Below, in pieces: positions 1 to 64,000 of a stretch of 64,000 bases of DNA. Under the pieces are notes generated by a model. That model did no database searches. It was not told the origin of the DNA and saw only the letters and a program-made list of their open reading frames with translations. Origin of the DNA: Deltaproteobacteria bacterium. GTDB taxonomy: Bacteria; Bdellovibrionota; Bdellovibrionia; Bdellovibrionales; Bdellovibrionaceae. Location of the stretch: contig JAFLCC010000009.1 of the NCBI GenBank assembly GCA_017302835.1, positions 62,001 through 126,000 of the forward strand, written 5' to 3'. Numbering within the stretch: the first letter of the stretch is position 1; the number at the start of each line of letters is the position of its first letter. The position numbers and the translations under genes are program-made.

Positions 1-1
1 A

Positions 2-445
2 GAAAATATAAAATACGGCAAAGAAAATACTTCGGGCAAAAATATTACAGAGGCCGCAAGATCTGCAAATGCCCTAGAGTTTATCGAAAGATTTCCTGAG
101 GGTATGCAAACCAAAGTCGGCGAAAAAGGTTTGCAATTATCTGCAGGACAAAAACAACGTGTCGCCATCGCAAGAGCTTTATTGAAAAATCCAAAAATTT
201 TAATTTTAGATGAGGCGACTTCAAGCTTAGATACAGAAAGCGAAGCTTTAGTGCAGGAAGCCTTAAATCGATTAATGGAAGGACGCACTAGCCTAGTGAT
301 CGCGCACAGGTTATCCACCATTGTTAACGCAGATAAAATTTTCGTAATAGATAATGGACAAGTTGTTCAAAATGGAACCCATGAAGAACTAGCAAAAGAC
401 AAATCAGGAATTTATTATCGTCTATTACAAAAACAATTTTCTTGA
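2..445 (+). CDS. ABC exporter ATP-binding domain, 3' end only
   Basis: This is the C-terminal end of an ABC transporter whose start lies before the window; the reading frame is open from base 2. It shows the ABC signature LSAGQKQR, a Walker B segment [12 protein letters not shown] and the H-loop IAHRLST, in the right order and spacing for the last 110 residues of a nucleotide-binding domain. The D-loop (SSLD) is intact, so the ATPase half looks functional. The sequence style resembles MsbA-type half-transporters that export lipid A or other hydrophobic substrates, but the membrane domain that would decide the substrate is not visible. The signature has Ala where most exporters have Gly (LSGGQ), a mild variation. 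It ends before a decayed region. Confidence 0.9.
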
Positions 446-634
446 GAGGAAAACTTTTAATATGAATTTTCCTGTTTGGTATTTAGGTTACTCTATTTCA
501 GGTTCCTCACATGCGAATGGCTTCATAAAAAACGTTACCAATGTTTGAACAGTGCCACCCATTTATTTCTGGGTTAACAATTCAGGTAGGAAACTCGATC
601 GAGAAACGACTCGAGAAGCTTGAAAAAGCAATGA

Positions 635-868
635 AAGTTAAAGCTGGTTAACTTAAACGACAGCATTTATGATTTAATGGCGCTACTTGGTCATTCAGAC
701 GTTGAAACCACCATGAGGTACGCGCATCTGTGCCCAAAACATCTTACACGTAAAACAGAGCTTATTAAATTTCAGCCCCAAAAGTGTGCCGATCTTCTAG
801 ATTTTATTTCGCCCAACCATAATCCAACCGTGGATTTGGAAAATGCAAAAAAAGCCGGAACTTTTTGA
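635..868 (+). pseudogene. Tyrosine recombinase (integrase) C-terminal remnant
   Basis: The frame is open from base 635, with the first ATG at 677. It encodes the last part of a phage-type integrase: LLGHSDVETTMRYAHL contains the conserved LGH box and the nucleophile Tyr in RYAHL. The N-terminal arm-binding domain, the first catalytic Arg and the HxLR box are missing, and a stop at 632-634 closes the frame upstream, so only about 75 residues remain. A catalytic protein is not possible. It lies about 50 bases from a tRNA-Leu gene, a typical integrase target, so it is best read as the scar of an old integrated element. The bases from 446 to 634 hold only short open frames (for example 541-651, 36 codons ending KAMKVKAG) that I could not assign. 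Confidence 0.72.
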
Positions 869-919
869 TTCCAGCTTATCGATTTAACTTATTGAATTTA
901 TTCAGCAATTTGAAATAAT

Positions 920-1004
920 TGGTGCCCCGCGAGGGACTTGAACCCCCACGCCTTGCGGCACTAGATCCTAAGTCTAGCGTGTCTGCCAATTTCACCAGCG
1001 GGGC
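920..1004 (-). tRNA. tRNA-Leu (anticodon UAG)
   Basis: Read on the minus strand, this 85-base stretch folds as a class II tRNA. The acceptor arm GCCCCGC pairs with GCGGGGC, followed by A and an encoded CCA end. The D arm has TGGTGAAATTGGCAGA, the anticodon stem CTAGA/TCTAG encloses the loop CTTAGGA (anticodon TAG), there is a long variable arm, and the T loop is GGTTCAAGTCC. The long variable arm and UAG anticodon identify leucine (CUA codons). It sits 30 bases downstream of gcvH on the same strand, and next to an integrase remnant. Confidence 0.97.
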
Positions 1005-1034
1005 AAAAAAATTAGATTCACTATAATATTAAAA

Positions 1035-1424
1035 TTACTTATCTGCAATGAGTTTTTTATACTCAGGAGCTCTCATTAAATTTGCTAATTCTTTTTCGCT
1101 ATCCATCTCGATTCGAACTAACCAGCCATCATTCATGGGGTCATCGTTTAAGGAGGCAGGATCATCCGTTAAGGTATTATTCACCTCAATAACTGTTCCT
1201 GATACGGGAGAAAATAAATCACTAACGGCTTTAACACTTTCGACAACTCCAAAGGATTGATTCTGAGAAACTTTTTGTCCTTCTTCTGGAAGTTCCACAT
1301 AAACAACTTCACCCAGTTGACTTTGAGCAAACTCAGTAACACCAACAGTAACGATGTTTTCATCGACTTGAGCCCATTCGTGTTCTTTAGTGTAATAATA
1401 ATCTTCTGGAATTCTAAATGCCAT
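1035..1424 (-). CDS. gcvH: Glycine cleavage system H protein
   Basis: The H protein is the lipoyl carrier that shuttles the aminomethyl group from GcvP to GcvT in glycine breakdown. The 129-residue product has the family length. It carries the lipoylation motif GVVESVKAVSD with the modified Lys near residue 65, the N-terminal YTKEHEWA segment and the C-terminal NDGWLVRIE segment. An in-frame GTG six bases upstream is possible, but the ATG at 1424 is preceded by GAGG at proper spacing, so I chose it. It lies about 100 bases downstream of gcvT on the same strand, probably in one transcript. gcvP is about 27 kb away instead of adjacent. Confidence 0.96.
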   Translation of the reverse strand: MAFRIPEDYYYTKEHEWAQVDENIVTVGVTEFAQSQLGEVVYVELPEEGQKVSQNQSFGVVESVKAVSDLFSPVSGTVIEVNNTLTDDPASLNDDPMNDGWLVRIEMDSEKELANLMRAPEYKKLIADK

Positions 1425-1526
1425 AGCCACCTCTAAGTTAATTGAATGAGTTTATATGCTTAAATCAAATTTTCGACAACAATTTTTTTGTGTTCGTCGA
1501 TAGTCAGATTTGATCGCAAAATTTTG

Positions 1527-2633
1527 TTATTTTTCGAGGAAAGGTGTTTTTACAACTTGAGCCAATACTTTTCTGCCTCTAATATCGACATAAAATTCTT
1601 GGCCAAGGCCTGAAAACTCGGAGCGCACATAACCTATGCCAATGGGCTCATCTAAACTTGGCGAGTGAGTGCCGCTGGTGACTTTTCCAATGGGTTCATT
1701 TTTGGGAGAGTACAATTCATATCCTTGTCTGGGAATCCCTTTGTCTTTCATTTTAAAGCCAACAAGTTTTTTTTCTAGGCCCTTTTCTTTTCCCTTAAGA
1801 AGGAGGTCTTTTCCTATAAAATCCTTTGCCTGAGGTTTAATAACCCATCCTAGCTCCGCAGCATAAGGGTTTGTTTGATCGTCTATCTCATGTCCATAGA
1901 GGGAGTACTTCATTTCGGTTCTAAGGGTGTCTCGGGCTCCTAGGCCAATGGGTAAAACACCGTACTTTTCTCCTTTAGTTAAAAGCTCCAGCCAAAGCTG
2001 GGAAGTCAGAGCCGCAGGGACGAAAATTTCAGCCCCTTTTTCACCCGTGTACCCGGTAGTGGCTAGTATCAGTGGCGAGGAGTGGTAATCTAGAATTTTA
2101 AACTTGAATGCCACCAGGGCAGAAACATCAAAATGGAAGACTTCAGTTAAAAGGGAAATGGCTTTTGGTCCTTGAACTGCAATTTGCCCCCACAAATGAC
2201 TTTCATCAGTGATGTCCGCACCTTTATTATTTTTTATCATCCAAGAAAAATCTTTATCTTTATTGGAGGCGTTCACACAGACAAGATAATTCGCATTTTT
2301 TTCAAGGCAATAAATGATGATATCATCAACTAAGCCTCCTTCAAAATTAGGAAGTAAGGAGTACTGGGCCTCTCCAGAATTTAATTTGGAAACGTCGTTA
2401 GTGGTTAACCATTGAAGGGATTCCAGGGATTTTGGACCCTTGACTCTGATTTCACCCATGTGTGAAACATCAAACAGGCCCACATTTTTTCGAACATTGA
2501 GATGTTCTTCTTTTAATTGAGAATACTGAATAGGCATTTCCCAGCCAGCAAATTCAACCATTTTGGCCTTAAGAGATAAATGTTCCTTATATAAGGGAGT
2601 TCTTTGGCATTTTACTTCAGATGTATTTGTCAT
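1527..2633 (-). CDS. gcvT: Glycine cleavage system T protein (aminomethyltransferase)
   Basis: GcvT moves the methylene group from the lipoyl arm of GcvH to tetrahydrofolate and releases ammonia. The 368-residue product matches the usual size. Visible family marks are the N-terminal FAGWEMPIQY and GLFDVSHMGEI, the GGLVDDIIIY segment with the catalytic Asp, TTGYTGEKGAEIF, and GLGARDTLRTE in the C-terminal half. The start ATG is preceded by AGAGGAAAT. gcvH follows downstream. I saw no glycine riboswitch in the short leader. Upstream, a divergent giant lipoprotein gene shares the intergenic space, and gcvP is far away. Confidence 0.96.
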   Translation of the reverse strand: MTNTSEVKCQRTPLYKEHLSLKAKMVEFAGWEMPIQYSQLKEEHLNVRKNVGLFDVSHMGEIRVKGPKSLESLQWLTTNDVSKLNSGEAQYSLLPNFEGGLVDDIIIYCLEKNANYLVCVNASNKDKDFSWMIKNNKGADITDESHLWGQIAVQGPKAISLLTEVFHFDVSALVAFKFKILDYHSSPLILATTGYTGEKGAEIFVPAALTSQLWLELLTKGEKYGVLPIGLGARDTLRTEMKYSLYGHEIDDQTNPYAAELGWVIKPQAKDFIGKDLLLKGKEKGLEKKLVGFKMKDKGIPRQGYELYSPKNEPIGKVTSGTHSPSLDEPIGIGYVRSEFSGLGQEFYVDIRGRKVLAQVVKTPFLEK

Positions 2634-2804
2634 ATTTCCTCTTTATGTCAAATTCTATGACAGAGATTAATTATTTTGTCAAAATGATGTCAATCTTTAT
2701 AACAAATGATTTTTTTCTATATCATTATGATCGTTTTTCTCTGAGAAAGATTCCCAAAAAACAAATTGATGTTAGTATTTAACTGTAAGGAATTGGGGAT
2801 AAAT

Positions 2805-5800
2805 ATGAAATTAAAAATACAGCTAATGGTCTGGATGGTATTAAGTGTCGCGAGTATCATATTCTTTCAAAACTGTGGTCAGCAAGGAAGTATCTCTCTT
2901 GAGGCCGACCCTGCCAAGATCGTCGGCGAAACAGACGATATCTGCCAAGTCAATCCAAGTCATCCAATTTGTAATAACACAGCCGCCGTTGGAAGAGTTG
3001 AGGAGTACAGGTATATTGATGTCAAACAACCCCAAGTTCCCGATTTAAAAATCTTTTTAGTACTTGATAATTCAGATTCAATGAGGGTTAGCCAAGTCAA
3101 TTTAGTTAGTAATATTGAAAAAATGTTTTCTGAAAATGGTGAAGGCTTAAGAGATTACAATTCTGAGATATTTATTTTAACAACAGGCCAATTAAATAAT
3201 ATAGATAATAAACTTTTTAAAACATCCATTGATTTTAAAAATGACTATCAAAAAATTTTAGAAAATCTTTATTCCGTGCAAACCTCAAATGCTATAAATT
3301 CATTATTGTCTTTTCTGAGACCGCTTCAAAGTGGTGTCATCAAAACCAATGGTTTACTTGCTGGCGATATGGTTGGTTTCTATTCAAAGCAGGTAAGGAC
3401 TCCGTCTTCTGTGGCTCCCATTTATGATGCTTTCGAGGTTAATTTTTACCCTGCTTTTCTTTCACAGTTTAATCAGCCTTCCATTCTATCTGTTAAATTC
3501 AATAAAGGTGGGTCTGTCGCGGAGCTTGTAAGTCGTTTGAAGGAACGTGTTGAGTTACTTAATCCTGATAACCAAATTCTTGCTAAATCCATAGCCATTG
3601 ATGGTAAGAGTTTGGACAACACTCCTTTGTCAGATGTCGTAGAAAAAGAAAGTGGAATGTGCGCCTTAGGTCGAATCATTCATGAAGCAAAAAATAACCC
3701 AACGGAATCACTGATTAAAAAAGGGGAGTTAGCCACCTTTATTTTGGTTTCGGATGAGGAAGAACATGATCTTGTGGGCGCCGAATGCATCAAGAAATTT
3801 AAATATCAACAGCCTTTGCCTGGAACTTATTATAGGGGAATTTGTGCAGACAATGAAGCCAATGTCAGTTATGAAACTCCCGACAAAAGAGATTGGAAGC
3901 TTCAAGTACAAAAACCCTATGTTAAAAATATCCGACAAGCCCAAGAGCACATCAACGGTGAGATCTTGAAGGTAGACGGTCAGTGTGGAGTTAAATTCAA
4001 ACAGACCCATGCTCGGTTGAAGGTAAATAAAAACTCACATAAAGTTATTTTTTCTCGTAAAGTGGTTGATCGTGGAGGAAATACAGTTGTTCGATCTTGG
4101 TCTCACAATTTAAGTTTTAATCGTATTAATAAACAACACAAGTATACCTTTGATAGAGTTTCCTTAAAGCACAAATTTGTTTTTGATAGAACTAGTTTAA
4201 AACACCGGGTGGCTGCAAATAGAAAATTAGTCACTCCTATATTCAATGTATCGGCAGCTAGAAGACTTATCTCGAAATATCAAAGGGTCAATTATATCAG
4301 AAAAACAATGCTTACAAAGGAAGGTAATAAAATTGTAGAAACAGGACGAACAGGGCCATTGACTTTCGATATCCCAGGAGTGAATATCGATCCTTCTGCT
4401 TGCACACCAAGTTGGATAGCTGCTCGAAGTGAAATTAAATCTTTGGAGCCAGCCTTGGCCAGTGCTTCTGAAAGTTATCAATACGAAGTTTCATCTTGTG
4501 CTGTAGCTAATGTAACTAAAAATGAAAGCTTCAATCAAGATTACTCTGGAATATCTCCCACAACCTGCGATATTAATTTTGTGGAATCTGTTTTTCTAAA
4601 GTCTGTGATGCAATCAAATGATTCCTATGTTTATGATTCTTATCAATGTTCACAAAAAGCAGTTAATGTAGTTAACTATTCCTTTGTGTCAGAGGATATT
4701 GCCGGCAACGTGAGTGCCGTTAGCAGTTGTGATGCGAGCTATGCGAATTCAAACGATTCTACCAAACCGGTTGTGAATGCCTCTATTGGCCAAGTTTTGA
4801 GCTATGAAAATCCAAATTGTAGCGCGGCGAACACCACGGATATCGGTGCGCAAATCATAAATTTGGCAGGAAGCTGCAGTTTAGTTTCCAATTTGGATTC
4901 TGAAATCGCCGTTCAGGATGGCAATCGAACAAACACCACTTATGCTCACAAAAACTGTGTGGATACCAACTCTACAACTCTAGCGCAAACAAGGACGGAG
5001 TTAGGTGTTTATGGCGGTACTGCTTGTGAAACAAGTATTGCCAGTCTTGAGTCAAATCCAGCCTATACAAGTTATGTAAATTGTTCAGTAGTAGCTACAA
5101 ATACTACAAATTCAAACCAAAATATTTCTAACATTTCAGGTCAGTACAGCTACACTAACGATCCCACCTTATTAACTTATATCAGAGTTAAAGACGGTAA
5201 TAAGTCAGTGGCAACGACGGACTACACTCTTGTTGGCGCTGGCTATGTAAATAACCCTACTTATGAAAACTCTACAGGTTTGCAAAGTGCTTCGATTGAT
5301 GGAAAAAAACCTGGAGTTTGTGACAGTGCGTATGCAGCCGCAAAAGATCCGTCTCCTCCGTCTTTAGGTGTTGGGACAAGTTTGGTTTACTATAATGTTT
5401 CTTGTTTTGATAATTCTCCGGTCACCTATCAATTGACAAGAAGTGGAAAAACAATCAAGTACGATGGTTCTTTTGGGAATTTATTATTAAACTATGATTC
5501 TTCACTTTCAGCATCAAGATCTTGTACTGCTAGTGAGCAAGGTACCATTTTAAGTAATGAATCTGCAGCTAGTCCTTCGATGATTCCTGATGGGAATGTT
5601 CTGGAAGTAAGCTCTTGTATCGTTTCAAATGCCGATCTTGTCTCGGCAACAGTTGAAAGTAATAATATTATTTCACTTGTCAATGCTGAAGCGGCTGTCA
5701 AGATTGGCACTACCAGCGCTATTTGTGAGACTCCCATTGCTTCTCACTGCGCGGTAGGGGCATCTAATAATCCAACGGGAAAACTTGGGTGTCTGAATAA

Positions 5801-7307
5801 TCTCATCGCTTTTGTTCCTTATGCCGCTTACAAGGCAGAAAGCAGAAATTATGTATTAAGAGCTCCCGAATTTGATTCCCTTAAAAAGGAATTACACTGG
5901 TTTGGGTTTGAACCCATTCAGGTAACAATTGGTGGAATGAATACCACGTTAAACTTATTAAACTTAACCTGCGAGGAAGTTTATCAGGCTTGTGGTGCGG
6001 ATCCTTCAAACAATGCACTGACAGTGGAGGCGTATTTTAAGAAAACCTACGCAGGTAACGACAATACACTTTGGGCAAATATTAAAAAAATATCTTATTC
6101 TGATAAGACGGTTTCTGATCCCGATGCCTTAGCTATTGCCTGTGCTCCAGATAAACTTATTGACTATGTTGGTCCATCAGATTCAAGAAAGGATTATGAA
6201 GTTTGCAATAACAAATCCGTAAATGCTTCAAAATCTTTTGATATCGTTTATGATAGTATATTATCAGATATTATCATTACGAAAAATATCAATGATCCCA
6301 TTTCATGCAATGAAGTTTGTACTTCTGAAAAATGCCAAGCCAAAACTGGATCCAGGGATGTTGTTCCTATGACAGTTACCGAGAGCGGCGTCACCAGGCC
6401 TCTGACGATGAATGAGTTTTATGGAACTAAATGCACCGTCAATCCGAGTTACACTGTGAGTACTCAGCTATCTAGAAGATCATTGGCTAAAATTAATTTG
6501 GGTGAAATGGCAAGAGATTTGGCCACGTATAATAATAATGCCGATGTTTGTGAGCTGACCTGTAAACAGACTGGTTTATGTAAGGCGCTGGCAAATAGCC
6601 CCGTGGATGTCTCAGATAAAACCATCAAACAATTTGTTGCAGGCTTAAATGGTTTAGATGCAGCCAAGGTTTCTAGTTGCAGAGTGATTCGAGCGACTGA
6701 GGATAATATTGAAGGCAAGGCCACAAAAGCGGAAGTGGATACGGCCTGCACGAATCCTTTTGGTCCCTTACTTGTAAATAAATATATCAAGAATAAGTAC
6801 TATGAAGCTTATTACAGTGCCTCCATGCCCAATGGAAAAAATGAAGTGGTTCATATAAAAGAAAATCAATCTGGACTTGATACTTATATTGCGAATTCAT
6901 TTAATGATGTTTTTGGAGATGGCTTCGTTTCCATGGCTTCATTTAGCTCTCAAGAGATAAACTACCTTGGGAAGCCTAAGGGAAGTGATTATGATAATTT
7001 AGCCAGATCTGTCAACGGTGTGGTGAGAGATATCAAAGCTTCTAGCAATGAATATGGAGATGCTCTTAAGTTTCTTGGTGAAAAAGTAACGGCGCAATTA
7101 AAAAGTACCTTTCTCGTCTCAGATGTGGCTCCGGGGAAAGAGATCACTAGAGTCTGGTTTTCATCTTGGGCGACTAAAGGAAAGTATGTCCAATTGAATC
7201 CAACTGATTTCAGTGCGAGTGCCGCGACGATAGTTATTACTAATCCAGATATAATTGAAAAGATGAGAACAGAAACTAATTTTAAGTTCTTTGTTGAAAT
7301 TTACTAA
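2805..7307 (+). CDS. Giant repeat-rich lipoprotein with a von Willebrand A-like domain
   Basis: The product is about 1500 residues. I place the start at the ATG at 2805, which has GGGG upstream and opens a signal peptide; in-frame TTG and ATG codons at 2766-2771 lack such support. The signal ends in an unusual lipobox, IIFFQNCGQQG, with Cys24 as the likely lipidated residue. Residues 82-96 read KIFLVLDNSDSMRVS, a DxSxS metal-ion site of a von Willebrand A-like domain, and FILVSDEEEHD near residue 330 could be the later acidic loop. Two internal repeat arrays follow: five short basic units near residues 410-475 and at least six Cys-containing units near 530-945. The remainder is rich in Cys pairs and Asn/Thr/Ser. 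It is probably anchored at the cell surface or in the periplasm, with an adhesion-like role inferred only from the fold. Function unknown. Confidence 0.85.
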   Translation: MKLKIQLMVWMVLSVASIIFFQNCGQQGSISLEADPAKIVGETDDICQVNPSHPICNNTAAVGRVEEYRYIDVKQPQVPDLKIFLVLDNSDSMRVSQVNLVSNIEKMFSENGEGLRDYNSEIFILTTGQLNNIDNKLFKTSIDFKNDYQKILENLYSVQTSNAINSLLSFLRPLQSGVIKTNGLLAGDMVGFYSKQVRTPSSVAPIYDAFEVNFYPAFLSQFNQPSILSVKFNKGGSVAELVSRLKERVELLNPDNQILAKSIAIDGKSLDNTPLSDVVEKESGMCALGRIIHEAKNNPTESLIKKGELATFILVSDEEEHDLVGAECIKKFKYQQPLPGTYYRGICADNEANVSYETPDKRDWKLQVQKPYVKNIRQAQEHINGEILKVDGQCGVKFKQTHARLKVNKNSHKVIFSRKVVDRGGNTVVRSWSHNLSFNRINKQHKYTFDRVSLKHKFVFDRTSLKHRVAANRKLVTPIFNVSAARRLISKYQRVNYIRKTMLTKEGNKIVETGRTGPLTFDIPGVNIDPSACTPSWIAARSEIKSLEPALASASESYQYEVSSCAVANVTKNESFNQDYSGISPTTCDINFVESVFLKSVMQSNDSYVYDSYQCSQKAVNVVNYSFVSEDIAGNVSAVSSCDASYANSNDSTKPVVNASIGQVLSYENPNCSAANTTDIGAQIINLAGSCSLVSNLDSEIAVQDGNRTNTTYAHKNCVDTNSTTLAQTRTELGVYGGTACETSIASLESNPAYTSYVNCSVVATNTTNSNQNISNISGQYSYTNDPTLLTYIRVKDGNKSVATTDYTLVGAGYVNNPTYENSTGLQSASIDGKKPGVCDSAYAAAKDPSPPSLGVGTSLVYYNVSCFDNSPVTYQLTRSGKTIKYDGSFGNLLLNYDSSLSASRSCTASEQGTILSNESAASPSMIPDGNVLEVSSCIVSNADLVSATVESNNIISLVNAEAAVKIGTTSAICETPIASHCAVGASNNPTGKLGCLNNLIAFVPYAAYKAESRNYVLRAPEFDSLKKELHWFGFEPIQVTIGGMNTTLNLLNLTCEEVYQACGADPSNNALTVEAYFKKTYAGNDNTLWANIKKISYSDKTVSDPDALAIACAPDKLIDYVGPSDSRKDYEVCNNKSVNASKSFDIVYDSILSDIIITKNINDPISCNEVCTSEKCQAKTGSRDVVPMTVTESGVTRPLTMNEFYGTKCTVNPSYTVSTQLSRRSLAKINLGEMARDLATYNNNADVCELTCKQTGLCKALANSPVDVSDKTIKQFVAGLNGLDAAKVSSCRVIRATEDNIEGKATKAEVDTACTNPFGPLLVNKYIKNKYYEAYYSASMPNGKNEVVHIKENQSGLDTYIANSFNDVFGDGFVSMASFSSQEINYLGKPKGSDYDNLARSVNGVVRDIKASSNEYGDALKFLGEKVTAQLKSTFLVSDVAPGKEITRVWFSSWATKGKYVQLNPTDFSASAATIVITNPDIIEKMRTETNFKFFVEIY
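4032..4232 (+). repeat. In-gene array of basic 12-residue repeats
   Basis: Within the giant lipoprotein, the translation shows successive units such as NSHKVIFSRKVV, WSHNLSFNRINK, KQHKYTFDRVSL, KHKFVFDRTSL and KHRVAANRKLV. Each has His-Lys/Asn/Arg followed by a hydrophobic residue and a distal Arg. Units two to five are close to periodic at about 12 residues. The stretch is strongly basic, unlike its surroundings. Confidence 0.75.
4401..5637 (+). repeat. In-gene array of degenerate Cys-rich repeats
   Basis: At least six degenerate units occur in the giant lipoprotein. Each begins with C plus D/E/T and a small residue (CTPSWIAA, CDINFVES, CDASYANS, CETSIASL, CDSAYAAA, CTASEQGT), and 20-35 residues later has a second Cys in a segment like YEVSSCAVAN, YENPNCSAAN, YVNCSVVATN or VLEVSSCIVSN. 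The paired cysteines suggest one disulfide per unit. Unit length varies, so the array is old and diverged. Confidence 0.7.
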
Positions 7308-7355
7308 GAGTGTGTTCTTTTTACTAAGTGGGTGTTCTCTTTCCTTCCTTCCGTA

Positions 7356-7787
7356 CTAAGGAAGTAGTTTTTTCGATTCGTCAGGCGAAGGTAGCCGACA
7401 GTGGGTTCTTTTCTTAAAAAAACGATAACGATTTTTTGCAATGAAAAAGTAAATCAAATCACGCAGGGGCCTTGGAATAATAAAAAGTATTCCCATGGCT
7501 TTCCACAGCCCTCCTATATCAATTAAAATCATGAGAATAGCTGTGGACTTTTCAAGTGGCACCTGATTTCTTAAGTAGATGAGGGTGTCCTTTTCAATAA
7601 AATCAGATTTGTAAATTCCAGTTAAGAATTTCTGAGCCGTCTGACCTTGAAGTGAGGCAAAAAAGAATTGGTTCTTCGCATCTCTTCTCAGAAGCCAGTC
7701 AATGGCCTTATTACAAAGTTGGCAATAGCCGTCGAAGAAAATAATTTTTGTAGATTCAATGTTTTTTTCAATCGGGACATGGTTCAT
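7356..7787 (-). CDS. DCC-family (DUF393) thiol-disulfide oxidoreductase-like protein
   Basis: The 143-residue protein opens with the DCC-family signature IIFFDGYCQLC (Asp19, Cys22, Cys25), then NKAIDWLLRRD, and has a FASLQGQ segment and a GLWKAMG segment typical of the family. Members have a thioredoxin-like fold, but their substrates are mostly unknown. There is no signal peptide, so it is likely cytoplasmic. The start ATG follows AAGGATA. It is convergent with the giant lipoprotein and lies just upstream of another thiol-redox gene on the opposite side, which suggests a local redox theme. A weak hairpin, CTTCC/GGAAG with a T run, overlaps its 3' end at 7348-7366. Confidence 0.85.
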   Translation of the reverse strand: MNHVPIEKNIESTKIIFFDGYCQLCNKAIDWLLRRDAKNQFFFASLQGQTAQKFLTGIYKSDFIEKDTLIYLRNQVPLEKSTAILMILIDIGGLWKAMGILFIIPRPLRDLIYFFIAKNRYRFFKKRTHCRLPSPDESKKLLP

Positions 7788-7840
7788 AAAGTATCCTTGC
7801 CATGTGGAATTCTCAAGAGGAGGTTCAATTGGAAATTTAA

Positions 7841-9193
7841 TTAATTCTTCAATTTACTATTGAGAGTCGTCAATTTTTTAATGTAATTTAGAATCCGGCG
7901 GGATTTAATTTCTCTCTGTTCTAAAATGAGGAGAGTTTCTTGAATTAATTTTTTGGCTTCGGAAACTCTATTTAGCTTTACAAGGACATCAATCACATGG
8001 GCGGACACCTTTAAATTGTTGTCACCATAGGATAGCTGGAGTGCTTTCTGCCCCTTCTCTAAAGCCTCTTGAAAATTTCCTTCACTAAATAAAGATCGTG
8101 AATAATTGTGATAGAAAGTAAACTCCTCTGGAAATTTGGAAATCAGGTCTTTATAAATTTGATGAGCCTCAGAAAAGCGTCCCAACTTTTGTAGGGCATA
8201 GGCTTTTTCCAAATTATAACCACGATTGTATTTAGAATCTAAAGTGGATTTCTTAATTTTTGAATCAATCCAAATCAGAGTATCTAAATAAACTTTTTTT
8301 GATTCTTCATTTTTTTCAAGACCAGCCAATGAATCCGCTTTTAAAAAGTAAAAATCACTACTGGATGAATGAGTCTTCAAATTTAAATCACTGACGACAA
8401 GACCATATTCATGGGTCCATTTTTTTAAAGCGAGATTATTAGTCGTCTCACCAATGTTACCAAGGGTTTCAAGTTTCATTAAAACGGTGCTTTCTTTAGG
8501 GAAAGTGATAATAGAGTTTTTAAACGCAGAAATCAAATTTTCGCTTATTAAGTCTTCTTCATAAAGATTTAAAAGAGGTATCAAGCTAATTAAATCTCGT
8601 TGTTGTGTTGTCAGAAGGGGAGCTGCAATAGCTGTGGGAAAATATTTTAAAGAATGAGCATATTCGTTCTTTGAATAATAATAATTTATGAGTTTCCAAG
8701 CAATTTCTGTCGTCGGTTTCTTTTCGAATTTTGCAATGGATTCTATTAAGGAAATTTGTTTGTTTTCTTTTAGAGAAGAGAGTGTATTGAATAAAAGTTC
8801 CTTCGTAGGAAGACCTTTTATTCTGCTGATTTCATCGCCCTGACTGTTTGTGAAAATTAAAGTCGGGTATTCTTTGATCTTGAAATTCAATTTGAGTTTG
8901 CTTGATGCTTCAAGATCGCCATCCATTTCGAGCAGTACTATCTTTTTACTGAATTCAAGAAACCGAGAGCTTGCAAAATAAGTTTCTTTTAAAATATTGC
9001 ATGGGGGACACCAGATACCATAAAAGTAGATCATCAGTGGTTTATTTTCAGACTTAGCTCGACCAAGGGCGAGGTTGAAATCATTTTGAATAAACACTGT
9101 AGACGAAACAACTTTGGCCTCCGTGTTCCAGCAAAAGAGAAGAATAAGAAAGGAAAAAGAAGAAAGAAAAGAATATTTTTTAATTAAATCCAT
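7841..9193 (-). CDS. Exported thioredoxin-domain protein with TPR-like helices
   Basis: Residues 1-26 form a signal peptide (FSFLILLFCWNTEAK). A thioredoxin-like domain follows with the active site YGIWCPPCNILKE (Cys62, Cys65) and the cis-Pro segment KEYPTLIF. The remaining 300 residues are helical and contain TPR-like blocks, for example EKAYALQKLGRFSEAHQIYKD and NYSRSLFSEGNFQEALEKGQ. This layout resembles periplasmic thioredoxins fused to TPRs that reduce or isomerise disulfides in exported proteins. It is divergent from the redoxin gene at 9291, across 97 bases. The reaction direction (reductant or oxidant) cannot be told from the sequence. Confidence 0.85.
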   Translation of the reverse strand: MDLIKKYSFLSSFSFLILLFCWNTEAKVVSSTVFIQNDFNLALGRAKSENKPLMIYFYGIWCPPCNILKETYFASSRFLEFSKKIVLLEMDGDLEASSKLKLNFKIKEYPTLIFTNSQGDEISRIKGLPTKELLFNTLSSLKENKQISLIESIAKFEKKPTTEIAWKLINYYYSKNEYAHSLKYFPTAIAAPLLTTQQRDLISLIPLLNLYEEDLISENLISAFKNSIITFPKESTVLMKLETLGNIGETTNNLALKKWTHEYGLVVSDLNLKTHSSSSDFYFLKADSLAGLEKNEESKKVYLDTLIWIDSKIKKSTLDSKYNRGYNLEKAYALQKLGRFSEAHQIYKDLISKFPEEFTFYHNYSRSLFSEGNFQEALEKGQKALQLSYGDNNLKVSAHVIDVLVKLNRVSEAKKLIQETLLILEQREIKSRRILNYIKKLTTLNSKLKN

Positions 9194-9290
9194 GAGAATA
9201 TTGTAAGTGAGAATATAAGAATTTTGAAAGACGCGGAGGGTCTCAAAGTTTTCTTTGAAAATTAATACTTAGAGCCCTTACTATTAGAGG

Positions 9291-9836
9291 ATGGCTGTGT
9301 CTATTCCAATAACTATAGGAAGCATTTTGATAGCACTGTTTCTTAGTGTTAGCTCCTTTGCTGAGTTGAACATAGATGAAAAAAATTTGTTAAATGGCGA
9401 GCGTGTGACTTTGCAAGTTGAAAAGCAAAGTAAAGGAATAGTTATTCTTTTTCTGAGTGTTTCCTGTGGATGTACAGAATCGCATCTAGCACATCTTGAA
9501 AAATTAAATGAGGAGTATAGACAGGATTTTAAGTTTATTGGGATCCTTGCAAATGAAGAGGAAGATATAGGTGAGGCCGTATCTTTTTTCAAAAAGAAAA
9601 ATATTTCTTTCCCAATTGTTAGAAATGAAAAAATAGCGTTGGATTTAAATGCAACAAAGACTCCGAGCGTTTATGTTTTAGATAAAAAATTGCAACTTCT
9701 CTACAGTGGGGGAATTAGTAATAATGTGGATTTTAATAAATCAAATAAGTTGTATCTAAAGGAAGCTCTTTCTGAAATTACGAATAATCAACCAATAAAA
9801 ATTAAAAATCAAAAGGTTCTAGGTTGTTCCATATGA
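9291..9836 (+). CDS. Exported redoxin (AhpC/TSA-TlpA-like) protein
   Basis: This 181-residue protein has an N-terminal hydrophobic signal (ITIGSILIALFLSVSSFA), then a thioredoxin-fold redoxin domain with FLSVSCGCTESHL (Cys59 and Cys61 in a CxC arrangement), a cis-Pro segment KTPSVYVLD, and the C-terminal VLGCSI that many redoxins of this type share. CxC instead of CxxC is unusual and may indicate a peroxiredoxin-like or metal-binding role. The ATG at 9291 touches the GAGG ribosome site, and the GTG at 9297 has better spacing, so the true start may be two codons inside. Its stop overlaps the start of the next gene (ATGA), so the two are probably translated together. Confidence 0.82.
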   Translation: MAVSIPITIGSILIALFLSVSSFAELNIDEKNLLNGERVTLQVEKQSKGIVILFLSVSCGCTESHLAHLEKLNEEYRQDFKFIGILANEEEDIGEAVSFFKKKNISFPIVRNEKIALDLNATKTPSVYVLDKKLQLLYSGGISNNVDFNKSNKLYLKEALSEITNNQPIKIKNQKVLGCSI

Positions 9837-12637
9837 GTAAAGAATTTCTCAATAAGAATGGACATTATTTTTATAAATTAATTTTAGTCATAACTTTTTT
9901 AGTTTTCATATTGTTACTAGTTAAAGATATTGTCCCATTTGCGAGCCAAAATGCTTATTATCATTCGGTTTTTGGTTCAAATCTTTTTAGTAATTTTTTA
10001 GACCATTCTGGGATTTTACAACAAAGTCAATTTCACAATGGGTATGTGGATCAACACATTGGCTTTCATTTTTTAGTTTGGATCTCAAATTTGGTTTACA
10101 ACCCTGAATTGGCGATCAAGATGCTTACCTGTCTTTTTTTAAGTCTTACCTTGTTTCAATTGATTCGTTCTGAAAATTTTTCTAATTCAATGTTGATTTT
10201 TTCTTCTTTTCTTTTTTTCCTTTTTTTTCAATTTTATTCCTTTAAACGTCTTTTTTGGGAACGCCCTCAGTTTCTGAACTTATTTGTTTTTGTATATTAT
10301 TTATATAATTTAGGGAAAAGAAAAAACAAAGCGGTTTTGTTTCTTGCTTCCCTTGGGTTTAGTCTTGTTTCTTTTGAAACCGGAATATGGGTAATAGGAT
10401 TGAGTTTTGTTGATTATTTTTTTGGAGCTAAACGTAAGGATTATTTAATTGCAAGTTTAAGCGCTATTCTTATTTCCTTATTTGTATTCCCGTTCGGATT
10501 AGCAAAAACCGATTACGTGATCACACTTCTTAAACACAATTTAGTTGATGAAAAGTTTATAACAGAGTGGGCAGGAGCTAAAGAGTGGAAGTATCAACAT
10601 TTGATTTTAACGGCTTTTCTATTTATGTCGTTGTTTGTCCCAGAGCGTTGGCAAACGACAAAATTACGAATTTTCCAAATGAGCAGTTTATTGTTATTGC
10701 TCTTAAGTATTAAAATTGTTCGATTTGAGTATGTTTATTTCTTTTTCATCTTTCTTTGTTTTATTGAATTTTTAACTCATAGTTTGAACTCAAAAGGTAA
10801 ATATTTGGTTTCTTTGTTTTTGCTTTTAGGGTTTGTTTATTATTACCCGAAATCAGTTGAGTCATTTAAGGGAGATTCACAAACTATATTCAAGCCCATA
10901 AAATTTATTGAATGGTATCAGCAATCAAAATATAGTCAACAAAGGTTCGTAAACTTCAAGTGGGAGTACTGGAGTTCTCTGTTTTATTATGACCAGTTTA
11001 CAAAATCAGAACCTGGATTTTCAATGTTCATCTACAGAAAAAATGAAGATCTTGTGAAATCTTATAATTTCTTAAGATACCACTTGGATGATGTGGATAT
11101 TACCCACCTAACGTATTTCTTTTCAAGTTTTAATTCACGATTCTTATTAATAGATAATAATAGCAAATTTTTAAAAATATACAGAGAAAAAAAGTGGCCA
11201 TTAGTCCCGCTCTATACCGATGAATTTTTTACTTTTTTTGAGTTTCGAGATCCAAGGAGTTCTTTTAATGGCTATGATCAGAACAAGTCTTTAGCCGAAG
11301 ACTGTCTTTTATTTAATCGCTGTTCAAATTCATTCTTAAAAAGAACCATTAATAAGAATCAAGTCGATATTTTTATACCTATCCCAGAAGAGGATAGCAC
11401 CTTTCCACTGATTCCATTCAGTCTAGGCCATTTTGCACTTTTTGATAATGTTAAAAAAATCATTGTCGGTAGTGAGAATTTTTTTTTTAAATCAAAAACA
11501 GTTAGATTAGAACATAAAGCCGAATATTTTTATGAATACCCTTTTTATAGGATTGAGGATAAATGGATCTTAGCTGAGAAGAATCTTCTTTATACAAAAC
11601 CTTCTGATTTCTTGCATCATATCAATCAACTATTTGAACTAGAATTAAAAAAAAATCCAAATGAGTTATTTTACATTCTTGATGAGCTTATACCAAAAGA
11701 AAATGTTGGTAGGCCACGGAGGCTTCTTGGTGTTTTATATCTTTGTATGATCCCACAAAATCATCACTACTGTTTTAGTATTTTAGAGAAATATGATTTT
11801 TCAGAAATAGAGAAATGGGATTTAGGAAGTAAATCAATACTCGGACTAATTGAGGAGCAATTGAGTAGTTCTGAAATTGACAAGATTAATAGTAAACATA
11901 ATAAACTTTTTTCTAGACTTCCTATATTGGTTTCGGAACACTTTGATACTTATTTTCGTTTTTGGTATGGGAGCGCCCAAAAGAAAGATGAGTTATTAAC
12001 AGAACGCGAATATGTTTTTGCAGTTGGAGAGGCTCTTTCGTATCTATCATATAAAAAATCAAGCATTAGTTTATCGTGGCTGAATGAAGAGATAGATAAA
12101 TATTTTTTCTATTTTGATAAAAAACATGAAGTTTATAGCGTTAGATGGCTTCTCTCAATACTAGCCAATGAGTATAAAAATATTTCGGATAGGAATAATC
12201 AATTGGAAATAGAAAATAAGGTAAAACACGTATTAAATATAATATTGACGCAATTTTATTACCCATTTGAAACTCCTCTTTTTTTTAGAGGTTGTTTTTA
12301 CAATAAATCAATGGAAGGAAAAGGGAGTTCGTTTAATTTTGATCATCATTCTGGTTTAATTTTAGAGGGATTATCATTTTTTTCTAAATACGAATCAATT
12401 TCTGCTAGTCCTGTTTTTAAAAAGTTGGTTTATGGGTTTTCTAAATGTACTCTCAAGCAGCAAATTCGGTCAGAAAATTTTAGTAAAATAGGGGCAGATA
12501 AAATGGAATTGGGAGGGGTAAGGATTCAACCAGGGATAAAACAAATTAGAATTGATGTGCTAGCTCATCTAGGCATTGGTCTAAATCAGACAATATCAAA
12601 TGAAAAATTAAGAAAATTAATTTCAAATGATGAGTGA
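9833..12637 (+). CDS. Large polytopic membrane protein with C-terminal soluble domain
   Basis: The product is about 934 residues, starting at the ATG that overlaps the redoxin stop by 4 bases. The first ~350 residues hold at least eight hydrophobic segments (for example LILVITFLVFILLLV and SLFLLLGFVYYYP), interspersed with a segment GYVDQHIGFHFLVW that recalls GT-C/PMT-type glycosyltransferases. The C-terminal ~550 residues are soluble, presumably periplasmic and helical. Toward the end come FNFDHHSGLILEGL and a late IRIDVLAHLGIGL that recall alpha/alpha-barrel proteins. I do not recognise the family firmly. Coupling to a redoxin suggests that both act on the same envelope process. Confidence 0.6.
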   Translation: MSKEFLNKNGHYFYKLILVITFLVFILLLVKDIVPFASQNAYYHSVFGSNLFSNFLDHSGILQQSQFHNGYVDQHIGFHFLVWISNLVYNPELAIKMLTCLFLSLTLFQLIRSENFSNSMLIFSSFLFFLFFQFYSFKRLFWERPQFLNLFVFVYYLYNLGKRKNKAVLFLASLGFSLVSFETGIWVIGLSFVDYFFGAKRKDYLIASLSAILISLFVFPFGLAKTDYVITLLKHNLVDEKFITEWAGAKEWKYQHLILTAFLFMSLFVPERWQTTKLRIFQMSSLLLLLLSIKIVRFEYVYFFFIFLCFIEFLTHSLNSKGKYLVSLFLLLGFVYYYPKSVESFKGDSQTIFKPIKFIEWYQQSKYSQQRFVNFKWEYWSSLFYYDQFTKSEPGFSMFIYRKNEDLVKSYNFLRYHLDDVDITHLTYFFSSFNSRFLLIDNNSKFLKIYREKKWPLVPLYTDEFFTFFEFRDPRSSFNGYDQNKSLAEDCLLFNRCSNSFLKRTINKNQVDIFIPIPEEDSTFPLIPFSLGHFALFDNVKKIIVGSENFFFKSKTVRLEHKAEYFYEYPFYRIEDKWILAEKNLLYTKPSDFLHHINQLFELELKKNPNELFYILDELIPKENVGRPRRLLGVLYLCMIPQNHHYCFSILEKYDFSEIEKWDLGSKSILGLIEEQLSSSEIDKINSKHNKLFSRLPILVSEHFDTYFRFWYGSAQKKDELLTEREYVFAVGEALSYLSYKKSSISLSWLNEEIDKYFFYFDKKHEVYSVRWLLSILANEYKNISDRNNQLEIENKVKHVLNIILTQFYYPFETPLFFRGCFYNKSMEGKGSSFNFDHHSGLILEGLSFFSKYESISASPVFKKLVYGFSKCTLKQQIRSENFSKIGADKMELGGVRIQPGIKQIRIDVLAHLGIGLNQTISNEKLRKLISNDE

Positions 12638-12655
12638 TATTAAAGAATTCTATGT

Positions 12656-13180
12656 TCAATGCTTCTCTTCTGGAATTTGATCGTGATTGATATTTTCGGC
12701 CTTTTCTTTTTTGATTTTAATTATTGTGTGCTTTATTCTCATTTTTTTTGCGTTGTATCCTGAATCCAATCTAAGTTCAACAACCCTCATCCAGTAATTT
12801 TTTGGTTCAATTTTAAATGCGTGATTTACACATAAACATTTAAATCTCAATCCTAAAGAAAGTTCTTCTGGTGTTGTTGAATGTGGTGCTGCAAAGAAAT
12901 AAATTGGTTTATCAGTGTTATTATAAGTGACCAAAGCAAATTTTTTTCTTCGATTTGGTTCAATGGTTATGGTGTTGTCCTTAATTATGTCCTTTAGTCC
13001 TGTATCATTTAGAGACGAAATATTCTTAGTATCCCATAATCTTACCTTGCTTTCGTCGACATGGTATATTTGCATTTTTAGATCCTTTGTATCTTTATAG
13101 GACCATTCAATAGTTATCTGTGCAGGTTCAGCAAAGCTAATTCCAGAAATAAAAAAAAATAACATAAATATAGTGCACAT
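12656..13180 (-). CDS. Secreted protein with a CxC segment, faintly Cox11-like
   Basis: I place the start at the ATG at 13180 because GAAGGGG stands seven bases upstream; an in-frame TTG lies farther out. The 174-residue product has a signal peptide ending SGISFA. The central part reads YNNTDKPIYFFAAP, then RFKCLCVNHAFKIEP and WMRVVEL. The order Asn-Thr-x-Lys-Pro-Ile, then F-x-C-x-C, then a conserved Pro recalls Cox11/CtaG copper chaperones (CFCF motif), but the overall match is weak. A Cu-binding or structural role is only a guess. The C-terminus is Lys-rich. The gene is convergent with the membrane-protein gene and divergent from the pseudopilin cluster. Confidence 0.6.
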   Translation of the reverse strand: MCTIFMLFFFISGISFAEPAQITIEWSYKDTKDLKMQIYHVDESKVRLWDTKNISSLNDTGLKDIIKDNTITIEPNRRKKFALVTYNNTDKPIYFFAAPHSTTPEELSLGLRFKCLCVNHAFKIEPKNYWMRVVELRLDSGYNAKKMRIKHTIIKIKKEKAENINHDQIPEEKH

Positions 13181-13219
13181 AATAGCCCCTTCCGTTATAA
13201 TCAAATGGTGAGGTAGTTT

Positions 13220-14290
13220 GTGTCAATAGTAATTAAAAATGTCATAAGAAAATTTCCTAAGAAGGGTTTCGCTTTGATGGAAATTGTTGTTTCGCTAGGT
13301 CTTTCTTTTGTTATACTATTAGCTGGAAGTGCGCTTCTAAAATTAACTTCAGAAACGAATAAAAATATTGAATCTGCCAATTCTATAAAGGAACTTAAAA
13401 ATGAATTGGCGAGTTTTCTAAATAACAAGCAAGCAATTATAAATACTCTTTCAAATAATGCATCTATGCTTTGTCTTTATACTGTTTCGAATTGTACGGC
13501 CGGTGTATATTCTTTTGACGTTTTTGACTCTTCAACAAATCCAGCCGCAACACAAGTGATTTCAAAATTTCAACAGACTGCAGGTCGCGGATTCACTCAG
13601 AATGGGATATCTTGTAATACTTACCCTTCATCAGATTGTCCATTAAGATATTCTCTTAGTTGGTCGCCACGGTGTGGGATCGATGTTTCGCGGTGTCGTT
13701 CTCCAGATTATGAGATTAATGCTAATTTTCAAGTTTCCGCTTTTTACAAAGGCCCGCCTTTAAATTCAAATTTATTAAATTTTAAAATTGTAAAAACTTC
13801 TGAAGGTGAGCAAACACAATTTTTGTGTGCTTCCATGAGTGGAGTTTGGGACCCATCTACAAAACAATGTACGGTTGGTATGGCAAATGATTGTCCGGCG
13901 GGAAGTTTTTTTGTTGGAATTAATTCTGTAAATACAAAAATATGTGTAAGTATTGCTGCGAATCTTAAATGTCCATTAGGATCAGTTGTTTATAAAGTGG
14001 ATTCCTCTGGAAATTTTTATTGTCGAAGTGGCTGTTATTTGGCTGGTTTAAATTGTTTCTATAATATGTGGACTGGTGCGACTAATTGTCCAACAACTGT
14101 GGGCTGGAGTAGTATGCAGGGTATTGTTCCCTTGGGAGCTATTTCTGGTTTTAGTATAAACCCAGGAGCAAGTGTTCCGCCACCACCACCACCACCGCCT
14201 CCTCCACCGCCTCCACCACCGCCTCCACCGCCTCCACCGCCGTTGCCACCACCATTACCATTACCACTTCCGATGGATGGAGGAAATTAA
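13220..14290 (+). CDS. Pseudopilin-like protein with polyproline tail (paralogue 1)
   Basis: The GTG start follows GAGGT at seven bases. Residues 13-24 read PKKGFALMEIVV, a class III prepilin cleavage site (Gly16/Phe17) with Glu at +5, followed by a hydrophobic helix; a type IV prepilin peptidase would process it. The body is Cys-rich, with LSWSPRC and a later repeat of the form MSGVWDPSTKQC and SFFVGINSVNTKIC. These two motifs recur in the protein encoded at 15157. The tail is about 22 consecutive prolines followed by Leu/Pro and MDGGN. It is probably a minor pseudopilin or pilus-tip-like protein of a type IV pilus or type II secretion-like machine. The three pseudopilin genes lie 2 and 15 bases apart, so they form an operon. 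Confidence 0.8.
   Translation: MSIVIKNVIRKFPKKGFALMEIVVSLGLSFVILLAGSALLKLTSETNKNIESANSIKELKNELASFLNNKQAIINTLSNNASMLCLYTVSNCTAGVYSFDVFDSSTNPAATQVISKFQQTAGRGFTQNGISCNTYPSSDCPLRYSLSWSPRCGIDVSRCRSPDYEINANFQVSAFYKGPPLNSNLLNFKIVKTSEGEQTQFLCASMSGVWDPSTKQCTVGMANDCPAGSFFVGINSVNTKICVSIAANLKCPLGSVVYKVDSSGNFYCRSGCYLAGLNCFYNMWTGATNCPTTVGWSSMQGIVPLGAISGFSINPGASVPPPPPPPPPPPPPPPPPPPPPPLPPPLPLPLPMDGGN
14177..14272 (+). repeat. CCN microsatellite encoding a ~22-proline run
   Basis: The tract is built from CCA, CCG and CCT codons, 22 in a row by hand count, then Leu/Pro codons. Mixed codons argue for selection on the protein instead of simple slippage, though the tract should still vary in length. Long proline runs stall ribosomes unless EF-P assists. 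Confidence 0.9.
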
Positions 14291-14292
14291 TT

Positions 14293-15141
14293 ATGAACTA
14301 TTTACGATTAAATTCTCGAGGGTCAGTTTTAGTTTATGTTATGGGTCTTGTTGTTTTAATTTTAGTTATCACAGGGGGGATTTTTTATAATTTATCACGT
14401 TTAAATAATAGAAGTGAGGGGGTACTTTTTGATGGTGCCACTGTGTCATTGATAGCAGAGCAAGTGTCATCAGTTATCGAAAATGAGGCTTCTTGGTATA
14501 AAACGGTTGTTAACGATGCTAATTTAAATTGTTTATTAGTTAATGGGGGGAACTGTTCGTCAGCCTATCTACCATTAACATTATATTTGCCGGATAACAC
14601 TATTTATACACAGAATAGTGGAAGTTTGGGTTTTGATCGTTATGGGTTCAGATGCTCCAATTATAGTTCAGTAGCACCAGATTCAAAATGTGTTTATAAG
14701 GCAAAATTATTCTGGAAATGTGATAGTGGAAGTTGTGTTTCTGTTAAATCAGCTGCCGATTTGATTGCCAAAAGTCCAAAAATAAAAATAAAAATTGAAT
14801 ATGTATTTAATTCTTCAACTGATTTAAATTCAGGAGAAATAAGTCTAAATCATAAAGATTTAGACTTTGTAAGGGGAGGAAATCAAGGGGGACTAAAGGC
14901 ATTTTGCGAGAGTATTTCTGCAGAAATGAATGCCGGCGGTTTACATTGTAGATTTAATCCGCCTTCTGCAGAAAATTGTCGATCTTTGCATTCTCGTCAT
15001 ATGGTTAAAAAACTTAAGGGTGGTCATGTTGAGTGTGAAAATCCAACAGCATTTGGGGATGGAACATTTCCATTCAAATGTAATTCAGGCTCAGCAATGA
15101 CTGGTTTTTTTAATGATCATCCCGTTTGTGATGTTTTTTAG
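14293..15141 (+). CDS. Pseudopilin-like protein lacking Glu+5 (paralogue 2)
   Basis: The ATG lies two bases after the previous stop and is preceded by GGAGG. The N-terminus NSRGSVLVYVMGLVVLIL is a prepilin-like signal with Gly10/Ser11, but Tyr replaces the usual Glu at +5, as in PulK/PilX-type minor pseudopilins. The body carries GFRCSNYSSVAPDSKC and AKLFWKCDSGSC, which align by eye with GISCNTYPSSDC/LSWSPRC of paralogue 1 and LNSCVFSGANC/ISWSPIC of paralogue 3. It has no long tail. The lack of Glu+5 suggests a tip or initiation subunit. It is the middle gene of the three-gene block. Confidence 0.75.
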   Translation: MNYLRLNSRGSVLVYVMGLVVLILVITGGIFYNLSRLNNRSEGVLFDGATVSLIAEQVSSVIENEASWYKTVVNDANLNCLLVNGGNCSSAYLPLTLYLPDNTIYTQNSGSLGFDRYGFRCSNYSSVAPDSKCVYKAKLFWKCDSGSCVSVKSAADLIAKSPKIKIKIEYVFNSSTDLNSGEISLNHKDLDFVRGGNQGGLKAFCESISAEMNAGGLHCRFNPPSAENCRSLHSRHMVKKLKGGHVECENPTAFGDGTFPFKCNSGSAMTGFFNDHPVCDVF

Positions 15142-15156
15142 TTATAGGAGGTTAAT

Positions 15157-16068
15157 TTGTTTGGCAAGTTGTTAAATAGGAAAGGAGCAACCTTAGTTGA
15201 GGTTCTAGTTGCAGCTGTATTGATAGCTGTTGCTTCATCTGGTCTTCTTTCTGCGCTGAGTGCATTTTACACGCAAAAAACAATTAGAGATATAGACAGC
15301 TCAATAGTGAGTCAAAAAGAAAAAATAATAGAACTATTAAATGCAAGAAATTCTTGGACTAGGATTATTGCCAATAATGGTCTAACTTGTTTACAATCTG
15401 CTGGGATTTCCTGCGCAAGTGGAACGCATGAGATTGCTGTATTTGATTCCAATAATATTAAATTAACTGATTCTAGTGCAAATGATTTTGGTACAGATCG
15501 ATATTTGAACTCATGTGTTTTTTCAGGTGCTAATTGTGATTTTAGATTTTTAATATCGTGGAGTCCAATTTGTGAATCGGCTGCTACCTGTATGAGCCCA
15601 CTAATTAAAGTAATTGGAACATTGCAAGTTAATCCTGGCATATCAGAATTAGTTCCGTACCCAAATAAATATGATTTTAATTTTATTAGGGGAACTATTT
15701 CAAATAATGCTGTTATGAATTGTCAGAGTTTAGGTGGCTCATATGATAGTGCTACAAATCACTGTTTTTTGCCAAGTGCAAATCAAACCTGCCCTCAAGG
15801 AAATATTGTTGTTGGAATTAATGCAAATGGTACTATTATCTGCGAACCGCTTATAGATTTTGAATGCCCAGCTAACACATATGCAAAGGGAGTTAATCCA
15901 GATGGGACTCTTCTATGTTTAGGAATTGCTGGAGCGTGTCCAGTCGATGGAAGTAGTAATCTAACTCCACCAACTGGATTTAATACTGATCTGAATTCAG
16001 GATTTACAACTTCCGTACTTGGCGGTGGTGGTGATTGTGGTGATGGCGGCGGAGACTGTGGCAATTGA
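15157..16068 (+). CDS. Pseudopilin-like protein with Gly/Cys tail (paralogue 3)
   Basis: A TTG start is set by a strong GGAGG five bases upstream. Residues 9-21 read KGATLVEVLVAAV: prepilin cleavage at Gly10/Ala11 with Glu+5 present, then a hydrophobic helix. The body has ISWSPICESAATC and, further on, CQSLGGSYDSATNHC, GNIVVGINANGTIIC and KGVNPDGTLLC, a Cys-bearing repeat also seen in paralogue 1. The C-terminus ends in a glycine-rich CGDGGGDCGN tail. It is presumably exported with the other two. No pilus assembly ATPase, platform protein or peptidase is in this window, so assembly must use machinery encoded elsewhere. Confidence 0.8.
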   Translation: MFGKLLNRKGATLVEVLVAAVLIAVASSGLLSALSAFYTQKTIRDIDSSIVSQKEKIIELLNARNSWTRIIANNGLTCLQSAGISCASGTHEIAVFDSNNIKLTDSSANDFGTDRYLNSCVFSGANCDFRFLISWSPICESAATCMSPLIKVIGTLQVNPGISELVPYPNKYDFNFIRGTISNNAVMNCQSLGGSYDSATNHCFLPSANQTCPQGNIVVGINANGTIICEPLIDFECPANTYAKGVNPDGTLLCLGIAGACPVDGSSNLTPPTGFNTDLNSGFTTSVLGGGGDCGDGGGDCGN

Positions 16069-16087
16069 TTTAAACTAATGGTAGAAA

Positions 16088-17452
16088 ATGCAGAGTGGAT
16101 CTTCTAATATTAAAATCAATGAGAGAATATTTTCGCTGTGTACTCTTTTTATATTTTTATTTGATTTCAGGAGCTATTCCTTATCTATAAAGGCAGATTC
16201 AAGAATTTGCTGGCCTCATTGGGAACAATGTCGCGCGTTTTTAAATTTAAAATCCTTACCAGACTCTTATGAAATCAATATTTTATTTGCAATTTTATTT
16301 GCAGTAATTATTTTTGGAATTTTTGGAGTTTTGAAAGGTAAAGAAAAATATTATTTTGGTTCTTTGTGGATTTTAACGTTATTTAAGTTTTTTTATCAAT
16401 TTGTTTGGCATTTTTCAGGAATGCACAATTTTGAGTTATTTCATCTTATTCCTACTTTTGCCTTTTTAATAAATAAAAAAGATAGAATTTGGGGTGCGCA
16501 AGTATCTTGGGCCATTTGTTACTTTTTAGCGGCATTTGTAAAGATTCATGAATCATGGATTGTTGGTAGTTATTTTTCTTCTCTTTCTCTTGGACTTCCA
16601 CTGGTGCCTAAAATTTTTATTCCATTTTTAACTCAATCAGTAATTATTTTTGAAATTTTTCTAAGTTGGGGACTATTAAGTGAAAAGTATCGAAAAATGA
16701 GTTTAGTTTTATGGACTTTTTTTCATGTCTATTCTGTAGTTTTGGTTGGGTATTATTATCCTACACGTTGTATACTTATTTTGTATTCTTTATTCTTAGG
16801 CAAACTGTCTGAAGAAAAGAAATTTTTGAAAATTTCACCCTTATCTATTCTCTTCTTCGGGGTAGTTATTTTTTTTCAGGTGATCCCATTATTATACAGT
16901 GAAGATCAAAAAAGAACTTTAAGATTTGAAGGATATGCTTATAATATGATTGATGCAAATTTTCAATGCGTTAATAAAACAACTAAAATAATTAATGGTC
17001 TTCGGCAAGAACAAATAGAGCAAAATACGAGCTCAATGCATAGATGTAGCCCTCGATTAATACTTGAAAGAATAAAGATACAGTGTGAGAAAAATACAAG
17101 TACTCAAGTAGAATGGATATTGTATCAATCTATTAATGGAAATCCATTTTACGAAATTGTAAATGAAGTTAATGCATGTGAATTAAAGTTTTCTTTATTT
17201 GGTGAAAATAAATGGATAAAAAATCAAAGTGATAAATTAGTTGGTTATCCAAAGCATAACGCAGTAACGGGTAATCAAACATTCCAAATGCAAGCTATGA
17301 ATAGTATTATATTTAAAGATAGAGTCATTGAGAATACCTCAATTCAAACCTTCATTCTAAACCGATACAATTATTTTTATAGTTTTTATCTGCTTCTTTG
17401 GGTTGGCATGTTCACGTGGGTTTGTTTTTCAAATTTAAGGTCTAAAAAGTAA
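16088..17452 (+). CDS. Polytopic membrane protein, HTTM-like
   Basis: The 454-residue protein has about seven hydrophobic segments in the first 270 residues and a soluble C-terminal part with one final membrane helix (SFYLLLWVGMFTWVCF). The segment CYFLAAFVKIHESWIVGSYF and the later WTFFHVYSVVLVGYYYP resemble the HTTM domain, the membrane part related to vitamin K-dependent gamma-carboxylase. I do not see a carboxylase domain, so no reaction is claimed. It starts 19 bases after the pseudopilin operon and may belong to it. Its 3' end overlaps the convergent gene by 18 bases. Confidence 0.6.
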   Translation: MQSGSSNIKINERIFSLCTLFIFLFDFRSYSLSIKADSRICWPHWEQCRAFLNLKSLPDSYEINILFAILFAVIIFGIFGVLKGKEKYYFGSLWILTLFKFFYQFVWHFSGMHNFELFHLIPTFAFLINKKDRIWGAQVSWAICYFLAAFVKIHESWIVGSYFSSLSLGLPLVPKIFIPFLTQSVIIFEIFLSWGLLSEKYRKMSLVLWTFFHVYSVVLVGYYYPTRCILILYSLFLGKLSEEKKFLKISPLSILFFGVVIFFQVIPLLYSEDQKRTLRFEGYAYNMIDANFQCVNKTTKIINGLRQEQIEQNTSSMHRCSPRLILERIKIQCEKNTSTQVEWILYQSINGNPFYEIVNEVNACELKFSLFGENKWIKNQSDKLVGYPKHNAVTGNQTFQMQAMNSIIFKDRVIENTSIQTFILNRYNYFYSFYLLLWVGMFTWVCFSNLRSKK

Positions 17453-18853
17453 ATAGGGCGCTATTAGTTCTTCATTAAGAAAAATATTTTCATCTTCTTT
17501 ATTTAAGAAATATTTTGGTCTAAAAAAATAATTTCTCAAAATTAAATCGAAATATCCTTCTTTTAAAACATAAGCATTTGATTTTTGAAAATCAGATAAG
17601 AGTTCATAAAATAACTCAACTAAAGGATCATTTTCAGTTAGTCCAATCAAGACTAAATACTTTGAATTAAAAAGATCTAAATTTTCTTTAATGCTCTTCA
17701 AGAAGAACTCGATTGTTTCTTTTTGGATTTCAGGATATCGTTCTAGTTTGTATAATACTGCCCCGTAATAAGCGGCTCCATTTAACTTTGCATTAATTTT
17801 TATCTGATTTGATAAATTGAAATTTTTAGCTGCTTTTAAGGGTCTTAAGTCTACGAAAAGGTAATTTGAGTTAGCATTTAGAATAAAATTCGCATGAATT
17901 TCTTTCAATGAACTATTTAATATTTTTATTTTTTTATTTCTAAAATATAAAAATGGACGTTTCTTAAATTTGAAAAAGTAAGCAATTTCTAAGTTCAAAA
18001 TACTAAGATCACTAGAAGAATCACTTATAAAAACATTTGTACTTTCCTTCCAGGCGTTTATTTTTTCAAGCATATGGATATTAGTTGGGGAAACATAAGT
18101 ATCCCTAGTCATGGAGTTTGGGATATTTTTTTCATCTACAAGAACACCATTTGAACCAGGATCTTCTTTTAAAGCCGTTCCAAGTAAAACGAAACTATTA
18201 TTTAGGCTGAAGTTTTTTTTGGTGACTGTTGGTTCTGAAATTCTAATTCTTGATATTGATTTCAAATTAAAATGTGGAAAAAGAGAATTTAACATGTTGA
18301 GTTTTGTTTCAATAAAGGCATTGTTTTCATGATAATCACTCGCTTTATATATATTTACCTCATTGATAATTGCTTCCATCTCAAAGTAAAATCTATATGG
18401 AAATTGCGAGTGAGAGTCATATTCAATAACCCAAAATTTTATATTCCCTGGTTTAAGACACTTAGAGTATTCGGTAGGTAAGAAAAAAATATAATTTCTA
18501 TCTTTCGTAATAGCGGGGGCCAATTGTCTTGGGAGAAAAAAAATGTTGTCTTTAATATTTAAACATAAAGAGTCATTTTCTTTATAAAAAATGGGTGCTT
18601 TTAAAGCAGAATTTTGATTAAAAAAGTTAGTTTCAACTGGTTCACTAAGTTGAAACTTTTCTTTTGACTGGATAGGTTGCTTAATAAACTTTTTAATAAG
18701 TGGTTTTGATACGATCTGATTGCTTTTTTCTCTATTGTTTAAATAGTTAAATAAAAAAACGACTAATATAAAAACAGAAATGCCACCAACGAGTAATTCT
18801 ATTTTTGAAAAAGTAGAAAGCAAACGTAAAAATTTATTTTGTAAATTTCTCAT
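17435..18853 (-). CDS. Membrane-anchored protein of unknown function
   Basis: The 472-residue protein has one N-terminal membrane helix (LLVGGISVFILVVFLFNYL, near residues 20-40) after a basic cytoplasmic tip, and the rest is predicted outside the membrane. A charged linker follows, then a mixed alpha/beta body with segments such as FRFPYR-like aromatic patches, IRISEPTV and LVLIGLTENDPLVELFY. I do not recognise a family or a catalytic motif. It is convergent with the HTTM-like gene and sits 93 bases upstream of the start side of nothing shared; the next gene on this strand upstream in transcription is the DUF1513 protein, with which it may be co-transcribed. Confidence 0.6.
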   Translation of the reverse strand: MRNLQNKFLRLLSTFSKIELLVGGISVFILVVFLFNYLNNREKSNQIVSKPLIKKFIKQPIQSKEKFQLSEPVETNFFNQNSALKAPIFYKENDSLCLNIKDNIFFLPRQLAPAITKDRNYIFFLPTEYSKCLKPGNIKFWVIEYDSHSQFPYRFYFEMEAIINEVNIYKASDYHENNAFIETKLNMLNSLFPHFNLKSISRIRISEPTVTKKNFSLNNSFVLLGTALKEDPGSNGVLVDEKNIPNSMTRDTYVSPTNIHMLEKINAWKESTNVFISDSSSDLSILNLEIAYFFKFKKRPFLYFRNKKIKILNSSLKEIHANFILNANSNYLFVDLRPLKAAKNFNLSNQIKINAKLNGAAYYGAVLYKLERYPEIQKETIEFFLKSIKENLDLFNSKYLVLIGLTENDPLVELFYELLSDFQKSNAYVLKEGYFDLILRNYFFRPKYFLNKEDENIFLNEELIAPYLLFRP

Positions 18854-18946
18854 TTAAGGTAATATACTGAACATCAGTTTAATTACACAACAAAAAACGT
18901 CTTCATAGCTAAGATATTCTCAATATTGTTTTAATTTAAGAAGAAT

Positions 18947-20164
18947 TTAAATTTCTAAATATTTTAATTTAAAGATATGGGAGCCCCAGTTATATTCGTA
19001 TTCATTTAATTTTTTGGGCGTAATTGTCATAGGAAGTTGTTCGAAGCTAACAGAGTTGAACTTATAAAGTTCAGAATAATTTTCAACGGAGGATACCATC
19101 AGAATTGACCTATCATCCGAAAGAGAAAGCCCTTGGGCAGCCTTAATATTTAGACGTTTTATAAATTTACCTGTCAAATAATTAAAAGCAAATACAGAAT
19201 CAGACGACGGTAAGGATGCATAAGCAATATTGTTGGGTTCATTAGCTATTAGACTTAAAGCTTCACCATAAAAAAAAGCCTTCATTTCTTGTGGAACCTT
19301 CAAGGGGACTATTTTTTTTTCAGGAGTGACTACTCCCAAAATGGCCTCTAATTTTTCGCTACCTGGTAGACTAGCCCCACCACCGTATATAAAATATCCA
19401 TCAGTCGTTTGATAGAAGTGAGTAGGTCCAAAGGTTTCAAAATAAAGTTGAGTTTCAATTTTATTGGTTTTAATATCAATCCATGCAAGTGAAGGTTTTA
19501 TTTTTGAATCTTGACTGAATGAAGAATTTGCTGCGATAATATATTTCCCATCTAATGAAAGTTGACAATCGTGAACTCGTAGTCCTCCTGTTCTAATATT
19601 CTTTATTCTTTTTGCAGTGCTGGTGTCTAATTTCCATTGGCTTATGTATGATTCTGAGGTAGACTCGCTATGTTCGCTTAAATAGATACTATTCCCATCA
19701 GGATTATAAAAACCATGTCCAAAAAAAAGTGAATATTTTTCAAGTTCGCATGTTGATGTTATTTTTTTTGTAAATAAATTATATTCAACAGCTTTATGCC
19801 CCCATTTCGGAACAATAGTTACAATGTTGGGTTTTTTGAGATTCTGAATAATAGAGTGAGGTAAAAAGGAAACTTTTATAGAATAGTATTTTTGCTGATT
19901 GGTAATTAGGACAATTTCAGAAGTATGGAAAATAAGTTCAGGTTGAGGTCTATTATAATTATAACTAGGCTTTCTGCCAAAACCAACTGCATTAAAACTG
20001 CTATTTTTATTATCTTTAGTATTTTTTTTCAGTACAATTTTAGACAGTTTTTCAAAAGCGAAAAGAGGTTTTGAAATGCTAAACATCAACGCCAAACTAA
20101 TTTTTTTCTTAGCTGTAAATAAAACTTTTCTTCGACTCAGATGATTCGAGAAATCCTTTTTCAT
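18947..20164 (-). CDS. DUF1513-type beta-propeller protein with Tat-like signal
   Basis: The N-terminus contains SRRKVLFTAKKK followed by a hydrophobic run ending near LFAFEK, which could be a twin-arginine signal. The body shows the DUF1513 pattern: FFGHGFYNPDGNSIYLSEH, GGLRVHDCQLSLDGKYIIAAN, PSLAWIDIKTNKIE and a late ACGGG-like loop FIYGGGASLPG. Family members are predicted periplasmic seven-bladed propellers, often near iron-uptake or imelysin genes; no such neighbour is visible here. Length (405 residues) is close to the family. Function remains unknown, and an interaction scaffold role is plausible for a propeller. Confidence 0.72.
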   Translation of the reverse strand: MKKDFSNHLSRRKVLFTAKKKISLALMFSISKPLFAFEKLSKIVLKKNTKDNKNSSFNAVGFGRKPSYNYNRPQPELIFHTSEIVLITNQQKYYSIKVSFLPHSIIQNLKKPNIVTIVPKWGHKAVEYNLFTKKITSTCELEKYSLFFGHGFYNPDGNSIYLSEHSESTSESYISQWKLDTSTAKRIKNIRTGGLRVHDCQLSLDGKYIIAANSSFSQDSKIKPSLAWIDIKTNKIETQLYFETFGPTHFYQTTDGYFIYGGGASLPGSEKLEAILGVVTPEKKIVPLKVPQEMKAFFYGEALSLIANEPNNIAYASLPSSDSVFAFNYLTGKFIKRLNIKAAQGLSLSDDRSILMVSSVENYSELYKFNSVSFEQLPMTITPKKLNEYEYNWGSHIFKLKYLEI

Positions 20165-20201
20165 TTCTATTTAACCTATCTCAAGAGATATCAAAATTAT
20201 C

Positions 20202-21719
20202 TTAATGATTTACCACCAGCCATTGTCTTGTTTCTGTTGGGTAAGGGGCTGTTAAATCGGAGACCGAAAAGTTAGGAGCCATCAGGTTTGTTGGGTAATA
20301 AGATGTCGCTGTGTTTGGAGCTAAAGCAGGTGCAAAAGATTGAACAGAGACTTGAAAGCGATTTCTCCCAATTAAACTCAAGGCGGCTTTCACAGCGGCG
20401 AAGGCATTGACTCGGCCAAAACCGTAGGCAGCATCCCATTTGGGAGCTGCTATTGGATTTCCAGAGCCATCCACATAACGAAGGGTTTTCATTATAATTT
20501 CCTTTATCTGACCAGGAGTGAAGTTTTTATTTACCTGGTACAACAAGGCTGCGACACCTGAAACATGTGGGCAGGCCATGGAGGTTCCAGAAAAAGAAGC
20601 CATGCTGCCTCCTGGAATGGAAGAGACAATGTCAACACCAGGGGCTGTAAAATCTGGTTTTTCAATTAACTTACCTTGAAACTTTGCAGGTCCCCTTGAA
20701 GAAAATCTAGCAACTTTTTGATCTTTGCCTGTAGCTCCTACAGCAAGAACAGAAGGGTGCTCGTGAGGAGTGGTGATAGAACCTGCTCCAGGGCCAGCAT
20801 TGCCAGCAGAAAATACGGGTAGGATGCCTGCAGCCTCCCATGCATTGATAGCGCGGTAGAAGAGTTCAATATCAGGAGCGCCACCGGCATTCCAAGAATT
20901 GCTGACTAAACGCGGAGAATCTTGCGTGTCAGGATTGCCATCTGGATCCAACATGAACTGCATGGATTCCAACATATTATCATAGCCATCCAGAGCGGCA
21001 GCTCCTATGATTTTAGCTCCAGGAGCAACGCCAATTTTATTGGAGGCCCTATCTCCACCAGCAATAGTGCCCGAAACATGGGTTCCATGTTTATCTCGAT
21101 CAATAGGTGGTGTAATTTTTTTGGCAACAGAGTCATAAAAAAGAGCTACTTTTCCAGCAAGAATGGGATGTGTTCCGTCAACTCCGGTGTCGACAACTCC
21201 AACAGAAACACCCTGTCCTTGTATTTCGGGATTTGTTTTCATCAGCTCATCGATACCAAGATCTACGAGGTCATAGGGATAGCTTGCATCACCACGAGTT
21301 GGAGCCAGTCTTCCGGCGACAGGTTTAACATAGTTGATATTTCGATTGGAGTAAATTTTTTCAATTTCTGGAAGTTCAGTGAGCTTTCTTAATCCTAGAG
21401 GAGTGACGACTAGGCCCAACGAGTTATTAATCCAAAACTGATTTTCAATTCTAATATCCTGAGGGTTTCGGGAAATAACTTGGAACACATTTTTGGCTGA
21501 TTGTTTGTACAGGGACATTAAATATCTTTTGACTCCAGCCGCTTGATATCTAGAAGGAGCCGGGAGACCTCTTTGATCATATTTAAGCAAGGCCACAATC
21601 TTAGTGCTTTGGGTGCTGCGACTATTTATAAAGTTAAGTAAAATGGGATCTACAAAAGTAGCGCTGAATGAATATGAACAAAAAGTCAGTATAAGAAATT
21701 TAATTATTTGACGACTCAT
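20202..21719 (-). CDS. Secreted subtilisin-family (S8) serine protease
   Basis: A signal peptide (KFLILTFCSYSFSA) is followed by a propeptide-like region of about 130 residues and the catalytic domain. The triad is visible: GVVDTGVDGTHP (Asp, near residue 175), DKHGTHVSGTIAGG (His, near 210) and FSGTSMACPHVSGVAALL (Ser, near 377). The oxyanion Asn is in VSNSWNAGG or SAGNAGPG. The protein ends about 65 residues after the catalytic domain. It sits 49 bases after an M14 carboxypeptidase gene on the same strand, so the two exported proteases probably form an operon for extracellular or prey protein digestion, which is an inference. Confidence 0.95.
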   Translation of the reverse strand: MSRQIIKFLILTFCSYSFSATFVDPILLNFINSRSTQSTKIVALLKYDQRGLPAPSRYQAAGVKRYLMSLYKQSAKNVFQVISRNPQDIRIENQFWINNSLGLVVTPLGLRKLTELPEIEKIYSNRNINYVKPVAGRLAPTRGDASYPYDLVDLGIDELMKTNPEIQGQGVSVGVVDTGVDGTHPILAGKVALFYDSVAKKITPPIDRDKHGTHVSGTIAGGDRASNKIGVAPGAKIIGAAALDGYDNMLESMQFMLDPDGNPDTQDSPRLVSNSWNAGGAPDIELFYRAINAWEAAGILPVFSAGNAGPGAGSITTPHEHPSVLAVGATGKDQKVARFSSRGPAKFQGKLIEKPDFTAPGVDIVSSIPGGSMASFSGTSMACPHVSGVAALLYQVNKNFTPGQIKEIIMKTLRYVDGSGNPIAAPKWDAAYGFGRVNAFAAVKAALSLIGRNRFQVSVQSFAPALAPNTATSYYPTNLMAPNFSVSDLTAPYPTETRQWLVVNH

Positions 21720-21768
21720 TTAAAATCCTTTTTTGATTTAGATATTGCATTATGTATAGTTGATTCTC

Positions 21769-22872
21769 TTAATGTCTCACCCATCTAGATTGATTGATCG
21801 TGTGAACTCTTGAAATATAGGTAAGTAAGGCCTTTCTATTTTGTTGATAATAGTAAGGTGTCTTTGAAGGATCGGGATACTTTACGTTTGAAAGTTCAAC
21901 GGTCACTTGCATGTCCTTATGCCAGTACCACGACCAGTCTTGCATTCCTCCATTGATCTCGTACCATTCGTAACCATTAGTGATTCCCTGTTTGAAAGAC
22001 TTTGAGGCCGCGATATAGGGTGCATTCAAAGCATATTCGGTACTGATATTTTTAATAAGATCATAAAAAGGAAATTTATCTGGAATGGTATCCCAAGGGT
22101 AGCTGACGACCTCAGCCCCTCCATGAAAGTTTGCGGATAATACAAATTTTCTTTGAGCTTGCCATTTCATCACGGCCTGAGTTTCAATGGCTCTGCCGTC
22201 AAGCTTATTTTGATTGTCATCAGTTGAAAAATCTGGGAAGTCTCGGTTTAAATCCACATAGTCGGCATTTCCTCTACTCACATTTTTTGCTCCATCTGGA
22301 TTCATTGAGGGCATAATATAAATTTGAGTTTTATTCATCAGATCTGTTATGAAAGGGTCTTTCCCGTAGTTTTGTGCCAAGTCTTCAATAAGAAGCACCA
22401 TCAATTCTCTTCCAACAATTTCATCTCCGTGCATATTAGCAATAAATTTAAATTCAGGCCTCTGATCATCATTTTGAACATTCTGAGCCAATTTTAAAAC
22501 CCAAAGGTCTCTTCCTTTAACAGATTTTCCTATGGAAAACATCTTAACTAAATTGGGGTAATTCGTCGCGACTGTTTTTAGGCGATCACCGACTTGTTCA
22601 GGTGTGGCATAGGGAGCTCTGAAGGGAGGAGCTCCCGTCGGTAAAACCACAAATCTAACTTGAATACGTTGAAGGTAATTTCCTAATCCTGGAGGACCAT
22701 AGACTTCAAATCCATAGGCCGAAACGTGATCAATAGAGAGAGTGTTGTAGGGTGAAAGGTATTTTATATTTTCTTTACCGTAGACAAAATAGCCTTCATG
22801 GGTTCGTTTGGAAGAATAGTTAGCAAAAACCAAGATCGAAGAAAAAAACACAAATAAAAAAATTTTTTTCAT
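21769..22872 (-). CDS. Secreted M14-family zinc carboxypeptidase
   Basis: The product has a signal peptide (KKIFLFVFFSSILVFANYS) and an M14 metallocarboxypeptidase domain. Zinc ligands are seen in ANMHGDEIVGRE (His-x-x-Glu, near residue 147) and SANFHGGAEVVSYPWD (His, near 250). The substrate-binding MNPDG and VDLNRDFPD segments are present, and the catalytic Glu lies in VTVELSNVKYP (near 326). This order matches the CPD/CPE (M14B) branch, which removes C-terminal residues. It is upstream of the subtilase on the same strand. The leader contains a hairpin at 22926-22951. Confidence 0.95.
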   Translation of the reverse strand: MKKIFLFVFFSSILVFANYSSKRTHEGYFVYGKENIKYLSPYNTLSIDHVSAYGFEVYGPPGLGNYLQRIQVRFVVLPTGAPPFRAPYATPEQVGDRLKTVATNYPNLVKMFSIGKSVKGRDLWVLKLAQNVQNDDQRPEFKFIANMHGDEIVGRELMVLLIEDLAQNYGKDPFITDLMNKTQIYIMPSMNPDGAKNVSRGNADYVDLNRDFPDFSTDDNQNKLDGRAIETQAVMKWQAQRKFVLSANFHGGAEVVSYPWDTIPDKFPFYDLIKNISTEYALNAPYIAASKSFKQGITNGYEWYEINGGMQDWSWYWHKDMQVTVELSNVKYPDPSKTPYYYQQNRKALLTYISRVHTINQSRWVRH

Positions 22873-22925
22873 TTTATTTCAGTGGATATATTTTCACTGC
22901 CCCTTATATTAACGCTATAGATACT

Positions 22926-22951
22926 CCTTAGCCTTAGGTGAAAAGGCAAGG
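22926..22951. terminator. Hairpin between Rsm22-like and carboxypeptidase genes
   Basis: CCTT-a-GCCTT pairs with AAGGC-AAGG around a seven-base loop (nine pairs, one bulged A). It lies between the 3' end of the methyltransferase gene and the carboxypeptidase start. No clear T run follows on the minus strand, so an intrinsic terminator is only possible. Confidence 0.35.
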
Positions 22952-23034
22952 TTAATCTCAGAAATAATTTGTAAAACAACGGCGTGCAAAAATAAGAAAT
23001 TGTTTAGGGAGATATTAATATTTATTTTGGAAAC

Positions 23035-24213
23035 TCAAGTAACTTCAATTTTTGAGTCTGGATGAAGCCTCAGCTCATTCGACAGGAACGTCACATCCTT
23101 TGGGATAGAAACTAAAGTCCCACGACCTATTTCCTGAGGTTTGATTTGTTTATGAAGCCATGTGAAAAACATTCGATCTGAATTGTAGCACACCAGCTGC
23201 CTGCTTTTCCCTTTTTCATTGAGCAAATCGCCAGTTAATCTGGCAAGTTGTAAATCCGAAGGCTCACTTTTTGTCCCAGAAGGAGCAAATAAATGTGTTG
23301 AAGGGGTAGGTGACTTTACGATTTTTCCTCTTTGATTTTTTTTATAGGCTATTAGATAGGAAAAAGTAATGGTTTCGTTTTTAATGGGAAGCTGGTTCTC
23401 TAGCTTTTGGAACCAATCTGGTTTTTGAAAATGAATGCGATCATGACACCAATCTTTTTTAGATTTCTCTAAAAGTGGACAATCCTCCTGATGCACACAG
23501 GGGGCCGCTATATGATAACCTTTTTGAATCAGTTCTTTTCTTAATTGCATCAATTTTCGCCCATCACTTTGAGTTGAGGGCTCTAGGATCATTAAGTAAT
23601 TAAATTTCTCAAGTAAGGATAGACTATCGTTCACTTCAGTTAAGGAATAGGAAAAAACCCCGAGCGTATTTCGATCAATTTTCAGAAGCAAAGATTCACT
23701 GTTTGGTAACCAATAAAAAGGCGCTGTATCCCAATAGTTTTTAAGTTTGATTTCAGTTTCAAATTGAAAAATAGGTGAATTCAGTTTTTCATTTTGAAAG
23801 CACCAGGAGCTGGTTCCCAAGCCCGAACCATAATCAACAATTTTTGAAAAGTTTTGAATATGGAAGTGTCTTTTCATTTCTTGAATGACGGCATGATTTC
23901 GTAAGTAATTGAGTGGAAAATAATAAGCTAATTGAGCGATCCAAGTATATCTCTCGTTCCAGGGAGTTGCCAACTGGGGATTGTTGATATAAAAATCTGA
24001 CATAAAAAGAACCGCATCGGCAATTTTTTTTGAATTCGATAGACTCAAATTATATCTCTTTAATTTTTCTTCAATCAATGTGGTAAAGGATTCGGGGAGG
24101 CTGTAGATTCGTTTTTCCATCAGATGGTTTTCATTCATTCTAGGATAAAACTCAACAGAATAGTATGCTATTTCCGTCCAAAAAAACGACTTTTTGGAAA
24201 AGTTTGGTAGCAC
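23035..24213 (-). CDS. Rsm22-like ribosomal methyltransferase family protein
   Basis: The family (bacterial Rsm22 / mitochondrial METTL17) acts in small-subunit ribosome assembly. Visible marks are the SAM-binding KIVDYGSGLGTSSW, the LEPSTQSDGRKLMQLR segment, and a Cys cluster APCVHQEDCPL ... KKDWCHDR plus LVCYNSD, the four ligands of the Fe-S cluster described in METTL17. The motif order FSYLIAYKK near the end also fits. The GTG at 24213 gives 392 residues; starting at a downstream ATG (24138 or 24120) would fit the family N-terminus (YSLPESF) equally well, and no start has a strong ribosome site. Confidence 0.85.
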   Translation of the reverse strand: MLPNFSKKSFFWTEIAYYSVEFYPRMNENHLMEKRIYSLPESFTTLIEEKLKRYNLSLSNSKKIADAVLFMSDFYINNPQLATPWNERYTWIAQLAYYFPLNYLRNHAVIQEMKRHFHIQNFSKIVDYGSGLGTSSWCFQNEKLNSPIFQFETEIKLKNYWDTAPFYWLPNSESLLLKIDRNTLGVFSYSLTEVNDSLSLLEKFNYLMILEPSTQSDGRKLMQLRKELIQKGYHIAAPCVHQEDCPLLEKSKKDWCHDRIHFQKPDWFQKLENQLPIKNETITFSYLIAYKKNQRGKIVKSPTPSTHLFAPSGTKSEPSDLQLARLTGDLLNEKGKSRQLVCYNSDRMFFTWLHKQIKPQEIGRGTLVSIPKDVTFLSNELRLHPDSKIEVT

Positions 24214-24303
24214 TGCTAAATGTGTGACATGTAATATAAAATTATATTTATTTTTTTATGTCTACGGTTGTCTTATTAAGACTCGCAGATATATAGTTCT
24301 GTA

Positions 24304-24717
24304 ATGTCGGAAAATAAAATCAATAAAAAATCTTTTATTATAGAATCAAATATAGAAATTGAACCCCTTTTGAATGCTTATGGTCAGTTTAATGAGGCTC
24401 TTAAAATTGCCAAAACTGATTTGGAAAAAGCTGGAACAATTCAATATTTTGAGTTTACTTATGAATTAGCCTGGAAAACCTTAAAAAGAATTTTAAGCGC
24501 TAGAGGCAAAGAACTAAATAGTCCCAAACCTATTTTTCGCGAGGCTGCTTTGGAGAAATTGATTGATGATCCTGAGCTGTGGTTTGATTTTACAAAAGAC
24601 AGAAATGAAACTGTTCACACCTATAATAAAGCCATCGCAAATTCTATCTTTAATGACCTGCATTTATTTGATAAAGAAATGGGTAAACTTATTTCCCATT
24701 TAAAAGCACTTAAATGA
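24304..24717 (+). CDS. HEPN-domain protein (HI0074-type nucleotidyltransferase partner)
   Basis: The 137-residue all-helical protein matches the HI0074/NTase-substrate-binding family: IQYFEFTYELAWKTLKRIL, REAALEKLIDDPELWFDFTKDRN and the RNETVH segment (Arg100-x4-His105), which is the Rx4-6H motif of HEPN RNases. HEPN proteins paired with MNT nucleotidyltransferases form toxin-antitoxin modules in which the nucleotidyltransferase AMPylates the toxin. The stop overlaps the next ATG by 4 bases (ATGA), so translation is coupled. An intact Rx4H indicates that RNase activity is possible. Confidence 0.9.
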   Translation: MSENKINKKSFIIESNIEIEPLLNAYGQFNEALKIAKTDLEKAGTIQYFEFTYELAWKTLKRILSARGKELNSPKPIFREAALEKLIDDPELWFDFTKDRNETVHTYNKAIANSIFNDLHLFDKEMGKLISHLKALK

Positions 24718-25001
24718 AAGAAATTCAAATAGATCCGAAACATTTAGAAATTATCAAAGGCATTTTAGGCCCCCACTTGAATTTTACCTACGTATTTGGG
24801 TCGAGAGCAAAAGGAACTGCAAAAAAATATTCTGATTTAGATTTAGTTATCAAAACCACAATTGATAAGACCAGTTTAAGGAAAATTCAGGATCATTTTG
24901 AGGAGTCTGATTTGCCATACAAAGTAGATCTCATAATTTGGTCAGAAACTGATGACACTTTTAAAAATCATATAGAAAAAGATTTGATTAAATTTGCTTA
25001 A
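24714..25001 (+). CDS. MNT-type minimal nucleotidyltransferase (antitoxin-like)
   Basis: This 95-residue protein has the polymerase-beta fold signature FGSRAKGTAKKYSDLDLV: GS at 29-30 and the metal-binding pair Asp41/Asp43, with the third acid in KVDLIIW (Asp72). All three catalytic acids are present. With the overlapping HEPN gene it forms a typical HEPN/MNT pair; in characterised pairs this subunit transfers AMP to the HEPN partner and neutralises it. Both genes are on the plus strand, facing a decayed gene. Confidence 0.9.
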   Translation: MKEIQIDPKHLEIIKGILGPHLNFTYVFGSRAKGTAKKYSDLDLVIKTTIDKTSLRKIQDHFEESDLPYKVDLIIWSETDDTFKNHIEKDLIKFA

Positions 25002-25018
25002 GGTTTTTCAGAAATGCT

Positions 25019-25249
25019 TTATGGAGTTTCAGCATGAGAAAGAAACTCTCTAAATTGTAAATCGTAATATGGGTTAGTGAAAGTAAGGAGGGCAAACTCA
25101 ATGGCCTCTTTAACTGTTGGCCGTTGTTGAAATGCTGGCGCCTGATTGATTGAAAAAGACTGAGTTTGAAGCATAAATTTATTTAAATTTTCTGTGAATT
25201 TAAAATAGTTAATTTTGCATTGAGCAGTATTTCTTAAATCTGAAGTCAA
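25019..25249 (-). CDS. Probable 3' part of a frameshifted gene
   Basis: The 76-codon frame opens at a TTG without a ribosome site. Reading the same frame upstream gives LALETIRKNSILTSDLRN back to a stop, and this joins smoothly to the end of the frame at 25273-25602 (…KNFND) if one base is added near 25280. I therefore read it as the C-terminal part of the same gene: QRPTVKEAIEFALLTF and YYDLQFREFLSHAE are normal-looking protein. Family not recognised. Confidence 0.5.
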   Translation of the reverse strand: MTSDLRNTAQCKINYFKFTENLNKFMLQTQSFSINQAPAFQQRPTVKEAIEFALLTFTNPYYDLQFREFLSHAETP

Positions 25250-25272
25250 AATACTGTTTTTTCTGATTGTCT

Positions 25273-25602
25273 CTAAGGCAAGTCATTGAAGTTCTTCGGT
25301 TGTAAAACCTTCAAGAATTCTTTCTTGAAAGAAAAAGTCCGGTACATAGCTTCATCCACCCTGTCTAAGTTAGCTATAATTTCTTTAGAGTCCCAATTCT
25401 TTGCAAACCACGGAATTTCAGGTATCCTATCCAATCGGTTTCCTTCTGGTTTAGGATTCCATCCTTCAGGAATCCAATCCATGACGATGGCCCAATCCGC
25501 AGAGAGGCATTGATTTTGCTTTGAATGATTCAAATGTGGAAATCTAGAATAAATTTCTTGAATTCCATTTTTATCTAAAATGCCTGTTACAGGAATGGAC
25601 AC
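25273..25602 (-). CDS. Probable 5' part of a frameshifted gene
   Basis: A GTG start at 25602 follows GGAG, giving 109 residues with segments SADWAIVMDWIPEGWNPKP and DRVDEAMYRTFSFKKEF. The frame ends in KNFNDLP, while the next frame continues with LALETIRKN, so a one-base deletion around 25273-25283 probably split one gene into two. In-frame reading upstream also reaches the stop of the gene at 25639 without another stop, so a longer original gene including that one is possible but less supported. No family recognised. Confidence 0.5.
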   Translation of the reverse strand: MSIPVTGILDKNGIQEIYSRFPHLNHSKQNQCLSADWAIVMDWIPEGWNPKPEGNRLDRIPEIPWFAKNWDSKEIIANLDRVDEAMYRTFSFKKEFLKVLQPKNFNDLP

Positions 25603-25638
25603 CCTAGCTCTCCAAGATGAAGTTGATACACAGCTTGA

Positions 25639-26169
25639 TCATAAGTTTTTTTCTGTTGAAAAGAGTTTGAAATGATTATTATTTTTAGGAACAGCCATTA
25701 TTTTAAAAAGATCTCTCATATTCAAAGAAATATAATTTGAAGGGTATTTAGTTAACGACTTAAACTCAATATTCGAAGTTTTAAAATCAAAACCTTTTCC
25801 ATTTTCAAGAGATAAATTTCCTATATCTGTTATCATACCAGAACTTGTTTGATATTGTATAACCACTCGTTCACTTGCTGAGATAGAGTTAATAAGTCGA
25901 GAGTTACTTCCATTGACAATAACACTTCCGTCGAAGATGACAGGATCTCCATAAACTAATATTTTTTCAATAAAACTGGGGTGTCTAAAATTCTGCCAAA
26001 CAAGAGGGTCATTTAAATATTCCATTTCTGAAAAAAGATGGTTCTTTAATTTAGATTCCATTCTATTCTGGACATAATAAGAATCACATTCAAAAGCCAA
26101 AGCCGAATCTGAATCTGCGAAGAAATAAATCATTATGAATAAAGGTAATAAAAATCTATTATTAGCCAT
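25639..26169 (-). CDS. Secreted protein of unknown function
   Basis: The 176-residue product has a signal peptide (LLPLFIMIYFFADSDSALA) and a mature part starting FECDSYYVQNRMESKLKNHLF. The centre is beta-rich (VIFDGSVIVNGSNSRLINS, ERVVIQYQTSSG). I do not recognise a family. Upstream it has a promoter-like element (26231-26257) shared with the secreted-protein gene at 34819-36366. It ends in the same reading frame as the fragment at 25273, 36 bases downstream, so it may once have been longer or may be the first gene of a small operon. Confidence 0.6.
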   Translation of the reverse strand: MANNRFLLPLFIMIYFFADSDSALAFECDSYYVQNRMESKLKNHLFSEMEYLNDPLVWQNFRHPSFIEKILVYGDPVIFDGSVIVNGSNSRLINSISASERVVIQYQTSSGMITDIGNLSLENGKGFDFKTSNIEFKSLTKYPSNYISLNMRDLFKIMAVPKNNNHFKLFSTEKNL

Positions 26170-26230
26170 AATTTAATTTGCAAAATGCCTTTTCAAAAGG
26201 TTGAAATTGGTTATCTGATGATAATATATT

Positions 26231-26347
26231 GTTTTACTGAAAGAATTTCACCTGTAGAAAGTTGTACAGATTGGGCCTTAATTGTCGCTTGTTTTGTTAC
26301 AAAGTTGTACGAAAATTGTTAAAGTGACTAAATTTCTACAGGTGAAA
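26231..26347. promoter_or_regulatory. Perfect 15-bp inverted repeat between divergent secreted-protein genes
   Basis: TTTCACCTGTAGAAA at 26246-26260 is repeated exactly as its reverse complement, TTTCTACAGGTGAAA, at 26333-26347, 72 bases apart. Between them AAAGTTGTAC occurs twice in direct orientation. Seen from each divergent gene, the sequence reads CTACAGGTGAAA toward the start codon. On the minus side it is followed after 7 bases by AGTAAAAC (complement of 26231-26238), and this pair with identical spacing recurs at 36461-36487. The layout suggests an operator or promoter serving both genes. Confidence 0.6.
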
Positions 26348-26379
26348 CTGTTGATTGATCAGGATAAGATTGTACTCTA

Positions 26380-27420
26380 ATGAAAATAAGTATTTTATCA
26401 ATCTTCATAGGCTCAGCAGCTTTCTCTAGTGTCAATTTATGTTTAGAGACATATCAAAATAGAAATACAAATAGAACTTTTGATTTAAAGGTGGCAAATC
26501 GTGAGAACCTTAAATCAAACCTTGGATCTGCAGTAAGAACTCAAAGGATTAAGGATTTGATAAAGCAATTTCAGGATCAAGGAATGACTAAAAAAGAGGG
26601 CTTATATTTTTTATATTCTAATATTGAAAATTACAAATTAGGAAAAATAAGACTTTTTGAAACGACTGAAAATGCCTTGAGAGAAGCCATTAATAGAATT
26701 GAAGCCATAGAATCAAATTATATTGATTTGCTTTTTGATTTGAGTATTATTTCGCGGTTTGAAGAATTTATTAACTTTGCGAAAAAGTTAAAAAACAATG
26801 GACAATTACCTACTGATCCATGGATTGCTCGGGAACTTTTTAGTAAAGAATTAAAACATAGGATCGTTAGTAGGGCTATGACTATAACTAAAGAAGAATT
26901 TAATTTTCTTTCTCAAAATGGAATAAGACCATTGAATTTAAGTCAAATAGATATCATTAACGATCAATTTCATTATCCTGAGGAGCTTCTTTCCCACATT
27001 AAACAAATATTGGTAGGAAAAACTCGTAAACCTTTTACGTTTATGTCAGTTACGGAACACCCTCTTATTGGAGCACTGGTTTCTTTCAAAACACATAAGT
27101 ATGAAAGTATGTTAGCTCAACTGACATTTCAAAAAGAAAGCCCTACTAAAATCACAGTCGTATATAATTTAGAAATTCCAACTTTAGATATAATAGAATT
27201 TAGCGATAAGTCTGATCCATTGCTTCTGAGTCTCTTAGGAACTAATCCTATTGCAAGAACTAAAACAATATTGCATTTTTCAGATAAAAAAGATCAGGTT
27301 TTTCCTTATTCTTCAGCTGTTGAATCATTTGTCATGTTTGAAGTCATGAAAGATGAAATCCTTTCTAGCAATGTAATTCCCGAAGCTATTTTAGAAAATA
27401 CTTTTTTAGAAATGAACTAA
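26380..27420 (+). CDS. Secreted protein of unknown function
   Basis: The 346-residue protein starts with a short signal-like stretch (ISILSIFIGSAAFSSVNLC), then charged helices (TQRIKDLIKQFQDQGMTKKE, NALREAINRIEAIESNY) and a C-terminal mixed domain (KITVVYNLEIPTLDIIEF, PYSSAVESFVMFEVMKDEI). I could not match it to a family. Its leader carries one arm of the inverted repeat, 33 bases before the ATG, so it is probably co-regulated with the divergent gene at 25639. The convergent neighbour is the GT9 gene. Confidence 0.65.
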   Translation: MKISILSIFIGSAAFSSVNLCLETYQNRNTNRTFDLKVANRENLKSNLGSAVRTQRIKDLIKQFQDQGMTKKEGLYFLYSNIENYKLGKIRLFETTENALREAINRIEAIESNYIDLLFDLSIISRFEEFINFAKKLKNNGQLPTDPWIARELFSKELKHRIVSRAMTITKEEFNFLSQNGIRPLNLSQIDIINDQFHYPEELLSHIKQILVGKTRKPFTFMSVTEHPLIGALVSFKTHKYESMLAQLTFQKESPTKITVVYNLEIPTLDIIEFSDKSDPLLLSLLGTNPIARTKTILHFSDKKDQVFPYSSAVESFVMFEVMKDEILSSNVIPEAILENTFLEMN

Positions 27421-27448
27421 TTCACTTTGATCCAATTAGGTGGTAGCT

Positions 27449-28555
27449 TTATTTTCTTGAAAGATTTTCTGTCACTTCTGTAGGTTTAATGGAATCCATG
27501 CAATTAAAATGTGGACATTTCTCATTAAGGCAGTGGTTTGTGGCAGGACAATCTACCGTGGGAAGGAATATTTTCGCCAAAGGACCTCGGGCTTTCCATC
27601 GAGTGGGGTGTTGAACGAGGATAGGAGAATAAATCCCATAGACAGGAATTCCAAGACTGGCGCCAAGATGAAGAACTCCTGTACTTGGCGCCACGAGTGC
27701 TTTTGCATTTTGGAGTATAGTTAGAAGCTCCGATTGGGAAATTTTATTTTGTAAAATAAGAACCTGAGGGTGATGGCTAAAGTGTTCTTTGATTTGGTTT
27801 AAGTAGATCTCATCAGTAGTAGTTCCTGTAAGAACTACTTTTTTATGACTTGTGGTTGATACAGGTAGGCTCAAATAGCCTTCAATAAATTCAATGTATT
27901 GAATTTGTTTCCAGTTTAGGGCGCTTCCAAACATTCCGGGATGAACCACTAGATATTCTTTTTTGATTAAATCAAATTTTTCAAATAAAGAATCATTGTA
28001 AGGGGCTGTTAATTTTAAGGTAGGTGTATGAAAGTGACGATGATTATCAGCAAAGTTTATAACGGGTTCCGTATTTAATTTCGTTTTATAGTTTATAACT
28101 AACTCTTTTTTTAAAGCGCTATCTACAATTTCAAAATTATAATCAGCCTCGTGTTTTTCGGCGAGGCTTCTTTTTTGTCTGGTTCCTTTATTTAAAAACA
28201 AAAAGGAGTGCCATTGGCTTAACACTCCAAAACGAAGTGGAATCGAAGAATTCCAAAGAGCCAAATGGACCCACCATGGAGATTGAAATGAAAAAACAGC
28301 ATCAAATCGATGCTGTCGCAGAAAAGTAGAAAGAGCTTTAAAGCTCTGCCAAGGAGTCTTCTTATCAAGACTTAAAAAGCTTCTTGGGGGGTCTGAATTC
28401 AAAGCTATAAATTCATTCCCTTTGCTCAGAATCCAAAATGTTTCTACATTTTTGGGAATAAGAGGATGTTCATCGCAGGGTAAAGTGCAAACCAAATCTC
28501 CAATTTTATCTAATCGAATAAATAAAATTTTTTCAAGAGATTTGGTTTCACTCAT
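27449..28555 (-). CDS. Glycosyltransferase family 9 (heptosyltransferase-like)
   Basis: The protein opens with [18 protein letters not shown], the GT9 N-terminal signature, and continues with [14 protein letters not shown] and the donor-binding [23 protein letters not shown]. Such enzymes add heptose or other sugars to the lipopolysaccharide core in the cytoplasm. The ATG at 28555 overlaps the gcvP stop by 8 bases (ATGAGTGA), so I prefer it over the longer in-frame start; translation is likely coupled to gcvP. A Cys-rich C-terminus ([17 protein letters not shown]) resembles the tail of several GT9 proteins. The acceptor sugar cannot be inferred. Confidence 0.9.
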
Positions 28556-31457
28556 AGGATTCGATGCTAGGGCAGGCACAAACTAAATTTCGATCGCCGT
28601 AAGCATTATCCACGCGTCCTACAGCTGGCCAAATTTTATTTTCTTTAATCCAAGGCAAGGGATAAGCAGCTTCTTCACGAGTGTAACTAAAATTCCATTC
28701 AGTACCAAGAACTCTCATGGCTGTATGGGGAGCTTGGGTGAGGGGACTTTGTTCAAGTTTGTATTTTCCCTTTTCAACAGCTTGGATTTCATTATGAATT
28801 TGAATCATTGAATGAATAAATCGATCGAGCTCGGCTTTAGATTCACTTTCCGTCGGTTCAATCATCAAAGTTCCAGCAACAGGCCAGCTCATCGTAGGTG
28901 CGTGAAAGCCATAGTCCATAAGTCTTTTCGCGACATCGGTGACATCCACGCCACTTGTTTTCTTCGCTGGTCGGAGATCAATAATACATTCGTGGGCAAC
29001 CAGTCCTTCACGGCCTTTGTAGAGTACGGGAAAGTAAGGGTTTAGTTTTTTAGCCATGTAGTTCGCATTGAGAATACTTACAAGGGTGGCTTTTTTTAAG
29101 CCTTCCGATCCCATCAAAGTAATGTAGATCCAAGAAATAGGCAAGATGCTAGCACTTCCCCAAGGGGCTGAGGTGGTGGACGTAATTCCACTGCTAGGAC
29201 CACTTTCAGGAACAAGGGATAATCGAGGGAGGAATTCTTTCAAATGAGATTTTACACCTATGGGGCCCACTCCGGGACCACCACCACCATGGGGAATGGC
29301 AAAAGTTTTATGCAAATTCATATGAGAAACATCGGGACCAAATTCACCTGGCCGAGCGAGGCCGACAAGGGCATTAAGGTTGGCACCGTCCATATAGACT
29401 TGGCCGCCATGATCATGAATGATCTTGCAAATTTCGGTAATGCCTTCTTCAAAAACACCATGGGTCGAAGGGTAGGTAACCATTAAAGCCGCTAAGTTAT
29501 TTTTATATTGTTCGGCCTTAGATCTTAAATCCACAAGGTCGACATTCCCATGCTCATCACATTTAACCACAACCACTTCCATACCACACATCACCGCTGA
29601 GGCAGGGTTAGTGCCATGGGCAGAACTGGGGATCAAACAAATATTTCTTTGCGGCTCCCCCTTAGAGATAAAATATTTTCTGATGACCAATAAGCCAGCA
29701 TACTCGCCCTGGGAGCCGGCATTGGGCTGCAAAGAAACGGCTGCAAAGCCTGTAATCCCACAAAGTTTTCTCTCGAGATCATGGATCAAATCAAGATAAC
29801 CTTTGACTTGGGAAATCGGAGCAAAAGGATGGATCTGATTGACTTCGGGCCAAGAAACAGGAACTAGTTCTGTGGTGGCATTGAGTTTCATGGTGCAAGA
29901 ACCAAGGGGGATCATCGAGTGGGTCAAGGTAAAATCTTTGTTCTGCAATTTATGAATGTACCTTAATAACTCTGTTTCGCTATGGTAAGAGTTAAAAACG
30001 GGATGAGTTAAAAATGAGGATTTTCTTTGTAAATTCAGAGGAATCAAGTTTGAGTTTTTAGAAAAGGTATTTTTATCAAGTTCAAATAGAGAAATTTTTT
30101 CCGTTGTGAAAAAAGAGAAAATTTCTTCTAGGTTCTTCTCAGAACAAGTCTCGTCTAGAGAAATTCCCAATTTAGTCTCTGAGTATTTTCTAAAGTTATA
30201 ATTTCCATGAAGAGCTTTTGCATAGACTTCATGAGCTCTTGATGATTCAAAAATTAAAGTATCAAAACTCGTTTGGTTTAAGACAGCCACGCCCAGTTGC
30301 TCTAATCCAAGTTTTAAAATTTGAGTTAATTTGTGGGTCTTTGCTGCAATTTTTTTTAATCCCTCAGGACCGTGATAAACAGCGTACATGGACGCCATGT
30401 TGGCAAGCAAAACTTGAGCTGTGCAAATATTGGAAGTCGCTTTTTCCCTGCGAATATGCTGTTCTCTGGTCTGTAAGGCCAACCTTAATGCAGGTTGATT
30501 TTGAGAATCCTTAGAAACCCCAATAATTCTTCCTGGAAGTTGCCGTTTGAAGTTTTCTTTACATGCCATGAAAGCCGCATGAGGACCGCCGAACCCCAAA
30601 GGAACACCAAAGCGTTGGGAGTTCCCATACACGATGTCAGCACCCCATTCGCCTGGAGGAGTCAATAATGTCAAAGCTAGCAAATCGGTACCGACAACCA
30701 TGAACGCCTGATTCTCTTGAATTTTCTTAGTTAGCTGTTGCCAATCAGTAAGGGTTCCTTCGGTATCGGGATACTGAACAAAAAAGGCAAAAATAGGAGT
30801 CTTAAAATCAAAATTTTCAGCTTTGCCGATAATCATTTTTAAATTCAGCGGCTCTGACCTTGTTTTTAAAACTTCAATCACTTGGGGATGAAGCTTATCC
30901 GAAACGAAAAAGTGTTGAGTCGTCGGGTTCTTAGATAAGCCCAAAGCCATGTTCATGGCCTCTGCGGCCGCGGTGCCCTCATCCAATAGGGAGGCGTTAG
31001 CAATTTCCATGGCGGTTAAATCTTTTACTAAAGTTTGAAAATTAAGTAAGGATTCCATGCGCCCTTGGGAGATTTCCGCTTGATAGGGAGTGTAAGCGGT
31101 GTACCAAACGGGATTTTCAAGAATATTTCTTTGAATTATGGTGGGTGTGTAAGTTCCATAGTACCCTTGACCTATTAATGACTTATTTACTTTATTCTGA
31201 CCCATCATGGTTTTGAGTTTGATCAGAATATCAGCCTCAGAGACTCCCTTTCCGACATCCATTTCTTGGGTATTCAAAATGCTTTTTGGCACCACTTGGG
31301 TAGCAAGATCATCTAAAGAGGAAAATCCCAGCTCTTGAAGCATTGATTGCACATCTCTGTCGGAAGGACCAAGGTGTCTGGGAATGAATTCATTTTGAGT
31401 CGAAAGCTCTTGAAGGGAAAGATTTAAATAGTCTGAGGTTTGTCTTTGTTTAGTCAT
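28548..31457 (-). CDS. gcvP: Glycine dehydrogenase (decarboxylating), P protein
   Basis: At 969 residues it is the full-length single-chain P protein, which uses PLP to decarboxylate glycine and load the aminomethyl group onto GcvH. Both halves are present: the N-terminal [13 protein letters not shown] and the C-terminal [17 protein letters not shown], with the PLP-binding Lys near residue 717. Other marks are [14 protein letters not shown]-like (here [12 protein letters not shown]) and [12 protein letters not shown]. It is preceded by the H1-like gene (17-base gap) and followed by the GT9 gene (8-base overlap). gcvT and gcvH are far away at 1-2.6 kb. Confidence 0.97.
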
Positions 31458-31474
31458 AAGGGTGTTACCTGAAA

Positions 31475-31933
31475 TTATTTAGCGGCCGCTTTAGTAGATT
31501 TAACAGGAGAACTCTTTCTTGCTGCCGCTTTTTTAGTGGTGGATTTATCCATCTTCTTGGTGGCCGTTGCTTTGGCCGAGGTTTTTTTCGTTGAGGTTCT
31601 AGATCTTGTTTTGCCCGTTGCTTTTTTCTTAGTAGTGAAAAAAGTTTTTTCTACTTTTTTTGCCGAATCTTTAATTTGTGAAAGAGCTTTTTTAACTTCT
31701 TTGTCTAGAAGTTTTTGGGTTGTCGATACTTGCTTGAGTAATGAATGGTACTTACCTTCAGCACTTTTCACTGTTTTATCTTTTTCACTATTCAAATAGG
31801 TATTTAACTCAGTGCTTTTTGTTTTTAATTCTTTGCGAATTTTTTCTAATTCGGAAACTAACATTTTCGTATTTTTATTTTGTGAAATCTGTGTTGAAAT
31901 TTTTTGTTTTAAACCTAAAAGCCAATTTTCCAT
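31475..31933 (-). CDS. Coiled-coil protein with histone H1-like Lys/Ala tail
   Basis: Residues 1-100 are charged and predicted coiled coil ([20 protein letters not shown] and similar heptads). Residues 101-152 form a Lys/Ala/Ser/Thr-rich tail with [19 protein letters not shown] and [10 protein letters not shown], typical of bacterial histone H1-like proteins that bind DNA non-specifically. It lies 17 bases upstream of gcvP on the same strand, so both probably share a promoter. Nucleoid binding is inferred from composition only. Confidence 0.75.
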
Positions 31934-32089
31934 AATGCATCCTTTTTTAAAGTGTAAATTTTGCTTTACTTAGTATCATACAAGGGTTTTTTTTACTACC
32001 TAAATGACAACACCCTGCAACGAATTAACCTTATAAGTCCTAATTTATCCCTTGTCCAGTTGTATAGTTATCAAATATCTTCCCACTCT

Positions 32090-33403
32090 ATGAGGAAATT
32101 AAGAGTCAAAAAATCTAATTTGTTTAGGTCCCTTGTTTTATTTTTAGTAGGCCTGTTAATAGGCTGTGAAGAGATTGACGATCAAACGATTGCGAAGGGT
32201 AAAGAATGGCAAGCCGCCAATCCAAAGCCCGAAAATAGAAATTTTATTTTAAATAATCAAAATCATAAAATACTCGTCGCTGAGATAGATAGTGGGATCG
32301 ATTACAATCACCCACTTTTAAAAAACAATATTCATTTTAATTTAGATAGTCAGGGTAAACCAATAGGATTTGGTTATGATTTTGTTGGACAGGATTACTG
32401 GCCGTCGCCTTATGTTGCTCGCACCTTGGATTTAAATCCTGAGGTGAAATTAAAAGACACTGAATCCACTCGCAGAGGTCGGCTGATGGCTGAAGAGGTT
32501 GTAAAATCAGATCAGGCTTTAGGGATTTATTTGGATCCCTCAAGAAATATCCAACAAGAAATAGACTCAGGCGCGTACCATGGGACTCATGTGGCAGGAT
32601 TAATGGTTTATGATGAGCCTCAAATTGGAATTATCGGCTACAGAGTGCTACCAATGAATGTAAAATATAAACAAGGGAAAAAAGATTTTTCACAAAATTC
32701 AACGGAAATGGTTTTTAAAAACATATTATCAGCGATGTCCATGGCGATAAAGGAAGGATCTCGGGTTATTAATCTTTCCTTGGCTCTAAAAAAATCTGAA
32801 ACAGCGAGTTTGTTCGATCAACTTATTTCTGGCGAAGATAACTACAAGCTATGGATGGCACAAGTAAAGACTTTCATGGAAAAAAACAGCAATGTTATTT
32901 TTGTAGCCGCTGCTGGAAATGACGGAAAATGGGTTGATGATAAAGTTAATTTACAAATTCCATGTGGAATTAGTGCGTTAAATTTAGTTTGTGTTGGCGC
33001 TTTGGATGAACATCAAAACTTAGCTTCTTTTTCGAACCTTGTATTGAGCGAGGGCACTTTTGTGGTTACTTTGGGTGTGGAAGTAAACTCTTTGTTTCCT
33101 TCTCAAATGTGTCAAACTTCTGATTTGAATCAATTAGAAACTTCTGGACTTACCTTGTCCGAAATTTCAAACATGAAAAACACCCTTCATCGTGATTGTT
33201 TGAAAAAGGATATAAAGAAAAGAATTTCGGGAACCAGCATGTCATCGCCTATCGTGGCTCGAATCGTTGCAAAATGGATGCTTCAATTCCCAAATTTGAC
33301 TTCCCAGGAAATCATCCAACTGCTTCTGCAACATTCACAAAAAAAACAACTGGGACCCTTGCAATTAAATATTCTACCCTTTGAAAAACCATCTTGGTAT
33401 TAA
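32090..33403 (+). CDS. Subtilisin-family (S8) protease, lipoprotein
   Basis: I take the ATG at 32090 as start because it opens a lipoprotein signal (RSLVLFLVGLLIGCEE, Cys26); a longer in-frame start exists. The S8 domain has VAEIDSGIDYNHP (Asp near residue 67), YHGTHVAGLMV (His near 163) and RISGTSMSSPIV (Ser near 382). Oxyanion Asn is in AAAGNDGKW. Unlike the subtilase at 20202 it would be anchored to a membrane and lacks an obvious propeptide. It is divergent from the H1-like/gcvP operon and precedes the EF-P ligase-like gene by 8 bases, so they may be co-transcribed. Confidence 0.9.
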   Translation: MRKLRVKKSNLFRSLVLFLVGLLIGCEEIDDQTIAKGKEWQAANPKPENRNFILNNQNHKILVAEIDSGIDYNHPLLKNNIHFNLDSQGKPIGFGYDFVGQDYWPSPYVARTLDLNPEVKLKDTESTRRGRLMAEEVVKSDQALGIYLDPSRNIQQEIDSGAYHGTHVAGLMVYDEPQIGIIGYRVLPMNVKYKQGKKDFSQNSTEMVFKNILSAMSMAIKEGSRVINLSLALKKSETASLFDQLISGEDNYKLWMAQVKTFMEKNSNVIFVAAAGNDGKWVDDKVNLQIPCGISALNLVCVGALDEHQNLASFSNLVLSEGTFVVTLGVEVNSLFPSQMCQTSDLNQLETSGLTLSEISNMKNTLHRDCLKKDIKKRISGTSMSSPIVARIVAKWMLQFPNLTSQEIIQLLLQHSQKKQLGPLQLNILPFEKPSWY

Positions 33404-33411
33404 CTTATTTT

Positions 33412-34719
33412 ATGGATGAAAAATCAAAAAGAAATGTGTTTTTACAAACTCAATGGTCTCCTTATCCAAGGTTTAATCCTCAAGCTAAATATTGGGGACG
33501 CTTCCTTGGAATATTGGATGATGAGGCCAGCCAGAAAATAGAACTAAAAAGCTTTCAAGAAGAACATTTCTTCAAGAATCAAAATTTGGTGGTATTCCCT
33601 ATTAAAAATCTCCAGTTTTGGAAAGAAATTTTGATTAGCGGAGATATTATCGAAATCAATGAAAAAAATGAACAACTGGATATAACCTTGCTAACTCCCT
33701 ATTTGGCCCCGACAAAATACAAGGAATTTATCCCCCATGAAAAATGGGAAATATTTCAATTGTGGTCTGAATATCTTCATTTAGTCAGGAGTTTTTTTAA
33801 AGAAAAAAAATTTATCGAGTTATCCACGCCCCTGATCGTGAATCATCCAGGATCGGAACCTAGTTTAGAACCTTTTGAGATCAACTTAAAATTAGGAAAT
33901 AAAAGTTTTAAGAAATATTTGCCCACCAGTCCTGAACTTCATCTTAAGAAAGTTCTGACCACGGGTGTTCCAAAGATTTTTGAAATTACAAAAAGTTTTA
34001 GAAATAATGAATCTTCAGAAAAGCACAGTCCTGAATTTTGGATTCTGGAGTGGTATCGAAATTTTTCAAATTTAGAAGAAATCAAAAAAGATGTTCAAGA
34101 CTTAATCGGTTTTATACAAACAAACTTGCCTCTTGTTGTGAGTAAGAAGGAACTGGAATTTAAGTCAGTAAGTTTTCAAGAGATATTTTCAGAGTATTAT
34201 CATTTTTCATTTAATCCCGCGACAAACCAATCAGAGTTGGAACTCTTTTGTAAGAATCATCATTTAAATTATTTGGGAGTTCGAACTATTGAGGATTTGT
34301 TTTCAATGATTACCTTTGAAAAAATTGAAACCAAACTGAATCCTCAAGCGATTACATTCTTAGAAAAATATCCTCCTTATGCAGCAGCCTTAGCTCGGAC
34401 AAATGAACAGGGTTGGGCGGAAAGATTTGAGGTTTATTGGCAGGGATATGAGCTAGCCAATGCTTTTTTTGAGTTAAACGATATGCAAGAACAGCTGAAT
34501 CGATTTCATTTAGATAATGAACTCAAAAAACAAAATTCCTTAGCCCAAATTACAGTAGACGAAGAATTTATTTTTCACTTAAGTACAGGTCTCCCTCCCT
34601 GTGCGGGGATTGCTCTGGGTCTTGAGAGATTGTTTATGGCTTTGTTTGGTTTTAAAAACATTAATGATTTAAAGCTTTTTTCTATGGTTTTTCTGTATCT
34701 GGCAATATTTCAATTTTAG
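33412..34719 (+). CDS. epmA: EF-P lysine ligase-like (EpmA/GenX) class II synthetase paralogue
   Basis: The C-terminal ~320 residues match the LysRS-like EpmA family: FIELSTPLIVNHPGSEPSLE (motif 1 region), YLPTSPELHLKKVLTTGVPKIFEI and KSFRNNESSEKHSPEFWILE (motif 2), and TGLPPCAGIALGLERLFMA (motif 3). EpmA lysylates elongation factor P, which relieves ribosome stalling at proline runs. The first ~110 residues form an extra, beta-rich N-terminal region that short EpmA lacks and that could be an OB-like domain. The last dozen residues (FSMVFLYLAIFQF) come from a 49-bp sequence that recurs at 36555, so the natural C-terminus may have been replaced. ATG start, 8 bases after the upstream stop. Confidence 0.8.
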   Translation: MDEKSKRNVFLQTQWSPYPRFNPQAKYWGRFLGILDDEASQKIELKSFQEEHFFKNQNLVVFPIKNLQFWKEILISGDIIEINEKNEQLDITLLTPYLAPTKYKEFIPHEKWEIFQLWSEYLHLVRSFFKEKKFIELSTPLIVNHPGSEPSLEPFEINLKLGNKSFKKYLPTSPELHLKKVLTTGVPKIFEITKSFRNNESSEKHSPEFWILEWYRNFSNLEEIKKDVQDLIGFIQTNLPLVVSKKELEFKSVSFQEIFSEYYHFSFNPATNQSELELFCKNHHLNYLGVRTIEDLFSMITFEKIETKLNPQAITFLEKYPPYAAALARTNEQGWAERFEVYWQGYELANAFFELNDMQEQLNRFHLDNELKKQNSLAQITVDEEFIFHLSTGLPPCAGIALGLERLFMALFGFKNINDLKLFSMVFLYLAIFQF

Positions 34720-34721
34720 TT
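34673..34721 (+). repeat. 49-bp imperfect direct repeat, copy A
   Basis: The 49 bases starting AGCTTTTTTCTATGG and ending CAATTTTAGTT match 36555-36603 at 44 positions in the same orientation. Copy A encodes the C-terminus and stop of the EpmA-like protein. The repeat pair brackets the gene at 34819-36366. Confidence 0.85.
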
Positions 34722-34753
34722 CAGATTTTTTCCTCGAGTTTTACTAATGCAGA

Positions 34754-34782
34754 AATGATTTACGTGTTAAGGGTAAATCATT
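34754..34782. terminator. 10-bp stem hairpin downstream of epmA-like gene
   Basis: AATGATTTAC pairs perfectly with GTAAATCATT around a nine-base loop. It lies between convergent gene ends. No T run follows on the plus strand, so it may be a weak terminator or a protein-binding palindrome. Confidence 0.45.
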
Positions 34783-34818
34783 GTACTAGCGGTCAAAGCT
34801 CTCCCAGAAAAATAGAGT

Positions 34819-36366
34819 TCATGGGGTGCTTACTGTATTTAGGGCTCTCACCCAAATATTTTGAAAGGCCTGAATCAAGCTTCCGCCATTAGTTGCATAT
34901 TCAATATAGTTTTTGAAGTTTTCATAGTCGATTCCGATTCGACCCAGAATGGCCGCTGTTTTGGTTGTTTTTGTGACGTCACCGGCATTTAATTTCACGC
35001 GCACAATTTTATGACCTTTATCGGTTTTAGTCTCAAATCCAAGCGTATAAAATGGAGCTGTATCTAAACTCATAACAATCGTATTTGAGTTAAAATATGA
35101 ATTGCCCGTTGCAAATTCAGTTGGCAATGCTGATTGTTCATGTAGTTCGATTGAGGTACTGCCATCTTCTTTTGTAACTTTAAAAGGGTTACCACCAGAA
35201 TAGCCAGAACGCTGCTCGACAACAACGACGGATGTGGGTGTTTTTGATATAGAGTGCGCGGCTATAACAGATTCTAAATCGGTAACAACTTCAATATTAT
35301 CAAATAGTAAGTTTTGTTTACCCATTTTTTGTAATTGTTGTGTTCGTCCTGACTTATCTAAATAGGTTTTTAGCATACCGGCCCCTTCACCAATGGCAAC
35401 CGTATCAATTAAAGGATCTCCTGTACTTGGATTTAAAGCATGAACTCCAATTTGCATTCCAAAGAGATGAGTTTCATTACGTTTTTTAGAATCATTTATA
35501 TATTTTCTAAGTGCAGAAATTATTTTTTCATTAGTGGTTAAATCAGCATGAAAAGTCTTGGTATGAAAGTTTTGATTAAACTCATTTAAATATTGAGCGA
35601 TATCCTGGTGAGTTTGTTGACTTGTCCAGATATCAAATGGTACATAAGTTTCCGCAAATTCGCTAAGTAAGGCCACATTAGCTAATTTCATATCAAGAGG
35701 TGTTAGGGCCCTTTTATCTTCACGTGCTTCTTTGAGAAGTTTGTTAATTTGATTTTTTGCATCTGAAACAAGTCTTTCTGCATAATTTGCTTTTTCTAAT
35801 TCTTCATTTGGAATTTCTTTTCCAGCAGCTTTAATTGCGGCGTCTGGAGAACTGGCTGTTGCAATTAATGAAAATTTTTCCAGTAAGTTAACTTTTTCAA
35901 GGGATAAGACTTCTTTGAGGTTGAAGGGAACTAAGGCCTTAACTTGTCCAGCGCCGCGTGACCACAAACCAGCTCCACTGGTGACATAGTAAAGCGATGG
36001 GGCCATTTCTTTAGCTCTTTTTTTTAAGTCTAAAGATGACATTGGTGACAACTTAGTTAAGTCAACCGAGATATCGTTTTCCTGAACTCTTTCTACATTT
36101 TTACCTTTAGGTGGTTGATTTAAGGAACCAGAATTCTTGGATTCAATATAGATATTTGATATTTTCTGATCAACAATTTGGCCCCCATCCACAAAATGGC
36201 CATGGTTAGATTGAGTTTGTTGTAATAACGATAAATAAAAATAAGAACATTTGGAATTGGCGGAGTTGGCAAAAGTTTTATTTGTAACAGATATAAAAGA
36301 AAGCCATAAAAAAAGTACGGACTTTGTTAAAATTACGGGTTTTAAAACTAAATTCATTTTTTTCAT
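34819..36366 (-). CDS. Secreted protein with faint UDP-sugar pyrophosphorylase resemblance
   Basis: The 515-residue protein has a signal peptide (SVLFLWLSFISVTNKTFA). The C-terminal half shows AIGEGAGMLKTYLDKSG, LLFDNIEVVTDL, VVVEQRSGYSGGNPF, an SIELHEQSALPTEF-like segment and SYFNSNTIVMSLDT. This order recalls UDPGP-family enzymes (GxG loop, DNxxxxxD, GG, FNTNxLWxxL), but the uridine-binding GGLGTxMG and PK motifs are not seen and the secretion signal argues against a nucleotide-using enzyme. I regard it as a distant, perhaps non-catalytic relative or an unrelated fold. It is flanked by a direct repeat and driven by a promoter-like element. Confidence 0.55.
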   Translation of the reverse strand: MKKMNLVLKPVILTKSVLFLWLSFISVTNKTFANSANSKCSYFYLSLLQQTQSNHGHFVDGGQIVDQKISNIYIESKNSGSLNQPPKGKNVERVQENDISVDLTKLSPMSSLDLKKRAKEMAPSLYYVTSGAGLWSRGAGQVKALVPFNLKEVLSLEKVNLLEKFSLIATASSPDAAIKAAGKEIPNEELEKANYAERLVSDAKNQINKLLKEAREDKRALTPLDMKLANVALLSEFAETYVPFDIWTSQQTHQDIAQYLNEFNQNFHTKTFHADLTTNEKIISALRKYINDSKKRNETHLFGMQIGVHALNPSTGDPLIDTVAIGEGAGMLKTYLDKSGRTQQLQKMGKQNLLFDNIEVVTDLESVIAAHSISKTPTSVVVVEQRSGYSGGNPFKVTKEDGSTSIELHEQSALPTEFATGNSYFNSNTIVMSLDTAPFYTLGFETKTDKGHKIVRVKLNAGDVTKTTKTAAILGRIGIDYENFKNYIEYATNGGSLIQAFQNIWVRALNTVSTP

Positions 36367-36460
36367 ATTTCACCTGATCATAATAGATATAGATAGCAAA
36401 AGTGTTGGGATTTATTTCCCATGATGCCACAGCTCTAGTCTAATTAAATACTTGTATAAC

Positions 36461-36487
36461 GTTTTACTTTAAGTTTTTCACCTGTAG
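36461..36487 (-). promoter_or_regulatory. Promoter-like element shared with the 26.2-kb intergenic region
   Basis: On the minus strand it reads CTACAGGTGAAA, seven bases, AGTAAAAC, upstream of the gene at 34819-36366. The same two boxes with the same spacing occur at 26231-26257 upstream of the secreted-protein gene at 25639. Both drive genes for exported unknowns, so a common regulator or sigma factor is likely. Confidence 0.6.
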
Positions 36488-36554
36488 AGATTTTTACACT
36501 AAGACAATAAATGTCATCGGTTTAAAATTTCAAGTGTTTTCGCACACATCATCC

Positions 36555-36603
36555 AGCTTTTTTCTATGATTTTTCTGTGTCTGGTAATTTTTCAATTCTA
36601 GTT
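36555..36603 (+). repeat. 49-bp imperfect direct repeat, copy B
   Basis: It matches 34673-34721 at 44 of 49 bases in the same orientation and lies just past the 3' end of the lysozyme-like gene. This copy is not part of an open frame of note. Confidence 0.85.
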
Positions 36604-36613
36604 TTATCAATAT

Positions 36614-37279
36614 TTAGTCTTTAGGCATTTTGTGACAAAGTGGATAGTACCATAAATGGTTGGCAATGGCCGAGGCTTTTTTTGAACGGCCGAGAGGTCT
36701 TAAGACTTCCCAATAGGATCCACTAGAAAATATCCTATTGCTGTTATTCACCTGATCATGAAGCATCTTAAGACTGCATGAAAAAGATCGTTTGGGATCT
36801 CTGGAGTCGTATTGTCTGCAACCCCTTGCGTAGTCATCTTCTCTGCCTAGGTGGAGTTGAAGAACGCCATTGGCGATACCATTGGGGCCTCGTCCTTTTG
36901 CTGTTTCATTGCAAGTGCTTTCAAAGAATACCATGCCATCGAACAATCGCAGGAGGATGATTTTCTTTTGATCTACATTCAAGTTGGGATAATTTGGACA
37001 GAACTTAATTAAGTCCGAAGGAGCGCCATCAGCGGGATTATCTTCAAAAAATAGGGGGTATTTCTCAGGGGAAAGTTCCGCCATCATATAGTCACGCCAA
37101 TTTTTTCTAGTGGGAGGGTTGATGCTAAACTCTTTGCAATAATAATTTGAGTTAAATCCTCTTAATTGAGAGTTGGAAGTATAAATTGATTTTGATTTTT
37201 CCTTCGCACTCGCATTTGGTGAATGAATCAGTAATGTCATCATTAATGATAAAAAAAATAAAGTTCCCCAATTAAACAT
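36614..37279 (-). CDS. Exported lysozyme-like protein
   Basis: I place the start at the ATG at 37279, which has GGGGAGGA six bases upstream and opens a signal peptide (LSLMMTLLIHSPNASA). The mature protein has FDGMVFFESTCNETAKG, with Glu120 as candidate catalytic acid, then GPNGIANGVLQLHLG, RSFSCSLKMLHDQ and YWEVLRPLG. This is the spacing of lysozyme-fold lytic enzymes, with a Glu followed by a GxxGxxQ-like loop. Cys residues may form disulfides. Such enzymes cleave peptidoglycan; in predatory Bdellovibrionota related lysozymes act on prey walls, so a predatory role is possible but unproven here. Confidence 0.72.
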   Translation of the reverse strand: MFNWGTLFFLSLMMTLLIHSPNASAKEKSKSIYTSNSQLRGFNSNYYCKEFSINPPTRKNWRDYMMAELSPEKYPLFFEDNPADGAPSDLIKFCPNYPNLNVDQKKIILLRLFDGMVFFESTCNETAKGRGPNGIANGVLQLHLGREDDYARGCRQYDSRDPKRSFSCSLKMLHDQVNNSNRIFSSGSYWEVLRPLGRSKKASAIANHLWYYPLCHKMPKD

Positions 37280-37551
37280 GATGTCCTCCCCACAAGTCAC
37301 TACTGTCTCTATAACAAATTGAGTGCCAGCTGATTTGAGCTTAAAATGAAGATGAATTTTATGAACATGAAAAAAAAACAGGACTGTCTTGCATTTGACA
37401 TTTCTAATTTTTAGAAATTCTTGGAGTTTTGACTCTCTTGGGAAAAAGTAATTATTACAAAGGATCTATAGACAGGTTGGGTGAAGTTAATCTATGATAT
37501 TTCGGTTCAGTTATGAAAGAAGTCTATTAGAAATATTTTAAAGGAAAGATT

Positions 37552-38202
37552 ATGCGGTTGATTTTATTAGGTCCCCCTGGTGCAGGAAAAGGGACACAAG
37601 CACAGTTCATCAAAGAGAAATACAATATTCCTCAAATTTCAACTGGTGAAATCCTGCGAGCGGAGATTAAAGCGCAAAGTCCCATGGGGCTCAAATTAAA
37701 ATCTTTGGTGGATTCAGGGCAGCTAGTACCTGATGAGATTATTATTCAAATTGTTGCAGATAAAATTAAAACTCCTGAATGTCGGAATGGGTTTTTATTT
37801 GATGGATTTCCACGAACAATTCCCCAAGCAGAGGCGTTAAAATTAGCTGGAATTCATATTGATGCTGTTCTGGAAATTCATGTTCCCGATGAAGAAATCA
37901 TTACTAGAATGAGTGGGCGAAGAGTTCACCTTGCTTCTGGAAGAACCTATCATGTTAAATTCAATCCTCCAAAAGTTTCAGGAAAAGATGATATCACTGG
38001 GGAAGATCTGGTTCAGAGAGAAGATGACAATGAAGAAACCGTAAAAAAACGCTTGGATATCTATCACCACCAAACAAAGCCCCTAATTGATTACTATTTA
38101 AGTTGGTCTCAACGTAAAGAGGACCATGCTCCTAAATATAAGAAAGTGTCAGGCTTGGGAAATATTGAGCAAATTAAAGCTGAGGTACTTAAAGATCTTT
38201 AA
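37552..38202 (+). CDS. adk: Adenylate kinase
   Basis: The enzyme converts ATP and AMP to two ADP. At 216 residues it is the long form with a LID domain. Marks are the P-loop [25 protein letters not shown], and the LID segment [21 protein letters not shown]. The LID lacks the four Cys of zinc-type enzymes, so it is the Gram-negative, non-zinc kind. A good ribosome site, AAAGGAAAG, precedes the ATG. The leader (37280-37551) holds an inverted repeat TTTCTAA/TTAGAAA at 37401-37417 of unknown meaning. It is convergent with the HU-like gene. Confidence 0.97.
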
Positions 38203-38217
38203 AGGCGAGTTTGCGTT

Positions 38218-38520
38218 TTAAGGCTTTTCTTTTTTTGTTTGGGTATTGATGTCTTCTTTTAGCTCTTTACCCACTTTAAAAAAGGGAATTTTCTTTTCTC
38301 CAACATCAATGATTTGTCTTGTCCTTGGGTTTCTAGCTTTATAGGCATTATATTTTCTATTTACAAAAGAACCAAAGCCTCTGATTTCAATGCGATCATC
38401 TTTCATTAAAGATTCGATCATTGTATCAAAAATAGTATTGACTACGGTTTCTGCCTTTACTCTGGTGATCCCAGCTTTTTCAGAAATAATGTTGATTAAA
38501 TCAGATTTTGTTAATGCCAT
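38218..38520 (-). CDS. HU/IHF-family DNA-binding protein
   Basis: The 100-residue protein has the HU/IHF signature: MALTKSDLINIISEKAG, the beta-arm region IEIRGFGSFVNRKYNAYKARNP with the conserved intercalating Pro, and KIPFFKVGKELKE. It bends DNA and shapes the nucleoid. The RxYxAYxARNPRT arm is closer to IHF-beta/HU-like types; assigning HU or IHF needs a phylogeny. A Lys-rich C-terminus (TQTKKEKP) is slightly longer than in E. coli HU. It is convergent with adk. Confidence 0.92.
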   Translation of the reverse strand: MALTKSDLINIISEKAGITRVKAETVVNTIFDTMIESLMKDDRIEIRGFGSFVNRKYNAYKARNPRTRQIIDVGEKKIPFFKVGKELKEDINTQTKKEKP

Positions 38521-38622
38521 AGTGACTTCCTCTGTTCAATTTTTTTAGGCGCAATTTTATAACTAATTGATTATATAAAACTTTTTCAAATGGAAAAGAA
38601 GATTCTGCCTGGACAAACTGCA

Positions 38623-39861
38623 TTACGACCGTTTATTTTGAATTATTTTCTGATAAGAGCTGTTTACTGTCAAAATCATCTTTTGGGTATCAAACATTTC
38701 CAGTACTTTTTGCCTTGCCTTTTCACCAATTTCTTCCGTTGGGAGAGAGCCCGAAAAAATTTCAATGAGTAGATTAGCCAGAGAGTCTGTATCAGCGGGA
38801 CGAATTAAAAAACCATCAATACCATCTTCAACAACATTAGAAATAGGACTTACTTCAGAACCAATAATAACTTTTTTCTGGGCCATGGCTTCAATTTGTG
38901 TAGGTTCAAACCCGGTGGATCGAGAGCTTAAATTAACATAAGTATCACTGATAATGATATAATCTAAAAGCTCATGATCTTTAAGTGCCCCAGTGAGGAT
39001 CACCCTACTGCCAAGAGCCAGAGAAAGAATCAGAAATTCAATTTTTTGAAAAGAAGGGCCGTTTCCAATGATAACCAAATAAGCATTTGGTTTTTTAATG
39101 GCTACGGTTTCAAAGGCATAGAGAATATTTTTAATTTCCATAAAATCACTCATATCAGAAATAGTAACTGCAATATGAGAGTTTTCGGGTAGATTTAAAA
39201 TTCTTTTTAACTCCAAAGATTTTTCCTTTGGAGTGAGGTCTCCGACTTCAATACCATAGGGTACAGAATAAATATGATAATCAGGGTAGAGGTAATACCG
39301 TTCCAACATGATTCGTTGCATGGGATGAGTCACAAAAACCCCATCGGCGTATTTTAAGAGCTCTCTGTCGCTACCGAAATAGGTAGTTAAAAATTTATAA
39401 ACTAAGGCGAAAGCTGTCGTGAGCAGGCCACTCAGGGTCTCTTGGCGCATTCCCAGAATGGCAAAAATTTGTGACATTTGTGTGGCTTCTACATCATAGG
39501 CGAAGGCAATTTTTAAATTTTTTTTATTTTTAGCGACAAGATTTCCTGAGGCATCCAAAGAGTGGACTAAGTCAAAAGCCTGTTGTTTGTGAATCTCAAC
39601 AAAATGTTGGTAGACCGATTTTTCAAAAGAAGTGCGTTTGAATTTGGAACCTTCATCATTAAGAAAATACGCCGTTAGTTGATCTCGCTCTACTTTAAAT
39701 TGGTTCATGGGACTAGAATAGGAAATCACTGTTACCTGATGTCCAAGTTGGGCTAGACCTTTTGCGATGGCCCAAATAAAACCATGGTCCGAGGATCTGC
39801 TTAAAATATGAAATCGTCGGCTAATGATGCAAACTCTAGGTGGTTTATTATCTTTTTTCAT
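38623..39861 (-). CDS. Glycosyltransferase family 4
   Basis: The 412-residue protein has the GT4/GT-B layout: N-terminal ISRRFHILSRSSDHGFIWAIAKGLAQLGHQV with the acceptor-side glycine region, and the C-terminal donor site VNLSSRSTGFEPTQIEAMAQKKVIIGSEV with the EX7E-like GFEPTQIEAMA segment. It uses an NDP-sugar to build a cell-surface glycan or glycolipid. Its start overlaps the preceding gene by 14 bases, so it belongs to the gdhA-pyrD-mutT-GT operon. Substrate unknown. Confidence 0.85.
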   Translation of the reverse strand: MKKDNKPPRVCIISRRFHILSRSSDHGFIWAIAKGLAQLGHQVTVISYSSPMNQFKVERDQLTAYFLNDEGSKFKRTSFEKSVYQHFVEIHKQQAFDLVHSLDASGNLVAKNKKNLKIAFAYDVEATQMSQIFAILGMRQETLSGLLTTAFALVYKFLTTYFGSDRELLKYADGVFVTHPMQRIMLERYYLYPDYHIYSVPYGIEVGDLTPKEKSLELKRILNLPENSHIAVTISDMSDFMEIKNILYAFETVAIKKPNAYLVIIGNGPSFQKIEFLILSLALGSRVILTGALKDHELLDYIIISDTYVNLSSRSTGFEPTQIEAMAQKKVIIGSEVSPISNVVEDGIDGFLIRPADTDSLANLLIEIFSGSLPTEEIGEKARQKVLEMFDTQKMILTVNSSYQKIIQNKRS

Positions 39862-40981
39862 AGTTTAAACTCAATACCTTGTTTAGTAATCGGTTAAATT
39901 CATTAATGGGAGCATCCATAATTTCAGATTTGATTACATCGGTATTAATAGATTTAATGTCAAAAGAGTCTAAATAGGGGGTTTTAAATAGATGATCTAA
40001 GCTTTTGACAGTTTGGTAATTGGCAACAACGAAACAATTGACCTTATCTTGCCAAAGTCCGCTGTAAAGTTCGGCTTGAAATTCGTCCATAATGACTATT
40101 TGTTTGTTCAAAATAGTTTGTTCAAAAATTTCTGAAACTTCTTGGATAGTTAGTGGCAGTCCAGAAATTAAAATTTTAGAGTGAGCCGGAAATAAAGCAA
40201 GAGATTCAGAAAAACTTTTCGCTGAAAAATAAGTCCATTCATGCTTGTTACGTGAATTGGCTAAAACCAGTTGAGAATCAATGGCTTTTTTTTCATGAAT
40301 AGAAAGTTCATCCACTGGGCCAACAAAAATAACAGGATTGTATTCTAAGGTCTTTAAGAGGATTTTTCGATAGAGGGTTCTTAAGTTAAAAATTTCAGTT
40401 TTGAAGGGAATAAGAAGAATATTCTGATTTCTCTTTAAAAAATAGCTTAGGTTTTCAATTGAAATTGATTCTCTGTAGGGATGTTTTTTTCCAGAATCCA
40501 TGTTGAGAACGGGAGGGATAAGTCCTCTAATTTGTTTTTTATTTCGGGTGTTTAAACCTCTGAGGCCCATAAGACTTTGTCTGTGAGCACAAGTAATAAG
40601 ATCTGATTTATATACATACAGAGTTAAATTTTTACTTTTTTGATTGATATAAGTTAAATTTAAAAAATGGGTGAAAATAGGAATGCCAAGAGCATGACAA
40701 ATTTCAAGTAAAAGATTTTGTGCTGTTAGTTTTTCGTTGGATTCAATAAGAAAATGGATCAACTGGGGTCTGACCGAGAAAAACACAGGAAAAAACTGAA
40801 GCCATTCTTTGAAGCTCCATTTAGAAAAAAAGTAAAGAGTTTCCATATTGTCTATAACATAATTTTTCTGATTTTTTGAAGTGACAACAGTGGCCTCGTG
40901 GCCAAGATTTTTTATAGATTCAATATGAGAGATAATAACTGGCGAATTTAATTGTTCTGTTACAATTAAAATCCGACTCAT
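39848..40981 (-). CDS. Glycosyltransferase-like protein (GT-B fold, GT4-type N-terminus)
   Basis: The N-terminal part reads ILIVTEQLNSPVIISHIESIKNLGHEATVV and KPQLIHFLIES-like segments, as in GT4-type enzymes. The C-terminal half, however, lacks a clear EX7E donor motif, so activity is uncertain. It is 377 residues, starts at an ATG overlapping the mutT stop by one base, and is followed by another glycosyltransferase overlapping by 14 bases. They probably act on the same glycan. Confidence 0.7.
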   Translation of the reverse strand: MSRILIVTEQLNSPVIISHIESIKNLGHEATVVTSKNQKNYVIDNMETLYFFSKWSFKEWLQFFPVFFSVRPQLIHFLIESNEKLTAQNLLLEICHALGIPIFTHFLNLTYINQKSKNLTLYVYKSDLITCAHRQSLMGLRGLNTRNKKQIRGLIPPVLNMDSGKKHPYRESISIENLSYFLKRNQNILLIPFKTEIFNLRTLYRKILLKTLEYNPVIFVGPVDELSIHEKKAIDSQLVLANSRNKHEWTYFSAKSFSESLALFPAHSKILISGLPLTIQEVSEIFEQTILNKQIVIMDEFQAELYSGLWQDKVNCFVVANYQTVKSLDHLFKTPYLDSFDIKSINTDVIKSEIMDAPINEFNRLLNKVLSLNYEKR

Positions 40982-41400
40982 TAGACCCCCAAGGCTTTAA
41001 AGATTTCAGCTAATATTTTTTTATTAGCTTCAGGAATGGGTCTTAATTTTAGCTCTTGAGGATAAATCCACTCTAAAGCCAGATGATGTTTGGCCTTTGG
41101 TTCACCTTTCCAGTAATTAATTTCATAAAAAAGAATGATAATTCCAACATCACCATAAGAATGAGTGCAAGCCAATTTTAAGCTTCCAATTTCAGCAGTA
41201 ATACCAAGTTCTTCATTCAGCTCTCGAGCGAGAGCAACCTCTGGAGATTCGCCAATTTCAATTTTTCCACCAGGAAATTCCCAAAGTCCTGCCAGTGAAT
41301 GATTTTCTGGGCGTTGACCAACCAAAATGTGTTGATCCTTCCTTAAAAGTCCAGCTACTACAGGAATCCAGTGAATTTTCTTTAATTTAGGTTTTCTCAT
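40981..41400 (-). CDS. mutT: NUDIX hydrolase, MutT-like 8-oxo-dGTP diphosphatase
   Basis: The 139-residue protein contains a complete NUDIX box, GGKIEIGESPEVALARELNEELGI, with the GX5EX7REUXEEXGU pattern (seen in two parts, GGKIEIGESPEVALAR and ELNEELGI). The N-terminal WIPVVAGLLRKDQHILVGQRP and the SLAGLWEFPGGK segment are typical of MutT-type enzymes that remove 8-oxo-dGTP from the nucleotide pool. It overlaps pyrD by 14 bases and the next gene by one base, so it is translated within the operon. MutT is favoured, but other NUDIX substrates are possible. Confidence 0.85.
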   Translation of the reverse strand: MRKPKLKKIHWIPVVAGLLRKDQHILVGQRPENHSLAGLWEFPGGKIEIGESPEVALARELNEELGITAEIGSLKLACTHSYGDVGIIILFYEINYWKGEPKAKHHLALEWIYPQELKLRPIPEANKKILAEIFKALGV

Positions 41401-42442
41401 TAGATTGACTATACTTCAGGAAATACTCTCTGGCTATTTTTTTAAAAATATAGGGCCCATTAAAAACAATTCCGCTATAGATTTGGAATAAATCAGCGCC
41501 AAGATCTTGTCTCTCTTGCAAATCGGAAAAATTAAAAATACCGCCGGCGTTAATTATTAATTTTTCTTTTTTTTGTGGGCCAAGCTCCGTGACAATCATT
41601 TTGAGAATTTTTTTACTTAGGGGCGCTAAAAATTTTCCAGACATCCCCCCTTCTTTCGGAAAGGAGGATTGAGTGTCGCGCTGTAGGGTCGTGTTAGAAA
41701 CAATAAAACCGTCGATTCCTACAGCTAAGCTAATTTCAATAATGAGGTTCAGTTGGCTGGAATCTTCATCGGGGCTGAGCTTTAACAGTACAGGCTTAGA
41801 GTAAAGTTTAGCTGTTTCATAAATAGAACTGAGAAAGGGCTTGAGCCTGTCCCTTTGGAAAAGTTCCCGTAATCCTACAGTGTTTGGGCTCGAAATATTA
41901 ACGACAAAAATGTCAGTGTAGGCATGTAATTGGTGAATTAATAAAATATAATCCTCATGAGCTTTTTCATTAGGAACCCATCTGTTCTTTCCAATATTAA
42001 CAAGTATAGGAGTTTGGCGATTTTCAAAATTTTTTTCTAAATTAACAAAGGTTTCTTTATAGCCAGGATGGGGGAATCCCATCTTATTCCAAAGGCAAAA
42101 ATCTTTCGCGTTTCTGGCAATAATTTTCCCAGGATTAGGAGCTTGATAATAAGGGGTCACTGTTCCTATTTCAAGAAAGCCAACGCCCAAATCCCACCAA
42201 TTGGCAATATTGGATCCTGTTTTATCCACCCCCCCAGCAATGCCAAGAGGATTCCTAAAGTGAAAACCTTTCCAGTCAAAAGAGTTCCAAGTTTTCCACT
42301 CTTGAGAGGCGCCAGATAAATCTTCATCAATAAAACAAAGAGTTTTTAAAAGTGGTTCCATCCATTTATGAGAGACTGAAGGAGGAACCCACATCCACGG
42401 TTTATATTTATCTAAAGTTGTTTCTAAATTTTGCATCATCAT
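41387..42442 (-). CDS. pyrD: Dihydroorotate dehydrogenase, class 2 (quinone)
   Basis: PyrD makes orotate and passes electrons to quinones at the membrane. Marks are NPLGIAGGVDKTGS, GTVTPYYQAPNPGK, the catalytic Ser in VVNISSPNTVG, LLKLSPDED, and GGIFNFSDL near the C-terminus. The 351-residue length is that of class 2 enzymes, and the Ser (not Cys) base confirms class 2. The N-terminus has three possible ATG codons in a row (42442, 42439, 42436). The first overlaps the gdhA stop by one base. Confidence 0.94.
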   Translation of the reverse strand: MMMQNLETTLDKYKPWMWVPPSVSHKWMEPLLKTLCFIDEDLSGASQEWKTWNSFDWKGFHFRNPLGIAGGVDKTGSNIANWWDLGVGFLEIGTVTPYYQAPNPGKIIARNAKDFCLWNKMGFPHPGYKETFVNLEKNFENRQTPILVNIGKNRWVPNEKAHEDYILLIHQLHAYTDIFVVNISSPNTVGLRELFQRDRLKPFLSSIYETAKLYSKPVLLKLSPDEDSSQLNLIIEISLAVGIDGFIVSNTTLQRDTQSSFPKEGGMSGKFLAPLSKKILKMIVTELGPQKKEKLIINAGGIFNFSDLQERQDLGADLFQIYSGIVFNGPYIFKKIAREYFLKYSQSNEKT

Positions 42443-43740
42443 TATCTTGGGTAAAGTCCTCTGAGGAGCATGGCCTTTTCTAATCTTTGAATGGAAACGG
42501 CCATTGCTGCACTTCGCATATCCACATTTTTCTCGTTTTTGAACACAACGATATTATCAAAAGCCTTAGTTATGATTGATTTTAATCGGCCGTCGATTTC
42601 ATGCTCGTCCCAAAAAAAGGACATGATATCCTGAACCCATTCAAAATAAGAAACAATCACTCCTCCACCATTTGCCACAACATCCGGTGCAATAAAAATA
42701 TTTCTTTTATGTAGAATTTTTGTAGCAGCACTGGAGACAGGTCCGTTTGCACCTTCAACAATCACTCTGGCTTTGATTTTTTCTGCATTATGAGTATCAA
42801 TTTGACCTTCAAGGGCACAAGGGAATAGGCCTTCGCAATCTAGTTCCAATAGTTCTTCGTTGCTAATGGGTTGGGATTTAGGAAAATCTTTAATGGACTT
42901 GTTGTTTTTCACATATTCAATAAGATCAGGAATATTTAAGCCCTCGCCATTAAAAATCCCTCCAGTAACATCGCTCACAGCTAAAACTTTGGCACCTCGT
43001 TGGTAAGAAAAAAGGGCAGCAAAGGATCCCACATTTCCAAATCCCTGGACAACAACACGTGACCCTGAAAAAGGTATTCTGCAATATTCAAAAGCTTTTT
43101 CAGCAACAAAAACAACTCCAAGTCCTGTGGCGTGATGACGTCCCAAGGAACCACCAATTTCAACCGGTTTACCAGTAACCACTCCAGGCTGAGAATAGCC
43201 TCCTTGCTCTTGAGAATAGGTGTCCATAAACCAAGCCATGGTTTGTGGATTTGTACCCACATCGGGTGCAGGAATATCCTTGGTTGGACCAATAAAAGAA
43301 GAAATTTCTGAAGCGTACCTGCGTGTTAAATTTTGATTTTCTGTTCGAGATAATTTCGTGGGGTCTACACAAACTCCACCCTTAGCTCCACCTAATGGCA
43401 AGCCTAACACCGAATTTTTAAAGGTCATCAGAGCCGCCAGACCAACCACCTCAGGAAGATCTACGTTTTGGTGATAGCGAATCCCCCCTTTGTAAGGACC
43501 AAGTGTGGCGTTATACTGAACGCGGTAACCAGTAAAAACCTTAACCGAATAGTCATCCATTCTTACCGGGACAGAAACGGTGACGCACCTTCTTGGCTTC
43601 TTAAGCCTTTCTAAAACATTACGATCGCAATTCACAATTTTTGCGGCTTCCTCAATGGTTTGCAGAGCATTTTGAAATAAAGGACCATTTAAATGACCTT
43701 CAATTTGATTTGTTTCTTGATGGCTATAATTTAAGCTCAT
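42442..43740 (-). CDS. gdhA: Glutamate dehydrogenase family enzyme
   Basis: The 432-residue protein shows the Glu/Leu/Phe/Val dehydrogenase signature: TLGPYKGGIRYHQNV, the catalytic Lys in LPLGGAKGGVCVDP, DIPAPDVGTNPQTMAWFMDTYS, and the Rossmann motif GFGNVGSFAA. It interconverts glutamate and 2-oxoglutarate plus ammonia. It is the first gene of a tight operon that continues through pyrD, mutT and two glycosyltransferases, a mix with no clear shared pathway. NAD versus NADP preference cannot be read by eye. Confidence 0.95.
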   Translation of the reverse strand: MSLNYSHQETNQIEGHLNGPLFQNALQTIEEAAKIVNCDRNVLERLKKPRRCVTVSVPVRMDDYSVKVFTGYRVQYNATLGPYKGGIRYHQNVDLPEVVGLAALMTFKNSVLGLPLGGAKGGVCVDPTKLSRTENQNLTRRYASEISSFIGPTKDIPAPDVGTNPQTMAWFMDTYSQEQGGYSQPGVVTGKPVEIGGSLGRHHATGLGVVFVAEKAFEYCRIPFSGSRVVVQGFGNVGSFAALFSYQRGAKVLAVSDVTGGIFNGEGLNIPDLIEYVKNNKSIKDFPKSQPISNEELLELDCEGLFPCALEGQIDTHNAEKIKARVIVEGANGPVSSAATKILHKRNIFIAPDVVANGGGVIVSYFEWVQDIMSFFWDEHEIDGRLKSIITKAFDNIVVFKNEKNVDMRSAAMAVSIQRLEKAMLLRGLYPR

Positions 43741-43830
43741 AATCTCTCCTGATTAATAATTCACAACCATGCTATTAAAGTAAATATTCAGAGTCATTAA
43801 AGATTTTGCAACTCTATGACTCGACGTCTC

Positions 43831-44928
43831 TCAGCTATTTTTATGCTTTTGATCGTTGCGAATTCGTTGGTAGGCTATGGCTTCGATTTCTTTTGCTAAA
43901 AATAAATTATCCGCGAGGAGATCAAAAAAATCAGAAGCGTTGATTTCAAGAAGTAGTCCATCAGTTTTGGTTATGGCGGTAGCGGTTCGAATGCCTTGAT
44001 TGGTAAAGAGGGCGAGCTCACCAAAGCAATCACCTTGTTTCATTATATTTAAGTTTTTTAAGTTTTTTTGAATTTGAATGGATCCTTGAATTACAACATA
44101 AAATTGAGTTCCTGGGGTATTCTCTTTAAATAAGATTTGATTTGCTTTTACTTCTTTAACGATACCACGGTGGATTAATTGATCCACCGTATCCTCAGGC
44201 AAAAGAGAAAGGACAGTTGAATTCAATATTCCATGGATGATCCAGAAACGATGTTTAAGGTTCTCTGCAACTTGTTTTTTTATCCAGGGATCAAAAATTT
44301 CAGGAAGGTAGGGAATCTTTAAAACACGAACAGGCGAGGTGGCAATGACATCAGCAAGGCGTGGTTCATTTAAGAAGAATCCATATTCACCAAAAAGGCA
44401 ACCTGGAACCAAGGAGGCAATACAATAGCGTTCTCCTTGTTTGGTTTTTTTATAGATGGAAGCCTGTCCCTCAAGAAGAATATACATATCTCTATCTAGA
44501 TCATTTTGCTGAATAAGAAGGGTATAGGTGGGATAGGAATAGATTCTTGCATTTTTTAAAAGGAAATCACGAACCTCTGATTTTAAACTTCGGAAAAAAG
44601 GGAGATTTTTAATTTCAGTTAATTCTAATTCTTTAGGCGTTGAGGGCTCTACCAAGTGATATTTTTTAGATTCTTGGCGTATCGTTAATTTTTTGAAATA
44701 TTCCATAAATTCTGGATTAAGTATAATGCGATATTGAGTGAGGTTGTAGATAAGAGAATACAGATCGCTGAAGTGAACTAACCATCCTTGTTTGTAATAA
44801 AATCGAACCGTACTTGAAATGCGACGTTCTTGTTGTAAAACCTCGAAATAATCTTTTTGTAAGCGACTCATTTGAAGCTGAGCTACATTTTGCGTGTTAA
44901 ACTGAATCTCGAGATTTTCAATTTTCAT
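43831..44928 (-). CDS. Protein with tandem cyclic-nucleotide-binding domains
   Basis: After a 100-residue N-terminal region of unknown kind there are two cNMP-binding domains. The first has MYILLEGQASIYK and CLFGEYGFFLNEPRLADV, and the second has FYVVIQGSIQIQK and CFGELALFTNQGIRTAT, the latter a good phosphate-binding cassette (FGELAL...RTA). I see no helix-turn-helix or kinase domain, so it is probably a cNMP sensor or adaptor instead of a Crp-type regulator. It lies 90 bases downstream of gdhA on the minus strand, but a separate promoter is possible. Confidence 0.85.
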   Translation of the reverse strand: MKIENLEIQFNTQNVAQLQMSRLQKDYFEVLQQERRISSTVRFYYKQGWLVHFSDLYSLIYNLTQYRIILNPEFMEYFKKLTIRQESKKYHLVEPSTPKELELTEIKNLPFFRSLKSEVRDFLLKNARIYSYPTYTLLIQQNDLDRDMYILLEGQASIYKKTKQGERYCIASLVPGCLFGEYGFFLNEPRLADVIATSPVRVLKIPYLPEIFDPWIKKQVAENLKHRFWIIHGILNSTVLSLLPEDTVDQLIHRGIVKEVKANQILFKENTPGTQFYVVIQGSIQIQKNLKNLNIMKQGDCFGELALFTNQGIRTATAITKTDGLLLEINASDFFDLLADNLFLAKEIEAIAYQRIRNDQKHKNS

Positions 44929-44999
44929 TCTTTTTTAGACAGGCCCTTGGTTCTGGATTTCTAAGATTACTAAATTGCTAAATTTGCTAAATTGAATCA

Positions 45000-45809
45000 T
45001 TAAAATGTTAAGCCCAAATTGGTTTTAAAAAAGGAGATAGCGACACCGCGTGGACTGCTGGTCCCACCCCCCGCAGTGATCGAGGCACTGAGTTTATCAC
45101 AAAGATCTTGATTGGCTCCTTTACCAGAACAACTGATCGTGTAGGTTGAAATGATCACGGAACCTACGCTGCTTTGGACTTTCCCAGCATCGGAGGAATC
45201 TGATTCTGTAGAAGAAACGATTAGAGCTAGTTTTGTAGCTTTTTCTAGATCAGTAGCAGGATTCACTGCCTTTGCCGAGGCAATACAACTTGTAAGGTCG
45301 TAACCTGAGGTTGAAGGTGTGGAGCATTCCGTAGTGCCAAGAATGGAAGCGAAATAATTTAAAAGAGCTGTAGAAAGATAACCAAAGGAAGAAATTAATG
45401 TTTTCCCTTTTGCCCCGGCCTTGAAACAATCGTTAAAAGTGGTGTTCGCATTGGCGGTATCCGTGGCGATGCTTTTTGCTGATGAAAAGGTTATTAGACC
45501 CATAAATCCTGAAGTTCCGGAACTCCCTTTGAGGGAATCAAAAGCGGTTGTGTACTTAGTTGGATTTGCAAATCCTTCTCTGACAAAAGCGGCAGCACAT
45601 CGTATGTTGTAAGAACCTGTCGAGGTAAGGCCGTCAACCTTAGTGACGCAATCCATGGCAGTGCTGGAGGTCGCTTCGTTTAAACATTGTTGGGCATTTC
45701 CGATTTTATCAACGTCCTTTTCTGAACCGCAGGAGCTTAGAATAAAAGGAGTATAAAAAAATAAAACGCTTATAAATAAAACTCGGAAGACTTTTGTTAA
45801 TACTTTCAT
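45000..45809 (-). CDS. Cys-containing lipoprotein, paralogue A
   Basis: The 269-residue protein has a lipoprotein signal with lipobox FILSSC (Cys27). The mature part is Ser/Thr/Ala/Gly-rich with scattered Cys (CLNEAT, AMDCVTK, IRCAAAFVREGF, NDCFKAG, TECSTPS, ISCSGKG, DLCDKL). By eye, IRCAAAFVREGFANPTKYTTAFDSL and the following GFMGLITFSS run parallel to a stretch in the lipoprotein at 47178 (AGAYASKCGLNFVTFVNSL, then PFLFFMQKFTS). It is divergent from the barrel gene at 46041. An outer-membrane partner role is inferred from context. Confidence 0.72.
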   Translation of the reverse strand: MKVLTKVFRVLFISVLFFYTPFILSSCGSEKDVDKIGNAQQCLNEATSSTAMDCVTKVDGLTSTGSYNIRCAAAFVREGFANPTKYTTAFDSLKGSSGTSGFMGLITFSSAKSIATDTANANTTFNDCFKAGAKGKTLISSFGYLSTALLNYFASILGTTECSTPSTSGYDLTSCIASAKAVNPATDLEKATKLALIVSSTESDSSDAGKVQSSVGSVIISTYTISCSGKGANQDLCDKLSASITAGGGTSSPRGVAISFFKTNLGLTF

Positions 45810-46040
45810 TTTTACCTCTGCCGTTCATTTGTATTTCGACTAGTACGATCTCACTAAATTATATCTCTAGTTTGAGTTATAAAGTTATTCTAAAAACAAA
45901 ATAAAGGGATTCAAGAAATTACTCTAGGAACAGGCCTTAGGGCCCGTCTAACAATGAGAATTCAATAAGAACTCATCAAAGGTGGAGTCTTGTTAAGAAA
46001 TAAAATTAAATTTTAGGCAAAATTAGGGCATAATTTAAGG

Positions 46041-47120
46041 ATGAAAAAAGGATTTTTCTTAGTTTTTTTAGCAATTTCTATTCATTCTTTAGCTAGTGAA
46101 AGGGTAGAGTTTTATAATGGGATAAGGCCCTTAGGAATGGGAAATACTCAGGTAGCGACGGTAAATGACGAGACAGGGCTTGTGGTGAATCCTGCAGGGT
46201 TAGGAAAATTAAGAAATTATTTTGGTACGATATTTGATCCTGAACTCGATTTGGGAACTAACGCCATGAATACTTACCGAGCAAAAAGTTACAGCAATCC
46301 TTTTTCGATTTCAGATGTTTTACCAGCGGTGGCACTGACTCCTGGTGACTATTACCATGCCCGGGGACAGGTGTTTCCATCCTTCGTGGCTAAGAATTTT
46401 GGTATAGGAATTTTGGCAAAATATGATTTGAATGCCTTGGCAGAGTCTGCGACGTCCGTAAATACTTTTTACCGGGATGATATCAGTTTATTGCTTGGAT
46501 ACGATTTTAGGTTTTGGGATGGCAGAGTTAAATTTGGTTTTGTTGGTAAGTTAATTAGCAGGATAGAACTGAAAGAAACGGCCTTGGACTCCACTGGATC
46601 TTTGGATACGCCCTCCTTGGTGGCTCAAGATAAAATAAAACAAGGGCTGGGCATGGGAGCTGATGTGGGTATGCTATTGACAGCTCCTTGGAATAATCTT
46701 CCCACCCTGGGGGTTGTGGTCAGAGATGTTGGGAATACGAAATATGATAAAACTTATTTTAACCGGTTAACAACTAATTTAAAACCAGACACAACTCTCC
46801 AGGATATGGATGTGGGGCTTTCCTTTCAGGTCATACATAAGCCAAATGTAAGAAGCATTTGGTCCATTGAATATCAAGGAGTACTCACGGCAAAAGATGA
46901 AGAAGATCCATCGAAACTTTATCATGCGGGTTTTGAAGTCAATTTCGGAGACGTATTTTTCTTGCGGGCTGGTTACAATCAAAGGTATTTCACCGGTGGT
47001 TTTGAATTAGCTTCCGAAAGATTTCAATTTCAAGTGGCCACCTATGGAGAAGAAATCGGAACTTCCAGTTCTCCTAAGGAAGATCGACGTAATGTTGCTA
47101 AGTTCACATTTCGATTCTAA
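46041..47120 (+). CDS. Outer-membrane beta-barrel protein (FadL/TraF-like), paralogue A
   Basis: A signal peptide (FFLVFLAISIHSLA) precedes a beta-rich protein of 359 residues that ends in aromatic KFTFRF, as barrels do. The N-terminal GIRPLGMGNTQVATVNDETGLVVNPAGLGKL resembles the plug-like start of UPF0164/PorV/FadL-type barrels. The barrel at 48013 has RPIRALGMGNVYL and SVNPAALGYV in the same place, so the two are paralogues. Function may be transport or anchoring of a partner lipoprotein. The gene is divergent from the lipoprotein at 45000. Confidence 0.8.
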   Translation: MKKGFFLVFLAISIHSLASERVEFYNGIRPLGMGNTQVATVNDETGLVVNPAGLGKLRNYFGTIFDPELDLGTNAMNTYRAKSYSNPFSISDVLPAVALTPGDYYHARGQVFPSFVAKNFGIGILAKYDLNALAESATSVNTFYRDDISLLLGYDFRFWDGRVKFGFVGKLISRIELKETALDSTGSLDTPSLVAQDKIKQGLGMGADVGMLLTAPWNNLPTLGVVVRDVGNTKYDKTYFNRLTTNLKPDTTLQDMDVGLSFQVIHKPNVRSIWSIEYQGVLTAKDEEDPSKLYHAGFEVNFGDVFFLRAGYNQRYFTGGFELASERFQFQVATYGEEIGTSSSPKEDRRNVAKFTFRF

Positions 47121-47177
47121 TAGTGACAAGGTTGATAAGATATATAATGATAAACGCTCTAAGAGGTAAAGGTGTTC

Positions 47178-48002
47178 ATGGGGACAAAAATAATTGGAAT
47201 ATTTTTTTTATTTTTCATCCTAGGGTGTGGCGGTAATTTATTTAAATTGACAGCCAAGAAGGACACTTCAGAAGCGCTTTATCAGGATGCCAGATCTGCT
47301 TTGAATACCTTGGATTATGATACGGCTATTACTAAACTTCTGGAAATTCAAACAAAGGACAGCACTTATTATTTACGTTGTGAAAAAGTCGATGGAATGA
47401 AAATTTGCCCAAGGGAAGACCTGGCAGGAGCCTATGCTTCAAAATGTGGATTAAATTTTGTAACCTTTGTGAACTCTTTAGCTTCTTCTACGGGGTCCCC
47501 TTTTTTATTTTTTATGCAAAAATTTACATCTGTGAGTGTCGTTCCTGATAAGTGCTATGAGGCTCAAAAGGTGATCGAGACTTTTGGAGCTTCGGCTTCC
47601 TTAAGATCATCTGAGCAAAATTTATTTATGGCTATATTAGGAATGGCAAAGATGGGTACTTATCTTAGAGCCAGTGCGGACACCGATCAAGATGGAAGTG
47701 CCGATGCCACTTATGATTCTTGCGATTCAACAAAAATATCAGACGATTCTTTAAGGCATGTGATTTCTGGGATGGGACTCGTTCTGGACAATTTAACCGC
47801 GGTGACAGCGGTTCTATCAGGAAACTCTTCGGCATTAACAGATCTTGATACCATCAAAGCTACTTGTGGCTCCGCCTGTGAAATTACCGATCCAAATAGC
47901 TCTTCTTTTAACGCCACAGTCACTAGAAATCTTCTAAAATCTAGCGACAAAGGGATAGAAACTTCTTCAGGGTGCACTTTCCCATGTTTGGTTTGTCCAT
48001 GA
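47178..48002 (+). CDS. Cys-rich lipoprotein, paralogue B
   Basis: I take the ATG at 47178, preceded by AAGG, over the in-frame GTG two codons earlier. The product is 274 residues with a lipobox FILGCGG (Cys17). It has a TPR-like stretch (LYQDARSALNTLDYDTAITKL), several Cys, and a DTDQDGSAD segment that could bind calcium. Part of it parallels the lipoprotein at 45000. It lies 57 bases after the barrel at 46041 and 10 bases before the barrel at 48013, all on the plus strand, which suggests a lipoprotein/barrel operon. Confidence 0.75.
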   Translation: MGTKIIGIFFLFFILGCGGNLFKLTAKKDTSEALYQDARSALNTLDYDTAITKLLEIQTKDSTYYLRCEKVDGMKICPREDLAGAYASKCGLNFVTFVNSLASSTGSPFLFFMQKFTSVSVVPDKCYEAQKVIETFGASASLRSSEQNLFMAILGMAKMGTYLRASADTDQDGSADATYDSCDSTKISDDSLRHVISGMGLVLDNLTAVTAVLSGNSSALTDLDTIKATCGSACEITDPNSSSFNATVTRNLLKSSDKGIETSSGCTFPCLVCP

Positions 48003-48012
48003 GGAATAACGT

Positions 48013-49185
48013 ATGAAGAACAAAAAATCATCTCATTCTGTTTTCTTATTTCGGCTGTTGATGAACTTTTTTGTGAATCTGTTTGTGAGTTTATTAGTGG
48101 TGAACTTTGGAATGTCTTGCAGAGTTCAAGCTATGGAATTATATGAGTACAACAGACCTATTCGGGCATTGGGAATGGGAAATGTTTATTTAAATTTTGT
48201 TAAAGATACGGATGCTCCTTCTGTCAATCCAGCGGCCTTAGGATATGTGAGTGGAATCTCTGTTGAGATGGCTAGTTTAGGTTTGGGAGTTAACGGTTTA
48301 GATGCTTACAAAAATTTCAGCAGCTCTCAGGGAGTTAGTTCAAGCTCAGACTACGATAAGTATTTTGGAAAAAAAATCTGGTTAGGAGTGAATGCAAGAT
48401 TGTCAGCGGTGATGCCAAATTTTGGTATTTCAGCCTATGATGATGGGAAAATTTCGATGATTTTAAGAAATACAGCTTTTCCCAATATTGATATGAATTT
48501 TTTGAATGACTATGGGATTATCATCGCGGGAGCCTTTCCTATTGCACCATTGACTTCGATGGGGGTTGCCATCAAACGAATCAATCGCTGGGGAGGGAAT
48601 CAAACCATTGGTTTAAGCACTATCGCCGCAGGAAACTCAAATACTTTAAGAGATGAGTTTGAAAACAAGGGCGTGGGTTATGGCGGAGATCTCGCTTTAA
48701 TGATGAAACTCCCATCGCCGCTGACACCCTCTTTCTCCCTTGTTTGGCAGGATATAGGTTCGACGGCTTTTACAAAGACCACAGGTAACGATGCTCCACC
48801 TCGAATTAAAGATAATCTTCAAGCGGGTGTAGGGGCCGTTCTAGATTTGCCAGGATTAGATATTTCTGCGGGTTTGGAATACAAACATATTAATGATACG
48901 GGAGTGCAAATTGGAAATAAAATTCATACAGGTCTTGAGATTGCTCTGCCATTTATTGATTTAAGAATGGGTACCAATCAGGGGTATGCTACTTTTGGAG
49001 CTGGCTTGAGTTTTTTATTTCTTAATCTTGATGCGGCCTACTACAATGTAGAAACAGGAGAGTATCCTGGCCAAACACCAGAAAATCGCATTATGATAGG
49101 TCTAAGCATGAACCTTTCTGTGGATGCGAATTTTAATTTTTATGGCAGTGACGGTAAAAAACGAAAATTAAAGCAGCGCAGATAA
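48013..49185 (+). CDS. Outer-membrane beta-barrel protein (FadL/TraF-like), paralogue B
   Basis: The 390-residue protein has a long signal region ending near CRVQA, then YEYNRPIRALGMGNVYLNF and DAPSVNPAALGYV, which match the paralogue at 46041 in place and sequence. Alternating polar/hydrophobic beta strands follow (for example DLRMGTNQGYATFGAGLSF). The last residues are basic (KKRKLKQRR), not aromatic, an unusual end for a barrel. It is followed 18 bases later by addB. Confidence 0.78.
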   Translation: MKNKKSSHSVFLFRLLMNFFVNLFVSLLVVNFGMSCRVQAMELYEYNRPIRALGMGNVYLNFVKDTDAPSVNPAALGYVSGISVEMASLGLGVNGLDAYKNFSSSQGVSSSSDYDKYFGKKIWLGVNARLSAVMPNFGISAYDDGKISMILRNTAFPNIDMNFLNDYGIIIAGAFPIAPLTSMGVAIKRINRWGGNQTIGLSTIAAGNSNTLRDEFENKGVGYGGDLALMMKLPSPLTPSFSLVWQDIGSTAFTKTTGNDAPPRIKDNLQAGVGAVLDLPGLDISAGLEYKHINDTGVQIGNKIHTGLEIALPFIDLRMGTNQGYATFGAGLSFLFLNLDAAYYNVETGEYPGQTPENRIMIGLSMNLSVDANFNFYGSDGKKRKLKQRR

Positions 49186-49203
49186 CTTGAAAATTGAAGT
49201 CCA

Positions 49204-51933
49204 ATGTTAGAAATAATTAAGTACAATAATAAAAAAATTGTTGAAAAACATTTTTCTGAAATGGATACCGTCAGCAATTCGTGGGTTATCCCCAATCTTA
49301 AAACAAAAACGGAACTTCAGGAAAAGAATTTAAAGGAAAAAGGGTATAATTTAAGCTCGACAATTTTACGCATAAGAGATTTATGGACTTCTATTTTTCA
49401 TAGGGAATTTAATGAGTATAAAATCATTTCCAATGAGACTTTCTTGATTTTAGTTAAAAATATTCTCGAAAAATATAAAACACAAATACAGTTAGATCTC
49501 ATTGACTATCAGAAAAAATGCAAAGATTTAAATTATTTTATTGGAATGATTTTAGATGATTCATTTGATTTAAATTCCGAAAGATTTATAGAGTGGATGG
49601 ATGTGTTTGATCGAAGAAAATTTCAACTCAAATCAGAGTTGTTAGTGAATCAATTAATAGCCAAAATTTTGATAAATCAAAAAACAATTCCTTTTGACTG
49701 GGTAACGACTTTGCTACAAAATAAAACTCTTGATTTAACTTATTTTAAACAATCTAAATTCTATTTTGATTTAGGCTCGGAAATTTCACATAAAGAGGCA
49801 GAGCTTATTTATCAAATTTCTAAAACTAAAGATGTTCTTATCTTTGAAGCTGATTATGGTTTTAATCATAGATATGATTACCTTTTAAAACCCTATGAGT
49901 ATCTAAATTCCAAATGTTCCAAAGAGTTTAAAAAAAAGATAACCGAAGAAATAAGTGAAAAATCCATACAGCTCCGTCAGTTTTCTAACTCGGTCGCCGA
50001 ATGCAGAGATGTTGTTGGGCAAGTCAAAGAATGGCTGAATCAGGGGATCCCACCAGAAAAAATTCAAATTTTGGCTCCAGAAATTGAAATGTACTGGCGG
50101 CAATTATCTCCACTGTTTAGGTTAGAGAAAGTTCCAGTAAAAAAGGATAAGGTGTTGCCAGTTGTCTCGTTACCTCAAGTGCAAAGAATGATGGCAAAAA
50201 TAAAGTTTTATCAAAAAACGGCCACAGCAGTTGATTTAGAAAAAATTCTTTTTTTGAATAGTTCAAAAAATCAATATCCATACCAGCAGATGAGAAGTTT
50301 ATTTTCGTCGCCTTTTTTGACTTATAACGAGCTGATCGCCAAGTTAATTGAATATCTACCTGGTTTTATTGAAAAAGAATTGGGGAGTGGTTTTGCAAAT
50401 CAACACTTGAACCCCGAAGAAGAAGTCACCCTCGAAAATTTTCTAAATAAATTTTCAAATTTGTTCGAATCTGAATTAAACCAAGAGCAGTTTGATTTTA
50501 TCATCACTCAATTATTAGCAGAAAACTCTTCCACAATCCTATTTCCTGTAAACGATTGGTTCGAATGGCTCAAGTTGAGTTTCTATCAAATGGAGATGAA
50601 AATGGAAGAGAATTCTGTGGGTATTAAAATAGATAGCTTGATGTCAAGCCAGTCCTTTCCTGCAGACTATGTCTATGTGCTAGGGGCTGAAGAGACTCAT
50701 TTTAGTCAGCAGCATCGTTATCAGATTGAACCTTTAGATATTTTAAGTTTAGCATCAGATTTGGGATATTACTTAGATCATCCTGAATTTAATTTTAAGT
50801 CCTATGAACTTGAAACAATTAAAGAAAAAACAAATAAAGAAATGATTTTTTCCTATGCTCAAAGAGATCTTTTAGGGGAAATTACCAACCCCTGTTTCCT
50901 TTGGCAAAGAATGGCCTTTGAGAATAAAATTTTAGAAAAGCATAGAGATATTCAAAAGCAAACGACCTGGGATCAGTATCAAAAAATGGACCCACTCGTT
51001 TTTGTTAAAAAAGCAAACAGCAATGAGGGGGGCATAAATTACGAAACCAGCCTTTCCCCTTCCTCCATTAAAAAGTATATCGATTGCAGCTTTAAATTCT
51101 TTATGGAAAAAGAACTCAAATTGAACGAAACCGACATTGAAGAAATTGATATTTCAAGCAAAGAAAAAGGCCTCTGGTATCATCATGTTTTTCAAAAAAT
51201 TATTGAGGATCAAAATATTTTTTTTAGTTTTTGGCAAGAAAATAATTCTGATGAACAAAGAAGAAATTTTCTGCAACAACATTTTGAGAAGGAGATTCCG
51301 CCTACGGTTTCCAAGGATTTTTGGAGAGTCGTAAGCAAAAAATACTACCAATCCGTGACTAAATTTATCGATCACGAATTAACTTTAAAAAGGAATCATC
51401 CAGGTCTTTCAACTTATCAATGTGAGGCCAAATGGGCCGTCTACTTTGATCTGCAAAACCAAAAATGGGCAAATGAAAAACCAGAGAAGGGATTCTTATT
51501 AAAAGGAAGTATTGATAGAATATTGATTGATGAAAAGACACAAAAAGCCTGGGTAATTGATTATAAATTAGGATCAACCCAGGCCCTGACCTTTCAAAAC
51601 TGGCTTAAAGAAGATCATTGGCAATTGTTGTTTTACGTTTTAGCTGTGGAAAAAGGATGGGTTGAAAACCTCAAGAGGGAAGTGGAATTGGCTCAGTTTT
51701 GGGTTATCAATAAATGGAATATCAAAAAAGGCTTTGCTATTGAACCTGATCAAATTAGGAAAAACTTAATTTCTGCAGAAGAAAAAAAAGAATTATTTTT
51801 AGACTTTGAAAAAAAATTAATCATTTTATTAAATGAAATGCTTTTACATAAGTACATTCCACAGCCAAAGGAAGAAGAGATATGTAAGAGGTGTGATTGG
51901 AGCAAGCTTTGTCGAGCCCCCCACTTGAATTAA
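49204..51933 (+). CDS. addB: AddB-like helicase-nuclease subunit
   Basis: The 909-residue protein lacks an obvious Walker A and ends in a RecB-type nuclease domain: SPSSIKKYIDCSFKFFMEKEL, VIDYKLGS (catalytic D-x-K) and a final CKRCDWSKLC. The Cys in DCSFK plus the three in the end motif match the four 4Fe-4S ligands of AddB. With AddA it processes double-strand breaks before RecA loading. Its last 37 bases overlap the start of the next gene. Confidence 0.85.
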   Translation: MLEIIKYNNKKIVEKHFSEMDTVSNSWVIPNLKTKTELQEKNLKEKGYNLSSTILRIRDLWTSIFHREFNEYKIISNETFLILVKNILEKYKTQIQLDLIDYQKKCKDLNYFIGMILDDSFDLNSERFIEWMDVFDRRKFQLKSELLVNQLIAKILINQKTIPFDWVTTLLQNKTLDLTYFKQSKFYFDLGSEISHKEAELIYQISKTKDVLIFEADYGFNHRYDYLLKPYEYLNSKCSKEFKKKITEEISEKSIQLRQFSNSVAECRDVVGQVKEWLNQGIPPEKIQILAPEIEMYWRQLSPLFRLEKVPVKKDKVLPVVSLPQVQRMMAKIKFYQKTATAVDLEKILFLNSSKNQYPYQQMRSLFSSPFLTYNELIAKLIEYLPGFIEKELGSGFANQHLNPEEEVTLENFLNKFSNLFESELNQEQFDFIITQLLAENSSTILFPVNDWFEWLKLSFYQMEMKMEENSVGIKIDSLMSSQSFPADYVYVLGAEETHFSQQHRYQIEPLDILSLASDLGYYLDHPEFNFKSYELETIKEKTNKEMIFSYAQRDLLGEITNPCFLWQRMAFENKILEKHRDIQKQTTWDQYQKMDPLVFVKKANSNEGGINYETSLSPSSIKKYIDCSFKFFMEKELKLNETDIEEIDISSKEKGLWYHHVFQKIIEDQNIFFSFWQENNSDEQRRNFLQQHFEKEIPPTVSKDFWRVVSKKYYQSVTKFIDHELTLKRNHPGLSTYQCEAKWAVYFDLQNQKWANEKPEKGFLLKGSIDRILIDEKTQKAWVIDYKLGSTQALTFQNWLKEDHWQLLFYVLAVEKGWVENLKREVELAQFWVINKWNIKKGFAIEPDQIRKNLISAEEKKELFLDFEKKLIILLNEMLLHKYIPQPKEEEICKRCDWSKLCRAPHLN

Positions 51934-54911
51934 AAAAAATTATTAGAGCCGGTGCCGGTGCTGGGAAGACAACCACCTTAGTCAATGAGCTTTATCGGTT
52001 TTATGATGATTTCAGAAGGCTTCATCATAAGTTACCAAAGGTGGTAATTACCACCTTTACTAAGAAGGCCACTCAAGAACTTAAAGAAAGATTACTCAAA
52101 AAAGCCATTGAAGAAAATAACGAGGACTTTTTTGTATATGTTAATAACAAAAGTTTGATACATATTTCAACGATTCACGGGGTGTTGCATCTTGTGATTA
52201 AGCAAAGTCTAAATAAATTGGGTTTAAAGTCTGACTTAGAAATCATTTCTGAAAAAGAAGAATATCATATTTATAAAAAGATTTTAAGAAACCTTCTGGT
52301 TAATAATGAAGCGTATAGTGAGCTTATTCAGTTCTATTCCATTTCTGATTTGATGATATTTTGTGTGGAATATTTTCATTTGCTATCCCTTGAGATTCAG
52401 AGTCGTTTTTACCCTCAAGAAAAATTCGCGCTCAGAGTGAATTCAAGAATAAATGAGCTTCTCAAAAAACTGGATAGTTCAAGTTCTCAGCTTATGAACG
52501 AAAAGCTTTCTAAGTCATGGCTAATCTGGTTGGAAACCTTTAAAAAAATGAGAAGTCACCATGCAGATAACTTAGACTTCATTTGGATCAAAGAGTGGCT
52601 GGATTCTATGGGTAATAAACCCAGAAGGGCAAAAGAGTCTGATGTTGATTTGTATTCAAAACAAACAGATTTTATTCTAGCCATCGATGAATTACTTTTA
52701 ATAAGTCAGCGTGGTTACCTCATAAAAAATCTTTTTGTTAAATACCACACGACGATCAGCCTTTTGGAAATATTGGGAAAAGAATTTGCATCTGAAGTAA
52801 GGGAATTAAAGAAAAAAGAATCAGGTATGACCTTAAAGGATATTGAACTCTTAGTTTTAGAAAATTTGAAGGTAGATCCCAATATATTTGACGAGTTTTC
52901 TGAACCATGGGACTTTTGGATGATTGATGAGTACCAAGACACAAGTCCCTTACAAGAAGAAATATTAAAGTCTCTTATTAAATCTAAGGCCAATTTTCTG
53001 GTTGGCGATCCTCAACAAAGCATCTATTTGTTTCGTGGCGCCAGATCAGAGATTTTTGTTAATAAGTTTAAAGAGTATGAAGAAAATGCGGCTACTTTGC
53101 TTTTAAATAAAAATTATCGTTCTTCAGCTGGAGTTTTAGATTTTATCAATCATTTTTTTTCTTATGAATTCAACCAATTTCAAACCATGGAAATCACGAA
53201 GTCTATTTCTCAACAGGAAAATGATGTCGAGTACTTTGAGGTAACCGAAGACGTCGGTACCATTAAGGGAGCTTTAGCACAAATTTTAACACTCGTAGAG
53301 AAGCAAGTGGATCTCGAAGACATTGTCGTTTTATCTCGTACTAACAAAGAACTTATTTTACTTGAAAAAGAATTAAAGAAAACAAATGTTCCCTACTATT
53401 ATCATTCGGGAGGAAATTTTTTTCATAAACGAGAAATTTTGGATATTTTAATATTCATCAAGTTTTTGTTTAATCCACACGACGATGTTAATTTCATAGG
53501 GCTGTTAAGAACACCATGGGTTGGTTTTTCTGACAGTGAAATTCAAAATTTAAAATCCCATCAGAGGGGAAAAAATTCATTTTTCACCTATTTGTATACA
53601 GCGAACTCAGAAATTCGATTCGTTCAGCTTTTTAATTATTTAGAAGATTTTTCAAAAAAAGGCTTAGCTGAAACATTGTTAAAATTTCTTTTTTCATCTG
53701 GACTGTTAGTTACCAGTTTTCATACAGACCCCAGTGGTCAGACTGAGTCTAACATTTGGAAATTTCTTATCTGGGTGGATGAAATAGTTAATGATGAAAG
53801 TAAGGATTTATTATTTGAAATATCACAAGTACTGGATTCTTCCATGGATGAAATGGAACTTGAATCAGAATCGTCAGCACTTCTGGAACCAAAGCGAGTT
53901 CAGCTCATGACGATCCATTCATCCAAAGGTCTGCAATTCAAATACGTAGTGCTCTTATCAGCTGAAAGGCGACCACGTTCTACGCATGTGAAACCATTTA
54001 GTTATAGTGAGGGGCAGAAAGAATGGACTTTTATTCTTAAAAATGAAGAGGATGATTCCAATATTTACACCCCCTTAGCCTATGATATCAAAGAAGAATT
54101 TTCCAAAAGAGAATCTCAAGAATTTTGGCGACTACTCTATGTCGCTCTTACTAGAGCTAAAGAAAAAATCATCATTTTGTCTCCAGAAAGGCCAGAAAGT
54201 CAAAGTTGGGCAGAAAAAATTAAGAAATTTTATATTGATAAAATTCAATTATCAAAAAGGGAAAATCAAGCAAGTGTTTTTAAGTTCGCTTTTAGAAAAA
54301 TAGGAGCTGATGATCTTACAAAGGTTTTGCAGGGAATCCAGGAAAAAAAGCATCAAGGCTATTGCTCCCACTTAGAGGTAGAAAACTTATCTAAAATTTT
54401 TGATTCGGCGGGGTCTGGAGTTCATAAATTTTCATTTTCATTGTTGAAAAATAGATATGAGCCTAAAAATTCAGTTAGTTCATTGATGAAAAAAGAAAAA
54501 GGGATTGCTGCACATTTTCAATATGAAAGGACTTTATCTCATCTAACGGCATTGTCTCAACTGGCTCCTCAGATAGATTGGGAATCTTTGCTAAAGTCTG
54601 GATATAAAGAGTTTGGGTTTTCATATAAAGTTGGCGAGATGCTTTTTGCTGGAAGCATTGATCTTTGGGGATTTACAAAGAAAGACTGTTTCGTTATCGA
54701 TTACAAAACAGGCGACAAAGTCGATACCGTATCCCATTTAAATCAGCTAAAGTTTTATGCTCAATCTTTGCATTATTTAAATTTTATTAAGAAAACTTTC
54801 GTTATCAATTTAATCATCTGTTACATGTCTCAGAAAAAGGTGATCCAAGTTCCGTATGAATTAGTAGATAATGAAACTTTCTTTAAACAGTTGAAGCTGA
54901 ATCAGTTGTAA
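51897..54911 (+). CDS. addA: AddA-like UvrD-family helicase-nuclease
   Basis: The 1004-residue protein has Walker A IIRAGAGAGKTTTLV (near residue 15), FTKKATQELKERL, Walker B WMIDEYQDTSPLQ, VGDPQQSIYLFRGA, LLNKNYRSSAGVLDF, LMTIHSSKGLQFKYVV and LLYVALTRAKEK, the full set of UvrD-type motifs. The C-terminus has FAGSIDLWGFTK and VIDYKTGDK, a nuclease D-x-K. The likely start is a TTG at 51897 that overlaps addB by 37 bases; a later start is not excluded. It forms the break-repair complex with AddB. Confidence 0.9.
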   Translation: MEQALSSPPLELKKIIRAGAGAGKTTTLVNELYRFYDDFRRLHHKLPKVVITTFTKKATQELKERLLKKAIEENNEDFFVYVNNKSLIHISTIHGVLHLVIKQSLNKLGLKSDLEIISEKEEYHIYKKILRNLLVNNEAYSELIQFYSISDLMIFCVEYFHLLSLEIQSRFYPQEKFALRVNSRINELLKKLDSSSSQLMNEKLSKSWLIWLETFKKMRSHHADNLDFIWIKEWLDSMGNKPRRAKESDVDLYSKQTDFILAIDELLLISQRGYLIKNLFVKYHTTISLLEILGKEFASEVRELKKKESGMTLKDIELLVLENLKVDPNIFDEFSEPWDFWMIDEYQDTSPLQEEILKSLIKSKANFLVGDPQQSIYLFRGARSEIFVNKFKEYEENAATLLLNKNYRSSAGVLDFINHFFSYEFNQFQTMEITKSISQQENDVEYFEVTEDVGTIKGALAQILTLVEKQVDLEDIVVLSRTNKELILLEKELKKTNVPYYYHSGGNFFHKREILDILIFIKFLFNPHDDVNFIGLLRTPWVGFSDSEIQNLKSHQRGKNSFFTYLYTANSEIRFVQLFNYLEDFSKKGLAETLLKFLFSSGLLVTSFHTDPSGQTESNIWKFLIWVDEIVNDESKDLLFEISQVLDSSMDEMELESESSALLEPKRVQLMTIHSSKGLQFKYVVLLSAERRPRSTHVKPFSYSEGQKEWTFILKNEEDDSNIYTPLAYDIKEEFSKRESQEFWRLLYVALTRAKEKIIILSPERPESQSWAEKIKKFYIDKIQLSKRENQASVFKFAFRKIGADDLTKVLQGIQEKKHQGYCSHLEVENLSKIFDSAGSGVHKFSFSLLKNRYEPKNSVSSLMKKEKGIAAHFQYERTLSHLTALSQLAPQIDWESLLKSGYKEFGFSYKVGEMLFAGSIDLWGFTKKDCFVIDYKTGDKVDTVSHLNQLKFYAQSLHYLNFIKKTFVINLIICYMSQKKVIQVPYELVDNETFFKQLKLNQL

Positions 54912-54922
54912 GGGCCCTTACA
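54907..54922. terminator. 16-bp perfect palindrome at the addA stop
   Basis: TGTAAGGGCCCTTACA overlaps the addA stop codon and is followed by GAATTTTT. As RNA it makes a six-base stem with a GGCC loop plus a short U run, a possible bidirectional terminator between addA and the convergent gene. Confidence 0.5.
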
Positions 54923-54944
54923 GAATTTTTCCACCGAGCGCGCG

Positions 54945-55811
54945 TTAAAAGAAATAATTCATGCCAAGGAAAAAGAGAGAGAGCTCAGACTGATAAAATT
55001 GAATCGGTACTTCTTCTTGATTCACATTTAAAACCTCGGAGGTACTTGAGTGGCCAAAAAACAGCCTTGCATTTTTGTTCAATTTCCAGAAGAGGATTTC
55101 TGATAAATTAGTTCCTGTGACTTGCTGTTGCGAATAAAGAAGAGCTAAGGTATTTTTTAACAATAAATCAACTCCGAAGTATTGATTCTGCATGGTCAGG
55201 CTTATTTGATGATTAGAAACCCAATTCATGTTTGAAAGACCATTTGAGCCATCTTGTTGTTTGTAGAAATATTTTAACAGAGAAATGTTGGCTTTGATTT
55301 TAAGAAGTCCCTTTGAGACTGGAATTTGTTTATCATACTGTTCTGCAAAGCCAATGCTTGAAAACATTTTGAGTGTTTGTTGAGATACTTTGGAGGTTGG
55401 CAAAATGCCTATCACATAAGAATTGAGAGTGGACGAATTTCCCAAGGGCATTGGCGAAAAATACAATTGGGTATAAAAGTCTGAAAAATCACTGGTATAT
55501 TGGGATTTTAATTCATAATGATAATCAAAATAGTTTTTAATTCGATAAGATTCTTTCGGGTCGTATTCCAGATGACTTGATAATGATAAATAATTTTTTT
55601 GTAAAGAGGAGATATTGTAATTAGTAAGTCCCAAATTATATATTAAATTTGGATCTATAATTTCCTTACTTTGAAATTTTTGTGAATAGGAATAAGGTTT
55701 TCCATTAGCCAGATCATTAAGGAGGAAAATGGAAAATAACAGGGTGAAGGTGCTGAAGGGCAAAATACCCGTAGTGAAAAAATAAAAAGCTCTTTTGATT
55801 AAACCCGTCAT
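54945..55811 (-). CDS. Exported, possibly barrel-type protein of unknown function
   Basis: The longest frame opens at 55991, but the ATG at 55811 begins a signal-like segment (RAFYFFTTGILPFSTFTLLFSIFLL), so I prefer it (288 residues). The mature part alternates polar and hydrophobic residues, with strands like NQYFGVDLLLKNTLALLY and KNARLFFGHSSTSEV, and ends in SLFFLGMNYFF; an aromatic C-terminal residue is typical of outer-membrane barrels. No family recognised. It is convergent with addA and divergent from the GH15-like gene. Confidence 0.6.
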   Translation of the reverse strand: MTGLIKRAFYFFTTGILPFSTFTLLFSIFLLNDLANGKPYSYSQKFQSKEIIDPNLIYNLGLTNYNISSLQKNYLSLSSHLEYDPKESYRIKNYFDYHYELKSQYTSDFSDFYTQLYFSPMPLGNSSTLNSYVIGILPTSKVSQQTLKMFSSIGFAEQYDKQIPVSKGLLKIKANISLLKYFYKQQDGSNGLSNMNWVSNHQISLTMQNQYFGVDLLLKNTLALLYSQQQVTGTNLSEILFWKLNKNARLFFGHSSTSEVLNVNQEEVPIQFYQSELSLFFLGMNYFF

Positions 55812-56011
55812 ATAAATAGGGCCCTTCAATAAGGGTACCACCAAATTAGGAGCACTGATTCTAGAAAGTTCCTGAGCACTGTCATTTTTGCTTAGGAAGT
55901 GTATGCCTTTTTTGCTAATGTCTCTTTTTGAGACACCTTTAAGACGGCTAAATCCAATTGCTTTATTTATAAACCAAATTTGTTGGTCCAAAATTAGCTA
56001 TTCTAGAAAGT

Positions 56012-57916
56012 ATGCGATCATTTTTAATCATAGCTATTTTTACTATGCAGTTTTTTTTATTAGGGTCTACCTCATTAGGTTCGAATCTTTGTGCGATTTA
56101 TTATAAGAAGGAAAATATAAATTTCGTTTCAGCTGAGTTTGCTAAGGAATTCCCGCGGATTGCTAAAGCGCAACCTGTCGAGGTACGAGTTCATGGTAAA
56201 AAAGTTTTGGCTTACAATCGCGAAATTGCTGATTTTTTGAAAAAAGCAAGTGACCTCCCGACTCAAGCTGAATTATCTGAAATCATTCAACTCTTAATAA
56301 TAAACAAAGTGATGGAGTTTCCATTGACCGAAGAAGGGTATTTGGCCGCGGCTAACAATGGTAATCATGATGGTGGTTATGGTAAGTACATGTGGTTTAG
56401 GGATTTAGCTAGATCCTCCCAAGGTTTAAAGTCTTTGGTTCAATTGATAGAAGATGGTCGTGATAAAATACTTTATAATGAGAAAGAAGAGAAAATGACC
56501 AAGGCTCTGGTAAGGCTTCTTTCTGAAAAGGAACAAATAGCGAGAACTCTTAATGCTATTATAAATCCCAGGATCATTGATGACCCTGTGACGGGTTATA
56601 AAAATGTTCCTTTTGTCAGATTGTCAATAGAGGGAAGAAGAGAAGGACAAGAATTGACTCCAGAAATTATTCAGAATGAGTCAGCCTGGGGCCATAAACA
56701 AAATGATGCGATAGCTTTATATGAACAAAATATTTTAGATAAAGTTGCCGCTGGAGAATTGAAAATCGAAATGATGTCAATTGAATCTCAAGCTGAGCTC
56801 ATTTTCTTGGCAGCTTATTTTCAAAGAGTTAGTTATTTTAAAATGAAAGACCTTGGAGCATGGGAAGAGAAGATGGGTGTTAGGACGTCCTCACTGTCTC
56901 TGGTTCTAAGCTTTTTAGAAAGATTTGATCAAGGATGGAAAGGCAATGTTAAGGATAAAAATAAAACTGAAGCTGAAATTAGGAATGAAACGGCCTTTTT
57001 TAATAGCCTCAAAGACAATTGGGAAAAAGGACTTTATGATTCAGTTGTAACGAGCTTTCTAGACGGCAGGAAAGTAGATAGACTTACTGAGCACTTTGCA
57101 TTTCGTAGAGAATTAGATTTAATTAAAAATACCATTAATACCTCCTTTGAATTTCTGCAAAGAGCCATTGGGGAAGGTTATAGTGTTTTAAAGGATCGCT
57201 TGCGAGCTCCAAAAATGATGGAAGTCGTTGACCGAAATAACCCGTCCAGTGAAAGGGGTATCGATGCTGCTTTTCTGCATCTGTTGTTGTATCCCCCCAA
57301 GGAGATGTCTCTTTATGATCGACTTGAGCTTGTTAATAAAATAAATAATAATGGAGACTTATTAAGGGATTCTGGGTTTGTGAGGTATTTAGATGATTGG
57401 TTTTTACTCGGAGGTCCCAATGCAATGAAATTTGCAAATGTTTTAATTCCAGAAAATCCTGATGCGATTGCTGTTGCAGATGGAAATGGATTTCGAAATT
57501 CTACTCGAGCCGATCGTGATGAGTTGGTAGCAGAGTATGATAGGCAGAAAGATGCCAAAGACATGTCAAAAATTATTGAAAGAAATGGGACAAGACTCGA
57601 GGCTCAATGGTCATTTCAAGATTCCATGCTAGTTCAAATTTATGTACAATTTTACAAAGAAACTAAAAATGAAGAATTTAAAAAGAAGGCTTGGTTTCAT
57701 TTAAGTCGAGCTTTGGGTTTGATTACGGGTGAGACGCAAATTAATATTGAAGGACAGCCTGTAACCCCTTGGAAAGCACCTGAAGCCTTAATTCCTGTAC
57801 GAATAATGCACCAAGGAAATCCACAGGTAGTTTATTTTGCAAGCCCCAATTCACCATTAAACTGGACAACCGCCGAGTTAGCAAAGGCCCTTGCTGATTA
57901 TCAAAGTATTTTATAG
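56012..57916 (+). CDS. Exported GH15/phosphorylase-kinase-like (alpha/alpha)6 protein
   Basis: After a signal peptide (FLIIAIFTMQFFLLGSTSLGS) the 634-residue protein shows GGYGKYMWFRDLARSSQG, ESAWGHKQNDAIALYEQ, AWEEKMGVRTSSLSLVLSF and SPLNWTTAELAKAL. This order resembles glucoamylase (GH15) and the alpha/beta subunits of phosphorylase kinase: WRD-type motif, WxxxQNDA, WE plus SS. The WxxRD/QND motifs suggest binding or hydrolysis of alpha-glucan in the periplasm, but I cannot locate the pair of catalytic Glu with certainty. Spacing to acs is 29 bases. Function is tentative. Confidence 0.7.
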   Translation: MRSFLIIAIFTMQFFLLGSTSLGSNLCAIYYKKENINFVSAEFAKEFPRIAKAQPVEVRVHGKKVLAYNREIADFLKKASDLPTQAELSEIIQLLIINKVMEFPLTEEGYLAAANNGNHDGGYGKYMWFRDLARSSQGLKSLVQLIEDGRDKILYNEKEEKMTKALVRLLSEKEQIARTLNAIINPRIIDDPVTGYKNVPFVRLSIEGRREGQELTPEIIQNESAWGHKQNDAIALYEQNILDKVAAGELKIEMMSIESQAELIFLAAYFQRVSYFKMKDLGAWEEKMGVRTSSLSLVLSFLERFDQGWKGNVKDKNKTEAEIRNETAFFNSLKDNWEKGLYDSVVTSFLDGRKVDRLTEHFAFRRELDLIKNTINTSFEFLQRAIGEGYSVLKDRLRAPKMMEVVDRNNPSSERGIDAAFLHLLLYPPKEMSLYDRLELVNKINNNGDLLRDSGFVRYLDDWFLLGGPNAMKFANVLIPENPDAIAVADGNGFRNSTRADRDELVAEYDRQKDAKDMSKIIERNGTRLEAQWSFQDSMLVQIYVQFYKETKNEEFKKKAWFHLSRALGLITGETQINIEGQPVTPWKAPEALIPVRIMHQGNPQVVYFASPNSPLNWTTAELAKALADYQSIL

Positions 57917-57945
57917 GATGAGCTTCGAAGTAAGGAGCCACCCCT

Positions 57946-59886
57946 ATGACCTCTGATATCAAAATTCCAATAAAAGACCACGTTCTTGAATACACACATA
58001 TCAACAAGTCTAAATACAAACAAATGTATGACGAATCACTTCGAGACCCTGAGGCCTTTTGGGGCCAGCAAGCAGTGGCGCTTTCCTGGTATAAAAAATG
58101 GGATAAAGTCAAAGATGTCAGCTTTTTGAAACCCATCAGTATCCAGTGGTATTTGGGAGGGGAATTAAATGTTTCTTACAATTGCATTGATAGGCATTTA
58201 TTAACGAATGCAAATAAAATTGCGTTTATATGGGAGCCCGATAACCCTCATTCTCCGGCTAAAAAAATTTCCTATAGGGAGCTTTCAATTCAAGTAAATA
58301 AATTTGCAAATGTCTTAAAAAAACAAGGCGTGAAAAAAGGAGATAGGGTCACCATTTATTTACCTATGATTCCAGAGGCGGTCTATTCCATGTTGGCTTG
58401 CGCGCGAATTGGGGCCGTGCACTCCGTAGTCTTTGGTGGATTTGCTCCAGATTCCATCGTAGATCGAATTAACGATGGAGATTCTCGATTTGTGATTACT
58501 GCGGATGAAGGCTTCCGAGGGGGTAAGACAACTTCTCTTAAAAAAAATATTGATAAGGCCTTAGAGAAAACGCCTCAGGTTAAAAAAGTGATCGTGATTC
58601 AACATTCTGGAAATCCTGTTTCAATGAATCCCGATAGGGATGTTTGGTACCATCAGGAGGCCATGGTAGTTGATGACTATTGTGAGCCTGAAAGAATGAA
58701 TTCGGAGGATCCTCTTTTTATTCTTTACACATCCGGTTCAACAAGTAAACCCAAGGGAGTTCTTCACACAACTGGGGGGTATTTGGTCTTTGCCTCTATG
58801 ACTCATAAATATGTTTTTGATATTCAGGAAAATGATATCTATTGGTGCACGGCAGATGTGGGTTGGGTGACAGGTCACAGTTACATTGTCTACGGGCCCT
58901 TGGTGAACGGCTGCACGAGTGTTTTGTTCGAAGGCGTTCCCCATTATCCAAGTACCTCAAGGGTCTGGGAGGTTGTCGACAAACATCAAGTCACCGTTTT
59001 TTACACCGCTCCCACTGCGATCAGAGCTTTAATGAGAGACGGCGAATTGCCAGTCCGACGCACTTCTCGAAAATCATTAAGGCTTCTTGGAAGTGTGGGA
59101 GAACCCATCAATCCAGAGGCTTGGTTATGGTATTACATCGTTGTGGGTGAAGAACGTTGTCCAATTGTCGATACTTGGTGGCAAACGGAAACCGGTGGGA
59201 TTTTAATTTCCCCTTTACCTGGGGCTACGACCTTGAAGCCGGGATCCGTGACTCTTCCTTTTTTTGGAATTAAGCCAAAAATGTTAACTCTTGAAGGAAA
59301 AGAAATCCTTGGGGAAGGAGAGGGAGTCTTGGTGTTGGAAGACTCTTGGCCAGGACAAATGCGCACTGTTTTTAAAGATCATTCTCGTTTTGAGGAAACT
59401 TATTTTTCAAATTACAAAGGTTACTATTTTACAGGGGATGGATGTAAACGTGACAAGGATGGATACTACTGGATTACTGGCAGGGTCGATGATGTCCTAA
59501 ATGTTTCAGGACATAGGCTTGGTACTGCAGAGATTGAAAGTGCCTTGGTGGCTCATAAGTCCGTAGCTGAAGCGGCAGTTGTGGGCTATCCTCACGATTT
59601 GAAAGGCCAAGGTATTTATGTCTTTGTTACTCTGAAAATGGGAATTGAGTATTCAGAGGAGTTAAGAAAAGAGCTCATTCAATGGGTAAGATTGGAGATT
59701 GGTCCTATCGCGACACCTGATTTACTTCAATGGGCACCAGCTCTTCCGAAAACAAGGTCAGGAAAAATCATGCGTCGAATTTTGAGAAAGATTGCAGAAA
59801 ATCTTCCAGATCAACTAGGAGATGTTTCAACCTTAGCAGATCCAAGCGTGGTTGAAGAACTTGTTAAAAACAGATTAAATTTTTAA
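57946..59886 (+). CDS. acs: Acetyl-CoA synthetase
   Basis: The 646-residue protein activates acetate with ATP and CoA. It is full length and has the AMP-forming core: [64 protein letters not shown] and [16 protein letters not shown]. The C-terminal [16 protein letters not shown] contains the Lys that is acetylated in homologues. The ATG is preceded by AAGGAG. It follows the GH15-like gene on the same strand. Confidence 0.96.
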
Positions 59887-59964
59887 CTTAAATAAAATTT
59901 ACTTGAAGAAAATTTGAATTTTGTTATGACCTAGAGTACGTTAAGTTATATTTAAGGGGTTTTT

Positions 59965-60516
59965 GTGAAGAAAGAATGGATGTCATTTTTAGTTTTGGTT
60001 TTCATTGGTGTCTTGAGCCGACTTATTCCTCATCCTTGGAATTTTACAGCTGTCACCGCCATGGCACTTTATTCTGGGGTGGCATTTAAGAAAAATAAAA
60101 TATTCATGTTGGTTCCTATCGTGACTCTATTTTTGTCTGATCTTTATTTGGGATTTCATAACACTCTATTTTTTACCTACTTGGGATTTGGTATCGTAGC
60201 CATCATGTCTTCCAGTATTTTTTCTCAAAGTGAATTTTTTAGCAATGGCAAAAATATGGTACTTATGGGGGGGGTGAGTTTGATTGGTAGCCTGCTCTTT
60301 TTCCTCGTTAGTAATTTTGGTGTTTGGTTTGCTTCTGGAATTTATGAAAAAAATGCCGCAGGTTTAGTTCAATGTTTTATTGCGGCCATTCCTTTTTTAA
60401 GAATCCAAATACTGGGTGATTTATTTTATACGGGTGTTTTTGGAGTGATTTTTACGATCTTGAACGCCAAGGCTCATGGTTCGCAAAAACCAACTCACAT
60501 GAAGCAACGTTTCTAA
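59965..60516 (+). CDS. DUF6580-type small membrane protein
   Basis: The GTG start is set by AAGGGG six bases upstream. The 183-residue protein has about five membrane helices and the marks RLIPHPWNFTAVTAMALYSG, VTLFLSDLYLGF and ILGDLFYTGVFG, which fit the DUF6580 family of putative transport (ECF-like) membrane proteins. Substrate unknown. It is convergent with purE, and a 25-bp sequence repeated at 62458 begins 14 bases after its stop. Confidence 0.78.
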   Translation: MKKEWMSFLVLVFIGVLSRLIPHPWNFTAVTAMALYSGVAFKKNKIFMLVPIVTLFLSDLYLGFHNTLFFTYLGFGIVAIMSSSIFSQSEFFSNGKNMVLMGGVSLIGSLLFFLVSNFGVWFASGIYEKNAAGLVQCFIAAIPFLRIQILGDLFYTGVFGVIFTILNAKAHGSQKPTHMKQRF

Positions 60517-60529
60517 TAGTGTATTTAAA

Positions 60530-60554
60530 AGCTTTTCAAACACGCTCTAGTCTA
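60530..60554 (+). repeat. Short direct repeat flanking purEK, copy A
   Basis: The 25 bases include AAACACGCTC and TAGTCTA in the order found at 62458-62483 (one extra base in the second copy and a few mismatches). The two copies bracket the purE-purK operon in the same orientation. Confidence 0.5.
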
Positions 60555-60565
60555 CAAGCACGTCA

Positions 60566-61090
60566 TTAATTCTTTTTATTTTTTAAATTCTGGTTCATGA
60601 GTTTAACTTTATTTTGTTGAGATTTTACGAACGCATCTAATTTCTTTGCCAGAGAAAGATCGTCTATGGCTAGAATTCTCACGGCCAATAATCCTGCGTT
60701 GTAAGCATTGTCAATGGCAACTGTGGCGACAGGAACTCCTTTGGGCATTTGACAGATTGAAAGCAAAGCATCAAGACCTTTAAGTTGACCTTGAGTGACT
60801 GGTACTCCTACGACGGGAAGTGTGGTTAAACTCGCGACCATTCCAGGCAAATGAGCAGCGCCACCAGCGCCGGCAATAATCACTTTGATTCCCTTTGATT
60901 TGGCTTGTTTTGAAAAAGTATACATCGCCTCTGGTGTTCGATGAGCTGAAACAATTTGAATTTTATAAGTGATAGAAAAAAAATCTAATGCATTCCCTGC
61001 CTCATTCATAATTTTAAGATCACTATCGCTACCCATGATGATAGCCACTTTGGCTTTATTGGATTTAGAATTATTTTTTGAAATTTTCAT
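60566..61090 (-). CDS. purE: N5-carboxyaminoimidazole ribonucleotide mutase
   Basis: PurE converts N5-CAIR to CAIR in purine synthesis. The 174-residue protein has AIIMGSDSDLKIMNEAGNAL, IVSAHRTPEAMY and the glycine loop IAGAGGAAHLPGMVASLT with VVGVPV. The start codon follows GAGGA. It is downstream of purK by 11 bases. A Lys/Asn-rich tail (KNKKN) extends beyond the family core. Confidence 0.96.
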   Translation of the reverse strand: MKISKNNSKSNKAKVAIIMGSDSDLKIMNEAGNALDFFSITYKIQIVSAHRTPEAMYTFSKQAKSKGIKVIIAGAGGAAHLPGMVASLTTLPVVGVPVTQGQLKGLDALLSICQMPKGVPVATVAIDNAYNAGLLAVRILAIDDLSLAKKLDAFVKSQQNKVKLMNQNLKNKKN

Positions 61091-61101
61091 GGGCGGGTCC
61101 T

Positions 61102-62283
61102 CTATAATTTAATTTTTTTTCTTTCAGTAAGAGCTTTTTTTAGAAGGCTATTTGAATTTTTTAGTGAGTAGTTGTCAATATAATTAACATGCCCCATTTT
61201 TCGGCCACTACGATTTTCTTTCTTTCCATATAGATGTAAGAAACCTGATAAATCACTGGGAATTATAATTTCAGTATTTGATTTCCCGACTAAATTAATC
61301 ATGACAAAAGAGAATTTAGCATCAGTGGTTTTTGATGGAAATTTTTTGTTATTAGTCGCTTTCAAATGTAAAGAAAATTGGTCAGCAATGGGGTAATTTA
61401 AAGAGTAATGTCCAGAGTTATGAACTCGTGGTGCCGACTCATTTATCAGGAGTCCGTTTTTAGTATTAAAAAATTCAAAAGCTAAGGTTCCGACATAGTT
61501 TTGTTTGTTCATTAAAGTTTTTATTTTTTTTGTAATAGAATTGAAATTGGGATGCTGGATTGGACCCTTGACCCAGTCGCATTTAGAATGAGACTGGAAT
61601 GATTCAACCAAGGGTAAGTGATAAAACTCACCACGAGCATTGCGAAAATACTGACAAGCCAGCTCATTTTTAAATGAAACAAATTCTTCCACAATAAAAC
61701 CTTTAGAATTTAAGCTGTTAACTGGAGAGTTTTGTTTCCCAGAGAGGGTAGAGTCTAACTGAAAAATTATATTCTGATGATCTTTTAGATTTTTAGAAAT
61801 ATAAGTTCCATAACCATCGTATCCCCCAAATCTTTTTTTAAGAACATAACGGAAGTTAAAATATTTTCCTTTGGTTTCTATGTCAGAAACTGAGTCAATT
61901 TTAAAAAAAGGTGCTGTTGGAAGAAGAAACTCTTTAAATAAATTTTTTTGTAACCAGCGATCTTGAAGCGTTTCCATATTATTAAGCGAAGGAAAGATAC
62001 CATTTTTATTAAAATTTGTTTTAGATAAAACTTTGGCTAATAACTGACAATCTATAAACTCACTCTCAAAAGTAAGTTGATCCACACTCTTTATAAATTT
62101 CAGTAAATCTTTTTCATTGTCTGCACGACCTTGAAACCATTGTTGAGTTACCTGAGCCGCAGGATCTTCCTTTGATTCAGAGAAGACATATAGGTTGACC
62201 CCTAATTCATGTCCTTTTAAGCAAAGCATGCGAGCCAACTGGCCACCGCCAAGAATTCCAATTTTAGGAAAATGCAAACTCAT
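61102..62283 (-). CDS. purK: N5-carboxyaminoimidazole ribonucleotide synthase
   Basis: PurK carboxylates AIR using ATP and bicarbonate to N5-CAIR, the substrate of PurE. The 393-residue ATP-grasp protein has IGILGGGQLARMLCLKGHELG at the N-terminus, LKKRFGGYDGYGTYI in the ATP-binding domain, and ESAPRVHNSGHYSLNY. It is the first gene of the purK-purE operon, reading leftward. The leader contains a near-perfect palindrome at 62398-62418. Confidence 0.95.
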   Translation of the reverse strand: MSLHFPKIGILGGGQLARMLCLKGHELGVNLYVFSESKEDPAAQVTQQWFQGRADNEKDLLKFIKSVDQLTFESEFIDCQLLAKVLSKTNFNKNGIFPSLNNMETLQDRWLQKNLFKEFLLPTAPFFKIDSVSDIETKGKYFNFRYVLKKRFGGYDGYGTYISKNLKDHQNIIFQLDSTLSGKQNSPVNSLNSKGFIVEEFVSFKNELACQYFRNARGEFYHLPLVESFQSHSKCDWVKGPIQHPNFNSITKKIKTLMNKQNYVGTLAFEFFNTKNGLLINESAPRVHNSGHYSLNYPIADQFSLHLKATNNKKFPSKTTDAKFSFVMINLVGKSNTEIIIPSDLSGFLHLYGKKENRSGRKMGHVNYIDNYSLKNSNSLLKKALTERKKIKL

Positions 62284-62397
62284 TTAATTTCCTCATAGTT
62301 TAAAAAGCTAAAATACCGATGAGCCTGAGTTTGCATGAAAATTGATTCGGGTCAAAATATTTCTTGATTTTTTAGCAATCCAATTCAAAAAAAATGA

Positions 62398-62418
62398 GTG
62401 TTCCAAAATTTGGAGCAC
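62398..62418. promoter_or_regulatory. 21-bp near-perfect palindrome upstream of purK
   Basis: The arms GTGTTCCAAA and TTTGGAGCAC around a central A pair at nine of ten positions. It lies 115 bases upstream of purK and 139 before the start of the next gene, a position suited to an operator for either. It does not resemble the E. coli PurR box. The remainder of the 62284-62556 intergenic stretch holds copy B of the short repeat and AT-rich sequence. Confidence 0.5.
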
Positions 62419-62457
62419 TACAAAGATTTGATTTTATTCTATTTTGCAAACGCTTAC

Positions 62458-62483
62458 AGCTTATTAAACACGCTCTTAGTCTA
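62458..62483 (+). repeat. Short direct repeat flanking purEK, copy B
   Basis: Carries AAACACGCTC and TAGTCTA as in copy A at 60530-60554, with one additional T between them. It lies between purK and the M14-like gene. Confidence 0.5.
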
Positions 62484-62556
62484 GTGTAAAGTATTTGAAA
62501 GAAAGTAATTAAGTTTTTTAGACAAACATATTGAATTTTTTTCCACGCCTAATAAG

Positions 62557-63609
62557 GTGGACACCGCTCTAGGTATTAACGACAATGTTTATATAATGAT
62601 TCGAAATAAATTACCTGAATTAGAACTTATTGAAACGATTAAAGACCAAATTCAAGAATTTGCTAAAGTAGAAGTTATTGGAGAGTCTCAGGAGAATAAT
62701 TTACGCTTGCCAATTCATAAAATAACTTTTGGAAATCCAGATCCTACGGCGCCTGTTTTGGGTTTAATTGGCGGCGTTCATGGTTTAGAGCGTATTGGTT
62801 CTCAAGTTTGCATCGCTTTATTGCATTCGTTAAGCCAACTAAATTTGTGGGATGAATCGATTAAGAAAAGTTTAGAAAAAATAAGAGTTTTTTTTATACC
62901 AGTGGTAAACCCAATCGGGATTTTGAAAAAAAGAAGATCGAATCCACGAGGTGTTGATATTATGAGAAATGCTCCCATAGAAGCTGAGGATAAGGTTCCC
63001 ATGTTCCTTGGTGGACAAAGAATTTCCAGTCAGTTGCCTTGGTATCGGGGATTTGGTTTAGAGCCAGAAACAAAAGCCTTAATTGAGTCGGTTCAAAATG
63101 AAATTTCTAAATCAAAGGTTTCACTGGTTGTGGATTTTCATTCAGGATTTGGTTTTCAAGACCAAATTTGGTTTCCCTATGCCAAATCAAAAAAGCCAAT
63201 TAGGGATATTTCCTATGTCCATGCTCTTACTCATTTGTTAAATATAACCTATCCAAACCATTTCTATAAAGTAGGGCCTCAAGCTTATCTCACTCACGGG
63301 GATGTGTGGGATTATCTTTATGATTGGCATCATCAACGAGACGGAAACCAAGGGTTGTTTATACCTTTGTGTTTGGAAATGGGCTCATGGATGTGGGTAA
63401 AAAAAAATCCAATGCAAATTTTTTCTATTGAGGGTCCATACAATCCAATTAAAACCCATAGATATAAAAGAGCTCTCAGAAGGCACAATACCTTTTTTGA
63501 GTTTCTTATCAGGTCTTTGTATTCAAGTCAGAGCTGGGCTAACTTAAACAGCGATCAATTGAAAAAACATCACGAACAAGCCATGGTAAAGTGGTATGGA
63601 AAAAAGTAA
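62557..63609 (+). CDS. M14-like zinc hydrolase (succinylglutamate desuccinylase/aspartoacylase-type)
   Basis: The 350-residue protein has zinc-site segments GLIGGVHGLERIGSQV (His-x-x-Glu near residue 75), VVDFHSGFGFQDQIW (His near 194) and LCLEMGSWMW (candidate catalytic Glu near 275), plus FIPVVNPIGILKKRRSNPRG with the substrate-binding NP and R. There is no signal peptide, so it is cytoplasmic, unlike the carboxypeptidase at 21769. The GTG at 62557 has only weak support, and the ATG at 62596 is an alternative. The stop overlaps the next gene by 14 bases. Confidence 0.8.
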   Translation: MDTALGINDNVYIMIRNKLPELELIETIKDQIQEFAKVEVIGESQENNLRLPIHKITFGNPDPTAPVLGLIGGVHGLERIGSQVCIALLHSLSQLNLWDESIKKSLEKIRVFFIPVVNPIGILKKRRSNPRGVDIMRNAPIEAEDKVPMFLGGQRISSQLPWYRGFGLEPETKALIESVQNEISKSKVSLVVDFHSGFGFQDQIWFPYAKSKKPIRDISYVHALTHLLNITYPNHFYKVGPQAYLTHGDVWDYLYDWHHQRDGNQGLFIPLCLEMGSWMWVKKNPMQIFSIEGPYNPIKTHRYKRALRRHNTFFEFLIRSLYSSQSWANLNSDQLKKHHEQAMVKWYGKK

Positions 63610-64000
63610 TCGTCAGTGGCTTTTATTAAGAGGTCTTACGCGAGGGCAATTTCATTGGGGAGATTTTCCTCAGAGGCTGCAAAGTAAATTTCCAAAAGAT
63701 GAAATTATATTAATAGATTTGCCTGGAAATGGTTACCGTTATTCTGAAAATAGTCCATTTTCAGTGAGGGAATACACAGATGATTTAAGATCTAAATTCC
63801 AAAATAAAGGTAAACTTCATATCATTGCGTTATCTTTTGGGGCCATGGTAGCTATTAATTGGTTAGTCTGTTTCCCGACTGAAATTACTAAGGCCTATCT
63901 TGTAAATACTTCATCAAAGGGAATCTTGCCTTTTTACAAACGATTATTACCTAAAAATTATCTAAAAATTTTTCAAACTCTGTGGCTTTCTAAATATCAT
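63596..64000 (+). CDS. Alpha/beta hydrolase, 5' part only
   Basis: The frame from ATG 63596 stays open to the window end (135 codons). It has IILIDLPGNG and IIALSFGAMVAINWL, where Ser is the nucleophile of an alpha/beta hydrolase (ALSFG elbow), and LRGLTRGQFHWG near the oxyanion hole. The start overlaps the M14-like gene by 14 bases, so both are probably one transcript, an arrangement suggesting two hydrolases in one pathway. The catalytic Asp and His are beyond the window, and no substrate can be named. Confidence 0.82.
   Translation, partial: MEKSNRQWLLLRGLTRGQFHWGDFPQRLQSKFPKDEIILIDLPGNGYRYSENSPFSVREYTDDLRSKFQNKGKLHIIALSFGAMVAINWLVCFPTEITKAYLVNTSSKGILPFYKRLLPKNYLKIFQTLWLSKYH

Follow-up and report, generated by a model that had tools for sequence, protein, structure and literature searches.

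Three paralogous, cysteine-rich prepilin-like proteins that may initiate and tip a type IVa pilus in Bdellovibrionota

The window analysed here, a stretch of 64,000 nucleotides, comprises bases 62001-126000 of contig C9 in a 3.63-Mb host genome of 35 contigs that is 99.98% complete and belongs to the Bdellovibrio lineage. On its forward strand lie three consecutive genes for prepilin-like proteins, designated minor pilin 1 (13220..14290; 356 residues, GTG start), minor pilin 2 (14293..15141; 282 residues) and minor pilin 3 (15157..16068; 303 residues, TTG start). They lie 2 and 15 bases apart, and clear ribosome sites, GAGG, GGAGG and AGGAGG, stand ahead of genes 1, 2 and 3, respectively. Each product begins with a leader and a hydrophobic helix of the kind found in the type IV pilin superfamily (class III prepilin signals), with the sequences KKG/FALMEIVV in protein 1, SRG/SVLVYVMG in protein 2 and RKG/ATLVEVLV in protein 3. 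The predicted mature N-termini are FALME, SVLVY and ATLVE, leaving glutamate at position +5 in proteins 1 and 3 and tyrosine at this position in protein 2. A previous, sequence-only reading of the locus had described the prepilin signals, the spacing and ribosome sites of the genes, and the present/absent/present pattern of Glu+5, all of which we could reproduce. Only protein 3 passes the Pfam cut-off for the N_methyl family, and the trio has no further Pfam match.

Beyond the N-terminal helix, the three proteins share a cysteine-rich core. It extends from C85 to C268 in protein 1 (13472..14023, forward strand), from C78 to C254 in protein 3 (15388..15918, forward strand) and over positions 14530..15129 of the forward strand in protein 2, whose 12 cysteines are all among those invariant in proteins 1 and 3. 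In an alignment of the window with a second genus, Bdellovibrionales bacterium Ga0074139, 12 cysteines, one tryptophan and one proline are common to all three paralogues; the core recognised in the sequence-only reading is genuine, but its shared residues had been undercounted. The core of protein 3 contains two beta-hairpin repeats of the type CPxGxxxxGxxxxGxxxC. A late repeat, CPxGxxVVGIxxxGTxxC, had been assigned to proteins 1 and 3, where it is indeed clear, and a degenerate form of it is also found in protein 2.

The paralogy, formerly judged by eye, holds in alignments outside the helix. BLASTP comparisons give E-values of 4e-16 for proteins 1 and 3, 7e-13 for proteins 2 and 3, and 3e-5 for proteins 1 and 2, with alignments spanning most of each protein, and local alignment of the cores, excluding the helix, yields z-scores of 24, 12 and 6.7 for the same pairs (500 shuffles). 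With the cysteines masked, these scores are 12.5, 3.9 and 2.9, the last value indicating that the likeness of proteins 1 and 2 depends mostly on the cysteines and on their link via protein 3. Judged by their sequences, the three prepilin-like proteins are true paralogues, and the best reading of the alignments is that all three subunits would descend from one disulfide-rich pilin domain by duplication.

No single comparison with structural models or curated families is decisive by itself. The AlphaFold models of proteins 2 and 3 are poor overall (mean pLDDT 58-59), and the model of protein 3 is usable only over approximately residues 40-180, where the pLDDT by block is mostly 65-85 and the topology is pilin-like. 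All six of its top-ranking structural matches are of the XcpV, EpsI or GspI type, ahead of other pilins, albeit with weak Z-scores of 4.0-5.0; a Foldseek search of the PDB with this model returned no significant match. For the model of protein 2, structural matches were confined to helices. Sequence searches of the PDB with family profiles produced matches to the N-terminal helix only, in geopilin and PilE1. Likewise restricted to the helix are weak NCBIfam matches of protein 1 to ComGF and PRK10557, which we take from its name to be a PpdB-type model, and of protein 3 to ComGE, XpsI and PilV. Against the curated PilV, PilW, PilX, GspI, GspJ and GspK models, the trio gives sub-threshold matches to the N-terminal helix only.

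The trio is part of a larger conserved block. Ga0074139 (G027; trio locus L039), which represents another genus of the same family, retains the gene order 1-2-3 together with four neighbours, with identities of about 27-42%. In the window, these neighbours are a 937-residue, large polytopic membrane protein (9824..12637, forward strand; 29% identity), a secreted protein of the LIC11469 (Lsa20) family that is encoded divergently from the trio (12656..13204, reverse strand), a 454-residue polytopic membrane protein (16088..17452, forward strand; 42% identity) and a 472-residue protein with a single transmembrane segment (17435..18853, reverse strand). Both polytopic proteins lack a Pfam family. 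Beyond the trio and these four genes, the 20 kb read at the Ga0074139 locus has no gene in common with the window. In a third genus (G080, locus L095), the trio is accompanied by a distant relative of the 454-residue protein followed by a PQQ/BamB-type propeller, by two genes of the LIC11469 family and by a homologue of the 472-residue protein. The absence of assembly genes nearby, as claimed before, is correct for the type IV pilus machinery, but the four conserved flanking genes had been overlooked. The expectation of co-conserved triplets in relatives is borne out by the ordered trio in Ga0074139, in part by G080, and by blocks of two or three genes across the phylum.

A tree built from the cores groups every window protein with its Ga0074139 counterpart in a starred clade; its deeper branching lacks resolution. 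Given these one-to-one clades, the triplication is older than the split of the two genera. The distribution of the close set is patchy, as it is absent from the other genomes of the window's genus. The tails of the proteins are partly conserved by position. Protein 1 ends in a proline-rich segment in two genomes: the run at 14177..14242 (forward strand) counts exactly 22 prolines, as previously noted, its Ga0074139 orthologue has 10, and the G080 orthologue has none. The tail of protein 3 (16018..16065, forward strand; GGGGDCGDGGGDCGN) is rich in glycine, aspartate and cysteine and is kept in kind in both orthologues. Protein 2 is without a tail in all three genomes, ending in CDVF, CDVF and CGAF, and its orthologues have tyrosine or tryptophan at position +5.

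What might the neighbouring genes contribute? From its appearance alone, the 937-residue protein is possibly a GT-C-type transferase; it has no match in Pfam or the PDB. A relationship of the 454-residue protein to HTTM/gamma-carboxylase proteins, considered on account of a nearby DCC1-like gene, found no support in Pfam or the PDB. An alignment of the six trio proteins from the window and Ga0074139 is nowhere conserved enough to scan genome contigs; a scan with the 454-residue protein returned only Ga0074139. The family of this protein (L086, L082, L083 and L095, in addition to 16088-17452 of the window) precedes a gene for a PQQ/BamB-like beta-propeller in many Bdellovibrionota and also adjoins genes for long, Cys-rich secreted proteins without pilins. 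The product of 12656-13204 contains a conserved FxCLCxxH-like motif that by eye resembles a copper-chaperone motif of the Cox11 type. Upstream of the trio, at 7356-9836, a DCC1-like thiol-disulfide oxidoreductase, a thioredoxin-TPR protein and a redoxin are encoded in a row, and in G080 a TlpA-like thioredoxin gene lies directly upstream of the trio (L095 14025-14504); no thiol-disulfide gene was seen beside the trio of Ga0074139. Such nearby genes fit proteins that need many disulfides. We speculate that the two conserved membrane proteins of 454 and 937 residues could modify or fold the tip.

With a profile of the Cys core (A6; 25 sequences, five invariant cysteines), matches were obtained in 56 of 369 Bdellovibrionota genomes, whereas searches against Pfam and NCBIfam returned no family that spans this region. 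As defined by the sequence of this core, the trio belongs to an unnamed, phylum-wide family of Bdellovibrionota. Searches of plasmids and of about 20 genomes beyond the phylum set (centred on G367) retrieved no match and no new family match, respectively. At the loci read, the family is represented by 21 trios, 16 pairs and 18 single genes, with no larger set in the sample, although these proportions are biased because the sample favoured clusters with several matches. Of 33 curated sets whose signals are readable by eye, 23 contain just one member that has no acidic residue at +5, compared with 15 expected by shuffling (p = 0.006); the exceptions include four trios with three acidic +5 residues and three trios with only one. 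Some sets include one member of extended length (540-1100 residues) with TSP1, Calx-beta or Ig-like domains, and LamG and collagen-like matches are also present in the family set.

The host genome encodes PilA, a PilB-type ATPase, PilM and PilT (over its cut-off), all away from the trio, as well as several CpaF/TadA-like ATPases and a type II secretion system (T2SS) locus on contig C6 that has at least four pseudopilins of its own. The surroundings of the trio contain no gsp genes, and no tad genes adjoin it. Searches with two prepilin models, which miss proteins 1 and 2, revealed no other canonical minor-pilin cluster in the genome. TadE (PF07811) has no match in the genome, with a positive Caulobacter control, and PilY1 (PF05567) has none either, a result shared by the control genomes.

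In known systems, the core minor pilins form a trimer of the GspI/J/K type, which both primes the filament and caps it; its K/X member (GspK, PilX) lacks Glu5 (PMC7541494, PMC7248040). The window trio similarly comprises three co-transcribed minor pilins, as in GspI-GspJ-GspK and PilV-PilW-PilX, two with Glu5 and one without. In Escherichia coli, ppdB-ygdB-ppdC are arranged in the order J-K-I with E, A and E at position +5; order and pattern are the same in the window, with E, Tyr and E. By analogy, protein 2 may correspond to GspK, PilX and YgdB, in line with the suggestion of the sequence-only reading that one subunit is suited for the tip or for initiation. In the fold search, protein 3 is most like GspI (Z 4-5, weak). 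To our knowledge, the subunit bodies of I/J/K or PilVWX sets are not obviously related by sequence, whereas those of the window trio are all paralogous, with a core of 12 cysteines. The window block further differs from PilVWX and GspIJK in having no H/FimU subunit and no visible GspK-type insertion; no PilY1 was found in it. Myxococcus xanthus possesses three minor pilin/PilY1 clusters with FimU, PilV, PilW, PilX and PilY1 (PMC7541494, PMC13190605), resembling the present family in that several paralogous minor-pilin gene sets would serve the tip of a type IVa pilus, but differing from the three related subunits of the window, for which no PilY1 was found.

Based on these comparisons, we propose, with a probability of roughly 0.6, that the three proteins together initiate a type IVa pilus, or a closely related type IV filament, and form its tip. 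As PilA and the type IV pilus machinery lie elsewhere in the genome, the filament type is inferred; the presence of PilA, PilB, PilM and PilT, the T2SS's own pseudopilins and the failure of two prepilin models to reveal another canonical minor-pilin cluster favour a type IVa tip. In this model, prepilin peptidase would process all three proteins, each of which would fold with about six disulfides, and their N-terminal helices would pack them into a GspI/J/K-like heterotrimer. Protein 1 would take the J position (GspJ/PilW/PpdB-like) and protein 3 the I position (GspI/PilV/PpdC-like), with protein 2, lacking Glu5, as the K cap (GspK/PilX/YgdB-like). The complex would start the polymerisation of PilA, the major pilin, travel outward and stay at the tip, where a rigid surface locked by disulfides, together with the tails rich in Pro or Gly/Cys, would form the contact point. 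In related trios, adhesin-like C-terminal domains probably act in this capacity; TSP1, Calx-beta and Ig-like domains on relatives are what would be expected of a tip.

The nearest parallel in behaviour is KilLMN of M. xanthus, three-gene sets of minor pilins with many predicted disulfides that form the heterotrimeric tip of the Kil (Tad) pilus and have one variable terminal domain, with structural analogues reported in Bdellovibrio (PMC12075869). Both groups have three disulfide-rich minor pilins per set, one of them with a large and variable domain at its C-terminus, and occur as several variant sets per lineage in predatory bacteria. Considering also the CpaF/TadA-like ATPases of the host, the trio might serve as an exchangeable tip on a predation pilus of the Tad type, similar to Kil, with which prey is detected and attacked, but we regard this as unlikely. 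KilL, KilM and KilN are of the TadE/F/G type, and since no TadE domain was found in the genome, membership in this group is unsupported. Moreover, the signals belong to the type IVa class (GFxLxE) with Glu5 kept in proteins 1 and 3, no tad genes are adjacent to the trio, and the sequence family is not reported in PMC12075869.

The structural template provided by GspI, GspJ and GspK and the resemblance of protein 3 to GspI proteins would also suit a role as minor pseudopilins, either in the T2SS or in another pseudopilus devoted to secretion, where protein 2 would bind substrates. The separate pseudopilins of the C6 locus and the absence of gsp genes near the trio make such an assignment highly improbable, and the adhesin-like domains of relatives are ill-suited to a periplasmic pseudopilus. 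Alternatively, the trio could be Cys-rich surface proteins, anchored in the inner membrane or released, that reuse the prepilin signal and are matured by the neighbouring membrane proteins. The pilin-free Cys-rich proteins next to other members of the 454-residue family and the thiol-disulfide genes upstream of the trio are compatible with this idea, which we nevertheless consider quite improbable in view of the long alpha1 helices, the conservation of Glu5 in two of the three proteins, the pilin-like topology and I-type matches of the protein 3 model, and the recurrence of two- and three-subunit sets with one Glu5-less member.

What is the relevance of a tip built in this manner? Type IV pili are required for Bdellovibrio predation, according to Evans et al. 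2007 as cited in PMC8833165. In the literature, we found no description of what sits at the type IVa pilus tip in this phylum; a family of tip candidates that is defined by sequence, spans the phylum and has a single variable adhesive module in each set makes the question testable. The trio also illustrates a route by which one duplicated domain could give rise to an I/J/K-type heterotrimer. As a tentative and rather doubtful generalisation, Bdellovibrionota may start and tip type IVa pili not with FimU-PilVWX-PilY1 but with exchangeable heterotrimers whose subunits are paralogues of one another, all made from one pilin domain locked by disulfides. What each pilus grips, prey included, would then depend on the variable tails and domains (poly-Pro, Gly/Cys, TSP1, Calx-beta, Ig-like), and modification or folding of the tip would fall to the membrane proteins encoded nearby.

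Several individual loci deserve mention. Two family pilins (L040 11502-13124 and L150 3941-5722) bear thrombospondin type 1 repeats, which are otherwise best known from animal extracellular proteins. The host genome contains a second, distant set on contig C7 (L056 8354-12204), consisting of a 1034-residue prepilin-like protein and a Glu5-less protein of 267 residues. In Ga0074139, the reading frame called for pilin 2 (L039 11074-12072) overlaps the 3' end of pilin 1 (10191-11216); the called start is probably wrong, with the true start at MNQKG.
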